Shown piece after piece: positions 1 to 39,949 of a stretch of 39,949 bases of DNA. The notes under the pieces are model-generated. The model was not told the origin of the DNA, did not search any database, and was given only the letters and a program-made list of their open reading frames with translations. The position numbers and the translations under genes were made by a program. The DNA is from a virus. How positions within the stretch are numbered: the first letter of the stretch is position 1; each line of letters starts with the position of its first letter. The stretch is from positions 1 to 39,949 of the IMG/VR virus record IMGVR_UViG_3300027608_002035, one strand, 5' to 3'.

Positions 1-66
1 CTAGAGGCTACAATTGATGCTATACAGAAAGCCCCTAATGCACCTGGTTTTCAGGAGAAAGAGTGA
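1..66 (+). CDS. Partial CDS, C-terminal end of unknown protein
   Basis: An open frame enters from the left edge and stops at TGA 64-66, giving 21 residues that end in PGFQEKE. The stop overlaps the GTG start of the next gene (GTGA), the same coupling used elsewhere in the window, which supports it as the tail of a real gene. Nothing about function can be said from this fragment. Confidence 0.6.
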   Translation, partial: LEATIDAIQKAPNAPGFQEKE

Positions 67-266
67 TTACGCGCATGTATCTTACAAAACAAAATAAGGC
101 TTTGATTGCCTCTTACGCCCGTAGCGTCCTCGGAGCGGCTGTTGCTACCTACACAGCCACACAGGATTGGAAGTTGACCCTAAATGCTCTCTGGGCTGCG
201 GCTTTGCCTGTGGCTATGCGTTTCTTTAACCCTAATGACACTGCTTTTGGTAAGGGTGAAAAGTGA
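63..266 (+). CDS. Putative holin (small membrane protein)
   Basis: This 67-aa protein has a hydrophobic, alanine-rich centre (residues about 17-53, with segments such as SVLGAAVATYTA and ALWAAALPVAMRF). The centre is broken by a short polar stretch, so one or two membrane segments are possible. It sits directly before the endolysin and overlaps it by 4 nt. The endolysin has no signal peptide and so needs a membrane pore to reach the wall, which is the main reason for the holin call. The GTG start at 63 has AGGAG at 53-57 with good spacing; an ATG at 75 is the alternative. Holins are too diverse for sequence alone to prove this. A second small membrane protein at 30738-30992 is a rival candidate. 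Confidence 0.6.
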   Translation: MITRMYLTKQNKALIASYARSVLGAAVATYTATQDWKLTLNALWAAALPVAMRFFNPNDTAFGKGEK

Positions 267-1069
267 ATTTACCCTTTATTAAACTTGTTGTCCCTACCGC
301 CCTTAAGCAGTATAAGAATGGTCAGTTAGCTGACAGCGTTCTTGCGCCCATTAAAACTGGTGGAAAGATGTACGCACCAGTTGCGGCAGAGTTCAACAAG
401 CTATATGACGCAGCAATTGCCGCTGGCATCAAGCTAAAGAACGTTGGTGACTACCGCTCATTCCAGGGTCAGTTAACAATGTTTATGGATCGTTATGTAA
501 CCACCGATACTGGTACAGGTGTAACCCGTCAATATGAGGGTAAGACCTGGTGGTTAAAGAAGGGCAAAGCTCCTTCAGCTGCCCCAGACCCTACTGGCCT
601 TAAGGGTTCTAACCACGGTTGGGGTCTTGCCATTGACCTTGGTTACGACCAGGGTGGTAAGACCGCTTCATTTGGTGTAAACGTTCCTGCCTTCCAGTGG
701 ATGTGCGCAAACGCTCCCAAGTATGGTTTCTACCTTCAGGGTAATAACCCCGCTTCTAAAGAGTTTGAAGCTTGGCACTGGCAGTATTGCCTTGGTGACG
801 CATCCCCTGATGGTTCAGTACAAGCCGCTCCAGCGGCACCTGCAGCAGCACCTGCTGGCGGTGGCATGAAGTTTGATTATCCAGGTACTCCAGTAGGACT
901 TGGTTCAAAAGGTGCTGCCGCTTCTTTGGTTCAAGCAATTATTGGTGCAAAAGCTGATGGTGATTTTGGCCCCAAGTCTGTTGCTTCTCTTAAGGCATGG
1001 CAAACTGCTAATGGTCTAACTGCGGACGGCTCCGTCGGTCCTGTAACATGGAAGAAGATGTTCGGCTGA
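263..1069 (+). CDS. Endolysin: M15 peptidase plus peptidoglycan-binding domain
   Basis: This 268-aa cell-wall hydrolase is expected to cut peptide cross-links of host peptidoglycan at lysis. The N-terminal part is a D-Ala-D-Ala carboxypeptidase/VanY-like M15 domain. It shows the zinc motif SNHGWGLAID with H118 and D125, and the second motif EAWHW with catalytic E169 and zinc ligand H172. An Ala/Pro-rich linker (about 181-201) leads to a C-terminal peptidoglycan-binding type 1 domain (about 210-268, with DGDFGPKSV and DGSVGPVTW). There is no signal peptide, so release depends on a holin; the preceding 67-aa membrane protein is the obvious partner. The GTG start at 263 overlaps the holin stop and has a purine-rich AAGGGTGAA upstream. 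The exact bond cleaved cannot be told from sequence. Confidence 0.92.
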   Translation: MNLPFIKLVVPTALKQYKNGQLADSVLAPIKTGGKMYAPVAAEFNKLYDAAIAAGIKLKNVGDYRSFQGQLTMFMDRYVTTDTGTGVTRQYEGKTWWLKKGKAPSAAPDPTGLKGSNHGWGLAIDLGYDQGGKTASFGVNVPAFQWMCANAPKYGFYLQGNNPASKEFEAWHWQYCLGDASPDGSVQAAPAAPAAAPAGGGMKFDYPGTPVGLGSKGAAASLVQAIIGAKADGDFGPKSVASLKAWQTANGLTADGSVGPVTWKKMFG

Positions 1070-1082
1070 TAAGGAGCCCTTA

Positions 1083-1955
1083 ATGGCTGTAAGAATTCAA
1101 ATTAGACGCGGTAATACCTCCGATTGGAGTACCGCAAACCCTACCCTTGCTGCAGGTGAGATTGGTTTTGACACCCAAGCTAAGCTCTTTAAAGTCGGTA
1201 CTGGTTCAGATACATGGAGCGCCCTTCCAGGCGCAGCAAACATGGGTGACATTACTGGTATTTATGCAAGTACCGGTTTGACTTACGGTGCTAGCACTAG
1301 TCTTTATGGAACCGCCTCAGCTGGAAATATGGGCTCAACTGGTGAGGTTTACTTAAAAGTAAACGACGCTTACGTTGTCACTGCTGGTACATTTGATGCT
1401 GCTGGTGACTTAATTGTAGGTACTGGTTCTGACACCTACGGCAAACTAACTAAAAGTGCTTCGTCAAATGCTGTCTTAACTGCTGGTAGTAGTCAGTTAG
1501 TTTGGTCTACAGACCTAGTTCAAAACTCTTTGGTTTCTCCATTAGAAAAATGGTCAGTACAAGCAAGTTCCCCTGCTAGTACTCAACCAATCTATGTGAA
1601 CACTTCAAGTGCATGGTTTTATACAACGGCTACTTCAACTGGATGGATTCCTAATATTGCAGGAGCATCCTCTGTAACCCTTAGCTCACTCCTTGCGGTT
1701 GGGCAAAGTATCACGGTATCAGTAGCCGTAACAACTGGATCATCGGCTACTAGTGCGTACCCAACAACTCTTCAAATTGACGGGCTACCAGCGTCTACGT
1801 CTGGAAACAACATTACTTTGAAGTGGCAAAACGCCCTATCACCAACTTCAGGAAATGCTTCTAGTATTGACGTTTACACCTACTCTATTGTTAAAACTGC
1901 AGCTACATCTCCACCTAGCTACACAGTTTTTGCATCAAGGACTAAGTTTGCCTAA
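1083..1955 (+). CDS. Tail fibre / receptor-binding protein with Mtd-like N-terminus
   Basis: This is a 290-aa protein. Its first about 50 residues (RIQIRRGNTSDW, then LAAGEIGFDTQ and KLFKVGTGSDTW) match the short N-terminal module found on many phage fibres and on major tropism determinant proteins, which anchors the protein to the particle. The rest is rich in Ser, Thr, Gly and Ala with beta-type periodicity and no catalytic motif, as expected for a trimeric fibre. It follows the lysis cassette. AAGGAG lies at 1070-1075 and the next gene starts on its stop codon (TAATG). The two genes probably make parts of one adhesion structure. Receptor and fold of the C-terminal part are unknown. Confidence 0.75.
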   Translation: MAVRIQIRRGNTSDWSTANPTLAAGEIGFDTQAKLFKVGTGSDTWSALPGAANMGDITGIYASTGLTYGASTSLYGTASAGNMGSTGEVYLKVNDAYVVTAGTFDAAGDLIVGTGSDTYGKLTKSASSNAVLTAGSSQLVWSTDLVQNSLVSPLEKWSVQASSPASTQPIYVNTSSAWFYTTATSTGWIPNIAGASSVTLSSLLAVGQSITVSVAVTTGSSATSAYPTTLQIDGLPASTSGNNITLKWQNALSPTSGNASSIDVYTYSIVKTAATSPPSYTVFASRTKFA

Positions 1956-3460
1956 TGCCCACATTCAATACATTTACCGGAGCATCAGCCAGAGCTTTAG
2001 GAATCATAAGTTCTGATCCTCCTGGCACCCCTGTTTTAACTTCTTCGGCTACTGCCACAACTGTAACTGTTTCTCTAACCGTTACAGAAGGCGCATTCCC
2101 TATTACGGCTATTGAGTACCAAGCAAAGACTTCAGCAGCTTCATACTCTGGCACCTGGACTGTGTTGGGTGCTTCAGCACGTACCATTTCTTTGACTGGT
2201 TTGAGCACTTCAACTACTTATAACATTAAAGTCCGCGCAAAAGACCTTGCAAACCAATACAGTGTTGAAGCAGAAAAATCGCAAGCAACTTCTAATGAAG
2301 TAGTCCCAGGAACTCCAGCTTCAGTTAGTGTTTCATCAGCTGGTACAACTATTCTTACTGTTTCCTTTGGTTCCTCAACAGCTGGTACCTACCCAATTGC
2401 TAAATACCAATACAGTCTTGATGGGGGAACTTACCTAGACACTGGAGTTTCCCCTGGTCAAAGCTTTAACATTGGCGGTTTGGGAGTTTACACATCTCAT
2501 ACTGTTGCAATTAAAGCAATAGCCAGCTCTCCTGGTACTGGCGTTAGTAGTGCTCGCACTTCTGGTTCTGTATTGACAAATCCAACTATCCCAAGTGTTC
2601 CAACTATAAATTGGGCAAGAATGTCAGCGGATGACAGAACTACTGCAAAGCTTCAATGGAACTCTGTAACTACCAACACTGATAGTGACCGAACAGGTAC
2701 TGTTACTTACTACATTTATCCTTATGAAGTTGATGGCAGTGAAAACGTGATTGCTAACTTAACTGTGCAATCAACAACAAGTACATCTATTGATGTTGCT
2801 GTTTCAGAAAATAAAAACTATAGATTTTATGTGTACGCAAATAACGCAGCAGGTCAAAACAATGGGGCCTCGTATCGTGGTGCTTTGACAACTGGTTGGT
2901 CTACAGCCCCGTGGTGGTTGGACACCGCACTTGCTGAAGTCCATATTGGTAGACAAAGAGTTGCTAATGGTACTGGTGCAATCATACTTAACTTCCCAGA
3001 AGTTCCTGCTGAGCCTTGGAATACTGGGTTTATCTACGTAAACACTGCAAAAGTGTCTATAAAAAGAGCTACTGTCAGCGCAACGGTACCAAATACCTCA
3101 GGTGATTTTGGTAACACCCAAGGGTTACATTTTGTTTTAACTGATGCTCAAAATGGCGCAGGAAATTTTGTAGAGTCGATGCCACTACCTAGTACTAAGA
3201 CCGCAGCTCAAGGGTTTAACGTAAATGATATATATGAAGGTTTTTCAGGTGGTATTACTTCACAATCTCCATTTACTATAAACTTTAACCGAGGGGGAGG
3301 ATCAATTAGTAATCGTTCTCTAAAGGTTACTGAATACCAAAGTACTAGGTTTGACCAACCAAATAGTAACTACGGAACATTTACAAACCCTAGTAAAAAC
3401 CTATTAGCATTCTTCTTTAGGTTAGATGGTTATCAAGCTACCGGTTCTATTTACAACTAG
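1955..3460 (+). CDS. Tail fibre / surface protein with fibronectin type III repeats
   Basis: This 501-aa protein is built from tandem Ig-like modules. Repeats begin near residues 24 (PGTPVLTSSATATTVTVSL), 118 (VPGTPASVSVSS) and 212 (PTIPSVPTINWARM). Each has the FN3 pattern of an opening Pro-rich strand, a Trp or Tyr core, and a closing TTYNIKVRAKD-type strand. The last about 190 residues do not look like FN3 and may be the receptor-binding tip. FN3 arrays are common on phage fibres and on secreted actinobacterial enzymes, where they act as spacers or weak carbohydrate binders. The ATG overlaps the previous stop, so translation is coupled to the preceding fibre gene. Assignment as a virion fibre rather than a chaperone or adhesin is by context. 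Confidence 0.7.
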   Translation: MPTFNTFTGASARALGIISSDPPGTPVLTSSATATTVTVSLTVTEGAFPITAIEYQAKTSAASYSGTWTVLGASARTISLTGLSTSTTYNIKVRAKDLANQYSVEAEKSQATSNEVVPGTPASVSVSSAGTTILTVSFGSSTAGTYPIAKYQYSLDGGTYLDTGVSPGQSFNIGGLGVYTSHTVAIKAIASSPGTGVSSARTSGSVLTNPTIPSVPTINWARMSADDRTTAKLQWNSVTTNTDSDRTGTVTYYIYPYEVDGSENVIANLTVQSTTSTSIDVAVSENKNYRFYVYANNAAGQNNGASYRGALTTGWSTAPWWLDTALAEVHIGRQRVANGTGAIILNFPEVPAEPWNTGFIYVNTAKVSIKRATVSATVPNTSGDFGNTQGLHFVLTDAQNGAGNFVESMPLPSTKTAAQGFNVNDIYEGFSGGITSQSPFTINFNRGGGSISNRSLKVTEYQSTRFDQPNSNYGTFTNPSKNLLAFFFRLDGYQATGSIYN

Positions 3461-3468
3461 GAGTACTT

Positions 3469-4293
3469 ATGGCTAGTAAGAAAAAAAGGGGTTTAGGAAA
3501 AAGCTTAGAAGAGTTATTAAATCCTGATAGCCCCCCTAGGCCAAATAAATGGCTTGATGAACTTCTTGAAGGTGCATACCGTTACGACGAAAGAGAAAAA
3601 GCTAGACGAGATCGTGAATTTGATATTTATGATACCCCTAGAAGTCGCAAAGCAATTGAGTATTTAGAAGGTGAAGAACGTAGGGCTGCTGAAGATAGGG
3701 AGGCAGACGAACGAGAAGAAGAAGCTCGCAAAAAAACGGATGAAGATGTAGCCCCAGAAGAAACAGAAGATGATTCTCTTCCTGTTCCTGAATACATTGA
3801 CTTTATTGGTCAAGCATCCGGATTTGGAGTTGATAAAGCATACCCAAGACCAGATTTAGTACCCACCTTCTACAACGAAGGTCCAGATAAATCTACTAGA
3901 GTGCATGCTATGCAGTTCATACCCACATCTAAGGGTACAGATCAAGTTACACCTTTTGCTTCTCAACTTCTTCCAGCTATGGGGTACTCAAAACAATTTG
4001 GTGTTGTTGGGGATATTCTTGTAGCGTTTGCTAGACCAAGCAAAGGAAAAAGTACTTTATTTATTTATAAAAATCAAACGGGTATGCAATGGCTAGGATT
4101 AAAGAATGCAACCTCTCTTGGTAAACGTATAAAAACACTGGGTAGTGCCGAACCTTATAGCCCTTCTATGGGTGCACGTTACAAAGATTTGCATAAAAAT
4201 ACAATGGACGGTGGAAGTCCATACGATAACTGGATTTTTAACGAAGACCAGTTAGCAAGATGGATGGTAATTAGACCAGATAACGAAAGATAA
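3469..4293 (+). CDS. Hypothetical protein, charged coiled N-terminus, KTSC-like C-terminus
   Basis: This 274-aa protein is of unknown function. Residues 1-105 are extremely charged (Lys/Arg/Glu/Asp) and probably helical or disordered. The C-terminal half contains a stretch that resembles the KTSC fold: a strand around STRVHAMQFIP, then GDILVAFARP, then STLFIYKN, then a Trp and a short A-T-S-L-G-K helix near residues 195-225. KTSC domains are small modules of unknown role, often on phage or RNA-linked proteins. The similarity is judged by pattern only and is tentative. It lies between fibre and packaging genes, begins 8 nt after the fibre stop with GGAG upstream, and is followed two bases later by the next gene. 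Confidence 0.6.
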   Translation: MASKKKRGLGKSLEELLNPDSPPRPNKWLDELLEGAYRYDEREKARRDREFDIYDTPRSRKAIEYLEGEERRAAEDREADEREEEARKKTDEDVAPEETEDDSLPVPEYIDFIGQASGFGVDKAYPRPDLVPTFYNEGPDKSTRVHAMQFIPTSKGTDQVTPFASQLLPAMGYSKQFGVVGDILVAFARPSKGKSTLFIYKNQTGMQWLGLKNATSLGKRIKTLGSAEPYSPSMGARYKDLHKNTMDGGSPYDNWIFNEDQLARWMVIRPDNER

Positions 4294-4295
4294 AA

Positions 4296-4574
4296 ATGAA
4301 TAATTTGCATACAATTGGTCCTATTTATTGGGTTCTTAAAGACAACGCAACAAGTAAAACTCCAAAACTGGCTATGGCATTTATGCGTCAAACGGGTTCT
4401 CCATGGCGAGTAGGTCGTGGCATTCAATTAAAAATGAATAATTATTCATTCCAAATTGGGTTAAGTAAGAAAACAAAAACAACTGATGACCTAGATGAGT
4501 TTGACGGTTTGCTGTACGCTATGCAGGGCCGAGTCATGGAAACATCCGTATTAGAAATTGGAGATTGGCAATGA
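4296..4574 (+). CDS. Hypothetical protein (92 aa)
   Basis: This small protein matches no family I can name. It has a WVLKD-type start and a central TGSPWRVGRGIQLKMNNYSF segment, and reads like a compact alpha/beta fold without membrane segments or cysteines. The start ATG lies two bases after the previous stop, and the end overlaps the next gene as ATGA, so it is part of the same transcription unit leading to the terminase. No Shine-Dalgarno sequence is clear, so translation may be coupled to the upstream gene. Confidence 0.65.
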   Translation: MNNLHTIGPIYWVLKDNATSKTPKLAMAFMRQTGSPWRVGRGIQLKMNNYSFQIGLSKKTKTTDDLDEFDGLLYAMQGRVMETSVLEIGDWQ

Positions 4575-4801
4575 AGTTGTTTATGAAACAAAAGATTGAA
4601 GAACAATCAAAAGGTTCCTCAATCCCCCGTATCTCTAAACTGGGTACTCCAGAATTACTTGATTGGTTTTCTATTTCAGTTATGGGTCTTGGTAAGTCAT
4701 TTGATGAATGGCGATACAAGGAAGGCCCAGATGAAGTGTCTTCTCATTTAAATGTTCTTACAGAAATTTGGAAAGAATTAAGAGATCGTAAGGAAGCTTA
4801 A
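4571..4801 (+). CDS. Hypothetical protein directly upstream of TerL (76 aa)
   Basis: This small, mostly helical protein contains the pattern LLDWFSISVMGLGKSFDEW and a C-terminal LTEIWKELRDRKEA. The ATG at 4571 is preferred over a TTG at 4565 because it forms the ATGA overlap with the previous stop and has GGAG at 4560-4563. The gene ends TAATG into the large terminase. Position next to TerL raises the possibility of a packaging accessory role, but it has no recognisable DNA-binding motif and I do not call it a small terminase. Confidence 0.65.
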   Translation: MKLFMKQKIEEQSKGSSIPRISKLGTPELLDWFSISVMGLGKSFDEWRYKEGPDEVSSHLNVLTEIWKELRDRKEA

Positions 4802-6372
4802 TGGAAGACATTGACTACGCTGACGTAGAAGATGAGGCTTTTGAAGAGATTGCTGGAACTGAGTTAGACGAAACTTCAGCAGAGTTTGTTGATGAACTTG
4901 TATTAAAGCTTGTTCTTTTTACAGAACAATTTTGTAATATTAAACTTTTTCCATACCAAGTTCCTATTGCCTATCGCATTATTGAATCCATTGTTTTAGG
5001 TGATGGTGAAGAAGTAACTTTGGTTGCCACCCGTCAGTCTGGTAAATCAGAAGTGCTTTCTAATGTCATGGCAGCAATGATGGTTATTCTTCCTAAGCTT
5101 TCAAAGGTGTACCCAACCTGGTTAGACAAATTTGAAAAGGGCTTTTGGTGTGGTGTTTTTGCCCCAGTTGAAGATCAAGCAGACACCGTTTTTAGCCGCA
5201 TTGTAAGCAAACTTACAAGTGAACACGCCCTAGATTTCCTCCTTGACCCAGAGATTGACGACAAAGCTACGTCAGGTGGGTCACGAGGTAAGGGCCGTAT
5301 TATCAGCCTTAAGCATTCTGGGTCGCTCTGCCGTATGCAGACTTGTAACCCTAAGGCAAAGATTGAATCTAAGACTTACCACTTTGTATTGATTGACGAA
5401 GCCCAAGAAGCTGACGAGTTTATGATTACAAAGTCAATCAAACCTATGTTGGCGTTCAATAACGGATCAGTTGTTTTAACTGGAACTGCTACTCGTAATA
5501 AGTCTTATTTCTATAAGATGATCCAATACAACCGTAGGCGGGACGTAAACTCAAAACGCAACCACAGGCAAGCGCATTTTGAATATGACTGGCGCGTAGC
5601 TTCAAAGTACAATGACAACTACGCAAAGTTTATTTCTAAAGAAAAGGTACGCATTGGCGAAGACTCAGATGAGTTTCAAATGTCATATTGCAACAAATGG
5701 ATCCTTGAAAAGGGAATGTTTGTAAGTGACGAACGCCTAAACCGTTTGTATGATCCGTCAATGGCCCTGGTTAAACAATGGTGGAGAACTCCAGTTGTTG
5801 TGGGGATTGACGTAGCTAGGTCTAATGACTCTACGGTAGTAACAGTATGTTGGGTTGACTGGGACCATCCTGATGGTTTTGGGTTTTACGAGCACCGTGT
5901 TCTTAACTGGCTTGAAATTAACAATACCGAATGGGAACAGCAGTACTTTGAGATTATTGACTTCCTTAGGAATTACGATGTATATCGTATTGGGGTGGAC
6001 TCACAAGGTGTTGGTGGGGCGGTTGCAGAACGTTTGCAAGTCCTGTTACCTAACATTGAGGTAAGCGCAGTTACATCTGATGCTAAGAATCAAAATGAGC
6101 GTTGGGTCCATTTAACAGAGTTAATTCAGCGTGAACAATTGATCATTCCTGGACATTCAAAAGCCAAAAGAACCAAGGTATGGAAGAAATTTAACCAGCA
6201 AATGTCAGACCTTGAAAAGGTTTACCGTGGTCCGTACATGCTGGCAGCTGCCCCTGATGAACGGGGAGCGTTTGACGACTTCCCAGATTCCCTGGCAATT
6301 GCATGCTGTATGTCTACGGTAGACGTTATGCCTACCGTGTCCGTCAGTGAGTCCCCCTTCTTTGGGCAATGA
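4801..6372 (+). CDS. terL: Terminase large subunit
   Basis: This is the 523-aa packaging motor that docks on the portal, pumps DNA with its ATPase and cuts concatemers with its nuclease. Walker A is ATRQSGKS (residues 76-83). Walker B is FVLIDEAQ with D199 and E200. A TGTAT coupling motif follows near residue 226. The C-terminal RNase H-like nuclease shows the expected acidic residues in GIDVAR (D337), GVDSQGVGG (D400) and DDFPDSLA (D492, D493, D496). The length is normal for a tailed-phage TerL. The start ATG overlaps the stop of the 76-aa gene. No small terminase was identified beside it; the HTH protein at 7151 is one candidate. Confidence 0.95.
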   Translation: MEDIDYADVEDEAFEEIAGTELDETSAEFVDELVLKLVLFTEQFCNIKLFPYQVPIAYRIIESIVLGDGEEVTLVATRQSGKSEVLSNVMAAMMVILPKLSKVYPTWLDKFEKGFWCGVFAPVEDQADTVFSRIVSKLTSEHALDFLLDPEIDDKATSGGSRGKGRIISLKHSGSLCRMQTCNPKAKIESKTYHFVLIDEAQEADEFMITKSIKPMLAFNNGSVVLTGTATRNKSYFYKMIQYNRRRDVNSKRNHRQAHFEYDWRVASKYNDNYAKFISKEKVRIGEDSDEFQMSYCNKWILEKGMFVSDERLNRLYDPSMALVKQWWRTPVVVGIDVARSNDSTVVTVCWVDWDHPDGFGFYEHRVLNWLEINNTEWEQQYFEIIDFLRNYDVYRIGVDSQGVGGAVAERLQVLLPNIEVSAVTSDAKNQNERWVHLTELIQREQLIIPGHSKAKRTKVWKKFNQQMSDLEKVYRGPYMLAAAPDERGAFDDFPDSLAIACCMSTVDVMPTVSVSESPFFGQ

Positions 6373-6378
6373 CCCAAA

Positions 6379-6394
6379 AAAGGTGCTAACCTTT
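6379..6394 (+). other. Short hairpin between TerL and the next gene
   Basis: AAAGGT (6379-6384) and ACCTTT (6389-6394) can form a 6-bp stem around a GCTA loop, six bases after the terL stop and ahead of a strong Shine-Dalgarno sequence. No T-run follows, so it is not a clear terminator; it could be an RNA processing or stabilising element. Confidence 0.3.
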
Positions 6395-6426
6395 ATACAT
6401 ACCTAGCTCCTACAGGAGGATTAAGA

Positions 6427-6828
6427 ATGGCTATTTCACCAAACCCTATGTTCCCCGAAACCCAGCAAACGATGTTTGAAAGCACGTATGCTCCCAGCAT
6501 GCCTGGTAACCGTGGGCCTCTTCGTTTTGAAGAAGGTATTGCAACTGACACCGACGTCCCGTATGACTTTGGTGTAGGTGCTTACGAAGATACTGCTCCG
6601 GCTCCTGGTCGTCAAAACCACAACAACCCTGAAATGTTCTACAAGTATGCTGAAGAAACTATGCGTGAGCGTGCTCATGTTGGTTCGGCTACTTGGATTG
6701 AAGCTCCTGCAATGTTGGGTGACTTTGTTCAAGGCTCAATGTCAGGTGAGGGTATGCCCGTATGGGAATACGCTTATAACACGGGTGGAATGATGAAGCG
6801 CCCGAATCCGACCGTCGTTTACGACTGA
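6427..6828 (+). CDS. Hypothetical protein between TerL and terminator (133 aa)
   Basis: No family is recognised. The protein is rich in Pro, Met, Gly and Tyr with many acidic residues, has no membrane segment, and looks largely extended, which would suit a minor structural or packaging-linked protein. It has the strongest Shine-Dalgarno sequence of the region (AGGAGGA at 6414-6420) and a dedicated terminator right behind it, which suggests substantial expression. Codon use is GC-richer than the small genes upstream, somewhat like the capsid gene. A virion location is only an inference. Confidence 0.7.
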   Translation: MAISPNPMFPETQQTMFESTYAPSMPGNRGPLRFEEGIATDTDVPYDFGVGAYEDTAPAPGRQNHNNPEMFYKYAEETMRERAHVGSATWIEAPAMLGDFVQGSMSGEGMPVWEYAYNTGGMMKRPNPTVVYD

Positions 6829-6833
6829 TCGCG

Positions 6834-6861
6834 CCTAGGTAGGCTTCTGCCTATTTCTAGG
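6834..6861 (+). other. Hairpin preceding the terminator
   Basis: CCTAG (6834-6838) pairs with CTAGG (6857-6861), and inside it TAGGC (6840-6844) pairs with GCCTA (6849-6853) around a TTCT loop. It lies between the stop codon and the terminator hairpin, so the transcript ends in two stacked stem-loops; the first could protect the mRNA 3' end. Confidence 0.5.
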
Positions 6862-6864
6862 GAG

Positions 6865-6894
6865 AAAGGACGGGGGTAATTCCCCGTCCTTTTT
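6865..6894 (+). terminator. Rho-independent terminator
   Basis: An 11-bp perfect stem (AAAGGACGGGG, 6865-6875, with CCCCGTCCTTT, 6882-6892) closes on a six-base GTAATT loop. It runs into a T-rich tail (TTTTT, 6890-6894). It separates the fibre/terminase block from the portal/capsid block, so a new promoter is expected shortly downstream, although none with clear -35/-10 boxes was found. Confidence 0.9.
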
Positions 6895-6955
6895 GTATCC
6901 CGTACAACTTTGTGTCTGGTAGAGTTTCTAACTCCCACACATCAAAGGACCTACA

Positions 6956-7126
6956 ATGGATTCAAACGACCTGTATTCAGCTTTAAACTTTCTCACTAGA
7001 GTCACCGTTCGTGGGTTTGATGAAGAGGAAGAACTTTTTAATTTAGTCTCAAAAATCAAAGCACAGATCATCCGCAACAACACAATCTCTAATGTGTATA
7101 CTAAAGAAGGCACGAAGGTCGCCTAA
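6956..7126 (+). CDS. Small hypothetical protein (56 aa)
   Basis: This short acidic protein begins MDSNDLYSALNFLTRVTV and ends NVYTKEGTKVA. It is probably two helices, with no cysteines or membrane segment. It is the first gene after the terminator and has AAAGGAC at 6944-6950 at suitable spacing from the ATG. Its stop is followed 24 bases later by the next gene, which has its own AAGGAG. Function is unknown. Its reality rests on start, ribosome site and fit in the gap between 6895 and 7151. Confidence 0.65.
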   Translation: MDSNDLYSALNFLTRVTVRGFDEEEELFNLVSKIKAQIIRNNTISNVYTKEGTKVA

Positions 7127-7150
7127 TCTTAATTACACAAGGAGCACAAT

Positions 7151-7426
7151 ATGGAGCAGGCAAAAAGCCTGGTAGCAGAACTCCTTTCACGTGACGTTGA
7201 CACAAACCGCATTGATTGTGGGTTTACCCGTTTGCGTAATCAAATGGATGTGGAAGAAGCAGAAGCATTAGATAAAGCTATTGAACTTATTAAAATTGAT
7301 AATGGTTCAGGAAAAGCCAAAGTGTATTCATGCCAGTGGCTTACAAGTGTGCTAAACAAGCATGGTTACAAAATCAGTTCAAGTACAATCTCAAGACATA
7401 TTTCAAAGAGGTGCAGTTGTGAGTGA
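7151..7426 (+). CDS. Helix-turn-helix protein, possible small terminase or regulator
   Basis: This 91-aa protein has a C-terminal segment, WLTSVLNKHGYKISSSTISR (residues 64-83), that reads as a helix-turn-helix with a recognition helix starting at SSSTISRHI. It ends in a Cys pair (RCSCE). The N-terminal half is a helical pair. Such proteins bind DNA as dimers. Because no other small terminase is visible and this gene lies between TerL and portal, a packaging role is possible, but it could equally be a transcription regulator. It has AAGGAG at 7140-7145 and overlaps the metallophosphoesterase start by 8 nt. Confidence 0.65.
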   Translation: MEQAKSLVAELLSRDVDTNRIDCGFTRLRNQMDVEEAEALDKAIELIKIDNGSGKAKVYSCQWLTSVLNKHGYKISSSTISRHISKRCSCE

Positions 7427-8552
7427 TCTATCCAAAGACTTGAGTGGCACATATTCACTTGGCAAAGTTGCTGATCTTCTTAAGAGGAACAACATTGACC
7501 TAGATGAAATTGGTGAAGTAAAGCGTGTTTCGTTTTACCAGTCACTGACTAAAAACGAAGCAGGCGAAGCTGAAATCCATGACCTTATGGGTATCCAGTT
7601 TTCACCAGCGTGGGAGTCAGGACCAGCTTGGCCAGTAGTTCAACCAGGTCCTTCTGTAAAACTTCCTGTGGTTAAGGCCAAGGGGGAAAAAGTAGCTGAC
7701 CATGAGGTATGTGTGGTTCTCCCTGACATGCAGATTGGTTATTTCCGTGCCTCAAACGGAGAACTTGAAGCTACTCATGATGAAAAAGCAATTGATATTG
7801 CGTTAGCAATTACTAAGAGCCTTAACCCAGACCTGGTTGTAATGGTTGGAGATAACCTTGACTTCCCAGAATTTGGTAAGTACAGGCTTAGCAGTGCTTA
7901 TGCCCTAACAACTCAAGCCTCTGTAGACAGGGCTACAACGCTGTGTGCTCAAGTTAGGGCTGCAGCACCCAACGCCAGAATTGTTTGGCTTGCAGGAAAC
8001 CACGAAGAAAGACTGGTGAATTTTGTTCTTGACAACGCGAAAGCTGCTTTCGGTATCCGTAAAGGTAATACGCCTGAGTCCTGGCCTGTTCTTAGCATTC
8101 CTTATCTCTGTCGTTTCGACGATTACGGGGTTACTTACATACCTGGCTATCCGGCTGGACAATTCTGGGTCAACGAACGGCTCCGTATCATCCACGGCAC
8201 AAAAGTACGGAGTAACGGGTCGACAGCGCACGCGTACCTCGGCAGTGAAAAGACATCCGTCTTATACGGCCACATCCACAGGCGTGAATGGGCAGAACGG
8301 TCGCGTGAAGATTACGATGGTGCAAAGACCATCATGGCCGCATCCCCTGGTACGTTGGCCCGATGCGACGGGGCCGTCCCATCTACCAAAGGATCCATCG
8401 ACCTGGACGGTCGACCTATGACCATTGTTGAAGACTGGCAACAGGGTATTGGTGTTGTTACCTTTAAACCTGGTGATGGTCCGTTCTGGTATGAACAGGT
8501 TCCTTTCCATAGCGGATCCGCTATGTACAGAGGTAAGTTGTACACTTCGTAA
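7419..8552 (+). CDS. Calcineurin-like metallophosphoesterase
   Basis: This 377-aa enzyme of the dinuclear-metal phosphoesterase fold cleaves phosphomono- or diesters. Motifs are in the usual order: PDMQIG (D103, with Q105 where most members have His), GDNLD (144-148), GNHE (193-196), IHG (H259) and GHIH (284-287). The GTG at 7419 is chosen because AAGAGG at 7406-7411 is well spaced and the N-terminus starts cleanly; an in-frame ATG at 7362 would overlap the HTH gene deeply. The last third, from about residue 214, is clearly GC-richer than the first part of the gene. Related enzymes occur in many phages of actinobacteria, often near head genes. The substrate is unknown; a role in DNA end processing or nucleotide turnover is possible. 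Confidence 0.85.
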   Translation: MSDLSKDLSGTYSLGKVADLLKRNNIDLDEIGEVKRVSFYQSLTKNEAGEAEIHDLMGIQFSPAWESGPAWPVVQPGPSVKLPVVKAKGEKVADHEVCVVLPDMQIGYFRASNGELEATHDEKAIDIALAITKSLNPDLVVMVGDNLDFPEFGKYRLSSAYALTTQASVDRATTLCAQVRAAAPNARIVWLAGNHEERLVNFVLDNAKAAFGIRKGNTPESWPVLSIPYLCRFDDYGVTYIPGYPAGQFWVNERLRIIHGTKVRSNGSTAHAYLGSEKTSVLYGHIHRREWAERSREDYDGAKTIMAASPGTLARCDGAVPSTKGSIDLDGRPMTIVEDWQQGIGVVTFKPGDGPFWYEQVPFHSGSAMYRGKLYTS

Positions 8553-8568
8553 GAAGTATGATTGTTGT

Positions 8569-8871
8569 ATGACTTACCCATACAAACTTGCCATTATTGA
8601 ATGGATTGACGCATTTGACGGTGATGAAACATGGGTATACAAAGACGAATATGATTTTAATCCAGTACTTCCAACCACTGTTGGTTGGATTCTTGAAGAC
8701 TTACAAGAAGGGTATGTGTCTTTGGTTTCTACATTCTGTCAGTTTAAAAACAAAGCTGATTTGTATAGCAACATGATGCACGTACCTTCTGGCATGGTTA
8801 AATCGTTAACTTACATTGATATACCTGCTAATATTAAGAAACCCAAAAGACTTAAAAAGTCAGGATTTTAA
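8569..8871 (+). CDS. Hypothetical protein (100 aa)
   Basis: This protein begins MTYPYKLAIIEWIDAFDGDE, and a strand-rich core continues with W, Y and D residues and a GWILEDL segment. It looks like a small beta protein of the sort often found next to phage portal genes and has no recognisable catalytic motif. The start at 8569 is the first ATG after the metallophosphoesterase stop in this frame; an AAGAAG at 8551-8556 is only a weak ribosome site. The stop overlaps the portal ATG (TAATG), which links its translation to the portal. Function is unknown. Confidence 0.65.
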   Translation: MTYPYKLAIIEWIDAFDGDETWVYKDEYDFNPVLPTTVGWILEDLQEGYVSLVSTFCQFKNKADLYSNMMHVPSGMVKSLTYIDIPANIKKPKRLKKSGF

Positions 8872-10559
8872 TGCCCGTTGATTTCTGGTCACCAAGTTAT
8901 CGTGCTTCGTCTAGCGACTTAACTGTCGCTATCTCTCCTCTTGGCTTAGTTGAGCTTGCCGACGAAGAGTTTGAAGTACACGGTCCTCGCCTTAACCGTT
9001 ACAGCTCTTGTTGGGCATGGTACCTAGGCCACCACTGGTCCTACCGTCGTGAGATGGGTGAACAAAATATCACCCTTAACTACGTCCGTACTATGTCGGA
9101 TTACATTACAAACTTCTGTTTTGGTAAAGGCGTTCAGTGGCATGTTCCTGCTCAAAACGGTGCAATCATCCCTCGGTTGTTACATAAGGTTTGGGAAGAA
9201 GATAACTCAAAGCATGCTGTTCTTTGGGAAATGGGTCAACTAGCTGGTGTTACAGGGGACTGCTTTGTTAAGGTCGCTTATGAAGAACCTTACGTTGATG
9301 GCATTGGGGTACCTCACGAAGGTCGCGTTCGTATTATTCCGTTAAACCCAGCGCACTGTTTCCCTGAATACCACCCTCACGACCGTGACCGTATTCTTCG
9401 GTTTAAGTTAAAGTATCGTTTCTGGGGAACTAGTCCTGAAGGTACTCGTCAGGTTTATACGTTTACTGAAATCCTTACTGACGATAATGTTGAGCAATAC
9501 ATCAACGATGAACTTATTGACCAATACCAAAACCCTCTAGGTATCATCCCAATCGTTCACATTCCTAATATGACCATCTCATCGTCACCTTGGGGACAGT
9601 CAGACATATGGGACATCATTCCGCTTAACCGTGAATTAAACGAAAAGATGACCGAAGTATCGGACATCATTAACTATCACGCTGCACCTGTAACAATCAT
9701 TACAGGTGCTAAAGCAAGCCAATTAGAGCGTGGGCCCAAGAAGGTTTGGGCTGGTCTTCCTAAAGACGCAACTGTCCATAACCTAGAATCAAATGGAAAC
9801 ATGGCTGGGGCTATGGAGTACATCACTTTCCTTAAGCGTGTTATGCACGAAATGACTGGTGTTCCTGAGACGGCTTTAGGCCAATTCCAGCCAGTATCTA
9901 ATACCTCTGGTGTGGCTTTGTCTATCCAGTACCAGCCTCTTATGAATCGTTTTAACCTTAAACGAGTGCACTTTACAAAAGGCCTTGAAAAGATTAACGA
10001 AATCATTATTCGTACAGCAGCAATCTTTGCTCCAGAGTTGCTTGTGTATGACCCAAGTAAGGCTGAACCTCCCGAACAGGACGAGTTAACTCAACTTGAT
10101 CCAATGGATCCTTTAATCTATAAAACCAAAGTCCATTGGCCAGAACCACTCCCTGTTGACGTTCTTATTAAACTTAACGAAGCTCAAGCAAAAATGGCGA
10201 TGGGTCTTGAATCTAAAGAAGGCGCTATGCGCATGCTTGGTGAAGAGTTCCCGCGTGAGAAACTTGCTGAGATCTTTGAAGAACTTCGTGACGATGCTAT
10301 TGATCAAGGTGCGTTAGATATGCTGCGCGCCCAAATCAATCAAGCAGTCATGATGTCTACTGGCTTGCTGCCTGGACCAGGTGGATCAAGCACAGTACCT
10401 GCTGGAGGTGCTAATGTAAACAACGCAGGAGGTCCTCAGGAATCTGAAGGCCCGATGCCAGGTACGCAAGTAGCACCTGATGCAGGAATGTTAAACAATA
10501 TAGTTGCTAAGGCTTACGGCGCTAGGTTCTCCCAGCGTCGTGTTCCTGACGAAGAATAA
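8871..10559 (+). CDS. Portal protein
   Basis: This 562-aa protein forms the dodecameric ring at the capsid vertex through which DNA enters and leaves and on which terminase and neck assemble. Support comes from typical length, position between terminase and scaffold/capsid genes, and a portal-like sequence. The N-terminal wing holds a long aromatic helix (SSCWAWYLGHHW), the stem/clip region holds SDIWDIIPLNRELNEKMTEV, and a conserved segment reads MTGVPETALGQFQPVSNTSG (about residues 328-347). A Gly/Pro-rich tail follows after residue 500. The start ATG overlaps the upstream stop. No protease or fused domain is visible. Confidence 0.9.
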   Translation: MPVDFWSPSYRASSSDLTVAISPLGLVELADEEFEVHGPRLNRYSSCWAWYLGHHWSYRREMGEQNITLNYVRTMSDYITNFCFGKGVQWHVPAQNGAIIPRLLHKVWEEDNSKHAVLWEMGQLAGVTGDCFVKVAYEEPYVDGIGVPHEGRVRIIPLNPAHCFPEYHPHDRDRILRFKLKYRFWGTSPEGTRQVYTFTEILTDDNVEQYINDELIDQYQNPLGIIPIVHIPNMTISSSPWGQSDIWDIIPLNRELNEKMTEVSDIINYHAAPVTIITGAKASQLERGPKKVWAGLPKDATVHNLESNGNMAGAMEYITFLKRVMHEMTGVPETALGQFQPVSNTSGVALSIQYQPLMNRFNLKRVHFTKGLEKINEIIIRTAAIFAPELLVYDPSKAEPPEQDELTQLDPMDPLIYKTKVHWPEPLPVDVLIKLNEAQAKMAMGLESKEGAMRMLGEEFPREKLAEIFEELRDDAIDQGALDMLRAQINQAVMMSTGLLPGPGGSSTVPAGGANVNNAGGPQESEGPMPGTQVAPDAGMLNNIVAKAYGARFSQRRVPDEE

Positions 10560-10609
10560 ATAGTTCCATAACAACAGCTCACATAAGCTCAACTAACCGA
10601 GGTATAGAT

Positions 10610-11389
10610 ATGGCAATTCAACCTAATGAAGACGGGATTCAGATTCCCACAGAGTTTGTTCAGACAAACCCTCAAGAAAACAAGCCCGAAACAAAGCTTT
10701 TTTCTGAAGACGAAGTTCATAAAATTCGTCAACAAGAAAAAGACAAAATGTACAAGCGTCTTGAAGACGCTGATACTCGCGTAAAGTCAATGGAAGATCA
10801 ATTAGGTCTCCTGAGTCGTGAACGTGAAGAAGCTATTAAGGAAGCTGAAAAGCGCGCTAAGAAGGAAGCCGACATTTTGCGTCAACGTGAAATTGAAGAG
10901 CTTTCTGCTAAGGACCTTCTTGCTAAGCGAGAAGATGAATTCAACAGCCGCATTAATCAGGTTGAGCAAGAGTGGGGCCAGAAGTTCTCTGAACTTGAAA
11001 AGCAACGCCAAGCTCAAGATGCCCTTCTTGAAAAAGAACGGTACCACCAGCAACTTGAAACCTACCGTCAGCGCCGTCTCCAGGCGGAAAATGAAACCAT
11101 TATTCCAGAACTGATTGATTTGGTAACTGGTAATAGTGAAGAAGAAATTGAAAATAGTATCGCAGTACTGCGGGAACGCAGTAGTGCTATAATTGAAGCA
11201 ATCCAGCGGACGAGCCCGCCACCTCGTCCTAAGGGGGCGTCTTTGACGGCTCCTCCTACTGGGCCACTGGAAAACCAACAGGAATACCAAACGTTGAGTG
11301 CGGAAGACATCCGCAATATGCCGATGGATCAATACGTAAAGATGCGAGACCGGCTACTACAGGCACGATCCCCCAAGGGTCGTTTCTAA
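10610..11389 (+). CDS. Capsid scaffolding protein
   Basis: This 259-aa protein is dominated by a long coiled coil (residues about 30-160, nearly all Glu, Lys, Arg, Gln, Ala and Leu) with a short Pro-rich segment near 204-220 and a basic C-terminus (RDRLLQARSPKGRF). Scaffolds guide assembly of capsid protein around the portal and bind the coat through a basic C-terminal helix, which fits this layout. It is placed exactly between portal and major capsid protein. CGAGGT precedes the ATG. No serine protease motif is present, so the head protease either is absent or lies elsewhere. Confidence 0.85.
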   Translation: MAIQPNEDGIQIPTEFVQTNPQENKPETKLFSEDEVHKIRQQEKDKMYKRLEDADTRVKSMEDQLGLLSREREEAIKEAEKRAKKEADILRQREIEELSAKDLLAKREDEFNSRINQVEQEWGQKFSELEKQRQAQDALLEKERYHQQLETYRQRRLQAENETIIPELIDLVTGNSEEEIENSIAVLRERSSAIIEAIQRTSPPPRPKGASLTAPPTGPLENQQEYQTLSAEDIRNMPMDQYVKMRDRLLQARSPKGRF

Positions 11390-11426
11390 CCTAAACCTAA
11401 CAACCTATCCATCGGAGGATATTTAA

Positions 11427-12548
11427 ATGGCTTACCCCACACCACAAGGTGGTTCCATTACTGGTACCACAGCAATTTCATCCAGCGGTTATGGCGGCGC
11501 AGACGCCCTAACCCCCGCAATCCAGCAGATCTGGTCCAAGGAAATCTTGTTCCAGGCTATGCCGGTTCTTCGTTTTGAACAGTTCGCTGTCAAGAAGACC
11601 GAGCTTGGCGTTCAGCCTGGTTTGACCATCAACTTCATGCGTTATAACAACCTCACGGTTGACGAAAACGATGGTGCAAACCTTAGTGAAGGTGTCCGTA
11701 TGGACCCCGTTGCCTTGTCAGCTAGCCAGATTCAGATCACCGTATCTGAAAACGGTCAGGCTGTTGCCGTTACCGAATTGTTGCTCAACGCAGCATTCGA
11801 CGACGTTATGGCTTCGTCTTCACGTTTGCTTGGTCGCCACATGGCACAGAGCATGGACATCCAGGCACGTAACACCTTGTACTCAAAGGGCATCCCCTTC
11901 GGTACCTCGGGTGCTTACAACCCGAACAACGCAGTTGCCCCGTCGGTTGTCTTCGGTCGTACCGCAGCTTCTACTCGTGGCGCAATCAGCCCGTACGACG
12001 CAGGCACTGTTGGTACCGCATCGGCTCCTGGTTACCTCTCACCTGCAGCCATCAAGGACGCAGTTGAAGTCCTCGCTGGTCAGAACATCCCGCGTTTGGG
12101 CGACACCTACGTGTGCTTCGTTCACCCGTCGCAGAGCCGCTCGCTCCGTGACTGGCCGGAGTTCATCGAAGTCACGAAGTACGCCGCTCCTGGCAACTTC
12201 ATGCTCGGTGAAATCGGTCGTTTGTACGACGTAGTGTTCATCGAAACCACGCAGGTCAAGAAGGGATTGGATGCTACTTCAGCTACCGCCCCGCTTTACG
12301 GTTTTGGTTCAACCCTTGACACCAGCGGATCAGCTGGCTTCCAAGAGAACGCTAATGCTTACAACGCCATCATGATCGGTGACAACGCCTTTGGACACGC
12401 CATTGCATTGCCAGTGGAACTCCGTGACGGTGGTGTCATTGACTTTGGTCGTGAGCACGGCTTGGCATGGTACGCCATTTGGGGCTTTGGTGTCATCACC
12501 CATGAATCCCGCGTTGTCCTTAACACCCTAGGTGGCGCAATCTCCTGA
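11427..12548 (+). CDS. Major capsid protein (HK97 fold)
   Basis: This 373-aa protein is the shell subunit. Support is position after the scaffold, size, strong GGAGGA at 11415-11420, and a sequence pattern seen in phage coat proteins: an N-terminal arm, a segment VLRFEQFAVKKTELG leading to the E-loop, a helix-rich P-domain with AFDDVMASSSRLLGRHMAQS, and the A-domain with GDTYVCFVHPSQSRSLRDW. It has markedly more G- and C-ending codons than its neighbours (one sampled 60-base line, 11881-11940, is 35/60 GC), as expected for the most highly translated gene. A dedicated terminator follows. Confidence 0.92.
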   Translation: MAYPTPQGGSITGTTAISSSGYGGADALTPAIQQIWSKEILFQAMPVLRFEQFAVKKTELGVQPGLTINFMRYNNLTVDENDGANLSEGVRMDPVALSASQIQITVSENGQAVAVTELLLNAAFDDVMASSSRLLGRHMAQSMDIQARNTLYSKGIPFGTSGAYNPNNAVAPSVVFGRTAASTRGAISPYDAGTVGTASAPGYLSPAAIKDAVEVLAGQNIPRLGDTYVCFVHPSQSRSLRDWPEFIEVTKYAAPGNFMLGEIGRLYDVVFIETTQVKKGLDATSATAPLYGFGSTLDTSGSAGFQENANAYNAIMIGDNAFGHAIALPVELRDGGVIDFGREHGLAWYAIWGFGVITHESRVVLNTLGGAIS

Positions 12549-12575
12549 ACTTAATCAGTTCAATGATGTAGTATT

Positions 12576-12607
12576 GTGGGGGTGGGCAACCACCCCCACT
12601 TTATTTC
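12576..12607 (+). terminator. Terminator behind the major capsid gene
   Basis: A 10-bp perfect stem, GTGGGGGTGG (12576-12585) with CCACCCCCAC (12590-12599), is closed by a GCAA (GNRA-type) tetraloop and followed by TTTATTTC. It is very stable, but the T-tract is interrupted, so partial read-through into tail genes is likely. This would set a high capsid-to-tail mRNA ratio. Confidence 0.85.
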
Positions 12608-12632
12608 ACCCCGTATTCAATAAGGAGTCAAC

Positions 12633-12890
12633 ATGGCAGCTAAAAAAAAGCTCACAGCATTTGCTGAAGCATTTGAAGAAGGTACAGAATCTGACGACGA
12701 AGTTGTTGTTGAAGAACCTGTAATTGTTACAAACGAAGATTCAAACTTTATTACTGCACGAGTCAAAGGAACATGGACTATGTTCTGGGGACAATCGCGT
12801 TTTGAGTTTAAAGACGGTAACCGTTACAAGATCCCCAAGGATCTCTTTAACTACCTGCGTAGCCACGGTAATATCTACGACACCCTCTGA
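12633..12890 (+). CDS. Small head-linked hypothetical protein (85 aa)
   Basis: This protein has a Lys-rich start (MAAKKK), a very acidic stretch (residues 15-32) and a conserved-looking C-terminal half: FITARVKGTWTMFWGQSRFE, then KDGNRYKIPKDLFNYLRSHG and YDTL. Short proteins of this type commonly follow the capsid gene in phages of actinobacteria. A decoration, capsid-stabilising or head-neck linking role is plausible but unproven. It has AAGGAG at 12621-12626 and starts right after the capsid terminator, so it would be made from read-through or an unseen promoter. GAGG at its end serves the next gene. Confidence 0.7.
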   Translation: MAAKKKLTAFAEAFEEGTESDDEVVVEEPVIVTNEDSNFITARVKGTWTMFWGQSRFEFKDGNRYKIPKDLFNYLRSHGNIYDTL

Positions 12891-12898
12891 GGTAACAA

Positions 12899-14254
12899 AT
12901 GCCCTTTATTATCCCTAACGCAACCGACACTACTGGTGGTAATAGGTATGCCTCATTAGACCAAGCAGAACCAGATTCTCTGGATTTTGAAATTCTTGGT
13001 AATGATTCATCAGGGGTAATACAGGGCCTTGTTGCTACAGAACTTTCTACGCCTGGTTCAAGTGTTGCGGTTACCAGCGGAACCATTGTTCTTAACGGCT
13101 TGGTGTACCCAGTTAACGCAGCAACAGTAGGCTTTTCTACATCACCAAGTAACGTTCGTTTTGACTTAGTTATTGCTCGTAAAGATAACACTGGCACAAT
13201 GAACTTGATTGGCGTTCCTGGTACTAACAGCCAGTACAACCCAACATTCCCAGTTTCATTAAGTCGCGTTGCTGGTGTAACCCCCGAAAACTACTTTGAT
13301 CCATCAACTGATGTGGTTATTGCTGCTGTATACCGAATTGGCAGCACAAACATTTTAAATAAGCACATTGTTGACAAAGCTCGCCGCATTAACACGGCAA
13401 TCCCTTATCGAGCATCAACAGCCCCTACGGCTAGCGATGGTGCTGTTGGTGACCTCTACATCCAAACTGGAAGCATTCCTAGCGGTGGTTCTGGTCTTTA
13501 TGTTAAGCGCAACACCACAACATGGACTCAACTTGCTCCAGCGTTTGTAGACCCAGGTGTGCCTATTGGTTCTGTTATTACATGGGTCTCTCCTGTTACA
13601 CCCCCTAACCCTGCTGTTTGGTTGTTGTGTAACGGAGCTTCAAAAACAGAAGCAGAGTTTGGGCAGTTGTTTAATGTTATTCAGCGAACCTATGGTGGAG
13701 ACATATCAACTGGCACTTTTAATTTGCCTGACTTCACAAATATGTATTTAGCTGGATCGCCTGGTGCGGCATCGGCTTACTCTCCAGCATCTCCTGTTGG
13801 TAATATTAACCATGCAGTAACCTTGCAACCTTCAGATATTGCAAGCCATACGCACACCCTGAATCATGGGCACAGTGGCACAACCTCTTCTGCGGGAACC
13901 CACAATCACACGCCACAATTGCTAAGTGGTAATACGTCTACTCAAGACTTTGCAATCCGTAAACGAGATTATGCACCTGGTCGTTACGTTTCTCCGTATG
14001 ACAAGACTGGTACTGGCTACGCAAACCAGTACCAGTACAATACAGGTGACTTTAACCCTAACGACGTTCCAAACTCAACAGACCTTCCTGGAATGTCTAT
14101 TGATTTTGCCACCGTAACTTCAGATGCTGGTGTCCACACTCATACGGTTACTGTTCCCTCAAGTTCTTTTACTACAGGAGAAAACACGCGTTCTACAAAT
14201 GTGGATGTTCGCCCACGAACGATGCTCGTTCAGTATTACATCCGATACGCATGA
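12899..14254 (+). CDS. Tail-collar domain fibre / receptor-binding protein
   Basis: In this 451-aa protein the N-terminal about 165 residues form a beta-rich attachment domain (includes VRFDLVIARKDNTGTMNLIG). A phage tail collar domain starts near residue 221 (GSVITWVSP, WLLCNGAS, FNLPDF). The C-terminal part has clusters of histidines, SHTHTLNHGHSG, GTHNHTP and VHTHTVTV, like the HxH metal-binding motifs of the T4 gp12 receptor-binding tip. It ends DVRPRTMLVQYYIRYA, a usual end for this family. It is most likely a short fibre touching the host surface. Its location between head and neck genes, far from the other fibres at 1083-3460, is unusual. GAGG at 12889-12892 is the ribosome site. Confidence 0.85.
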   Translation: MPFIIPNATDTTGGNRYASLDQAEPDSLDFEILGNDSSGVIQGLVATELSTPGSSVAVTSGTIVLNGLVYPVNAATVGFSTSPSNVRFDLVIARKDNTGTMNLIGVPGTNSQYNPTFPVSLSRVAGVTPENYFDPSTDVVIAAVYRIGSTNILNKHIVDKARRINTAIPYRASTAPTASDGAVGDLYIQTGSIPSGGSGLYVKRNTTTWTQLAPAFVDPGVPIGSVITWVSPVTPPNPAVWLLCNGASKTEAEFGQLFNVIQRTYGGDISTGTFNLPDFTNMYLAGSPGAASAYSPASPVGNINHAVTLQPSDIASHTHTLNHGHSGTTSSAGTHNHTPQLLSGNTSTQDFAIRKRDYAPGRYVSPYDKTGTGYANQYQYNTGDFNPNDVPNSTDLPGMSIDFATVTSDAGVHTHTVTVPSSSFTTGENTRSTNVDVRPRTMLVQYYIRYA

Positions 14255-14394
14255 ACCTACCCAAACCTTCTGGAAATGCCGAGCATTACACCCTAAAACG
14301 CTCTGTAGTGACCTCAAGACAACGAGAACAGCAACCGGCTTATAATCAGCCAAAGCAGGACACACTGCCTCCAAATAGTTCTAACGATTCATAA
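14251..14394 (+). CDS. Short hypothetical ORF (47 aa) filling the fibre-neck gap
   Basis: An ATG overlapping the fibre stop as ATGA opens a 47-aa frame (begins MNLPKPSGNAEHYTLKRS, ends PPNSSNDS) that runs to TAA at 14392-14394. That stop lies inside the AAGG ribosome site of the next gene. The peptide is polar, rich in Gln, Pro, Asn and Ser and probably disordered, without recognisable function. It fills almost the entire 153-nt gap that would otherwise be the longest unexplained non-coding stretch in the structural operon. No independent Shine-Dalgarno sequence is seen, so it would depend on coupling. Confidence 0.5.
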   Translation: MNLPKPSGNAEHYTLKRSVVTSRQREQQPAYNQPKQDTLPPNSSNDS

Positions 14395-14407
14395 GGTAGA
14401 ATGTATT

Positions 14408-15208
14408 GTGGCAAATTTTGAAAACATCACTGAAATCGCCAGAACCTACCTTAGGGATTTTCCTAAGTTCTTTCAAACAACCTTTGATGCTGCTGGTAGA
14501 ACCTACGAATTAGGTCACACAAACATCGACTCAACCTCATTATGGGTTGCAAAATTTGTATCTGGTGGAGCAACCACAGAATTAACTTCTGCTGATTACT
14601 CGTTAGACGAACGTAATGGTGTTTTACGTTTAGCAACCCTTCCAGCATCTAATACTAAATTAATGATTGAAGGGTATTACTACGAATGGGTTACCCCTAT
14701 TGACCTGGACTTTTATGGTCGTAGAGCATTAGAAAAACATTTACATGCTATAAATATCCCACTTGACCGCCTTGCTGATGTAGTTATCAATGCTATTGGT
14801 ATTGCCACAATCTGTGAATGTCTTTGGGCTTTAATGACCGAATACAGCCGAGACATTGATGTTATTACATCTGAATCCGTGCATATTCCAGCTAGCCAAC
14901 GTTTTAGAATGGCACAAGGCCTCCTTGGTCAATGGGAAGCTGAGTATAGGCGACATGCTACTAACTTAAATATTGGCTTTGACCGACTTGAAGTCATGAA
15001 TCTTCGTCGAGTTTCAAGGACAACCAATCGGTTTGTACCTTTGTACAAAGCCAAAGAATTGGGTGATTACGCTCCTATTGAACGCTTGTGGCCAGAAATT
15101 GACCAAGGTGTCATTACCGCAGAAACCAATGACGACAACCTTCGTGAAGATGTATTTATTGACGGTCTGCCACCTGGTGGCCTAACCAATGACGCTTACT
15201 ATTACTAA
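14408..15208 (+). CDS. Neck / head-tail connector protein (266 aa)
   Basis: This is the first of a row of four proteins between capsid and sheath genes, the usual place for head-completion and neck proteins. The N-terminal half is beta-rich (TTFDAAGRTYELG and YSLDERNGVLRL). The middle is helical (ALEKHLHAINIPLDRLADVVINAIG), and the C-terminus carries FDRLEVMNLRRVSRTTNRF. I cannot assign it to a specific gp13/14-type family from sequence. It starts with GTG (14408), 11 bases behind AAGG, and its stop overlaps the next start (TAATG). Confidence 0.7.
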   Translation: MANFENITEIARTYLRDFPKFFQTTFDAAGRTYELGHTNIDSTSLWVAKFVSGGATTELTSADYSLDERNGVLRLATLPASNTKLMIEGYYYEWVTPIDLDFYGRRALEKHLHAINIPLDRLADVVINAIGIATICECLWALMTEYSRDIDVITSESVHIPASQRFRMAQGLLGQWEAEYRRHATNLNIGFDRLEVMNLRRVSRTTNRFVPLYKAKELGDYAPIERLWPEIDQGVITAETNDDNLREDVFIDGLPPGGLTNDAYYY

Positions 15209-15744
15209 TGGATGTTCGTAGAGAACTAGACTTAATTAACAAGCATTTTCGCCGCCACAGAAATGTAGCGGAAGAATCTGTTGTTTGGTATGAGTTTGAT
15301 CCCCTTGGTTCGGCCAGCGTCAATAGCAACTACGACGACGTTTACGACGAAGGTGTTCCTGGGACAGGTGGGCGCAAGTACCTTCCTGGGGTTTTTGTTC
15401 CTGTACTTTTGGTCAGCGAAGCAGAAGATGAAAAACGATCAATTCCAGAAGGTCGTCAGACAGTACAAAATATTGACCTGTTTATTGCTATTAAAGACCT
15501 ACGGGAAGCTGGAGTTAGCATTCCTTGGGAATACCGCCATCATTTAAATGACATACTTTATTACGACGGGCGTTACTACTCAATCTATAGTTATCTAGTT
15601 AGAGGCCGTTTAAAAGACGATGTGTTTGTGCTTGTTAAAGGTATTGAAATATATGTTAATCAAGAGTTTGTAAATGATCCAAATCCTGGGCAAATAGAAA
15701 TTGCAAACTACCCTTGGCCAGCGTCACTTCCTAGTTTGGGCTAA
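15208..15744 (+). CDS. Head closure / neck protein (178 aa)
   Basis: This beta-rich protein contains WYEFDPLGSASVNSNYDDVY, a hydrophobic strand FVPVLLVSEAEDEKRS and YDGRYYSIYSYLVRGRLKDD, a barrel-like pattern that resembles head-closure proteins placed between connector and tail-completion genes. It is translationally coupled to the preceding connector through TAATG. No catalytic motif or membrane segment is present. The role is inferred from order (connector, closure, completion, terminator, sheath). Confidence 0.65.
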   Translation: MDVRRELDLINKHFRRHRNVAEESVVWYEFDPLGSASVNSNYDDVYDEGVPGTGGRKYLPGVFVPVLLVSEAEDEKRSIPEGRQTVQNIDLFIAIKDLREAGVSIPWEYRHHLNDILYYDGRYYSIYSYLVRGRLKDDVFVLVKGIEIYVNQEFVNDPNPGQIEIANYPWPASLPSLG

Positions 15745-15755
15745 ACTATATATAA

Positions 15756-15771
15756 CCCGATGTGCGTCGGG
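15756..15771 (+). other. Small hairpin in neck-gene spacer
   Basis: CCCGA (15756-15760) and TCGGG (15767-15771) can pair around a six-base loop in the 58-nt spacer after the closure gene, behind an AT run (TATATATAA, 15747-15755). There is no T-tract and no convincing -35 box, so neither a terminator nor a promoter can be called. Confidence 0.3.
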
Positions 15772-15802
15772 GGTACATCGCCTAGAACCTCGGAGATCAG
15801 CC

Positions 15803-16201
15803 ATGCAAAAGGCTTACTCTAGCTTTAATAAATCACGTGGTTCTAACCCCTTTATGCCAGAAAACCTTCTTATTCTTGACGCCTTTGAACATTTGGAACG
15901 GGCTTACTTCTCTGCAATTGAAAAAGCAGTTGAAAAAGCAACAAACGAATATCAAAATTCAGTACAAGATATGGCTTCAACTAACGAAAATTGGGGCTCT
16001 TTAGGTAGAAACATTAATGTAAGTTTTAATAAAACTGACTATTCTATTAATGTCAACCTTACTGGTAATGACGAACAACTATCTCGTATGGCTGAACTTG
16101 AGTATGGCAATGGCGTTGTTGGCCCAAATCCCATATTGCGTATGACCATTGCAAACGCAAGCAATGAGCTCCCTGCCATTATCAGTAAGCACCTGCCATG
16201 A
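15803..16201 (+). CDS. Tail completion / minor head-tail protein (132 aa)
   Basis: The ATG at 15803 is selected because CGGAG (15791-15795) sits seven bases upstream; a longer in-frame version would overlap the previous gene and lacks a ribosome site. The protein has a long N-terminal helix (LLILDAFEHLERAYFSAIEK) followed by strands with ISF-type periodicity (NVSFNKTDYSINVNLTG) and a C-terminal helix. This arrangement resembles HK97 gp10-like tail-completion proteins, but similarity is only at pattern level. Its stop overlaps the next ATG (ATGA). Confidence 0.65.
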   Translation: MQKAYSSFNKSRGSNPFMPENLLILDAFEHLERAYFSAIEKAVEKATNEYQNSVQDMASTNENWGSLGRNINVSFNKTDYSINVNLTGNDEQLSRMAELEYGNGVVGPNPILRMTIANASNELPAIISKHLP

Positions 16202-16899
16202 CAAATCAGGGATTCCTTCTTGCGGAAGACGCAGCAATTAAACGACGTCTTTCAAACATCTCCGTTTCTGACGACCGCCAAGCTACCCGTGTTGCTAAGG
16301 TTTTCTTCCGTTATCCGGAAACAGAGACTGAAAGAGATTACCCTTTTATAACAATCGAGCATGTTGGGTTGTCCCATGACCGGTCAAGGCAGCATTCAGA
16401 ACAAACTTACTATTTTTCAACCTCTGCAAGTGCTTCTTTAAACCCTACGTTTATTGATTACTTTCCGTCCGAAACTGATAGGGCTGGAATGATTTCGGAG
16501 TTAGGTAACCAAAATTACTTACGTACAGACTCGTTTGTTCCCCTAACTCTTATGTACCAAATCTCAACTTACGCTAGAAGCGCGTTACATGACAGGCAGT
16601 TAACTTCTAAAATTCTGCGACGTGTCTTACCCTTCAGGCGTGGGTTTATTGAAATCCCAGAAGACGGAACAATCCGTAGATTTGAACTAACGGGGTGGGG
16701 TAACTCAGACCTTCTTGATGGAGAAGCCGCATACCGTAAACGCATTTTTCGTAAAGTGTACACAATTCAAATGTCAGCTGAAATGCCTGCTTCGGACCTA
16801 GAGGGCCTCAAGCAAGTTACCTCAGTTGTTGGTAATATAACTAATGTAGATAATGGGAATCCCACCGTATTCACGACCTCATTCTCGGAGGAGTTTTAA
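16198..16899 (+). CDS. Tail terminator-like protein upstream of sheath (233 aa)
   Basis: This alpha/beta protein has the recurrent tail-terminator arrangement: an N-terminal helix (EDAAIKRRLSNISV), a strand phrase DYPFITIEHVG, the segment PLTLMYQISTYAR, then helix HDRQLTSKILRRVLP. The phrase of a Pro-Phe-x-Thr strand followed by a Y-x-I-x-x-Y strand is typical of T4 gp15/lambda gpU-like completion proteins. It sits directly before the sheath and shares its last base with the sheath start (TAATG). It would cap the sheath and tube and join the tail to the head. Confidence comes from gene order plus this pattern. Confidence 0.65.
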   Translation: MTNQGFLLAEDAAIKRRLSNISVSDDRQATRVAKVFFRYPETETERDYPFITIEHVGLSHDRSRQHSEQTYYFSTSASASLNPTFIDYFPSETDRAGMISELGNQNYLRTDSFVPLTLMYQISTYARSALHDRQLTSKILRRVLPFRRGFIEIPEDGTIRRFELTGWGNSDLLDGEAAYRKRIFRKVYTIQMSAEMPASDLEGLKQVTSVVGNITNVDNGNPTVFTTSFSEEF

Positions 16900-18458
16900 T
16901 GCCCACATACACTAACCCAGGCGTTTACGTCAGCGAGTCAACCCTTGCTACTAACGCACAGCGATCAAACTTTGCTCAATCAGCTGGTTGTTTCTTTGGT
17001 ACCGCTCCGCGCGGTCCTGTAGACGCTACTTTGGTTGATTCTTGGTCTGCGTACAAGAACTACTACGGAGACATTTCAGCTTCTCATGAGCTTGGTTTTT
17101 CCGTCTACCACTACTTTGCAAACGGTGGACGCGAAGCATATATTGTCCGAGTTGCTAGTGGAGCTTCGTCAACCTCAGCCGCATCAGCAAGCGTTCCCTA
17201 CTACGCTACTGCGGGAGCTAGCGCAACCTCAAACCTATTTGTTGCACGCGCAGCCAACGTTGGAGCATGGGGTAATGGACTTACCGTAAAAACAGAAGCC
17301 ATTTCTGCTGCTAACACTTACCCTGCAATTGGTACTTCTACTCAGCAATACCAGTACAACTTGGTGGTTACCCTTGATGGTGCCGAAGTTGAACGTTGGA
17401 ATAATGTTTGTTCTGACCCAACCGACAACCGTTTTGTTAAAACTGTTGTTAATACATACTCAAAGTACATCACTATTCCAACAACCACGTGGCCTTCTGC
17501 GGTAGTTGGAGCTGCACCTTATACGTCTACTGTTGCCTTAGTTAATGGTAACGACGGTGCTACTGTTACAACAAGTGATTACACCAACTCAATTAACAGT
17601 AAACTTGCGACTGTTGAAGGTTCTCTAATCCTTCATGCACCAGGGGTTACGGGTGCTACAGGAACAGCTATTGATGTAACTGCAATTACCGCCCTAAACT
17701 CTGTAGCAACTTCTCGTGGTAACTCTTTTGTAATTGTTGACCCAGCAGACATCTCTGTTAAAGCTGACATTGCAACCCTTGTTAGCACCTACCCACAATC
17801 TTCTTACCTTGCGGTGTACTACCCCAAGCTAAAGATGGTTGACCCAACCAAAACTGGCCCTGCTGCAATTCGTGACACTTTCCCTGGTGGTGCCGTTATG
17901 GGTGCGTACATTCGCACTGACGCAACCCGCAGTGTTGCAAAAGCACCTGCTGGTTACGATGTTGATATTCGTAACGCAATTGGTTTGGTAAACACACTTT
18001 CTCCATCAAACACTGGTGAATTGTATGAGTCTTATGGAGTTAACTCACTTAAGGCAATCCCAGGTGGTGGCATTATTATTCATGGTGCGCGCACTTTGGA
18101 TAAATCATCACCAGGTAAGTACATTCCAATTCGTCGTTCTTTGAACTACTTAAAGCAGACATTGGCTGACTCTACTGCTTTTGCTGTGTTTGAGCCCAAC
18201 GATGATCGTTTATGGACTCGTTTAACAATGACTGTTTCTTCAATTCTCAGTGAGTTTTGGCGTTCAGGTGGCTTAAAGGGAACAAACGCTTCACAAGCTT
18301 TTTACATCATCTGTGACAGTACTAATAACACTCCAACAAGCATTCAAAATGGAGAAGTACGTATTCAAGTAGGCGTCGCACTGCAGTACCCTGCTGAATT
18401 TATTGTTATTAACCTTAGCCAATGGACCGGTGGTTCTAACGCCGTTTCAACCCTCTGA
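16899..18458 (+). CDS. Tail sheath protein
   Basis: This 519-aa contractile sheath subunit is the protein that defines the phage as a myovirus. Diagnostic features are the start YTNPGVYVSES, the segment FFGTAPRGPVDATLVDSW, the pattern HYFANGGREAYIVRVASG (about residues 69-86), and the conserved C-terminal domain with FAVFEPNDDRLW, SILSEFWRSGGLKG and VRIQVGVALQYPAEFIVINL. The last strand is the one that knits neighbouring subunits together. GGAGG at 16889-16893 precedes the ATG, and the tube gene follows after 12 bases with its own AGGAG. Confidence 0.95.
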   Translation: MPTYTNPGVYVSESTLATNAQRSNFAQSAGCFFGTAPRGPVDATLVDSWSAYKNYYGDISASHELGFSVYHYFANGGREAYIVRVASGASSTSAASASVPYYATAGASATSNLFVARAANVGAWGNGLTVKTEAISAANTYPAIGTSTQQYQYNLVVTLDGAEVERWNNVCSDPTDNRFVKTVVNTYSKYITIPTTTWPSAVVGAAPYTSTVALVNGNDGATVTTSDYTNSINSKLATVEGSLILHAPGVTGATGTAIDVTAITALNSVATSRGNSFVIVDPADISVKADIATLVSTYPQSSYLAVYYPKLKMVDPTKTGPAAIRDTFPGGAVMGAYIRTDATRSVAKAPAGYDVDIRNAIGLVNTLSPSNTGELYESYGVNSLKAIPGGGIIIHGARTLDKSSPGKYIPIRRSLNYLKQTLADSTAFAVFEPNDDRLWTRLTMTVSSILSEFWRSGGLKGTNASQAFYIICDSTNNTPTSIQNGEVRIQVGVALQYPAEFIVINLSQWTGGSNAVSTL

Positions 18459-18470
18459 TAGGAGACAACT

Positions 18471-19082
18471 ATGGCACGCGCCACAATTACTGATCCAGTA
18501 CGTAACTTTAAATTCCAAGTAACAATTAATGCTACTGGAAACCTACAAACCCAAACCCAAGGACTTGACAAAATTGGTTTTGCAGTTGTGTCTGGTCTGT
18601 CTGTGCAAAACGAAATGGTTGGATACCGTGAAGGTGGAATGAACACTCACCCACACAAGTTCATTGGTCAATCAGACTTTGCTCCTATTACCTTTAGCCG
18701 TGGAGTGTTCTCAGGCCAGGACCAACTTTACAAGTGGCAACAATTTTTGCACGCTTGGAACCAGGGTTCTGGAACTGGCACTATTGGAAGTACCTCAACG
18801 GCCAACAACTACCGTTGTGACATTCTTGTAAAGGTTTTTGACCACCCAGTTTCAGCAGGTTCATACTCAACTCCTGGTGCAACTGATGGTGTTGCTCCTA
18901 GCCCTGGTAACGCTCGCTTAGCTTTCAAACTGTTTGATTGTTTCCCAGCTGCCTATTCTTTGAGCGACCTTGACGCTTCTGGTAGCGGCATTATGGTTCA
19001 GCAACTCACAGTTCACCATGAGGGGTTTGTGGTAGCGTGGAACTCAGAAGACATCACTGCACTTGCTGGAGCTGGTGGCTGA
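18471..19082 (+). CDS. Tail tube protein (T4 gp19-like)
   Basis: This 203-aa subunit forms the inner tube that is driven through the envelope on contraction. The sequence carries the family pattern: an N-terminal strand DPVRNFKFQVTINA, then GLDKIGFAVVSGLSVQNEMV, a GGMNTHPHKFIGQSDFAPIT strand pair and FSRGVFSGQDQLYKWQQFLH, with a C-terminal strand ending in HHEGFVVAW. Its position directly after the sheath is standard. The ribosome site is AGGAG (18461-18465). Confidence 0.93.
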   Translation: MARATITDPVRNFKFQVTINATGNLQTQTQGLDKIGFAVVSGLSVQNEMVGYREGGMNTHPHKFIGQSDFAPITFSRGVFSGQDQLYKWQQFLHAWNQGSGTGTIGSTSTANNYRCDILVKVFDHPVSAGSYSTPGATDGVAPSPGNARLAFKLFDCFPAAYSLSDLDASGSGIMVQQLTVHHEGFVVAWNSEDITALAGAGG

Positions 19083-19103
19083 TCTATAACCAGGAGATAA
19101 CAA

Positions 19104-19901
19104 TTGAGCACACAATCTGAGTCAACAGCGCTTAACGCTGCCCTTGAAGAAAAAGCACCCGAACTACAACCTCCGGTAGGAGTACTTACACACCTCCAAC
19201 GTGGCATTGTAAATGTCACTACTGGAGAATGGGAAACTGAAGTTGAAGTTAGAGAAATGACTGGTGCTGACGAAGAGTATCTAGCCAGCATTGAAAACAA
19301 AGATGGTGTGACTTACACCGAATACATGGCAGCAATGCTAAAGCGTGCGGTTGTCCGTATTGGTGAAACTACTGTAGAAACTAATCCTTCAGTAATTGAC
19401 AACCTAAGTATTGGTGACCGAGACATTACATTTTTAGCAGTCATCAAAGCTACTTATGGAGAAACTCGTACGTTTGTTACAAGGTGCCCCCATTGCACAC
19501 TAAACAATGACATAACAATTGATTTAAATGACGACTTTCCCCTAAGCCCCCCTTCAGTTGATCTTCGTTCCCCCTTACTTGTCACCTTGCGTAGTGGGGA
19601 AACACTTAAACTTCGTGTTCCAAACTCGGGCGATAACTCATATGTAAGTAAGAAAGCAACATCTGTAGCTGCCCAAAACACGTTAATGATTGCCAGGTGT
19701 GTGGTTTGGGACGAAGGTAAAAAACCACAAGATATTGAAATGTGGGCAAAATCGCTTGGTATTTCTGATCGTTCTACAATCGTAACCACGTTGCTCAGTG
19801 TTGAAGCTGGCCCCAAGCTTGAAGGGGTGAATATCCAATGCGCCCATTGCGGAGAACCAGTTTCCGTAATGATCGATTGGATATCCCTTTTACTTAGTTG
19901 A
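19104..19901 (+). CDS. Tail assembly chaperone, short form (zinc-ribbon type)
   Basis: This is a 265-aa protein between tube and tape measure, the classic place of the tail assembly chaperone that coats the tape measure during tube growth. The N-terminal part contains VEVREMTGADEEYLA, typical of T4 gp26-related baseplate/chaperone proteins. It holds two CxxC pairs (C128/C131 in CPHC and C246/C249 in CAHC) that would bind one zinc. Translation starts at TTG 19104, six bases from CAGGAG (19091-19096). The frame stops at TGA 19899-19901 and appears to be extended by a frameshift into the following overlapping frame. The zinc role is inferred. Confidence 0.8.
   Translation: MSTQSESTALNAALEEKAPELQPPVGVLTHLQRGIVNVTTGEWETEVEVREMTGADEEYLASIENKDGVTYTEYMAAMLKRAVVRIGETTVETNPSVIDNLSIGDRDITFLAVIKATYGETRTFVTRCPHCTLNNDITIDLNDDFPLSPPSVDLRSPLLVTLRSGETLKLRVPNSGDNSYVSKKATSVAAQNTLMIARCVVWDEGKKPQDIEMWAKSLGISDRSTIVTTLLSVEAGPKLEGVNIQCAHCGEPVSVMIDWISLLLS
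19887..19901 (+). other. Putative programmed frameshift site
   Basis: The zero frame reads CTT TTA CTT AGT TGA here. The open frame that encodes the chaperone extension is +1 (equivalently -2) relative to it and is open from 19873. At CTT AGT (19893-19898) a leucyl-tRNA could slip from CTT to TTA, then read GTT. This is the same kind of site as the Ty1 CUU AGG C slip. The stop codon immediately after would favour slippage. Exact site and direction are inferred. Confidence 0.55.
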
Positions 19902-20034
19902 GCTAAAATATACTTACTGGGAATACGAACTTATAGCCTCTGTCTACAAAGGGTTTAACCTCACGGATTTACGGTCAATGACTGTCCGCCAAAGGGACTT
20001 CTGGTTCCGTATGGCAAAATGGAGAAATAACTAA
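19897..20034 (+). CDS. Tail assembly chaperone, frameshifted C-terminal extension
   Basis: This 45-codon frame (starts VELKYTYWEYELIASVYKG, ends in FWFRMAKWRNN, stop TAA 20032-20034) overlaps the end of the short chaperone. It contains NLTDLRSMTVRQRDFWFRMA, the motif style seen at the end of frameshifted tail chaperones. It has no ATG, GTG or TTG start before the conserved part (first ATG at 19978), and it closes just ahead of the tape-measure ribosome site. Therefore it is best explained as the second half of a fusion made by ribosomal frameshifting, as known for lambda G-GT and many other tails. Separate initiation at 19978 would give only 18 residues. Confidence 0.7.
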   Translation, partial: VELKYTYWEYELIASVYKGFNLTDLRSMTVRQRDFWFRMAKWRNN

Positions 20035-20045
20035 CGGAGGCTGCT

Positions 20046-22565
20046 ATGGCATTAAGTGATCCAGGTTCAATTGGCGGATTGACTTCGCAGCTGCTCAAGG
20101 GCGCCCGTACAGCACTTGACGTTGATAGCTCCTCTTTGTCAAAAGTTATTAAAGACTTTCGTGTTCTTAAGCAACTCATTAAAGACACCAAGAAAGAAAT
20201 TGATGATCTATCAAAATCATCTTCTGGAGCTTCTGGCTCTTTAAGTGCTACAGCACGTGCTGGTTCAAAACGTGGTGGGAGTGGTGGTGGCAGAGGTGCT
20301 GCTGGAACACAGTATCAAGACATGTCAACTTCCGCACCAGCTTATGCGGCTGGTGGACGATCACGCAGTAGAAGTGATGATGGTGGGTACACCGAAAGTG
20401 GCAATGGCTACATGCAAGACATGGGCAACGCCGCGTTTAAATATTCTCTTCGAAAAGGTGGTGAAGCAGGTGCGCGCTGGGCGGCAGGACGCGCGGCTGC
20501 TAGTGCAGCAGGCAGTGGAGCAGCCGGCGGTGGTGCAGCGGCAGCAGGTGGAAGTGGTGCAGCGGCAGGAGGTGCAGCAGCTGGCACTGGAGCGGCGGCG
20601 GCGGCAGGAGCGGCGGCAGCGGCAGGAGCAGTTGCTGTTGTTATTGGTGGTGTAATTGTTTATAACAAAGTAGCAAACATGTCTGCTGCCCGAATGGACC
20701 GCAGTCGTGATTACGCTTTAACCGCAGACCAAATGTCAGTGCGCTACCAGCAGATGACTGGAAAAAGCATGCTTGGAGTTAGCTCCACATACCGCATGCC
20801 TTTAACAAACTACCGTTTAGGTGCTGGTGGCATTAACCAACTAATGGAAATGGAAGCTGCAACTGGCATTAGTGGACGTCAACAAGCTTCAAGTGTTGAA
20901 GCAATGCGAACACTAAGTGGATACACAAAAAGTACTGCAGAAGTAACCAACCAAATTAGTTCCCTTGCTTCGGCAGGAACCGCAAACCGCATGTTTATGA
21001 TGGGCGGAATTGGAATGGTTGGGGTTGGCGGAAAACAAGGAACTTTAATGAGTGTTATGAAAAACATTGTTAAAGCTGCTGGATTAGACAACGAAAAAGT
21101 CCTTAATTCGGCGTTTGCCCCAGGTTCTGTTACCCGTGCAAAGCTAGCAAACATGGGTGTACCCCCTGACATGATTACTGAAGTTTTGCAATACGCAAAA
21201 GCAAACCTTCAATTTAAAGGTAAAGGTGGTACTGGAATGTACGACCCAGGCCTTGAAAAAGACCGTCGACGAATGGGTATTGAAGAGAACTTTGCTACTC
21301 AAGCTGAAGAAACTACTCGTTTAGAGACGCAACGTGAAGAAAAGTTTTACCGCCGACAAGCAGACAACTACGCCTACTTAGAGCGTCAGACTCAGACTCT
21401 AACAAAAGCTTTTGGCGCCTTAGAAGACACCCTTTCCGGCATTATTGGGTTTACTGGTTCTAACAGAATTGCCAATGAAACAATGAATGGAATAATGAAT
21501 GTTGGAGGTGGTGACCCCCATATTCCTCAAACAGGTGACGGTAATAAATCAAATCCACAAACAACACCTACCTCTTCATCAAAGACTAAAGCCCCAGCTA
21601 ACGCAAGTAATGATGGAAAAATCTATGTGCCACTTGGTAATGGTAAGCGTGTGTCTTTAAGCCACATCAAACAGCGCCAAGATTTTAAAGGCATGAACCC
21701 ACAGATGCAAGAGCGCCTCCTTAACTTAATGCGAGATAATCCTGACGTTGGTTGGGGTGGCGGAACCCGTGATATCCAAGCTCAAAAGAATATGTTCTTA
21801 AGTCGCTACAACCGTACTCAAAGAGAAAAGGGTGCGGATGGTAAAAAGAACTGGTTTTGGGATGGGTCTTATTGGGAAAAGAACCCAGGCGCAAACCCAG
21901 CGGCTCCTCCAGGAAGTTCAATGCATGAAATTGGACTTGCCGCAGACTTGGCTGGAAACGTTGCAAAAGTTCCAAAAATTGCTGCTAAGTATGGTTTGAA
22001 ATCATTTGGTGATAAGAACGGCGAACCATGGCACGTCCAACCAAGAGAACTCCCTGATGGCCGTAAGTCATATGAATCAGGGGGAGCTAAGTGGGGTTAT
22101 GGTCCTGGTGGACCATCTTCAGAAACAACTGCAGGAGATGCAGGGAATATGGGGGGGTTTGAAAAGGAGTTTGGATCAACCGTAGGTCCACGTAGACCTA
22201 CCCCTATGTCAAGCAATACTGTTTCTGATGCGGCTGATGGCTCTTTTGGAACAAGCCTTGCAGCGTCTTCTATTTCGTCAAAGCTTTCTTACAAAACAAT
22301 TTCTCAAAGAGTTGCTTCAGGTGGCGGTGACCCTGAGATTACAACACCAGTTAATAGTATGGGTTCTCCTGTTTATAACCCAAATAACACAGCAAACCAA
22401 CAAACTGAAGTACATTCTAAACAAAGCAATTTAACTATTAATGTTAACCCAACCATTAACATGGTTAGCAGTAATAACAATCAAATGGATCTAAAGAAGA
22501 TTGCAAATGAACTAGTAGGGGTAATTCGTAAAGAGATGGAACTTGAATTGATGAGGAAACGCTAA
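20046..22565 (+). CDS. Tape measure protein with embedded M15 peptidase
   Basis: This 839-aa protein follows the chaperone, where the tape measure is expected. Residues 30-60 form a coiled coil. Residues 146-195 are almost pure Ala and Gly and lead into a hydrophobic segment (AVAVVIGGVIV, 195-205) that could insert in the host membrane; helical regions follow to about 480. A peptidase M15 domain then occupies about 540-680, with SSMHEIGLAADLAG (H627, D634) and EPWHVQP (E660, H663). The enzyme part would cut peptidoglycan locally during DNA entry. The C-terminus is Asn-rich and ends in a helix. The ribosome site is GGAGG at 20036-20040. It is unusual that both this protein and the endolysin carry M15 domains. 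Confidence 0.85.
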   Translation: MALSDPGSIGGLTSQLLKGARTALDVDSSSLSKVIKDFRVLKQLIKDTKKEIDDLSKSSSGASGSLSATARAGSKRGGSGGGRGAAGTQYQDMSTSAPAYAAGGRSRSRSDDGGYTESGNGYMQDMGNAAFKYSLRKGGEAGARWAAGRAAASAAGSGAAGGGAAAAGGSGAAAGGAAAGTGAAAAAGAAAAAGAVAVVIGGVIVYNKVANMSAARMDRSRDYALTADQMSVRYQQMTGKSMLGVSSTYRMPLTNYRLGAGGINQLMEMEAATGISGRQQASSVEAMRTLSGYTKSTAEVTNQISSLASAGTANRMFMMGGIGMVGVGGKQGTLMSVMKNIVKAAGLDNEKVLNSAFAPGSVTRAKLANMGVPPDMITEVLQYAKANLQFKGKGGTGMYDPGLEKDRRRMGIEENFATQAEETTRLETQREEKFYRRQADNYAYLERQTQTLTKAFGALEDTLSGIIGFTGSNRIANETMNGIMNVGGGDPHIPQTGDGNKSNPQTTPTSSSKTKAPANASNDGKIYVPLGNGKRVSLSHIKQRQDFKGMNPQMQERLLNLMRDNPDVGWGGGTRDIQAQKNMFLSRYNRTQREKGADGKKNWFWDGSYWEKNPGANPAAPPGSSMHEIGLAADLAGNVAKVPKIAAKYGLKSFGDKNGEPWHVQPRELPDGRKSYESGGAKWGYGPGGPSSETTAGDAGNMGGFEKEFGSTVGPRRPTPMSSNTVSDAADGSFGTSLAASSISSKLSYKTISQRVASGGGDPEITTPVNSMGSPVYNPNNTANQQTEVHSKQSNLTINVNPTINMVSSNNNQMDLKKIANELVGVIRKEMELELMRKR

Positions 22566-24376
22566 TGGGTTACAGAGACGATCCAAACTTTAAGATTACG
22601 GGTGCTGATTCACTAGCCCCTGGTTCTGAAAGCACTCAAAATAACCCTCAATTTATTTATCCATCTAACCGAATTAGGTTTCTTGAAGCACAGGCTGCTT
22701 TAGACAAAAATCCACAATCATATAAATTAAATCGAGGGTACATTCGTAATTTAAAATTACCCACGCTTACTGCTACTAAAATTTTTAGATGCGGATTTCA
22801 ATTTAATCCTCAATCAATTTCTCAAAACGTACAAATGAGAGAGGATATGTATCTTGCTATTCTGCAAGACCCAGCACAATTGGCACAACCAATTGGTGCA
22901 AGTATGAATTTTTCGTTTGATCTTATGTTTGATAGGTCTTTAGAAGTTTCTGCTCCTGTAAGTCAAAGTATTGCAAACGTAGCAAATGATGAAGGTGTGC
23001 ACGCAGATTTAAAAATTTTATATACAATAATTGGCCAAGGGTTCAATACGGATGTACTTGACAATCTTGACAATCAAATAGACCAAACTTTTGCTGGAGC
23101 TTCTCGTGTATTTGAAAATACAACTACAGGTGCTTCTACTACGGTAATACCTTCTGATGGCGCTACAGATGGTAGCGGTTTTACTACTGACAGAGACGCA
23201 GCATATAAAATTCTTGACTCAAACAGAGGTAACGCTGCCATCTTAATGCCAAACCCTGTGCGAATTATGTTTTCTGGAATGTTCATGGTTGACGGTTTCA
23301 TTACCGGAACTTCTGTTGATTATCTAAAATTTACAACCAATATGGTTCCAGTTCAATGCCGAGTCACACTAAGCATGAACGCTGTTTATATTGGATTTGC
23401 GCGAGAAGATACATTTCTTACCATGCAATTTGATGCAGCTATTAAAACTTTAGAAGACAATAAAAAAACAAGTGAAGCTGAAAACCCAGCTATTATTAAA
23501 GCTCTTAATAAAAGCGCAAACAAAATCCAAATGGGATACGCAGAAGATAACTCCAACATGGGTAATTTTATGTCAAGGGCTCATCCAATACATAAACAAA
23601 CTGGTTCACAAAACTGGAATGGTAGAAACTTCTTTTTAAAATTTGCAAGTGTTATCCCACATGGAGACAGCACGTGGTCAAATGCTTGGGATATGACATA
23701 CGGATCTATTGAAAAATCTATTGTTGCTACTGTAAACGTAGTTCCAGGTACGCCTCTTGGGGAATTTGACATTACTTCTGGTGATGGTAAAGCAGACGAA
23801 GATGAAATTCTTAAGCTATACGAACAGTCAATGAATTTAGCAATAAATTATAAGTTCTCATTTCAAGTTTATGGTGTTAAAGATGCAACACTTCCTTTGT
23901 CAACAGCAACCAGTTTTCTAGCACTTATTTCTTCTGACGGTGGAGTAGAGCCTAATGTTCAGTTAAAAATGCTTGGTTCTTATACTGGTGAAAATGGGTC
24001 TATTTCAAAAAAAGAATGGGGAAGTGGGACAAGTGGAGATGGAGCAAACGCTAGTAAAGCTAGGCGTTGGTCAGTTAAATCTCCAGACGATGTAGCAAAC
24101 ACAAATAATGCTCCAGATGTTGCCAGTGGGGATGACGACAACAAAAATCTTCTTCCTAGCGGATCATCTTCGTACTGTATTGTTAGATGGACTTTTGACA
24201 TGAGCGCAAAAAAAGATGACAACGATACTATTTATCCAAAATCAGCAACAGCGGAAGTTCCAGATGCTATAGAAATAAATTGTCAAATAGTTAACACTAG
24301 CACTATAGAAGTTAGAGCAGTAGTGAATGCAAATAGTGATTCTAATGTAACGCTAACTATAGATTGGGGCAACTAA
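22565..24376 (+). CDS. Baseplate / tube-initiator-like protein (603 aa)
   Basis: The N-terminal region includes KIFRCGFQFNPQSISQNVQM, the RFQFNP-type strand seen in contractile-injection-system tube proteins that precede a LysM protein. A LysM gene does follow here. Later segments (FMVDGFITGTSVDYLKFT, PVQCRVTLSMNAVYIGF) continue the beta-barrel pattern expected of a tube or hub adaptor. The C-terminal about 200 residues are Asp/Ser/Asn-rich and not recognised. It shares overlap codons with both neighbours. The most likely role is tube initiation on the baseplate hub, but the match is at motif level only. Confidence 0.6.
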   Translation: MGYRDDPNFKITGADSLAPGSESTQNNPQFIYPSNRIRFLEAQAALDKNPQSYKLNRGYIRNLKLPTLTATKIFRCGFQFNPQSISQNVQMREDMYLAILQDPAQLAQPIGASMNFSFDLMFDRSLEVSAPVSQSIANVANDEGVHADLKILYTIIGQGFNTDVLDNLDNQIDQTFAGASRVFENTTTGASTTVIPSDGATDGSGFTTDRDAAYKILDSNRGNAAILMPNPVRIMFSGMFMVDGFITGTSVDYLKFTTNMVPVQCRVTLSMNAVYIGFAREDTFLTMQFDAAIKTLEDNKKTSEAENPAIIKALNKSANKIQMGYAEDNSNMGNFMSRAHPIHKQTGSQNWNGRNFFLKFASVIPHGDSTWSNAWDMTYGSIEKSIVATVNVVPGTPLGEFDITSGDGKADEDEILKLYEQSMNLAINYKFSFQVYGVKDATLPLSTATSFLALISSDGGVEPNVQLKMLGSYTGENGSISKKEWGSGTSGDGANASKARRWSVKSPDDVANTNNAPDVASGDDDNKNLLPSGSSSYCIVRWTFDMSAKKDDNDTIYPKSATAEVPDAIEINCQIVNTSTIEVRAVVNANSDSNVTLTIDWGN

Positions 24377-24618
24377 TGGCAATCTATCAAAGTTCAAATA
24401 GATACCGCCTTACTTCAGGAGCATCTATGGCTTCTCGTGTTCCCGAAGTTACACGAACCTATTACAGCCATGTAACAAGGGATGGAGATACTTTTCAATT
24501 GTTGGCTGCAAAACTGTTCAATGATAGTTCTCGGTACTGGGAAATAGCCGATATTAATCCGCAAGTGCAATGGCCTGATGTCATTCCAACTGGAACTGTT
24601 TTGCGTATTCCAAAATGA
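24376..24618 (+). CDS. LysM-domain baseplate protein (gp53/tail protein X-like)
   Basis: This 80-aa protein consists almost entirely of a LysM module: THVTRDGDTFQ-like start (SHVTRDGDTFQLLAAKLF), NDSSRYWEIADIN and PTGTVLRIPK. In contractile tails such a protein links tube initiator and hub, and LysM may contact peptidoglycan. ATG 24376 overlaps the upstream stop (TAATG) and is preferred over an in-frame TTG at 24364. The stop overlaps the hub start as ATGA. Confidence 0.85.
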   Translation: MAIYQSSNRYRLTSGASMASRVPEVTRTYYSHVTRDGDTFQLLAAKLFNDSSRYWEIADINPQVQWPDVIPTGTVLRIPK

Positions 24619-25781
24619 TTTTTAACACCGGAAACCCCCTATCACCTAAGGTTTACATTGCCATAAATGGTGTTGAGGTTAAATACAAATCTATTCAAAC
24701 TATGAGCCTTAGTTTAGGAACAAACATGCATGACATACTTGTTCTTAACATGGCTGGTATTCCTCCTAGGGCAATTACAGACTACATTGATGCTGCTGTA
24801 AGAATGACTATTACGTCTGGGCAAGGACGTACCCAAGAGTTCTGTGGGTATGTTTTATACGTTGAACCAGAGTCTGATGGTCGTAGTTCTATTGTTAATA
24901 ACAGCCCATTTCAAACTACACGTATAGTTTGTTTTGGAGCTTCATTATCAATGATGGGTAAAAAACAAAAAGTGTGGGAAGATGTAAGCATAAAATCTCT
25001 TGCTTCTGATTTTTGTGATACATACCATTTTAGTTTAGATGTTTTGGATGATGGGTTTGTACTCCCACGTTTAGTTCAATCTGGAGAATCTGATTGGCAT
25101 TTCTTAACTAGAATTTGCGCTAAATATGGGTATTCCGTAACTGTGCACGGAACTCATATGCACATTTGGGACCCGTTTAAAGCCATCGGCAGACGACCAT
25201 CATTTGAAAAATTACAACCTGTTATTAAAACTGCTTCTCCAACTCCAGGAGGAATTTTAAAGTTTGAAGGTTTATTTGGTTACGTAACCCCAGAAGGTTG
25301 GTCAACCAACTACCAAGTTGGGGTACTTGATTCTAATGGTGTTAGTAGCACTGTAACTAGTAACATTTTAAACAATGAAGAATCATGGTCCGGTGTTGGA
25401 AAACGCTCAAAGTTTTACAGCACTATTGTTGAATCAACTCAAACAATTGTTGAAGCAGAAAAAGTTATTGGAGCAAAAGAAAGAGAAACTTTCCCCTTTA
25501 CGGCAAAAGTACAAATAAGTGCTGGTGCTGGAATAGTCCCAGGTGGAATTGTTGATGTCGTTGGTTACAACTCAAACTTTGAAGGGTTATGGTACGTAAG
25601 AGAAGTGACACATTCAATTGGTGGTACCTCTTATGTAACTGATCTTATGTTAGGTAGAGACTTTAATACAACTAAGACTTTTAACATAGCCCCAGTTGAG
25701 TTAGCGCAGCAAGCTCCAGAACCTAAATTTGTTGCAGGCGAATGGCGCGCAACCTCAGAAAGAGTAAATGCATATGTATAG
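24615..25781 (+). CDS. Baseplate hub protein (late control D / gp27-like)
   Basis: In this 388-aa protein the N-terminal beta barrel is followed by the conserved phrase VQSGESDWHFLTRICAKYGY (about residues 154-173) and VHGTHMHIWDP, the hallmark of the gpD/gp27 hub family. Hub trimers adapt the sixfold tube to the threefold spike. It is ATGA-coupled to the LysM protein and overlaps the spike gene by 14 nt, which fits co-assembly of these three products. No lysozyme insert is present. Confidence 0.9.
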   Translation: MIFNTGNPLSPKVYIAINGVEVKYKSIQTMSLSLGTNMHDILVLNMAGIPPRAITDYIDAAVRMTITSGQGRTQEFCGYVLYVEPESDGRSSIVNNSPFQTTRIVCFGASLSMMGKKQKVWEDVSIKSLASDFCDTYHFSLDVLDDGFVLPRLVQSGESDWHFLTRICAKYGYSVTVHGTHMHIWDPFKAIGRRPSFEKLQPVIKTASPTPGGILKFEGLFGYVTPEGWSTNYQVGVLDSNGVSSTVTSNILNNEESWSGVGKRSKFYSTIVESTQTIVEAEKVIGAKERETFPFTAKVQISAGAGIVPGGIVDVVGYNSNFEGLWYVREVTHSIGGTSYVTDLMLGRDFNTTKTFNIAPVELAQQAPEPKFVAGEWRATSERVNAYV

Positions 25782-26799
25782 CGGAATGCAAGTGTACAGA
25801 GCGGTAGTAACCGCATCGTCGTCAACGACGGGTTCTCTTTATGTTTCTATCCCATCTGTACTTGGTACAACCACAAGTATTGCTGTGTCTACTATTGGCC
25901 GAGCTGCTGTATCTGGCGTATGGACTGTACCTGATGTTGGCGATCAAGTAGTAGTTGCAGTAGAAGACGACAAGTTTTCTAACGTATTCCTTTTGTACCC
26001 AGTAGAAACTTCTATTGCGCCAGGTTCTATTACATCTACTGAAATTGCTACAAATACTATTGTTGACGCAGACATTAGTACTTCAGCCAACATTTCTTTA
26101 TCTAAACTGGCAATTGGGGCACTTCCAACAGGGATTACTGTAACAACTAACAACATTACAAATTTATCAATAACTAAAGATGACATAAGTACTAATGCTG
26201 GAATAGAATTATCTAAATTACAAAATGTTTCACCTAGTTATGTACTGTTAGGAAACTCCGCATCTGTACCAACTGCAACAGCTGTTACTGGGGACGTAAC
26301 TATTAATTCAAGTGGTGCTACAGCAATAACAAACAACGCAATATCAAATATAAAAATAGCTGATAATGCAGTAACAAATAGAAACATATTATTTGACAGG
26401 GCTTTATTAGATTTACCTCTTAATTCTTATAATCAAGCAATTGCTGCTGGTGCTTCAGCAAATGTTACTTTTACAGTAGAAACTACTGACACACTTGGCG
26501 TAATACCTTCTGTTCCTGTTTCTACAATTACTATTGCAGAAGGTTTATATTTTGCCAATTATGTAACATGGTGGGATATTGGAGGATCAGCAAAAACAAC
26601 TTCTTTAATTTTAAACGATGCAATTCTTAGTAGCGCAACACCCAGTAGTAACAGTGGAGATGGGTATCCGTTTTACTACGCTACCGGTGGGTTAGCATTT
26701 TATACAATTGGTGGGGTTATAAGACTTAGGGTTACTAATAATACAGCCGGAACAAGAACAGTAAATCTTGCTAATTTTAAGATTATTAAAATAGCGTAA
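25768..26799 (+). CDS. Baseplate spike protein, gpV/gp5-like with C-terminal beta domain
   Basis: This is a 343-aa protein. The N-terminal about 80 residues form an OB-fold typical of tail spikes (TGSLYVSIPSVLGTTTSIAV, then WTVPDVGDQVVVAVEDDKFS). The middle has repeats (SITSTEIATNTIVDADIST and similar) resembling fibre shaft repeats. The last about 120 residues (ASANVTFTVETTDTLGVIPS to RTVNLANFKIIKIA) look like a C1q/TNF-type jelly roll. The tip could therefore bind a receptor or wall component instead of ending in a metal-capped needle. An alternative start ATG at 25774 is almost equally good. Downstream of the hub gene, its role in piercing is well supported; the C-terminal domain call is tentative. 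Confidence 0.75.
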   Translation: MHMYSGMQVYRAVVTASSSTTGSLYVSIPSVLGTTTSIAVSTIGRAAVSGVWTVPDVGDQVVVAVEDDKFSNVFLLYPVETSIAPGSITSTEIATNTIVDADISTSANISLSKLAIGALPTGITVTTNNITNLSITKDDISTNAGIELSKLQNVSPSYVLLGNSASVPTATAVTGDVTINSSGATAITNNAISNIKIADNAVTNRNILFDRALLDLPLNSYNQAIAAGASANVTFTVETTDTLGVIPSVPVSTITIAEGLYFANYVTWWDIGGSAKTTSLILNDAILSSATPSSNSGDGYPFYYATGGLAFYTIGGVIRLRVTNNTAGTRTVNLANFKIIKIA

Positions 26800-26813
26800 A
26801 GGTAGGACTAAAT

Positions 26814-27224
26814 ATGAAAGCTATTAAAATCCCATTCCAATTTAGTGGTGGTAAAACCGCTAGTACAACCTCGCCCTCAACTATTGCTGAACAAAAAATT
26901 GTAAATGTTTTAGTTACTAATCAATTTGAAAGAGTAATGCGACACCGTTATGGCGTTGGTATTCAACAGTTTTTGTTTGAACCAATGGACGATTTGTATA
27001 TGGTTGACTTTAAAACTGACGCAATTGCTGACATTAAAAGTAACGTTAGCAGGGTTGAAGTTATGGATATTAAAATTTCCCCCACAAATGCAGTAGCTGC
27101 TTATGGAAACACAGACACCACATTGGGTATTACAATTGTTTACAGACTTCCTCTTGGATCACCACAACTTGTAAAATTTAACATAGCCGTACCTGGCTAC
27201 CTAACCGAAGACACCACGATCTAG
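26814..27224 (+). CDS. Baseplate wedge protein (gp25-like)
   Basis: This 136-aa protein has the GPW/gp25 family pattern: an N-terminal strand IKIPFQFSGG, then AEQKIVNVLVTNQFERVMRH, the conserved phrase RYGVGIQQFLFEP (the EPR-like core of the family) and strands FKTDAIADIKSNVSRVEVMD. gp25 joins the sheath and wedge and nucleates sheath assembly. It sits directly before the J-like wedge gene, as in P2 and T4-like baseplates. Confidence 0.9.
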   Translation: MKAIKIPFQFSGGKTASTTSPSTIAEQKIVNVLVTNQFERVMRHRYGVGIQQFLFEPMDDLYMVDFKTDAIADIKSNVSRVEVMDIKISPTNAVAAYGNTDTTLGITIVYRLPLGSPQLVKFNIAVPGYLTEDTTI

Positions 27225-27232
27225 GAGTAATA

Positions 27233-28750
27233 ATGGCAATTGAACGACCAGGGTTTGACTTTGCAAGCCGAGACTACGACAACATTAAACGTGACCTATT
27301 AGCTCGCGCAGAACGAATTGTTCCAGAATGGGTTGACAGGGACCCCTCTGACTTCTCAATGATGATGGTTGATATGTGGGCCTACATGGGGGACATTCTC
27401 CATTACTATATTGACCGTGCTGCAGGTGAGGCATTTATTACAACTGCTACGCAACGAGAAAGTGTTCTTGCATTAGCGAACTTGTTTGATTACACCCCTC
27501 GAAATCGCACTGCAGCAACAGCTACAGTTTATGTTTCTAACACTAGTTCGGGGTCTGCCGTAGGAGTAGTCCCTACTGGCACCACTTTTTCTGCAACAAC
27601 CGAAGATGGTACCGCTCTTGAGTTCTACTCAACAGCAAGTGTAAGTGTTTCTGCTGGCTCAGCAAACGTCCCTGTTGCAGTTAGAGAAGGTAAGAAAGTA
27701 TCTTCAGAACAACTAACAACCAGCGCAACTGGTCAAGTTGGTCAACGGTATATATTAAGCAAACCCAATGTTTTACCAACTTCAGTAGAAATTAAAGTTT
27801 ATGAAGACGGCGTAAACTACTTACAATGGAATCGTGTTGATGACATTAGCTTAGTTGCCTCAGGTGTTAACGCATTCTCTGTTTATGTATCTGCAAATAA
27901 CACAACGGAAGTTGTTTTTGGTAACAGATTAAGCGGACGAGTGCCACCTACGGGTTCTACCATTATTGCTACTTATAATACTACTAACGGTAGCACCGGA
28001 AATATTGGATCTAATAAGATCAGGTCTTTTAAATCTGCTGTTAGCGCAGGTCTTACAATTGCTTCTTCAACTGCTTCTAGTGGGGGTAGTGATGGGGAAA
28101 CTGTTGACTCTTTAAAAACATCTTTAAAGTCTTTGCTTAAATCCCAAAACCGAGTTGTGACTATTCAAGATTACGTAGATACAGCACAACTTGTAAATGG
28201 CGTTGAACAAGCAGTTGCTAGTTACACCCCAAATGCGTCTGGAGGTGGTGGTGGCAGCGTAACTATCTACGCTCTTCCTTATGTAGAAGCTTACGAAACT
28301 CCCACAGGGTCATCTGCTTCAGTGACTATTGCAGTACCTTCGGGCATTAGGAGTGCTATTAAAACAAAACTTGATGCCCTATCAATGTTGGGTGTAACGG
28401 TAGACACCACTTCTGCAGGTGCAGCAACATTAACTGCCTACCCCAGAGCAGTGACAGTGACTGTTACGGCAGAACCAAACTACATTGCTTCTTCTATGCA
28501 ATCATTAATTGAGATGCTAATTAAACGATTATTTACACTTAATAACGTTAAATTTGGGCAAGACATCACACTTGGGCAAGTTTATAGACTTGTACACTCA
28601 GTTCCAGGTGTGCAATCTTCAATTGTAACAATTTCTGGTACAGGTTGGACGGGTGCCAGTACTATTCAAGCCCCTGGAACAGCGTATAGTTTAATTCGCA
28701 ATAATAACATTACAGTCACCGTAACTGGTGGCATTAGTACATCGGCGTAA
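27233..28750 (+). CDS. Baseplate J-like wedge protein (gp6-like)
   Basis: This 505-aa protein has the gpJ/gp6 family features: start FDFASRDYDNIKRDLLARAE, then DRDPSDFSMMMVDMWAYMGD and DILHYYIDRAAGEAF, then ATQRESVLALANLFDYTPRN (about residues 64-83). A later domain has VTIQDYVDTAQLVNGVEQAV and a C-terminal FTLNNVKFGQDITLGQVYRL. It forms the wedge ring that opens at contraction. GGAG precedes the ATG, and the next gene begins two bases after its stop. Confidence 0.93.
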   Translation: MAIERPGFDFASRDYDNIKRDLLARAERIVPEWVDRDPSDFSMMMVDMWAYMGDILHYYIDRAAGEAFITTATQRESVLALANLFDYTPRNRTAATATVYVSNTSSGSAVGVVPTGTTFSATTEDGTALEFYSTASVSVSAGSANVPVAVREGKKVSSEQLTTSATGQVGQRYILSKPNVLPTSVEIKVYEDGVNYLQWNRVDDISLVASGVNAFSVYVSANNTTEVVFGNRLSGRVPPTGSTIIATYNTTNGSTGNIGSNKIRSFKSAVSAGLTIASSTASSGGSDGETVDSLKTSLKSLLKSQNRVVTIQDYVDTAQLVNGVEQAVASYTPNASGGGGGSVTIYALPYVEAYETPTGSSASVTIAVPSGIRSAIKTKLDALSMLGVTVDTTSAGAATLTAYPRAVTVTVTAEPNYIASSMQSLIEMLIKRLFTLNNVKFGQDITLGQVYRLVHSVPGVQSSIVTISGTGWTGASTIQAPGTAYSLIRNNNITVTVTGGISTSA

Positions 28751-28752
28751 AT

Positions 28753-30741
28753 ATGACTCGCAAATCTTTTATAATTAAAAAAGCTAGTGACACAGCGCAG
28801 ATTGGTAGTTTTGTAAAGTACCCATCTAGGGTTGCAATTAACTACGCAACTTACACGGCGTCAGACTCACGTCATAATTATGTAACAACCGAACCACACT
28901 CTTTATCAACTATTTCTTATGTAACAATCACTGGGATGAGCCCAAGTGGCTTTAACCATTCTAATTTACTTGCAGTTGTAGTTGACGAGTACACGTTCTA
29001 TTTACCAGGACAAAGCAGTGTTTCTCCTTCAGCTAGTTCGGCTTCTGCAAGTGGGTTTGTTTCTTTAGCTGCTTTTCCTGAACAAGTAGATAATGATTCT
29101 CGTTTAAAGTCTGATAATTTACAAATTGCCCCTACCCTTGAAACAGACATAGGGTATTTTGAAGCTCAAGCTGTTAGTTATGACGAAGTAGCATTGCGTT
29201 GGGGAGTTGACCTATATAGTGGTCCCCTACTTGCAAACTCTCCAATGCCAGTAAGTTTGTACATTGTTTATTCTCAATTTGGAGAACCACCCACTATTTC
29301 AGATGGTGTTGTAATAACAACAACAAGTACTGACGACGTTGCTCAACACTTTGTGCCTGAAGGTAAATGGGCTTACTACAGTATGTTTATAAAATACCAA
29401 TCACAAAATGATTTGTATTACGAACAAGTTGCAACTGTTTCAGTACTAGTGCCAAAAAACTATGGGTCTAGTGCAGACTTGTTTACTAAAGTTCCCTTGT
29501 ATTACCGTTTGTTAGATGACGATTTAAACACCGGAAATGGTGGGCCATTAGAAAGGTTCTTGTCTACATTTGGATTTGAGATAGATAGAACAAGAACCAC
29601 AATTGATTTTTTAATGACAGCAAAAGATCCTCAAATTTCAAACTCTTTGGTTCTAGACGTCCTGTCTAATGACTTGAGTATTGGGTTGTTGAGTCATGAA
29701 TTAGGAACCGAACGTCTTCGTAACATCTTAAATAGTATTGGAAAACTGCGAAGAGAAACCGGCACTATTAATGGTTTAGAAACTTTCTATACCGCTCTTA
29801 CTGGTTCTGACGTAACAATTGATACTGTTAACAAAAAAATTAAAGTGTATGCTCAGCGTGTTAATTTAATTAAAGACCCCAACATTGTTAACGGCCTATC
29901 GGCTGGTTTTGATGGTGGTTCTCCTTTTACGGAAAGCTTTATCCAATCTTACGACGCTGGTTTATCTAACACTGCTTCATCCCCTACAGCAAGTGCCCCA
30001 TGGGCTGGGTTTTTTGAAGGTGGAGTTCCTGCTGAAACTTCATTCTCTCTTGCTGCAGATGTAGCAGTATGGGCATACAACCCAGACGCAAGTGTTGCTG
30101 GCGGATCTGTTTCCGTACTTCAAATGGTTAACGCAGATGTTCCCGTAATTTATGGAGACATCTTGTACTTCTCAGTACAAGCAGAAACTTCGTTTAACGC
30201 GCAAAACAATGTTATTGCAGTAGGTTTATACAAAACGGCTGGTTACGGAAGTGCTGGTGCAGTGCAAGTTGCGTATTCAACAACACCACGTATAAGTAAT
30301 GGTATTAAATACTGGGAATTGCCTGTTGATTCTTCTGTAACCTCTTATACAAATACACGTTTAGCTATTTTTGTAAAAAGCACGGTAGTCCCAACTGACT
30401 CTTTTAAGCGCATGCTTTTAGAACGCTCTATTAACTCAGAGTATTTTGATGGTCACACCGTACTTGGAGGTTGGGTAACTAATCAAGATAACAACATATT
30501 TGTTTCTGATTACCGTTGGCGAGATGAAACTAATCCAGATTCTGCAGTAGGCACTGCACACAACAATTATTCTGTGTATAACTCCAACTACCAAAAAACA
30601 CGAGCAGTAGCAAAACGCCTACTTCCATCGTTACTTCCAGTTACAGAACTAGTAAATAATGGAACGGTTGCTTATAGTAATAGGGCGATAAGCTCATCTC
30701 GTTGGACAATAACGTTTAACAATATCCCAGGGATCCCATGA
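28753..30741 (+). CDS. Baseplate tail protein I-like wedge/fibre adaptor (662 aa)
   Basis: The central part (about residues 245-380) has the tail-protein-I pattern: PLYYRLLDDDLNTGNGGPLE, FLSTFGFEIDRTRTTID, ERLRNILNSIGKLRRETGTI and NGLETFYTALTGSDV. The N-terminal about 230 residues form Ig- or fibre-like beta modules. The C-terminal about 270 residues look like a carbohydrate-binding jelly roll (SFNAQNNVIAVGLYKT). The protein may thus combine the P2 gpI/T4 gp7 wedge role with surface binding. It follows the J-like gene and overlaps the small membrane protein by ATGA. Confidence 0.75.
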   Translation: MTRKSFIIKKASDTAQIGSFVKYPSRVAINYATYTASDSRHNYVTTEPHSLSTISYVTITGMSPSGFNHSNLLAVVVDEYTFYLPGQSSVSPSASSASASGFVSLAAFPEQVDNDSRLKSDNLQIAPTLETDIGYFEAQAVSYDEVALRWGVDLYSGPLLANSPMPVSLYIVYSQFGEPPTISDGVVITTTSTDDVAQHFVPEGKWAYYSMFIKYQSQNDLYYEQVATVSVLVPKNYGSSADLFTKVPLYYRLLDDDLNTGNGGPLERFLSTFGFEIDRTRTTIDFLMTAKDPQISNSLVLDVLSNDLSIGLLSHELGTERLRNILNSIGKLRRETGTINGLETFYTALTGSDVTIDTVNKKIKVYAQRVNLIKDPNIVNGLSAGFDGGSPFTESFIQSYDAGLSNTASSPTASAPWAGFFEGGVPAETSFSLAADVAVWAYNPDASVAGGSVSVLQMVNADVPVIYGDILYFSVQAETSFNAQNNVIAVGLYKTAGYGSAGAVQVAYSTTPRISNGIKYWELPVDSSVTSYTNTRLAIFVKSTVVPTDSFKRMLLERSINSEYFDGHTVLGGWVTNQDNNIFVSDYRWRDETNPDSAVGTAHNNYSVYNSNYQKTRAVAKRLLPSLLPVTELVNNGTVAYSNRAISSSRWTITFNNIPGIP

Positions 30742-30992
30742 CTTTTTTAATCTGTTCATTAGCGGTTTATAAACTTTTACAAGTTCTTGATTCACTAACA
30801 CCTAAAGAAGCAATGCCTTGGGTAAAGGTAATTGTAGGCGTTTGTTTTGGTTACATTGCATCGTTCATAGTTGGGTTTCCCCATATTGAACTTTACGGGT
30901 TGGCTGTTGCTGCTGTTGCTGGTACAGTGCATTCTGTGTTACGACTCCTCACTTACGTAGGGGACATGGCACATCGAAAAAGCCTAAAATAA
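30738..30992 (+). CDS. Small membrane protein, possible holin
   Basis: In this 84-aa protein hydrophobic segments at residues about 1-15, 27-46 and 50-70 (VKVIVGVCFGYIASFIVGFP and LYGLAVAAVAGTVHSVLRLL) indicate two or three membrane helices, followed by a short basic tail (MAHRKSLK). This is the topology of class I/II holins or of phage membrane anchors. It is coupled to the baseplate gene (ATGA) and sits at the end of the tail operon, so a role in infection or lysis timing is possible. The 67-aa protein next to the endolysin is the better holin candidate. Confidence 0.65.
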   Translation: MTFLICSLAVYKLLQVLDSLTPKEAMPWVKVIVGVCFGYIASFIVGFPHIELYGLAVAAVAGTVHSVLRLLTYVGDMAHRKSLK

Positions 30993-31001
30993 GGAGCCAC
31001 C

Positions 31002-31733
31002 TTGAAAGAAACATACGGAGTTGTTGGTACTGGTTCAGCACCTAAAAAAGTGATTGAATCAGCATTGAATGATATTGGATTGTCATCAACGTTCCTTGTT
31101 CCATGGTATGGCAAGGTAACAACTGGACTTGAAGTTGTTTACGACTGGTTGCTTGACAACGAGGCAACTTTTACAATTGTTGCAACAGAGGGATCTAAAG
31201 CAGTTCCTAAAGCACTTGCTTTAAAAGCTACTGAAGTACACCAGGTAGAAGATGTTGTTGATTACATTTTGTGGGACCTAAAAGGTAGGCCTGTTCCAGG
31301 TCTTACACTTGTTATGTGGGACACAGAAAATGAAGAAGAATCAATCCGAGTTTCTTCAATGTCGATTGACTTAAAGCTCTCTACCTTAGAATTAACAAAT
31401 GGTTTGGTTCCAATCATTATTGATGGTGATGAAGAGTTAGAGCCAATACGTGATGATGAACTGCCTGATTTTGGAGAAACTAACTACAGTAAAGAGACCC
31501 TTGAGGTTATGCCATCTGCGTTAGTAAAGCGCATGGCCAAAGATAAAGGAACTGTTGTTAAGACAAAAGAAGAGGGAATTGCTTTTCTAACAAAGCCAAG
31601 CGATGAACTAAAGCATGAAATTGGATCAATTGTCATTCTTATGAAAAATGGTGATGAGATTGGGTTTACATTAACTCAAGAGTTGTTTAAAGAAGTAATG
31701 GCTGTTGTTACGGCACACCAAAGACCTTGGTAA
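31002..31733 (+). CDS. Hypothetical protein at the end of the tail operon (243 aa)
   Basis: This acidic protein starts at TTG 31002 with AAGGAG at 30991-30996. The first about 100 residues have an alternating strand/helix pattern (ETYGVVGTGSAPKKVIESAL, FLVPWYGKVTTGLEVVYDWL, ATFTIVATEG) with YGVVGTGSAPKKV near the N-terminus, which suggests a nucleotide- or ligand-binding alpha/beta fold. The rest is mixed and rich in Glu. No enzyme motif can be named. It is the last gene before the strong terminator and shares the operon with baseplate genes, but a virion role is not implied. Confidence 0.65.
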   Translation: MKETYGVVGTGSAPKKVIESALNDIGLSSTFLVPWYGKVTTGLEVVYDWLLDNEATFTIVATEGSKAVPKALALKATEVHQVEDVVDYILWDLKGRPVPGLTLVMWDTENEEESIRVSSMSIDLKLSTLELTNGLVPIIIDGDEELEPIRDDELPDFGETNYSKETLEVMPSALVKRMAKDKGTVVKTKEEGIAFLTKPSDELKHEIGSIVILMKNGDEIGFTLTQELFKEVMAVVTAHQRPW

Positions 31734-31744
31734 TTAGGTACAGC

Positions 31745-31776
31745 AAAAAGCCCCAGTGATTACGCTGGGGCTTTTT
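31745..31776. terminator. Bidirectional rho-independent terminator
   Basis: A 12-bp perfect stem, AAAAAGCCCCAG (31745-31756) with CTGGGGCTTTTT (31765-31776), closes on an eight-base loop. It has an A-tract on one side and a T-tract on the other, so it can stop transcription from both the tail operon (plus) and the converging small cassette (minus). A second small stem AATGGT/ACCATT (31784-31799) lies beside it. Confidence 0.95.
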
Positions 31777-31810
31777 ACTAGATAATGGTAACTACCATTT
31801 ATTTATGATT

Positions 31811-31924
31811 TCACTTCTTCTTAGCTGCTGCCTTCTTTGCAGGAGCTGCCTTCTTCTTAGAGGGGCCCTTGCCGTAGCCAGGGTCCTTCTTGTCTTTGAG
31901 ACCACATCCACATGCTGTACACAT
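31811..31924 (-). CDS. Very short Cys/Lys-rich protein (37 aa)
   Basis: The frame encodes a peptide that starts MCTACGCGLKDKKDPGYGKG and ends in a Lys/Ala tail. It has a CxxCxC motif able to bind a metal or iron-sulfur centre, followed by a nucleic-acid-like basic tail. GGGAGG lies eight bases ahead of the ATG on the minus strand, which strongly supports translation despite the size. It is the last gene of the minus-strand cassette with the Dps-like protein and ends just before the bidirectional terminator. Its function is unknown; a metal-related role would suit a cassette with a ferritin. Confidence 0.7.
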   Translation of the reverse strand: MCTACGCGLKDKKDPGYGKGPSKKKAAPAKKAAAKKK

Positions 31925-31925
31925 A

Positions 31926-31970
31926 CTACTTACCTCCCTTCCTATATTTGCTTGTCTTCTTAGCAGCCAT
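31926..31970 (-). CDS. Possible 14-aa basic peptide
   Basis: Directly after the DUF6321-like gene an ATG overlaps the stop (TGATG on the minus strand) and encodes MAAKKTSKYRKGGK before TAG. The ribosome site of the next gene (GGGAGG) lies inside its end. Its first residues resemble the start of the upstream protein (MAAKKK), and its charge matches the cassette. It may be a real micro-protein or only a leader that couples translation; the evidence is position alone. Confidence 0.35.
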   Translation of the reverse strand: MAAKKTSKYRKGGK

Positions 31971-32269
31971 CAGCAATCCCAAGCTCGTAATGACTTATTA
32001 ATGCGTGAGTTAGGATCGTTGGCTGTCTTGGCTGAAGTGTTCTTCTTCTTCATGCCTTCCATGCGATCACAGAAAGATTCACGGCGTGCTGCTGACTTCT
32101 CAGACTTAGCTGCCTGTTCCTTTTTTACTGGAGGCTTAAGGTTGCTTCCAGGGTTTTCCTTTTCATAAGACTTGCGACCTTTTTCATTAAGGCCACCCTT
32201 GGGATCTTTACCCTCAGAGCGTGACCAAGCTGCTGTCTTTTTTGCTGGTGCTTTCTTTTTTGCTGCCAT
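31970..32269 (-). CDS. DUF6321-like basic protein (99 aa)
   Basis: This very basic protein has an N-terminal Lys/Ala tail. It then has the phrase AWSRSEGKDPKGGLNEKGRK, ENPGSNLKPPV, and the C-terminal RRESFCDRMEGMKKKNTSAK ending in RINKSLRAWDC. I recall this pattern as the DUF6321 family of phage and bacterial proteins with two conserved cysteines at the FC and WxC positions. Its function is not known; the charge suggests nucleic-acid association. AAGGAG precedes its ATG on the minus strand, 10 bases downstream of the dps stop. The family name is from memory. Confidence 0.75.
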   Translation of the reverse strand: MAAKKKAPAKKTAAWSRSEGKDPKGGLNEKGRKSYEKENPGSNLKPPVKKEQAAKSEKSAARRESFCDRMEGMKKKNTSAKTANDPNSRINKSLRAWDC

Positions 32270-32278
32270 GTTGGCTCC

Positions 32279-32713
32279 TTACTTAGTAGAGGCCCTAAGT
32301 TGCCAGGACCATTTATTGTGGTTGTCAATACGATCTGCAAGAAAGTTCATAATTCCTTGTTCGTCTTTTTTCTGAGCCTCATCAAATGCCTTTTTGAGAG
32401 ATTTAAGAAGATCTTCGTTGGCTACCAATAAAGACTTAGCCATAGCTTTTGGATTTGGCTGTGCGTCTTTAAACTCAAGTGTGCGAAGGTCTAAAAACTT
32501 CTGCAAACTAAAGGGGGCATAGTCATCGAGTTTACGAATGTTCTCGGCAATTGGGTCAATTGACCCATAAGCATCCTCGTAGATATCTGAAAACAAAGAA
32601 TGGTATTGGCTGAAATCTGGACCCTCTACATTCCAATGATAGCCATGGGCCATGAAATAAAAAGTAACTACGTCAGAAACGAGCACTTTAAGGGATTTAA
32701 TAAGTGATTCCAT
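32279..32713 (-). CDS. dps: Dps-like ferritin
   Basis: This 144-aa ferritin-fold protein would form a shell that oxidises and stores iron and can shield DNA from peroxide. The sequence shows the Dps signature YFMAHGYHWNVEGPDFSQYH (residues about 19-38) followed by LFSDIYEDAYGSIDPIAENI. The ferroxidase His, second His, Asp and Glu positions match by spacing; the residue aligned to E. coli Dps Asp67 appears to be Ser with an Asp next to it. The ATG at 32713 is preferred (AGGAG five bases upstream) over an earlier in-frame TTG. It is first in the minus-strand cassette, behind its own promoter and a leader hairpin. Dps genes are occasional phage cargo and here may protect the genome or manage iron. 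Confidence 0.9.
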   Translation of the reverse strand: MESLIKSLKVLVSDVVTFYFMAHGYHWNVEGPDFSQYHSLFSDIYEDAYGSIDPIAENIRKLDDYAPFSLQKFLDLRTLEFKDAQPNPKAMAKSLLVANEDLLKSLKKAFDEAQKKDEQGIMNFLADRIDNHNKWSWQLRASTK

Positions 32714-32730
32714 TACATCTCCTAATAGCA

Positions 32731-32773
32731 AAAGCCAGGGGCTATCAAAGTTTATCTGATAACCCCTGGCTTT
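32731..32773 (-). promoter_or_regulatory. Long hairpin in the dps leader
   Basis: AAAGCCAGGGG (32731-32741) pairs with CCCCTGGCTTT (32763-32773), and after one mismatch TATCA (32743-32747) pairs with TGATA (32757-32761), a 16-bp stem in all. On the minus strand it sits in the 5' leader, eight bases before the dps ribosome site, and is followed by CTTTTGCTATT. It could act as an attenuator, a translational control element or an RNA stabiliser. Confidence 0.7.
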
Positions 32774-32823
32774 GCCGAATATGTTGTTAGGAGAACCACC
32801 TACCCGTTCAACACAATCCTAAA

Positions 32824-32852
32824 AATATACCACTTAAAAAACAAAACAACAA
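32824..32852 (-). promoter_or_regulatory. Promoter for the dps cassette
   Basis: On the minus strand TTGTTG (plus coordinates 32847-32852) and TATATT (32824-32829) are separated by exactly 17 bases, a good sigma70-type match. Transcription would begin near 32817 and give a leader of about 100 bases that contains the hairpin ahead of dps. Confidence 0.65.
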
Positions 32853-32857
32853 CGGCG

Positions 32858-32886
32858 TTGCGTGCTGTGAGTTTTTGGGGTATCTT
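32858..32886 (+). promoter_or_regulatory. Promoter for the replication operon, leaderless start
   Basis: TTGCGT (32858-32863) and TATCTT (32881-32886) are 17 bases apart. The predicted start of transcription (about 32892-32894) falls at or within four bases of the ATG at 32896, and no ribosome site lies upstream, so the mRNA would be leaderless, which is common in actinobacteria. It diverges from the dps promoter, with the two -35 boxes facing each other six bases apart. Confidence 0.6.
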
Positions 32887-32895
32887 CAATCACCC

Positions 32896-34152
32896 ATGAC
32901 CACCAACTCTTTTCAGGGGCCATTCTTGGCCATCCCATTATGGGCTGTAGATCTAATCAAGGACTACGGGCAACCTAGGGATCTACAAGTTTTGGTTGGG
33001 TTGGTTGCTTTAATGGACAGGCGTCAGAGGGAAGTGACCGCCTCTGTTCAGCAGATTGCCGACCATGTGGGGGTGTCCAAAGAGACATCCAAAAGATCTC
33101 TTAAGTGGCTTTCTGAATATGGGGTCATTACAACTCGTAGGCGTAAGAACCCCTCTATCAATGTGTACACAGTTCACTACACTGACGCTCAGATGGGGTC
33201 ACGGGTGACCCTAGATGGGGTCATGGGTGACCCTATCAAAGATATAGATGGGGTCACGGGTGACCCTATTGAACTTACAGGGGGGGTCACAGGTGACCCT
33301 AGTGAAACTCCGCAAACCTGCATGGCATATGGGAATGCGGAGGGTTCTATAGAAGTATTAAATATAGAGACACTAGTAATAAAGAAATTAGAGAGGGCCG
33401 CGAGCGGCGCTGGAGATGAAATGATTATTGGAGCAGACCCTGACGATATGAAAACCACCGAAGAACCAAAGGTATCCAAGGCACCACCACGCAAAACAAA
33501 CAGACTTCTTTCTCACTTTGTGAGCAACCGCCAATCAATCATGTCTGCCAATTACAACCAGCGTGATTTGATTATCCTCCGTCGTACTTTTAACTTACTT
33601 ACAGATTCTGGGCTTAACGAATTTACGGTAATGCAAATGATCAACAAGTTTTTATCGGTAGAACGCTGGCGGACCGCGGATAACCCAGCGTTACTTTTTT
33701 GTAGCAAAGAAATCCAAAAACAATTAATGGAGCACATTGAGGTTGCAGTTTCAACGGATGACCCAATCCTTATGCTGATGCTTAACGATTTTGACAGGAC
33801 TGGGATTGAATTACAATGGGATGCTCCCCAAGACAACCTCCTTAAAAAGGCCATAGTTATGCGCGGTACGGACATTTGCTATCGCTATCCTGAAGTTGTT
33901 TCTGCCCTTGCAATGCAGTACAGAGGCGATTTTGGAAATGAGAACTTTGTTAATGGTCTTACTGCGCTAAACTCTTTAGTAAGGTTCATCACAGGTGAAG
34001 AACAGGAAGACCCGACAGCGGCTCTCAATTCGTTACGGGGATTCCCGTTACCAGACGAGCTTTTAAAAATGTCAAAATCACTTCTTCGGTCACCAGCTAG
34101 CTCAATTACCGAAGCGGTATATAACTATCGGAGGCTTTCCAATGGAAAATGA
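32896..34152 (+). CDS. Replication initiator, winged-helix, lambda O-like layout
   Basis: This is a 418-aa protein. Residues about 1-95 hold a winged helix: DLQVLVGLVALMDRRQREVT, then SVQQIADHVGVSKETSKRSL as helix-turn-helix and WLSEYGVITTRRRKN as wing. Residues about 100-135 are a linker encoded by the four palindromic iterons. The C-terminal region (about 195-418) is helical with VERWRTADNPALLFCSKEIQ and may recruit the helicase loader. Gene order (initiator, loader, helicase, primase) and the internal origin-like repeats support the replication role. ATG 32896 fits a leaderless transcript; an upstream in-frame TTG at 32875 lies in front of the -10 box and is rejected. Sequence similarity to lambda O itself is not claimed. 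Confidence 0.8.
   Translation: MTTNSFQGPFLAIPLWAVDLIKDYGQPRDLQVLVGLVALMDRRQREVTASVQQIADHVGVSKETSKRSLKWLSEYGVITTRRRKNPSINVYTVHYTDAQMGSRVTLDGVMGDPIKDIDGVTGDPIELTGGVTGDPSETPQTCMAYGNAEGSIEVLNIETLVIKKLERAASGAGDEMIIGADPDDMKTTEEPKVSKAPPRKTNRLLSHFVSNRQSIMSANYNQRDLIILRRTFNLLTDSGLNEFTVMQMINKFLSVERWRTADNPALLFCSKEIQKQLMEHIEVAVSTDDPILMLMLNDFDRTGIELQWDAPQDNLLKKAIVMRGTDICYRYPEVVSALAMQYRGDFGNENFVNGLTALNSLVRFITGEEQEDPTAALNSLRGFPLPDELLKMSKSLLRSPASSITEAVYNYRRLSNGK
33195..33212 (+). repeat. Iteron 1
   Basis: The unit GGGGTCACGGGTGACCCT contains inverted arms GGGTCAC and GTGACCC around GG. It is read in frame as G-S-R-V-T-L, a different frame from the other three copies. Confidence 0.9.
33217..33234 (+). repeat. 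Iteron 2
   Basis: GGGGTCATGGGTGACCCT has one C-to-T change in the left arm. It starts 22 bp after iteron 1. Confidence 0.9.
33250..33267 (+). repeat. Iteron 3
   Basis: GGGGTCACGGGTGACCCT is identical to iteron 1. It starts 33 bp after iteron 2. Confidence 0.9.
33283..33300 (+). repeat. Iteron 4
   Basis: GGGGTCACAGGTGACCCT has arms intact and one change in the central pair. It starts 33 bp after iteron 3 and is preceded by two extra G bases. Confidence 0.9.
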
Positions 34153-34483
34153 GCCGGAATATACTTTTTTTAAAATTGAAGACATCATCGTGTTTGTTGA
34201 TTGGATCAAAGCCAACTTTGAATCAACAGAAGAGTACAACGATTGGTTTGAATTTTCTTTAGATGAAGAAGTACCCTACGATTTATTCTGTAAACGTCAA
34301 CCCAAAAAAGCAGAACTGTTGCATGAATGCCTACATTGTGGCGCTAAGTTTTCTACGGTTGCTGGTTTAAACGTTCACAACAAGGTTTTACACAAAAACA
34401 AAATGGAAGATGACTTTTGGAAGATCATCAATGAGTCATACAACAAGGAGCCACATGAAACCGAACTACCCGACACCGACTGA
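34142..34483 (+). CDS. C2H2 zinc-finger protein (113 aa)
   Basis: The sequence CLHCGAKFSTVAGLNVHNKV followed by LH gives C63-x2-C66-x12-H79-x4-H84, a textbook C2H2 finger, unusual outside eukaryotes but known in some phages and in Ros/MucR-like bacterial proteins. The N-terminal about 60 residues are acidic and aromatic (VDWIKANFESTEEYNDWFEF). GGAGG at 34130-34134 is the ribosome site, and the start overlaps the initiator gene by 11 nt. The end overlaps the loader gene. The placement suggests a DNA- or protein-binding helper in replication or a regulator; the exact role is unknown. Confidence 0.75.
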   Translation: MENEPEYTFFKIEDIIVFVDWIKANFESTEEYNDWFEFSLDEEVPYDLFCKRQPKKAELLHECLHCGAKFSTVAGLNVHNKVLHKNKMEDDFWKIINESYNKEPHETELPDTD

Positions 34484-35048
34484 TTGGAAGTCAGAAAACT
34501 GGTGGCGTAACCGCACCGCGGACGAACGCTTGTTCCATTCTAAAATTCCACAAAGACTAGCCAGCATTCCAGAGGACGGCATTAAACTAAACACCAGCAT
34601 CATGTCCTGGCTTGATAGTTATGAACCAGGAAGCAGCCTTTACCTTCACGGCAAAACTGGTACTGGTAAAAGCGTTATTGCCCAACACCTTTTAAAGGTG
34701 CTTGTAACAACTCACCCAGCTTCTGGAAGATTTGCTACGGCTGATCGGTACTTAGAAATGCTTAAAGATCAGTTTGACAACGACAACCTTTTACCATCCA
34801 TGTACTCAAGCCCTTACTTGATTAAGTACATCCAAGGAGTCTTTGACATTGTTGTGCTTGATGGGGTTGGGCAAGAACGAGAAACAGAGTTTGCCAACCA
34901 TGAAATTGGGAGTCTTATTCGCAGACGCTACGAAGACATGCGTTCAGTAATTATTACTTCAACTATGCCAATTATGGATTTTACTCGCAGATATGGTGAC
35001 AGGGTTAAAAACGCGGTCATGGAAATGACTGAAATTAAGGTGTCGTAA
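34455..35048 (+). CDS. DnaC-like helicase loader ATPase
   Basis: This is a 197-aa AAA+ protein. Walker A is GKTGTGKS (residues 66-73). Walker B is FDIVVLDGVG, with D136 and Gly in place of the usual second acid. Sensor 1 is VIITSTMP, and an RRYGDRVKNAV sequence near the end suits the arginine-finger region. Such proteins load DnaB-type helicase at an origin. ATG 34455 is chosen because AAGGAG lies at 34445-34450; a longer in-frame start at 34410 has no such site. It lies between initiator and helicase genes, as expected for a lambda P/DnaC role. It may load the phage helicase, the host helicase, or both. Confidence 0.85.
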   Translation: MKPNYPTPTDWKSENWWRNRTADERLFHSKIPQRLASIPEDGIKLNTSIMSWLDSYEPGSSLYLHGKTGTGKSVIAQHLLKVLVTTHPASGRFATADRYLEMLKDQFDNDNLLPSMYSSPYLIKYIQGVFDIVVLDGVGQERETEFANHEIGSLIRRRYEDMRSVIITSTMPIMDFTRRYGDRVKNAVMEMTEIKVS

Positions 35049-35488
35049 TGGAGGGCGGAGACATTGCAATGTTTGGCCGAGCTGGTCAAGCATGCGTGTT
35101 TGAAGGTCTTATTGCATCTCGACCAACTGGTGCTGCTGGAATAAAATCAAAGTTTTACGAACGTAGTAAGGATTGGGATTCAGCTTTAAAACTTTGGAAA
35201 CCTAATGACCTTCCTTTGAAGTCTTTGATTGACGCAGTAAATCGTCTAAACATTTCAACAGAGGTAATCACTTTCTTACCACAAGAAGCCGTTGAACACA
35301 TTTACAAATGGCTTGTTCGTAAAGGTGTAACCCCCGTTGTAGAGCGTTACGAAACTCCAGAAGATTATGAACTTGATTTACGTTATAACAGATCAATCCA
35401 TACTGTGTATGTTGCCGATCAAGAAGTTGCCCGCATTTTAGGAATGCGTGCTACAGTCATTCCCCCAACCACCGCCTGGAGAAACTAA
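35048..35488 (+). CDS. Hypothetical protein in replication operon (146 aa)
   Basis: The sequence is alpha/beta with helices ALKLWKPNDLPLKSLIDAVN and strand EVITFLPQEAVEHIYKWLVR, and ends VYVADQEVARILGMRATVIP. The C-terminal phrase DQEVARILGMRATVIPPTTA looks conserved, but I cannot name the family. It is coupled on both sides (TAATG at start and end), so it is made together with loader and helicase. A role in nucleotide or DNA metabolism is possible only by context. Confidence 0.65.
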   Translation: MEGGDIAMFGRAGQACVFEGLIASRPTGAAGIKSKFYERSKDWDSALKLWKPNDLPLKSLIDAVNRLNISTEVITFLPQEAVEHIYKWLVRKGVTPVVERYETPEDYELDLRYNRSIHTVYVADQEVARILGMRATVIPPTTAWRN

Positions 35489-36741
35489 TGGCATCTAGTG
35501 AACTTCACTTAATTTCTAAAGTAATTCAAGACAAGGATGTCACAGTCCCAGTTCGTGCTGGCGTAAAGCCGGATCACATGTCTGGAGAATGGTCTGGCAT
35601 TTGGCAATGGATACTTGAGTTTTACCGCACGCATGGTGCGGTACCTACTGAACGCGTATTTGTACAAGAGCATGGTGCTATTTCGTTGTACGACTCAACG
35701 GACGAAAGTTACTCAAGGCTTATTGAAGAGATCTTTGACGCTTACAGAAAGCGTTGCGTTATGGATGCTCTTCAACCAGCAATTTCATTCTTAAACGCTG
35801 ATGATATTTCTGCCGCAGTTGCCTCACTCTCCGCTGGCCTACAGAAAGCGGCAGTTGAAACAGCGCGTCTTCGCGACATTGACATTATTCAAAACTGGGA
35901 AAATCGTCTTGTACGTTATGAAGAAATGCGTCTTCAACCAAACGCTCTTCGTGGTATCCCAACTGGTTTTTATGGTCTTGATAAAATCACCCATGGATTA
36001 CGACCCCAACAGTTTGTTGTGTTTGCTGGAGAACCAAAGCGTGGTAAATCTTTGTTTGCTTTGATCCTTGCCAACTCAGCACACGTTCATGGTAAGCGAC
36101 CCCTCTTTGTTTCATTTGAAATGAGCATTGAAGAGCAAGAAGCTCGCTATGACTCTTTAATTGCCAAAGTTCCGTATGATCGTATTTTGTCTGGTGACCT
36201 AGACGCCAAGGACATGGCCAAGATTAAAAAAGCGTTGTCGTTACGAAAGAACATGCAACCCTTTGTCTTTAGCGAAGACACCTCATCTCTTACAACAGTT
36301 AGCGCACTTGCTAGCAAAGTTCAAGAGTATTCACCAGACGTGTTGTTTGTTGACGGCGTGTATTTGATGGACGATGAGGAGGGTGAAGCCAAAGGAAGCC
36401 CACAAGCATTGACCAACATTACGCGTGCGTTAAAACGTATGGCTCAACGCTTTGACATTCCCGTGGTTGCAACCACTCAAGTGTTGTCATGGAAACTACA
36501 GAATCGCAAGACTCGTGCAGTTACTGCTGACGCAATTGGTTACACCTCTTCATTTGCCCAAGACGCTGACCTGATCCTTGGTGTAGAGCGCAACCCAGAC
36601 ATGGATGACCAAGCGATCATTAGAGTTGTGCTAGCGCGTACAGCACCTACTGGTGAAGTTCATGTTAAGTGGGACTGGAAGACAATGGAGTTTGAGGAGG
36701 TTATGGGAGATGAGCACAGCATTGACCCCTCAATTGACTGA
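35488..36741 (+). CDS. Replicative DNA helicase, DnaB-like
   Basis: In this 417-aa protein the N-terminal helical domain (HLISKVIQDKDVT start) is followed by a RecA-type core opening with GIPTGFYGLDKITHGLRPQQ. Walker A is GEPKRGKS (residues 181-188). Next come FVSFEMSIEEQEARY, a second core motif SPDVLFVDGVYLMDD (Walker B D289), and the C-terminal phrases VVATTQVLSW and ADLILGVERNPD. This is the F4 helicase order, with a Gly-Lys-Ser loop slightly off the GxxxxGKT consensus. It probably forms a hexamer at the fork, loaded by the DnaC-like protein. It is coupled to the preceding gene by TAATG and overlaps the primase gene by 32 nt. Confidence 0.9.
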   Translation: MASSELHLISKVIQDKDVTVPVRAGVKPDHMSGEWSGIWQWILEFYRTHGAVPTERVFVQEHGAISLYDSTDESYSRLIEEIFDAYRKRCVMDALQPAISFLNADDISAAVASLSAGLQKAAVETARLRDIDIIQNWENRLVRYEEMRLQPNALRGIPTGFYGLDKITHGLRPQQFVVFAGEPKRGKSLFALILANSAHVHGKRPLFVSFEMSIEEQEARYDSLIAKVPYDRILSGDLDAKDMAKIKKALSLRKNMQPFVFSEDTSSLTTVSALASKVQEYSPDVLFVDGVYLMDDEEGEAKGSPQALTNITRALKRMAQRFDIPVVATTQVLSWKLQNRKTRAVTADAIGYTSSFAQDADLILGVERNPDMDDQAIIRVVLARTAPTGEVHVKWDWKTMEFEEVMGDEHSIDPSID

Positions 36742-37627
36742 CCTAACCCTGGTGCTAGAAACCGCAGGGGTAGAACTATCGCGTATTAGCGAAAGGGAGA
36801 TAACTGGAAAATGCCCAGTTCACCTTAGGGTTGTAGGTAAGGAAGACAGGTCACCATCATGGAGCATGAACGCCACTAGTGGTTTATGGATTTGCTTTTC
36901 ATGCGGAGCTAGAGGAACTTTGTCAAGCCTCTTGTATGAGCTGTGTGGAGATACCGCAGCATCTGCGCAACAGTTTTTAATTAACGCTGGCGCAGAAAGG
37001 TTGTATGCACCTAAGAAACAAGAAGTAGCACAGCCTCAATTACGCACCGACGCTTTCTTTGGGTTTGACAGAGTTTCAGATAAACGTTGTGCCACCAAAG
37101 ATCTAGACCCAGATTTGGTTTATCGTTACGGAGTTCGTTGGAACCCTAACAATAGAAGCTGGGCTATTCCTATAATTTCCCCGATGGGGCAACTGATGGG
37201 GTGGCAAGAAAAAAAGACAGACTGGGTACGCAACTTTCCCGTAGGTGTAGAGAAAGCAAAAACACTATTTGGCGCTGAACGATTTAGGAACCGTACAGCC
37301 ATACTCGTAGAGTCTCCATTAGACGTCGTTAGGTTTGCTATGGTATTTAGTAAACCTCAAGCAGTTGCTTCTTTTGGAGCACAAGTATCTAAAGAACAGA
37401 TGAACCTTTTGACCCACATGGCCGACACTGTAATCATTGCAATGGATAATGACGTTGCTGGTATTGAATCTAGTAAAAAGCTATACAAGTTTATGGGTAG
37501 GCCACGCAAGGGTTTAAAGTGGTGGAATTACCAAGGCACTAGCGCCAAAGACATTGGTGACATGACCAATGATGAAATAGAGGCAGGCCTTACCACATCA
37601 ACTGTAGTACCCCCCTGGATGTTATGA
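36710..37627 (+). CDS. DNA primase, DnaG-like
   Basis: This is a 305-aa primase. The N-terminal zinc site is CPVH (C35, H38) with CFSC (C62, C65). The Toprim core has AILVESPLDVVRF (E201) and VIIAMDNDVAG (D246, D248), the acidic residues that bind catalytic magnesium. It is shorter than bacterial DnaG and lacks a clear helicase-binding C-terminal domain. ATG 36710 is chosen because GGAGG (36696-36700) is 9 bases upstream. The first 32 nt overlap the helicase, tying their expression. The last bases overlap the SNF2 gene as ATGA. The domain order zinc finger, linker, Toprim is clear; the template-binding part in between is inferred. Confidence 0.9.
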   Translation: MSTALTPQLTDLTLVLETAGVELSRISEREITGKCPVHLRVVGKEDRSPSWSMNATSGLWICFSCGARGTLSSLLYELCGDTAASAQQFLINAGAERLYAPKKQEVAQPQLRTDAFFGFDRVSDKRCATKDLDPDLVYRYGVRWNPNNRSWAIPIISPMGQLMGWQEKKTDWVRNFPVGVEKAKTLFGAERFRNRTAILVESPLDVVRFAMVFSKPQAVASFGAQVSKEQMNLLTHMADTVIIAMDNDVAGIESSKKLYKFMGRPRKGLKWWNYQGTSAKDIGDMTNDEIEAGLTTSTVVPPWML

Positions 37628-39174
37628 CTTTTAAAGGCACCCTATACCCATACCAACAAGAGTCAGTTGATGCCATGGTAGACCGTGGGCAGATGCTATT
37701 AGGTTTGGTTATGGGTGCTGGAAAAACAGTTACAACAATTGCGGCAATAGAAGCACTCATTAACAACGAAGACATTGATCGGTGCTTAGTAATTGTCCCA
37801 GCTTCCTTGAAGTACCAATGGAAACGCGAGATAAATAAATTTACTGACTCTAGATGCGTAGTCATTGATGGTTCCCCTAAAGTTAGGGAACAATGCTGGC
37901 GTGCTTGCATATCCGCAAAATACATTGTTGTAAACCCAGAGACTTTAACCAGGGATACAGTCTTCTTATCTAAGCTTCCAATTCAAGCAGTAGTTGTTGA
38001 CGAAGCTACAATCATTAAATCTAGGGTAAGCAAAAGATCAAAGCTTATTAAAAAGGTTGGTAAAACAGTTCCATATCGGTTTGCCCTAACTGGTCAACCT
38101 ATTGAAAACCGTCCAGAAGAATTGTTTTCAATTATGGAATTTGTTGACCCAAGCATTCTTGGCAAGTTTGATTTGTTTGATAGGACCTTTATTGTTCGTG
38201 ACCACTTTGGAAAAGCCACAAGGTACAAAAACTTAAAACAACTACATACTTCTTTATCAGATTGCATGATTCGTAAAACTAGAGAAGACATTGCAGATCA
38301 ACTTCCAAAGATTATTCATCAAACAATTCCAATTCCTTTTGACTCCAAAGGTGCAGCACTCTACAAACTAATTGCTACTGATCTATTGAAACAACTACAA
38401 AAAGCAATAAGTATGCACGGTGGGTCATTTAATCTCTGGAAGCATTACAACGACCCTGGCTCCAATGAAGCTCAAGGGCAAATTATGTCAAGGTTGACGG
38501 TCCTTCGTATGTTGTGTGATAACCCACACTTAGTGGTTTCATCATCCAAAGCCTATAACGACACTACGTTACTTAACCAAGGTAGTGCTTATGCTGCGTC
38601 TATATCTGGTCAAGGTTTACTAGACGGCGTAACAATCACTCCAAAATTAGATGCAGTAGTTGCTTACATCACAGAAGTACTTGAAGAAGATCCTAAAAAC
38701 AAAGTTGTATTGTTTTCGTTTTTTAAAGAAAACTTAAGACTCATCAAAAAGGCAACTGAAAAAATAACAAACTCAGTCTTGTTTACGGGAGATGTTTCAG
38801 CTGAAGATAAGGATAACGCTAAGCAACAGTTTGGCAACGACCCTAACACTCGGCTGTTCTTATCATCAGACGCTGGCGGGTATGGTGTTGACCTTCCAAT
38901 GGCAAACTACCTTATCTCTTATGACTTGCCCTGGAGCAGCGGGAAGTTAGAACAAAGAGAAGCTCGCATTATTAGGTTGTCTTCTCAGTTCCCCCATGTT
39001 ACGATTGCCACATTCGTCATGCAAGGGTCTATTGAAGAAAGACAATACGACATGCTTCAACAAAAACGATCTATTAACGAAGCCTTTGTTGACGGAAAGC
39101 ACCACGATGTGCGTGGTGGTTTTGATATTACTTTAAGTAGTTTAACTTCCTTCCTACGAGACTCACAGGTGTAA
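37624..39174 (+). CDS. SNF2-family helicase/translocase
   Basis: This 516-aa superfamily 2 ATPase carries Q-type GTLYPYQQESVDAMV, Walker A VMGAGKT (G31 to T35), motif Ia VIVPASLKYQW, motif II VVVDEAT (D126, E127), motif III ALTGQPIENRPEEL and C-terminal motifs GGYGVDLPMANYL and QREARIIRLS. This is the SNF2/Rad54 order with QREARIIRL as motif VI. Phage members usually act in replication or recombination, translocating on double-stranded DNA to remove proteins or remodel forks. It lacks nuclease or RING fusions. It is ATGA-coupled to the primase and is followed after one base by the next ORF. Confidence 0.9.
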   Translation: MTFKGTLYPYQQESVDAMVDRGQMLLGLVMGAGKTVTTIAAIEALINNEDIDRCLVIVPASLKYQWKREINKFTDSRCVVIDGSPKVREQCWRACISAKYIVVNPETLTRDTVFLSKLPIQAVVVDEATIIKSRVSKRSKLIKKVGKTVPYRFALTGQPIENRPEELFSIMEFVDPSILGKFDLFDRTFIVRDHFGKATRYKNLKQLHTSLSDCMIRKTREDIADQLPKIIHQTIPIPFDSKGAALYKLIATDLLKQLQKAISMHGGSFNLWKHYNDPGSNEAQGQIMSRLTVLRMLCDNPHLVVSSSKAYNDTTLLNQGSAYAASISGQGLLDGVTITPKLDAVVAYITEVLEEDPKNKVVLFSFFKENLRLIKKATEKITNSVLFTGDVSAEDKDNAKQQFGNDPNTRLFLSSDAGGYGVDLPMANYLISYDLPWSSGKLEQREARIIRLSSQFPHVTIATFVMQGSIEERQYDMLQQKRSINEAFVDGKHHDVRGGFDITLSSLTSFLRDSQV

Positions 39175-39175
39175 A

Positions 39176-39628
39176 ATGTCAAACAAGCCAAAACTCCCAG
39201 ACCGCCCCGAAACCCCCATGCCTTCCCCAGAACTTATAGCACGGCTTGCAGAAGAATACAAAGCCGCTAAAGAGTTTGCAGATAAGACAGCTAGCAGGGC
39301 TGATGAACTCAAACGTGAACTTGTTCGTCAAGTTTCTAGTAACGGCAAACAAGATGATCGAGGCCACAAATGGATGCCAGCAGGAGACATGCAGTTAAAG
39401 CATGAACGCAGAGTGTCTACTTCATTTGACCTATCTGCAGCCATTGAGTGGATTAAGAATATGGATGCGTGGGATGAGGTTAAAGAAGTAATTGAAACAA
39501 CCAATGAAGACCGCATTCTGCAATACGCTTGGGCAAATGAATACAAAGATGTAGTTGCCAAGTTCTATACAGAGCGTGAGACCTGGGCATTTAAATTGGT
39601 TAATGAAAAAAGCTACGACGAAGAATAA
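39176..39628 (+). CDS. Hypothetical protein, coiled N-terminus (150 aa)
   Basis: A Pro-rich start (KPKLPDRPETPMPSPELIAR) leads to a helix with RLAEEYKAAKEFADKTASRA suited to a coiled coil. A strand-rich centre (RRVSTSFDLSAAIEWIKNMD) and a helical end (YAWANEYKDVVAKFYTERET) follow. No catalytic motif. The position in the replication operon next to the SNF2 helicase suggests a partner or DNA-metabolism protein, but there is no direct evidence. The start is two bases after the helicase stop, and the end overlaps the next start (TAATG). Confidence 0.65.
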   Translation: MSNKPKLPDRPETPMPSPELIARLAEEYKAAKEFADKTASRADELKRELVRQVSSNGKQDDRGHKWMPAGDMQLKHERRVSTSFDLSAAIEWIKNMDAWDEVKEVIETTNEDRILQYAWANEYKDVVAKFYTERETWAFKLVNEKSYDEE

Positions 39629-39949
39629 TGTCAAAAGACCCATTAGACCTTTTTAATAGTTTGCCTGACTTCCCAGGAAAGAAGTTACCCAAAAACCGCC
39701 CAGCTCCTGGCAGAGATTCAATAGTTGAAGATCCTTTAAATGGGGCAAAGTCAAAAATCTTAAAAATTGGTGGTGTAGACAGAGAGTTTTTTACTGTTGG
39801 AGAATTAGCTAAAGCCCTTAATCGTAAGCCCGTTACAATTAGGTCATGGGAATTAAACGGTTGGTTGCCAAAAGCCAAATACCGAACACCACCACCACGT
39901 ACTGAAAAACTTTTAGGAAAAACTCCAAAAGGACGTAGACTTTACTCGC
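39628..39949 (+). CDS. MerR-like HTH protein, cut by window end
   Basis: The frame is open to the right edge (107 codons seen). Residues about 53-75 read REFFTVGELAKALNRKPVTI, followed by RSWELNGWLP, the MerR-type helix-turn-helix and turn with the usual Trp. A basic Pro-rich segment and GKTPKGRRLYS come after. Such proteins bind DNA and may regulate the replication or following genes. The N-terminal 50 residues are polar and Pro-rich and not part of the fold. The end of the protein and any effector domain are not visible. Confidence 0.75.
   Translation, partial: MSKDPLDLFNSLPDFPGKKLPKNRPAPGRDSIVEDPLNGAKSKILKIGGVDREFFTVGELAKALNRKPVTIRSWELNGWLPKAKYRTPPPRTEKLLGKTPKGRRLYS

Follow-up and report, generated by a model that had tools for sequence, protein, structure and literature searches.

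A probable lambda-type replication origin superimposed on the linker-coding part of its initiator gene in an uncultured phage

Introduction

Replication origins located inside initiator genes have been known since lambda. To our knowledge, the origins of uncultured phages have almost never been located. The locus described here raises the question of whether four repeated palindromes, found within the gene that heads a phage replication operon, mark an origin of this kind or have been retained for another reason. The window, that is, the whole stretch of DNA analysed, is the IMG/VR virus record IMGVR_UViG_3300027608_002035 (39,949 bases), a fragment of a contractile-tailed phage that carries terminase, portal, major head protein and tail sheath genes.

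Results

The gene that contains the palindromes and those downstream of it were assigned through Pfam and phrog profile matches, together with an AlphaFold2 model of the initiator built with 25 homologues:

32896..34152, + strand: initiator gene, 418 aa (phrog_270, E 1.7e-11; O-like phrog_391, E 1.4e-6), with a predicted wHTH at aa 9-98, a disordered linker at aa 99-197 and a helical C-terminal domain at aa 198-418 (AlphaFold2)
33079..33117, + strand: recognition-helix codons (aa 62-74), the Lys66 codon being 33091-33093
33190..33486, + strand: linker-coding stretch (aa 99-197, pLDDT < 50; AlphaFold2)
34410..35048, + strand: DnaC-like AAA+ helicase loader (phrog_50, E 1.2e-20)
35488..36741, + strand: DnaB-like replicative helicase (PF03796, E 1.2e-36)
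36653..37627, + strand: DnaG-like primase with zinc ribbon and Toprim (phrog_47, E 9.3e-32)

The original prediction had placed the iterons in the linker region of a winged-helix initiator, which the profile matches and the model bear out, and had described a replication operon with its own DnaC-like loader, DnaB-like helicase and primase, which the Pfam and phrog matches confirm; an SNF2 helicase gene is also located downstream of the initiator. The winged helix was modelled with confidence (pLDDT about 90), and the O-like profile covers aa 44-201 of the initiator, although this is a weak match. The Pfam scan of the initiator returned only HTH_Crp_2 and DUF7342, both weakly, and neither a Rep_3 nor a DnaD/DnaB_2 domain. 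The PDB fold search retrieved only generic wHTH regulators, and structure searches matched no solved O structure. With regard to divergent relatives, loader and helicase both follow the initiator in L111, L128 and L144, the loader follows it in L127, and in L028 the helicase is present and the gene where the loader would be expected gave no match.

Several other features were observed around the initiator gene. Between it and the loader, a 113-aa product (34142-34483) presents a classical C-x2-C-x12-H-x4-H zinc-finger pattern and gave no family match in Pfam or phrog. Upstream, a long inverted repeat (GCCAGGGGCTATCA...TGATAACCCCTGGC, 32733-32773) that is kept in L003 sits between the initiator gene and a divergent gene for a Dps/ferritin-like protein (32279-32731, - strand; PF00210, phrog_3636), which adjoins the replication operon.

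The linker-coding stretch contains the four iterons:

33196..33211, + strand: iteron 1, GGGTCACGGGTGACCC, in the frame giving GSRVTL
33218..33233, + strand: iteron 2, GGGTCATGGGTGACCC, in the frame giving GVMGDP
33251..33266, + strand: iteron 3, GGGTCACGGGTGACCC
33284..33299, + strand: iteron 4, GGGTCACAGGTGACCC

Their starts are 22, 33 and 33 bp apart, and all of them follow GGGTCAnnnnTGACCC, a GGGTCA-N4-TGACCC palindrome with a variable centre. The number and spacing of the sites are therefore those predicted, but the size of 18 bp was slightly generous because the outermost bases are asymmetric in some copies, the symmetric core being 16 bp. When up to three mismatches were allowed on both strands, we obtained 8 pattern matches against 1.05 expected, all of them at the four iteron places, a number reached by none of 100 shuffles. 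No further iteron was found elsewhere in the 39,949 bases (at most one mismatch in the inner 14-mer), and a dispersed regulator was discarded on this basis. The same result bears on the idea that the palindromes are operators through which the initiator or another regulator represses or blocks its own operon, the origin being elsewhere. In the fold search, wHTH domains of the initiator's fold are mostly transcription regulators, and intragenic binding can act as a roadblock, both of which would suit such operators; however, there is no copy at a promoter or anywhere else in 40 kb, the array is located in initiator genes of replication operons, and an unwinding element (see below) lies at a fixed distance from it, so that we consider this explanation improbable.

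Relatives were fetched by protein sequence alone, which yielded 60 loci on contigs of up to 99 kb. The array, defined as at least two family-type sites in the linker, was present in 58 of these 60 loci, confirming that the repeats are conserved in related initiator genes; of the two exceptions, the L119 contig ends before the linker and L129 has one intact site. An independent search at the DNA level alone, which required two GGGTCA-N4-TGACCC sites at a distance of 19-49 bp, recovered 54 viral contigs, with nearly all hits in the linker of a wHTH gene. Although every distance from 19 to 49 bp was permitted, the spacings of these GGG arrays were only 22-25, 33-34 and 45-46 bp, and they were quantised at 11 bp (R=0.92, as high in 0 of 5000 random sets) with no codon period (R(3)=0.07). 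The multiples of 11 bp originally proposed are thus exact in the window but not in its relatives, whose spacings show that the helical phasing period is nearer 11.2-11.5 bp than exactly 11.

Most matches of the palindrome pattern in genome contigs were short repeats outside initiators and were rejected, leaving L040, L049 and possibly L024/L039 (one and the same Evansella element) as the credible ones. Regular arrays of the window palindrome were also seen with 45-bp spacing in a 1037-aa ORF of a Eubacterium MAG (L048:5905-6010) and with 24-bp spacing in an ORF of a Methanocella MAG contig (L047:6061-6172), with no wHTH detected in either ORF.

In L003, the initiator protein is 70% identical and the four palindromes are intact and spaced 22, 23 and 34 bp. 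Compared with L003, the window has a +10/-1 nt indel pair of opposite sign that preserves both helical phase and reading frame. Within the window, the frame of iteron 1 (GSRVTL) is not that of iterons 2-4 (GVMGDP/GVTGDP), and this switching of frame with unchanged DNA indicates that the constraint acts on the DNA. Because the third frame would contain TGA, such a site can lie in just two frames. Furthermore, in seven pairs of relatives we asked how often identical amino acids were encoded by the same codon, which was the case for 121/141 (86%) of the conserved amino acids in the iteron stretch, 63/66 (95%) in the downstream AT stretch and 612/1088 (56%) in the C-terminal domain, the excess over the latter having a p of about 1e-12 for iterons and unwinding element each. 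Frame switching and synonymous constraint together led us to reject the idea that duplicated GVTGDP-type linker peptides were selected and gave rise to the DNA palindromes only incidentally. In the window, three of the four iterons do encode similar peptides, as that explanation would have it, but the copies lie in two frames with unrelated products, the shifts in spacing (22, 23 and 34 nt) do not go by codons and the linker is predicted to be disordered, so that this already contradicted reading is scarcely credible.

Two further features were located downstream of the array:

33345..33394, + strand: probable DNA unwinding element, TAG/AGA-rich, the least stable 50-bp segment of the record
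33397..33408, + strand: short hairpin GCCG-CGAG-CGGC, directly after the unwinding element, with compensatory changes in relatives

Iterons, unwinding element and hairpin are all overprinted on the initiator linker predicted to be disordered. The least stable 40-bp segment of all 39,949 bases is also found here (33348-33387), whereas at sizes of 30, 60 and 80 bp other places in the record are less stable. The element begins about 45 bp and ends about 95 bp downstream of the array (~65 bp after it), and in 15/16 family representatives the least stable 50-bp segment of the gene region has its centre 55-70 bp past the last site, a position that is fixed although the encoded peptides differ among relatives. 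TAG and AGA are more frequent on the coding strand of this stretch than random A/T-ending synonymous codons would give (TAG 45 against 21; 0/500 as many), and Ile, Val and Arg are encoded there with a preference for ATA, GTA and AGA. The element and its equivalents in 14 relatives have a TAG/AGA-rich, AAA-poor coding strand reminiscent of DnaA-trios (5'-TAG-3').

Most relatives have the hairpin in the same position. One compensatory double change was seen in each of three of its four pairs, with 100% of the cells paired, a result obtained in 1/500 shuffles. Its strength is unexceptional, as about 30% of other 80-nt segments hold an equally strong one, and the case for it consequently rests on position and compensatory changes. 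Other stems take the hairpin's position in the L005-type loci and L127, and in the L008 group a stem of 15 bp lies slightly closer to the array. Just past the hairpin-coding stretch, a (M)I-x-G-A-D-P-D peptide (aa 176-183, about 33421-33444) is kept even in the divergent L008 and L028, and is possibly a docking motif for the loader.

The unwinding element and hairpin also bear on whether the array controls replication, as a copy-number, handcuffing or partition-like site, and is not the start site itself. Plasmid iteron arrays can have such roles, and the number of sites varies among relatives (3 or 4 plus degenerate copies), as might be expected of a control site. However, a conserved unwinding element and hairpin beside the array would then be left without a role, and we regard this possibility as very improbable.

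Finally, we have also found that the residue at the Lys66 position of the recognition helix and the palindrome arm change together across about 50 lineages. Among relatives found by protein alone, L088 and L113 have Gln at this position with AGGTCA-N4-TGACCT, and L127 has Ile with GTGTCA-N4-TGACAC; L088 (K to Q) and L127 (K to I) represent co-switches within the family. In L129-L135, a second lineage whose C-terminus is unrelated, Ile or Met goes with GTGTCA. Pattern scans, combined with a uniform helix-finding rule blind to the Lys66-position residue, gave at least 196 arrays in about 50 clusters. The GGGTCA arm occurred with Lys in 15/15 clusters, and Ile, Met or Val occurred with GTGTCA in 13/13 clusters among the matches listed, the GTGTCA cases being a sample. 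Asp was found with GCGTCA in 2/3 clusters, Gln was mixed, with several arms, and Lys accompanied GTGTCA in at least four clusters. Of 27 helix positions, that of Lys66 was the most informative about arm base 2 (mutual information z 7.1, against 3.3 for the runner-up; 0/2000 shuffles as high), and it also ranked first for arm base 1 (z 3.6). These clusters share ancestry, and the links became weaker when clustering was coarse: at 45% helix identity Lys-G by itself lost significance (p 0.16), and hydrophobic-T had a p of 0.03. A prediction set beforehand, that an acid residue would go with GCGTCA, met few new cases (Asp in L139 and L210, Gln in L297). As read from these sequences, the residue-base link is a strong tendency and not a strict one-residue code, because of the Lys/GTGTCA clusters, the mixed Gln and the few new GCGTCA cases. 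It provides strong evidence, at the sequence level, that the initiator recognises the iterons carried by the gene that encodes it.

Discussion

The retention of the array in relatives and the fixed unwinding element 3' of it support the original proposal of an origin inside the initiator gene. We conclude that the window very probably contains a lambda-type replication origin that shares its DNA with the linker codons of the initiator gene, where the initiator would bind and replication would start. The raw GC-skew of the record has its minimum at 19.7 kb and no turning point at 33.2 kb, which is weak evidence either way because most genes in this fragmentary record share one orientation.

From these data, and by analogy with lambda, we infer binding, melting, helicase loading and replication start in the following order. 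Dimers of the initiator winged helix would bind the four palindromes, placing the Lys66 recognition helix in the arms, and the bound dimers, on one DNA face, would build an O-some-like complex able to open the TAG-rich AT element at 33345-33394. The C-terminal domain and the DnaC-like loader would then place the phage DnaB-like helicase on the opened strand, after which the phage primase would start synthesis. At the distal end of the unwinding element, the hairpin may set the limit of the bubble or act when single-stranded, our guess for the latter being a primase or loader site.

The family, its spacing rules, the fixed unwinding element with its hairpin and the residue-base covariation appear to be new; no description of the family was found in the open-access literature. 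It is tempting, though tentative, to propose a broad and as yet undescribed class of phage origins that lie entirely on the initiator linker and whose specificity one or two residues of the recognition helix would reveal. If true, origins of this class would consist of phased palindromes, a TAG-rich unwinding element that includes a single-strand loading signal, and a hairpin, and initiator-origin pairs in uncultured phages would be predictable from sequence. Sequence alone here yields a candidate origin, melting site and specificity residue in many unrelated contigs. Moreover, these loci offer a natural set of apparently co-evolved initiator-origin pairs in which residue change can be set against binding-site change, and they illustrate how a disordered linker lets a coding region hold a DNA element intolerant of one of the three reading frames.

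No cultured phage with the exact window initiator was found, tblastn giving no match for P0001, L022 or L010 among phages, nor for the P0001 protein among plasmids. Streptomyces phage GiJojo, which has the helicase and terminase in common with the window, was rejected because gene 96, its candidate, does not encode a wHTH initiator. Cultured phages of Arthrobacter, Pseudomonas (JBD68) and Bordetella (PHB09) are alike in having annotated initiators with linker-region repeats about 21-22 bp apart, but their repeat is of another, GGGGTGCA type, the array is followed by 11-bp tandem repeats, the recognition helix is a different one, and they do not belong to the window family. Among these cultured-phage initiator genes (loci L305-L315), those of Arthrobacter phages Kuleana, Abidatro, RedFox, Cote, Vulpecula and Marchesin have linker repeats of GGGGTGCA, GGGGTGCC or GGGGTGAA type, mostly 22 bp apart and followed by 11-bp tandem GAACCGTCCTT, and those of JBD68 and PHB09 have CGGGGTGCAAC / AAAGGGTGCAA repeats.

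In iteron plasmid origins of the Rep_3/RepA type, an AT-rich element likewise follows iterons phased near 22 bp, but the window sites are palindromes inside a gene whose product has no Rep_3 Pfam match. The TAG-rich strand beside the initiator sites recalls the BUS/DnaA-trio arrangement of bacterial oriC, in which the trio consensus is 3'-GAT-5' (PMC8287927). However, the window initiator is not DnaA and the trio phasing is only modest, the stretch being TAG-rich with no clear trios; no good DnaA box was found at the array, the best words having 2 mismatches and lying >170 bp beyond the unwinding element.

In lambda, O dimers bind the iterons and the adjoining AT-rich region is opened (PMC7466680, PMC6022878). 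The parallel with lambda ori drawn in the original prediction proved closer than claimed, because the unwinding element lies 3' of the array, in a position shared by nearly all relatives. The window indeed has several inverted-repeat iterons inside the initiator gene with an AT-rich region directly 3', and lambda iterons are spaced 20, 24 and 23 with their AT-rich region on the same side. The window family differs from lambda in its iteron sequence, in its wider phased spacings (22/33/45) and in a TAG-rich melting region followed by a conserved hairpin. Furthermore, lambda P loads the host DnaB, whereas the window phage has a DnaC-like AAA+ loader and its own DnaB and DnaG.

Follow-up and report, generated by a model that had tools for sequence, protein, structure and literature searches.

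Palindromic iterons within a replication initiator gene mark a probable lambda-type origin in a family of uncultured phages

In the replication origin of phage lambda, four iterons of 18 bp lie in the middle of gene O and are joined to an AT-rich sequence of 38 bp (PMC3349717, PMC7466680), and the lambda iteron is described in the literature as an imperfect inverted repeat of 19 bp. As computed from the annotated lambda record, the iterons of O are spaced by 20, 24, and 23 and fall in codon phases 0, 2, 2, and 1, while the 40 nt of O that are richest in A+T begin 3 nt past iteron 4. The Stx phages P27 and 933W have the same anatomy as the lambda origin, with six iterons. In Arthrobacter phage Bolt007, a winged helix-turn-helix (wHTH) protein named as a “RepA-like replication initiator” is followed by a helicase loader. 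Iterons inside an initiator gene are also a property of origins of the type found on the Streptomyces linear plasmid pSLA2, where a helicase gene adjoins the initiator gene and the origins have been called phage-like. Apart from the lambda work, no paper on an origin or iterons within an initiator gene turned up in the literature searched.

The locus described here lies in a window, by which we mean the whole stretch of viral DNA that was analyzed (39,949 nucleotides, IMG/VR record IMGVR_UViG_3300027608_002035). A 16-bp palindrome, GGGTCA-N4-TGACCC, occurs in it four times, starting at positions 33196, 33218, 33251, and 33284, with start-to-start steps of 22, 33, and 33 bp, and all four copies lie inside a phage initiator gene on the + strand that encodes 418 aa (32896–34152, ATG at 32896). 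From sequence comparison, these repeats are very probably the initiator-binding iterons of a lambda-type replication origin situated within the gene for the initiator itself, where it encodes a linker. With the lambda origin (ITN1-4) the locus shares inverted-repeat iterons of 16–19 bp in the middle of the gene, an AT-rich tract downstream of them, and a helicase-loading gene next in order. It differs from lambda in the sequence of its iterons, in their spacing on a grid of 11 bp, and in their more perfect palindrome, which has arms of 6+6, whereas the annotated lambda 18-mers, paired end to end, have only 2–4 symmetric pairs of 9. In addition, a DnaC-like loader, a DnaB, and a primase are all encoded by the window phage, while lambda uses P together with the host DnaB. 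Kinship with the lambda O protein is suggested by PHROG O-like and initiator models, which match mainly the wHTH, and by the general layout, and the Pfam family of lambda O was not among the matches of the 25 family members analyzed below. That the locus would work like the lambda origin is well supported, with binding and origin activity being predicted properties. Its likeness to the pSLA2-type origins is one of general description, and the window protein has no match among the plasmids in PLSDB. The Bolt007 initiator is 36% identical over the winged helix to the product of a distant palindrome-bearing locus (L032), and its gene contains no such palindrome array, only a 24-nt repeat in two copies.

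The assignment of the initiator gene comes from PHROG, Pfam, and AlphaFold2. The window protein matches the PHROG families “replication initiation protein” (1.7e-11) and “replication initiation O-like” (1.4e-6), the latter over residues 44–201, mainly the wHTH, and Pfam places in it a Crp-like HTH just below the curated cut-off. An AlphaFold2 model (25 family members, mean pLDDT 72.5) consists of a winged helix at residues ~9–99 and a helical domain at residues 199–418, both of them predicted confidently, which are joined by a disordered linker at residues 100–197 with a pLDDT of 30–49. The stretch that encodes this linker contains all the iterons, as well as the AT-rich tract and an inverted repeat that follows the tract. 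Downstream on the same strand are genes for a DnaC-like helicase loader (34455–35048, PHROG 1.1e-20), a DnaB-like replicative helicase (35488–36741, Pfam DnaB_C 1.2e-36, PHROG 6.6e-65), and a DNA primase (36653–37627, Pfam Toprim_2 1.1e-9, PHROG 9.3e-32), and the order loader, DnaB, primase is conserved 3′ of the initiator gene in those relatives that have enough flanking DNA. A gene for an SNF2-type helicase is also found downstream of the initiator in the window.

On the other side of the initiator gene, a ferritin-like (Dps-type) gene (32279–32731, − strand, 2e-16) adjoins a DUF6321 gene (31970–32269, − strand), and both run opposite to the phage genes around them, diverging from the initiator gene. 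Upstream of the initiator, where the Dps-type gene starts, there is a 17-nt inverted repeat, AAAGCCAGGGGCTATCA / TGATAACCCCTGGCTTT, with the two halves 9 nt apart (32731–32773). In six relatives (L045, L046, L048, L055, L057, and L058) a TGTACAGT-like sequence recurs ~10–20 nt before the ATG of the initiator gene, with little or no Shine-Dalgarno sequence, and this may be the −10 element of a leaderless transcript.

Iteron 1 (33196–33211, GGGTCACGGGTGACCC), iteron 2 (33218–33233, GGGTCATGGGTGACCC), iteron 3 (33251–33266, GGGTCACGGGTGACCC), and iteron 4 (33284–33299, GGGTCACAGGTGACCC) are all given on the + strand. In the peptide encoded across them (..MGSRVTLDGVMGDPIKDIDGVTGDPIELTGGVTGDPSE..), iteron 1 is read in codon phase 0, as GSRVTL, and the other three are read in phase 1, iteron 2 as GVMGDP and iterons 3 and 4 as GVTGDP. 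A preliminary description of this DNA had noted that iterons 1 and 2 are 22 bp apart, such that copy 1 encodes GSRVTL and copies 2–4 encode GV(M/T)GDP; both the sequence and its translation confirm this, and the coordinates given there, 33195–33234, are correct to within one base. With up to three mismatches allowed, the 16-mer has eight matches in the whole window, which are the same four sites on both strands, compared with an expectation of 0.14 and a maximum of two in 100 shuffles. When the codons of the window gene were shuffled synonymously, a mean of 0.4 and a maximum of three sites were obtained, against the four observed. An inverse match of 12 bp at 32890–32901 was considered as a fifth site, an operator close to the start codon, and was rejected, as it overlaps the start-codon context and a comparable site is found in no relative.

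Relatives were collected in two ways. A pattern search for two of the palindromes in tandem gave 29 viral contigs, most of them with homologous initiator genes bearing the sites. The search was repeated free of the motif, by protein alignment alone, and gave 68 loci, which together with the window form 29 clusters at 95% nucleotide identity; as the query alignment included members found by the motif, each new locus is motif-independent and the seeds are not wholly so. The full-length, non-redundant set used for most comparisons has 25 genes, the window and 24 relatives whose proteins are 25–70% identical to that of the window. The ORFs assigned to two loci, L027 and L028, are not homologous and were excluded from use, and a third locus (L029), whose ORF has no blastp match either, is cited only for its sites. 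The window protein has no relative in annotated phages, plasmids (PLSDB), or bacterial species genomes and contigs.

All 25 full-length genes contain three or four copies of the iteron at the same place, just after the winged helix, with variant arms in two of them (L089 and L056). Codon phase 0 accounts for 36 of the 86 iterons in these genes, phase 1 for 49, and phase 2 for a single one, and reading in phase 2 would put a TGA stop within the palindrome of 83 of the 86 site sequences. The sole phase-2 iteron (GGGTCACGGAAGACCC, in L079) has the T of this TGA replaced, giving AGA instead, and the same escape from the stop is seen in two of the more distant loci (GGGTCACCCACGACCC in L024 and GGGTCATGGGTGCGCC in L029). 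Each of the 25 genes has iterons in both of the stop-free frames, and eleven different arrangements of spacing and frame are seen among them. The clearest switch concerns iteron 3, which is read as GVTGDP in the window and as GSRVTL, in phase 0, in the closest relative (L006/L045), whose protein is 70% identical. In some genes the two arms of the site are altered jointly and the palindrome is kept, as in GTGTCA..TGACAC (L089 and L111) and AGGTCA..TGACCT (L056), and in the remaining arm variants one arm only is changed. Such paired changes are as expected of a site that would be bound by a symmetric dimer.

The preliminary description had argued from the frame difference that selection acts on the DNA itself, with a binding site as its object rather than a repetitive linker, and had named high synonymous divergence in the repeats as the outcome that would contradict this. 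The opposite was found. Synonymous identity was taken as the fraction of identical codons where two relatives encode the same residue, in five bins of rising protein identity, and it is 0.84/0.86/0.93/0.79/0.96 in iteron codons and 0.34/0.38/0.43/0.49/0.71 outside them, so that the proposed comparison of the repeats with the rest of the gene is clearly positive (0.79–0.96 vs. 0.34–0.71). This comparison is partly circular, since the iterons are defined by the motif, and a motif-blind sliding scan of eight codons served as the control. Against a mean of 0.41 for the gene (s.d. 0.14), the top windows of the scan (0.81–0.93) start at codons 98–105, with one at codon 124, and a second group (0.72–0.78) starts at codons 147–152, on the AT-rich tract (peak ~147–170). 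The constraint extends beyond the repeats to the AT-rich tract. Synonymous shuffles within each gene leave 0.01–1.25 sites on average, compared with the three or four observed, in all but two genes, which have variant arms. The iterons are retained nearly letter for letter while being read in different frames and, therefore, the DNA itself is under selection, a claim that the synonymous test, the motif-blind scan, and the frame switching all support. The frame argument itself is decisive across the relatives and weak from the window alone, where one slipped duplication could suffice. Lambda iterons cross frames too, and the frame difference noted in the preliminary description is a usual property of such origins.

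In a comparison of window positions 34142–36741 with the relatives, the DnaB of the window is 65–89% identical to those of the full-length relatives, compared with 25–70% for the initiator. Judged from these sequences, the initiator is evolving much faster than the helicase, while its presumed binding site hardly changes.

The start-to-start distances between iterons in the 25 genes are confined to 22, 23, 33, 34, 44, and 45 bp, that is, 11n or 11n+1, and they do not go in steps of three, as they would under a codon periodicity. The more distant palindrome-bearing loci add spacings of 24, 25, 32, and 46. A step of about one helical turn suggests that bound dimers would have to lie on a defined face of the DNA helix, with 11 being slightly more than 10.5 bp per turn. 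Several relatives have a 45-bp gap that lacks the middle copy, which counts against the origin reading, and a search of these gaps for a hidden middle iteron gave matches at background level, except in L089 (8 of 12 positions). In two relatives with such a gap (L057 and L058) another short palindrome (CCCCAAATAGGGG / CCCCAAACAGGGG) is found at the place of the missing iteron. Sequences of 9 nt that resemble DnaA boxes (TGTGGATAA, TTATCCACA, and TTATACACA) lie beside or between iterons in four relatives (gene offset 323 in L048/L055, 238 in L046, and 278 in L080), and in L048/L055 the 9-mer falls in the 45-bp gap, at the place of an iteron in other genes. The window gene contains no such 9-mer. 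Involvement of host DnaA in those relatives is possible.

The AT-rich tract of the window gene (33348–33387, + strand), a probable DNA unwinding element, is 80% A+T, more than any other 40-nt stretch of the gene. The corresponding A+T maximum begins 23–53 nt past the last iteron in each of the 25 genes; for a randomly placed tract, the chance of lying within 60 nt is about 5% per gene. By eye, units like TAGARRTACTAAA, poor in C on the + strand, seem to recur in 33348–33396 and its counterparts in relatives, and these could be ordered repeats for unwinding or loading. Directly after the AT-rich tract is a G+C-rich inverted repeat (33397–33408, + strand, GCCGCGAGCGGC), and at the same place most relatives have one of other sequence, such as GCCGCAAGCGGC, GGCCGATGGCC, or CCCTGCGGG, or longer hairpins. 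Taken alone, the folding is weak as evidence (z −1.5 for the hairpin by itself), and the 81-nt region has a z of −2.1. GC skew gave no clear turning point or origin signal at the iteron site.

Just beyond the inverted repeat is a candidate internal translation start (33412–33423, + strand), which consists of GGAG at 33412–33415 and an in-frame ATG at 33421 (Met176). This residue is Met in all 25 representatives, and the Shine-Dalgarno match before it has a mean of 5.1 nt, compared with 2.5 nt at 294 other Met codons, and is at least 5 nt in 72% of members, compared with 9% of the other Met codons. Synonymous shuffles show that this match is mostly accounted for by the encoded Gly, Glu, and Asp residues. 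It is a tentative and rather unlikely proposal that two products come from the gene, the complete initiator and a form with the C-terminal part only, through which the helicase machinery would be contacted, and that, with the 11-bp grid, this makes for a compact and frame-tolerant origin. Plasmid initiators that occur in two forms, such as TrfA, offer a parallel to the putative short form starting at Met176, and we know of no compact, frame-tolerant origin design of this sort that has been described for phages.

How the origin would operate can be outlined from these features, and we infer the binding, melting, and loading steps from lambda and from the anatomy of the locus. The gene that contains the iterons probably encodes the protein that binds them specifically. 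Its winged helix would bind each of the palindromes, probably in dimeric form, such that either GGGTCA arm is contacted by one subunit. A number of these dimers, aligned at intervals of ~11 bp × n, would jointly strain the AT-rich tract at 33348–33387 until it melts, whereupon the C-terminal domain and the DnaC-like loader would load the DnaB helicase of the phage onto the single strand and synthesis would then be started by the primase of the phage.

Other roles for the palindromes can be envisaged. They could have no origin function and act as operators at which the winged-helix protein shuts down its own expression; the protein does have a Crp/ArsR-like winged helix, and palindromes close to the gene for the protein that binds them are typical of autoregulation. 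The palindromes are, however, ~300 nt inside the gene, relatives have no comparable site within 250 nt upstream of the start (the best match 7–9 of 12 positions), and autoregulation leaves unexplained both the fixed position of the AT-rich tract and the synonymous conservation of that tract, such that we regard operators without an origin as improbable. The two roles could coexist, as an initiator bound within its own gene may block transcription. Still less probable is that the prophage is plasmid-like and that the wHTH protein binds the repeats as a centromere-like partition site. This would fit with the presence of small wHTH centromere-binding proteins (TubR and the pNOB8 protein) among the weak sequence or fold matches, but no gene for a partition ATPase or GTPase was recognized nearby, the conserved neighbors being those for the helicase loader, DnaB, and primase, and an AT-rich melting tract is not a feature of partition.

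The least credible of the alternatives is that duplication produced nothing more than a repetitive linker in the protein and that a single copy slipped, which would account for the frame difference. In favor of this, the linker is disordered and tolerant of repeats, and copies 2–4 of the window share a frame at 33-bp steps. Among the relatives, however, the synonymous positions are frozen and homologous copies switch frame, the encoded peptides are not conserved, and the spacings do not keep to multiples of three.

The probable origin in the initiator gene is a member of an unannotated new family of an already known kind. For an uncultured group of phages that spans 29 clusters at 95% nucleotide identity, and for which no earlier origin assignment was found, the analysis provides a predicted origin, initiator, and iteron. 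It also provides a rule by which such origins may be recognized in metagenomes, namely a gene for a wHTH initiator containing palindromes that are frozen at synonymous positions, that change frame between relatives, and that lie beside the AT-richest stretch of the gene. The natural arrangements, with spacings of 22, 23, 33, 34, 44, and 45, constitute a set of variants for how initiator dimers must sit to melt DNA.
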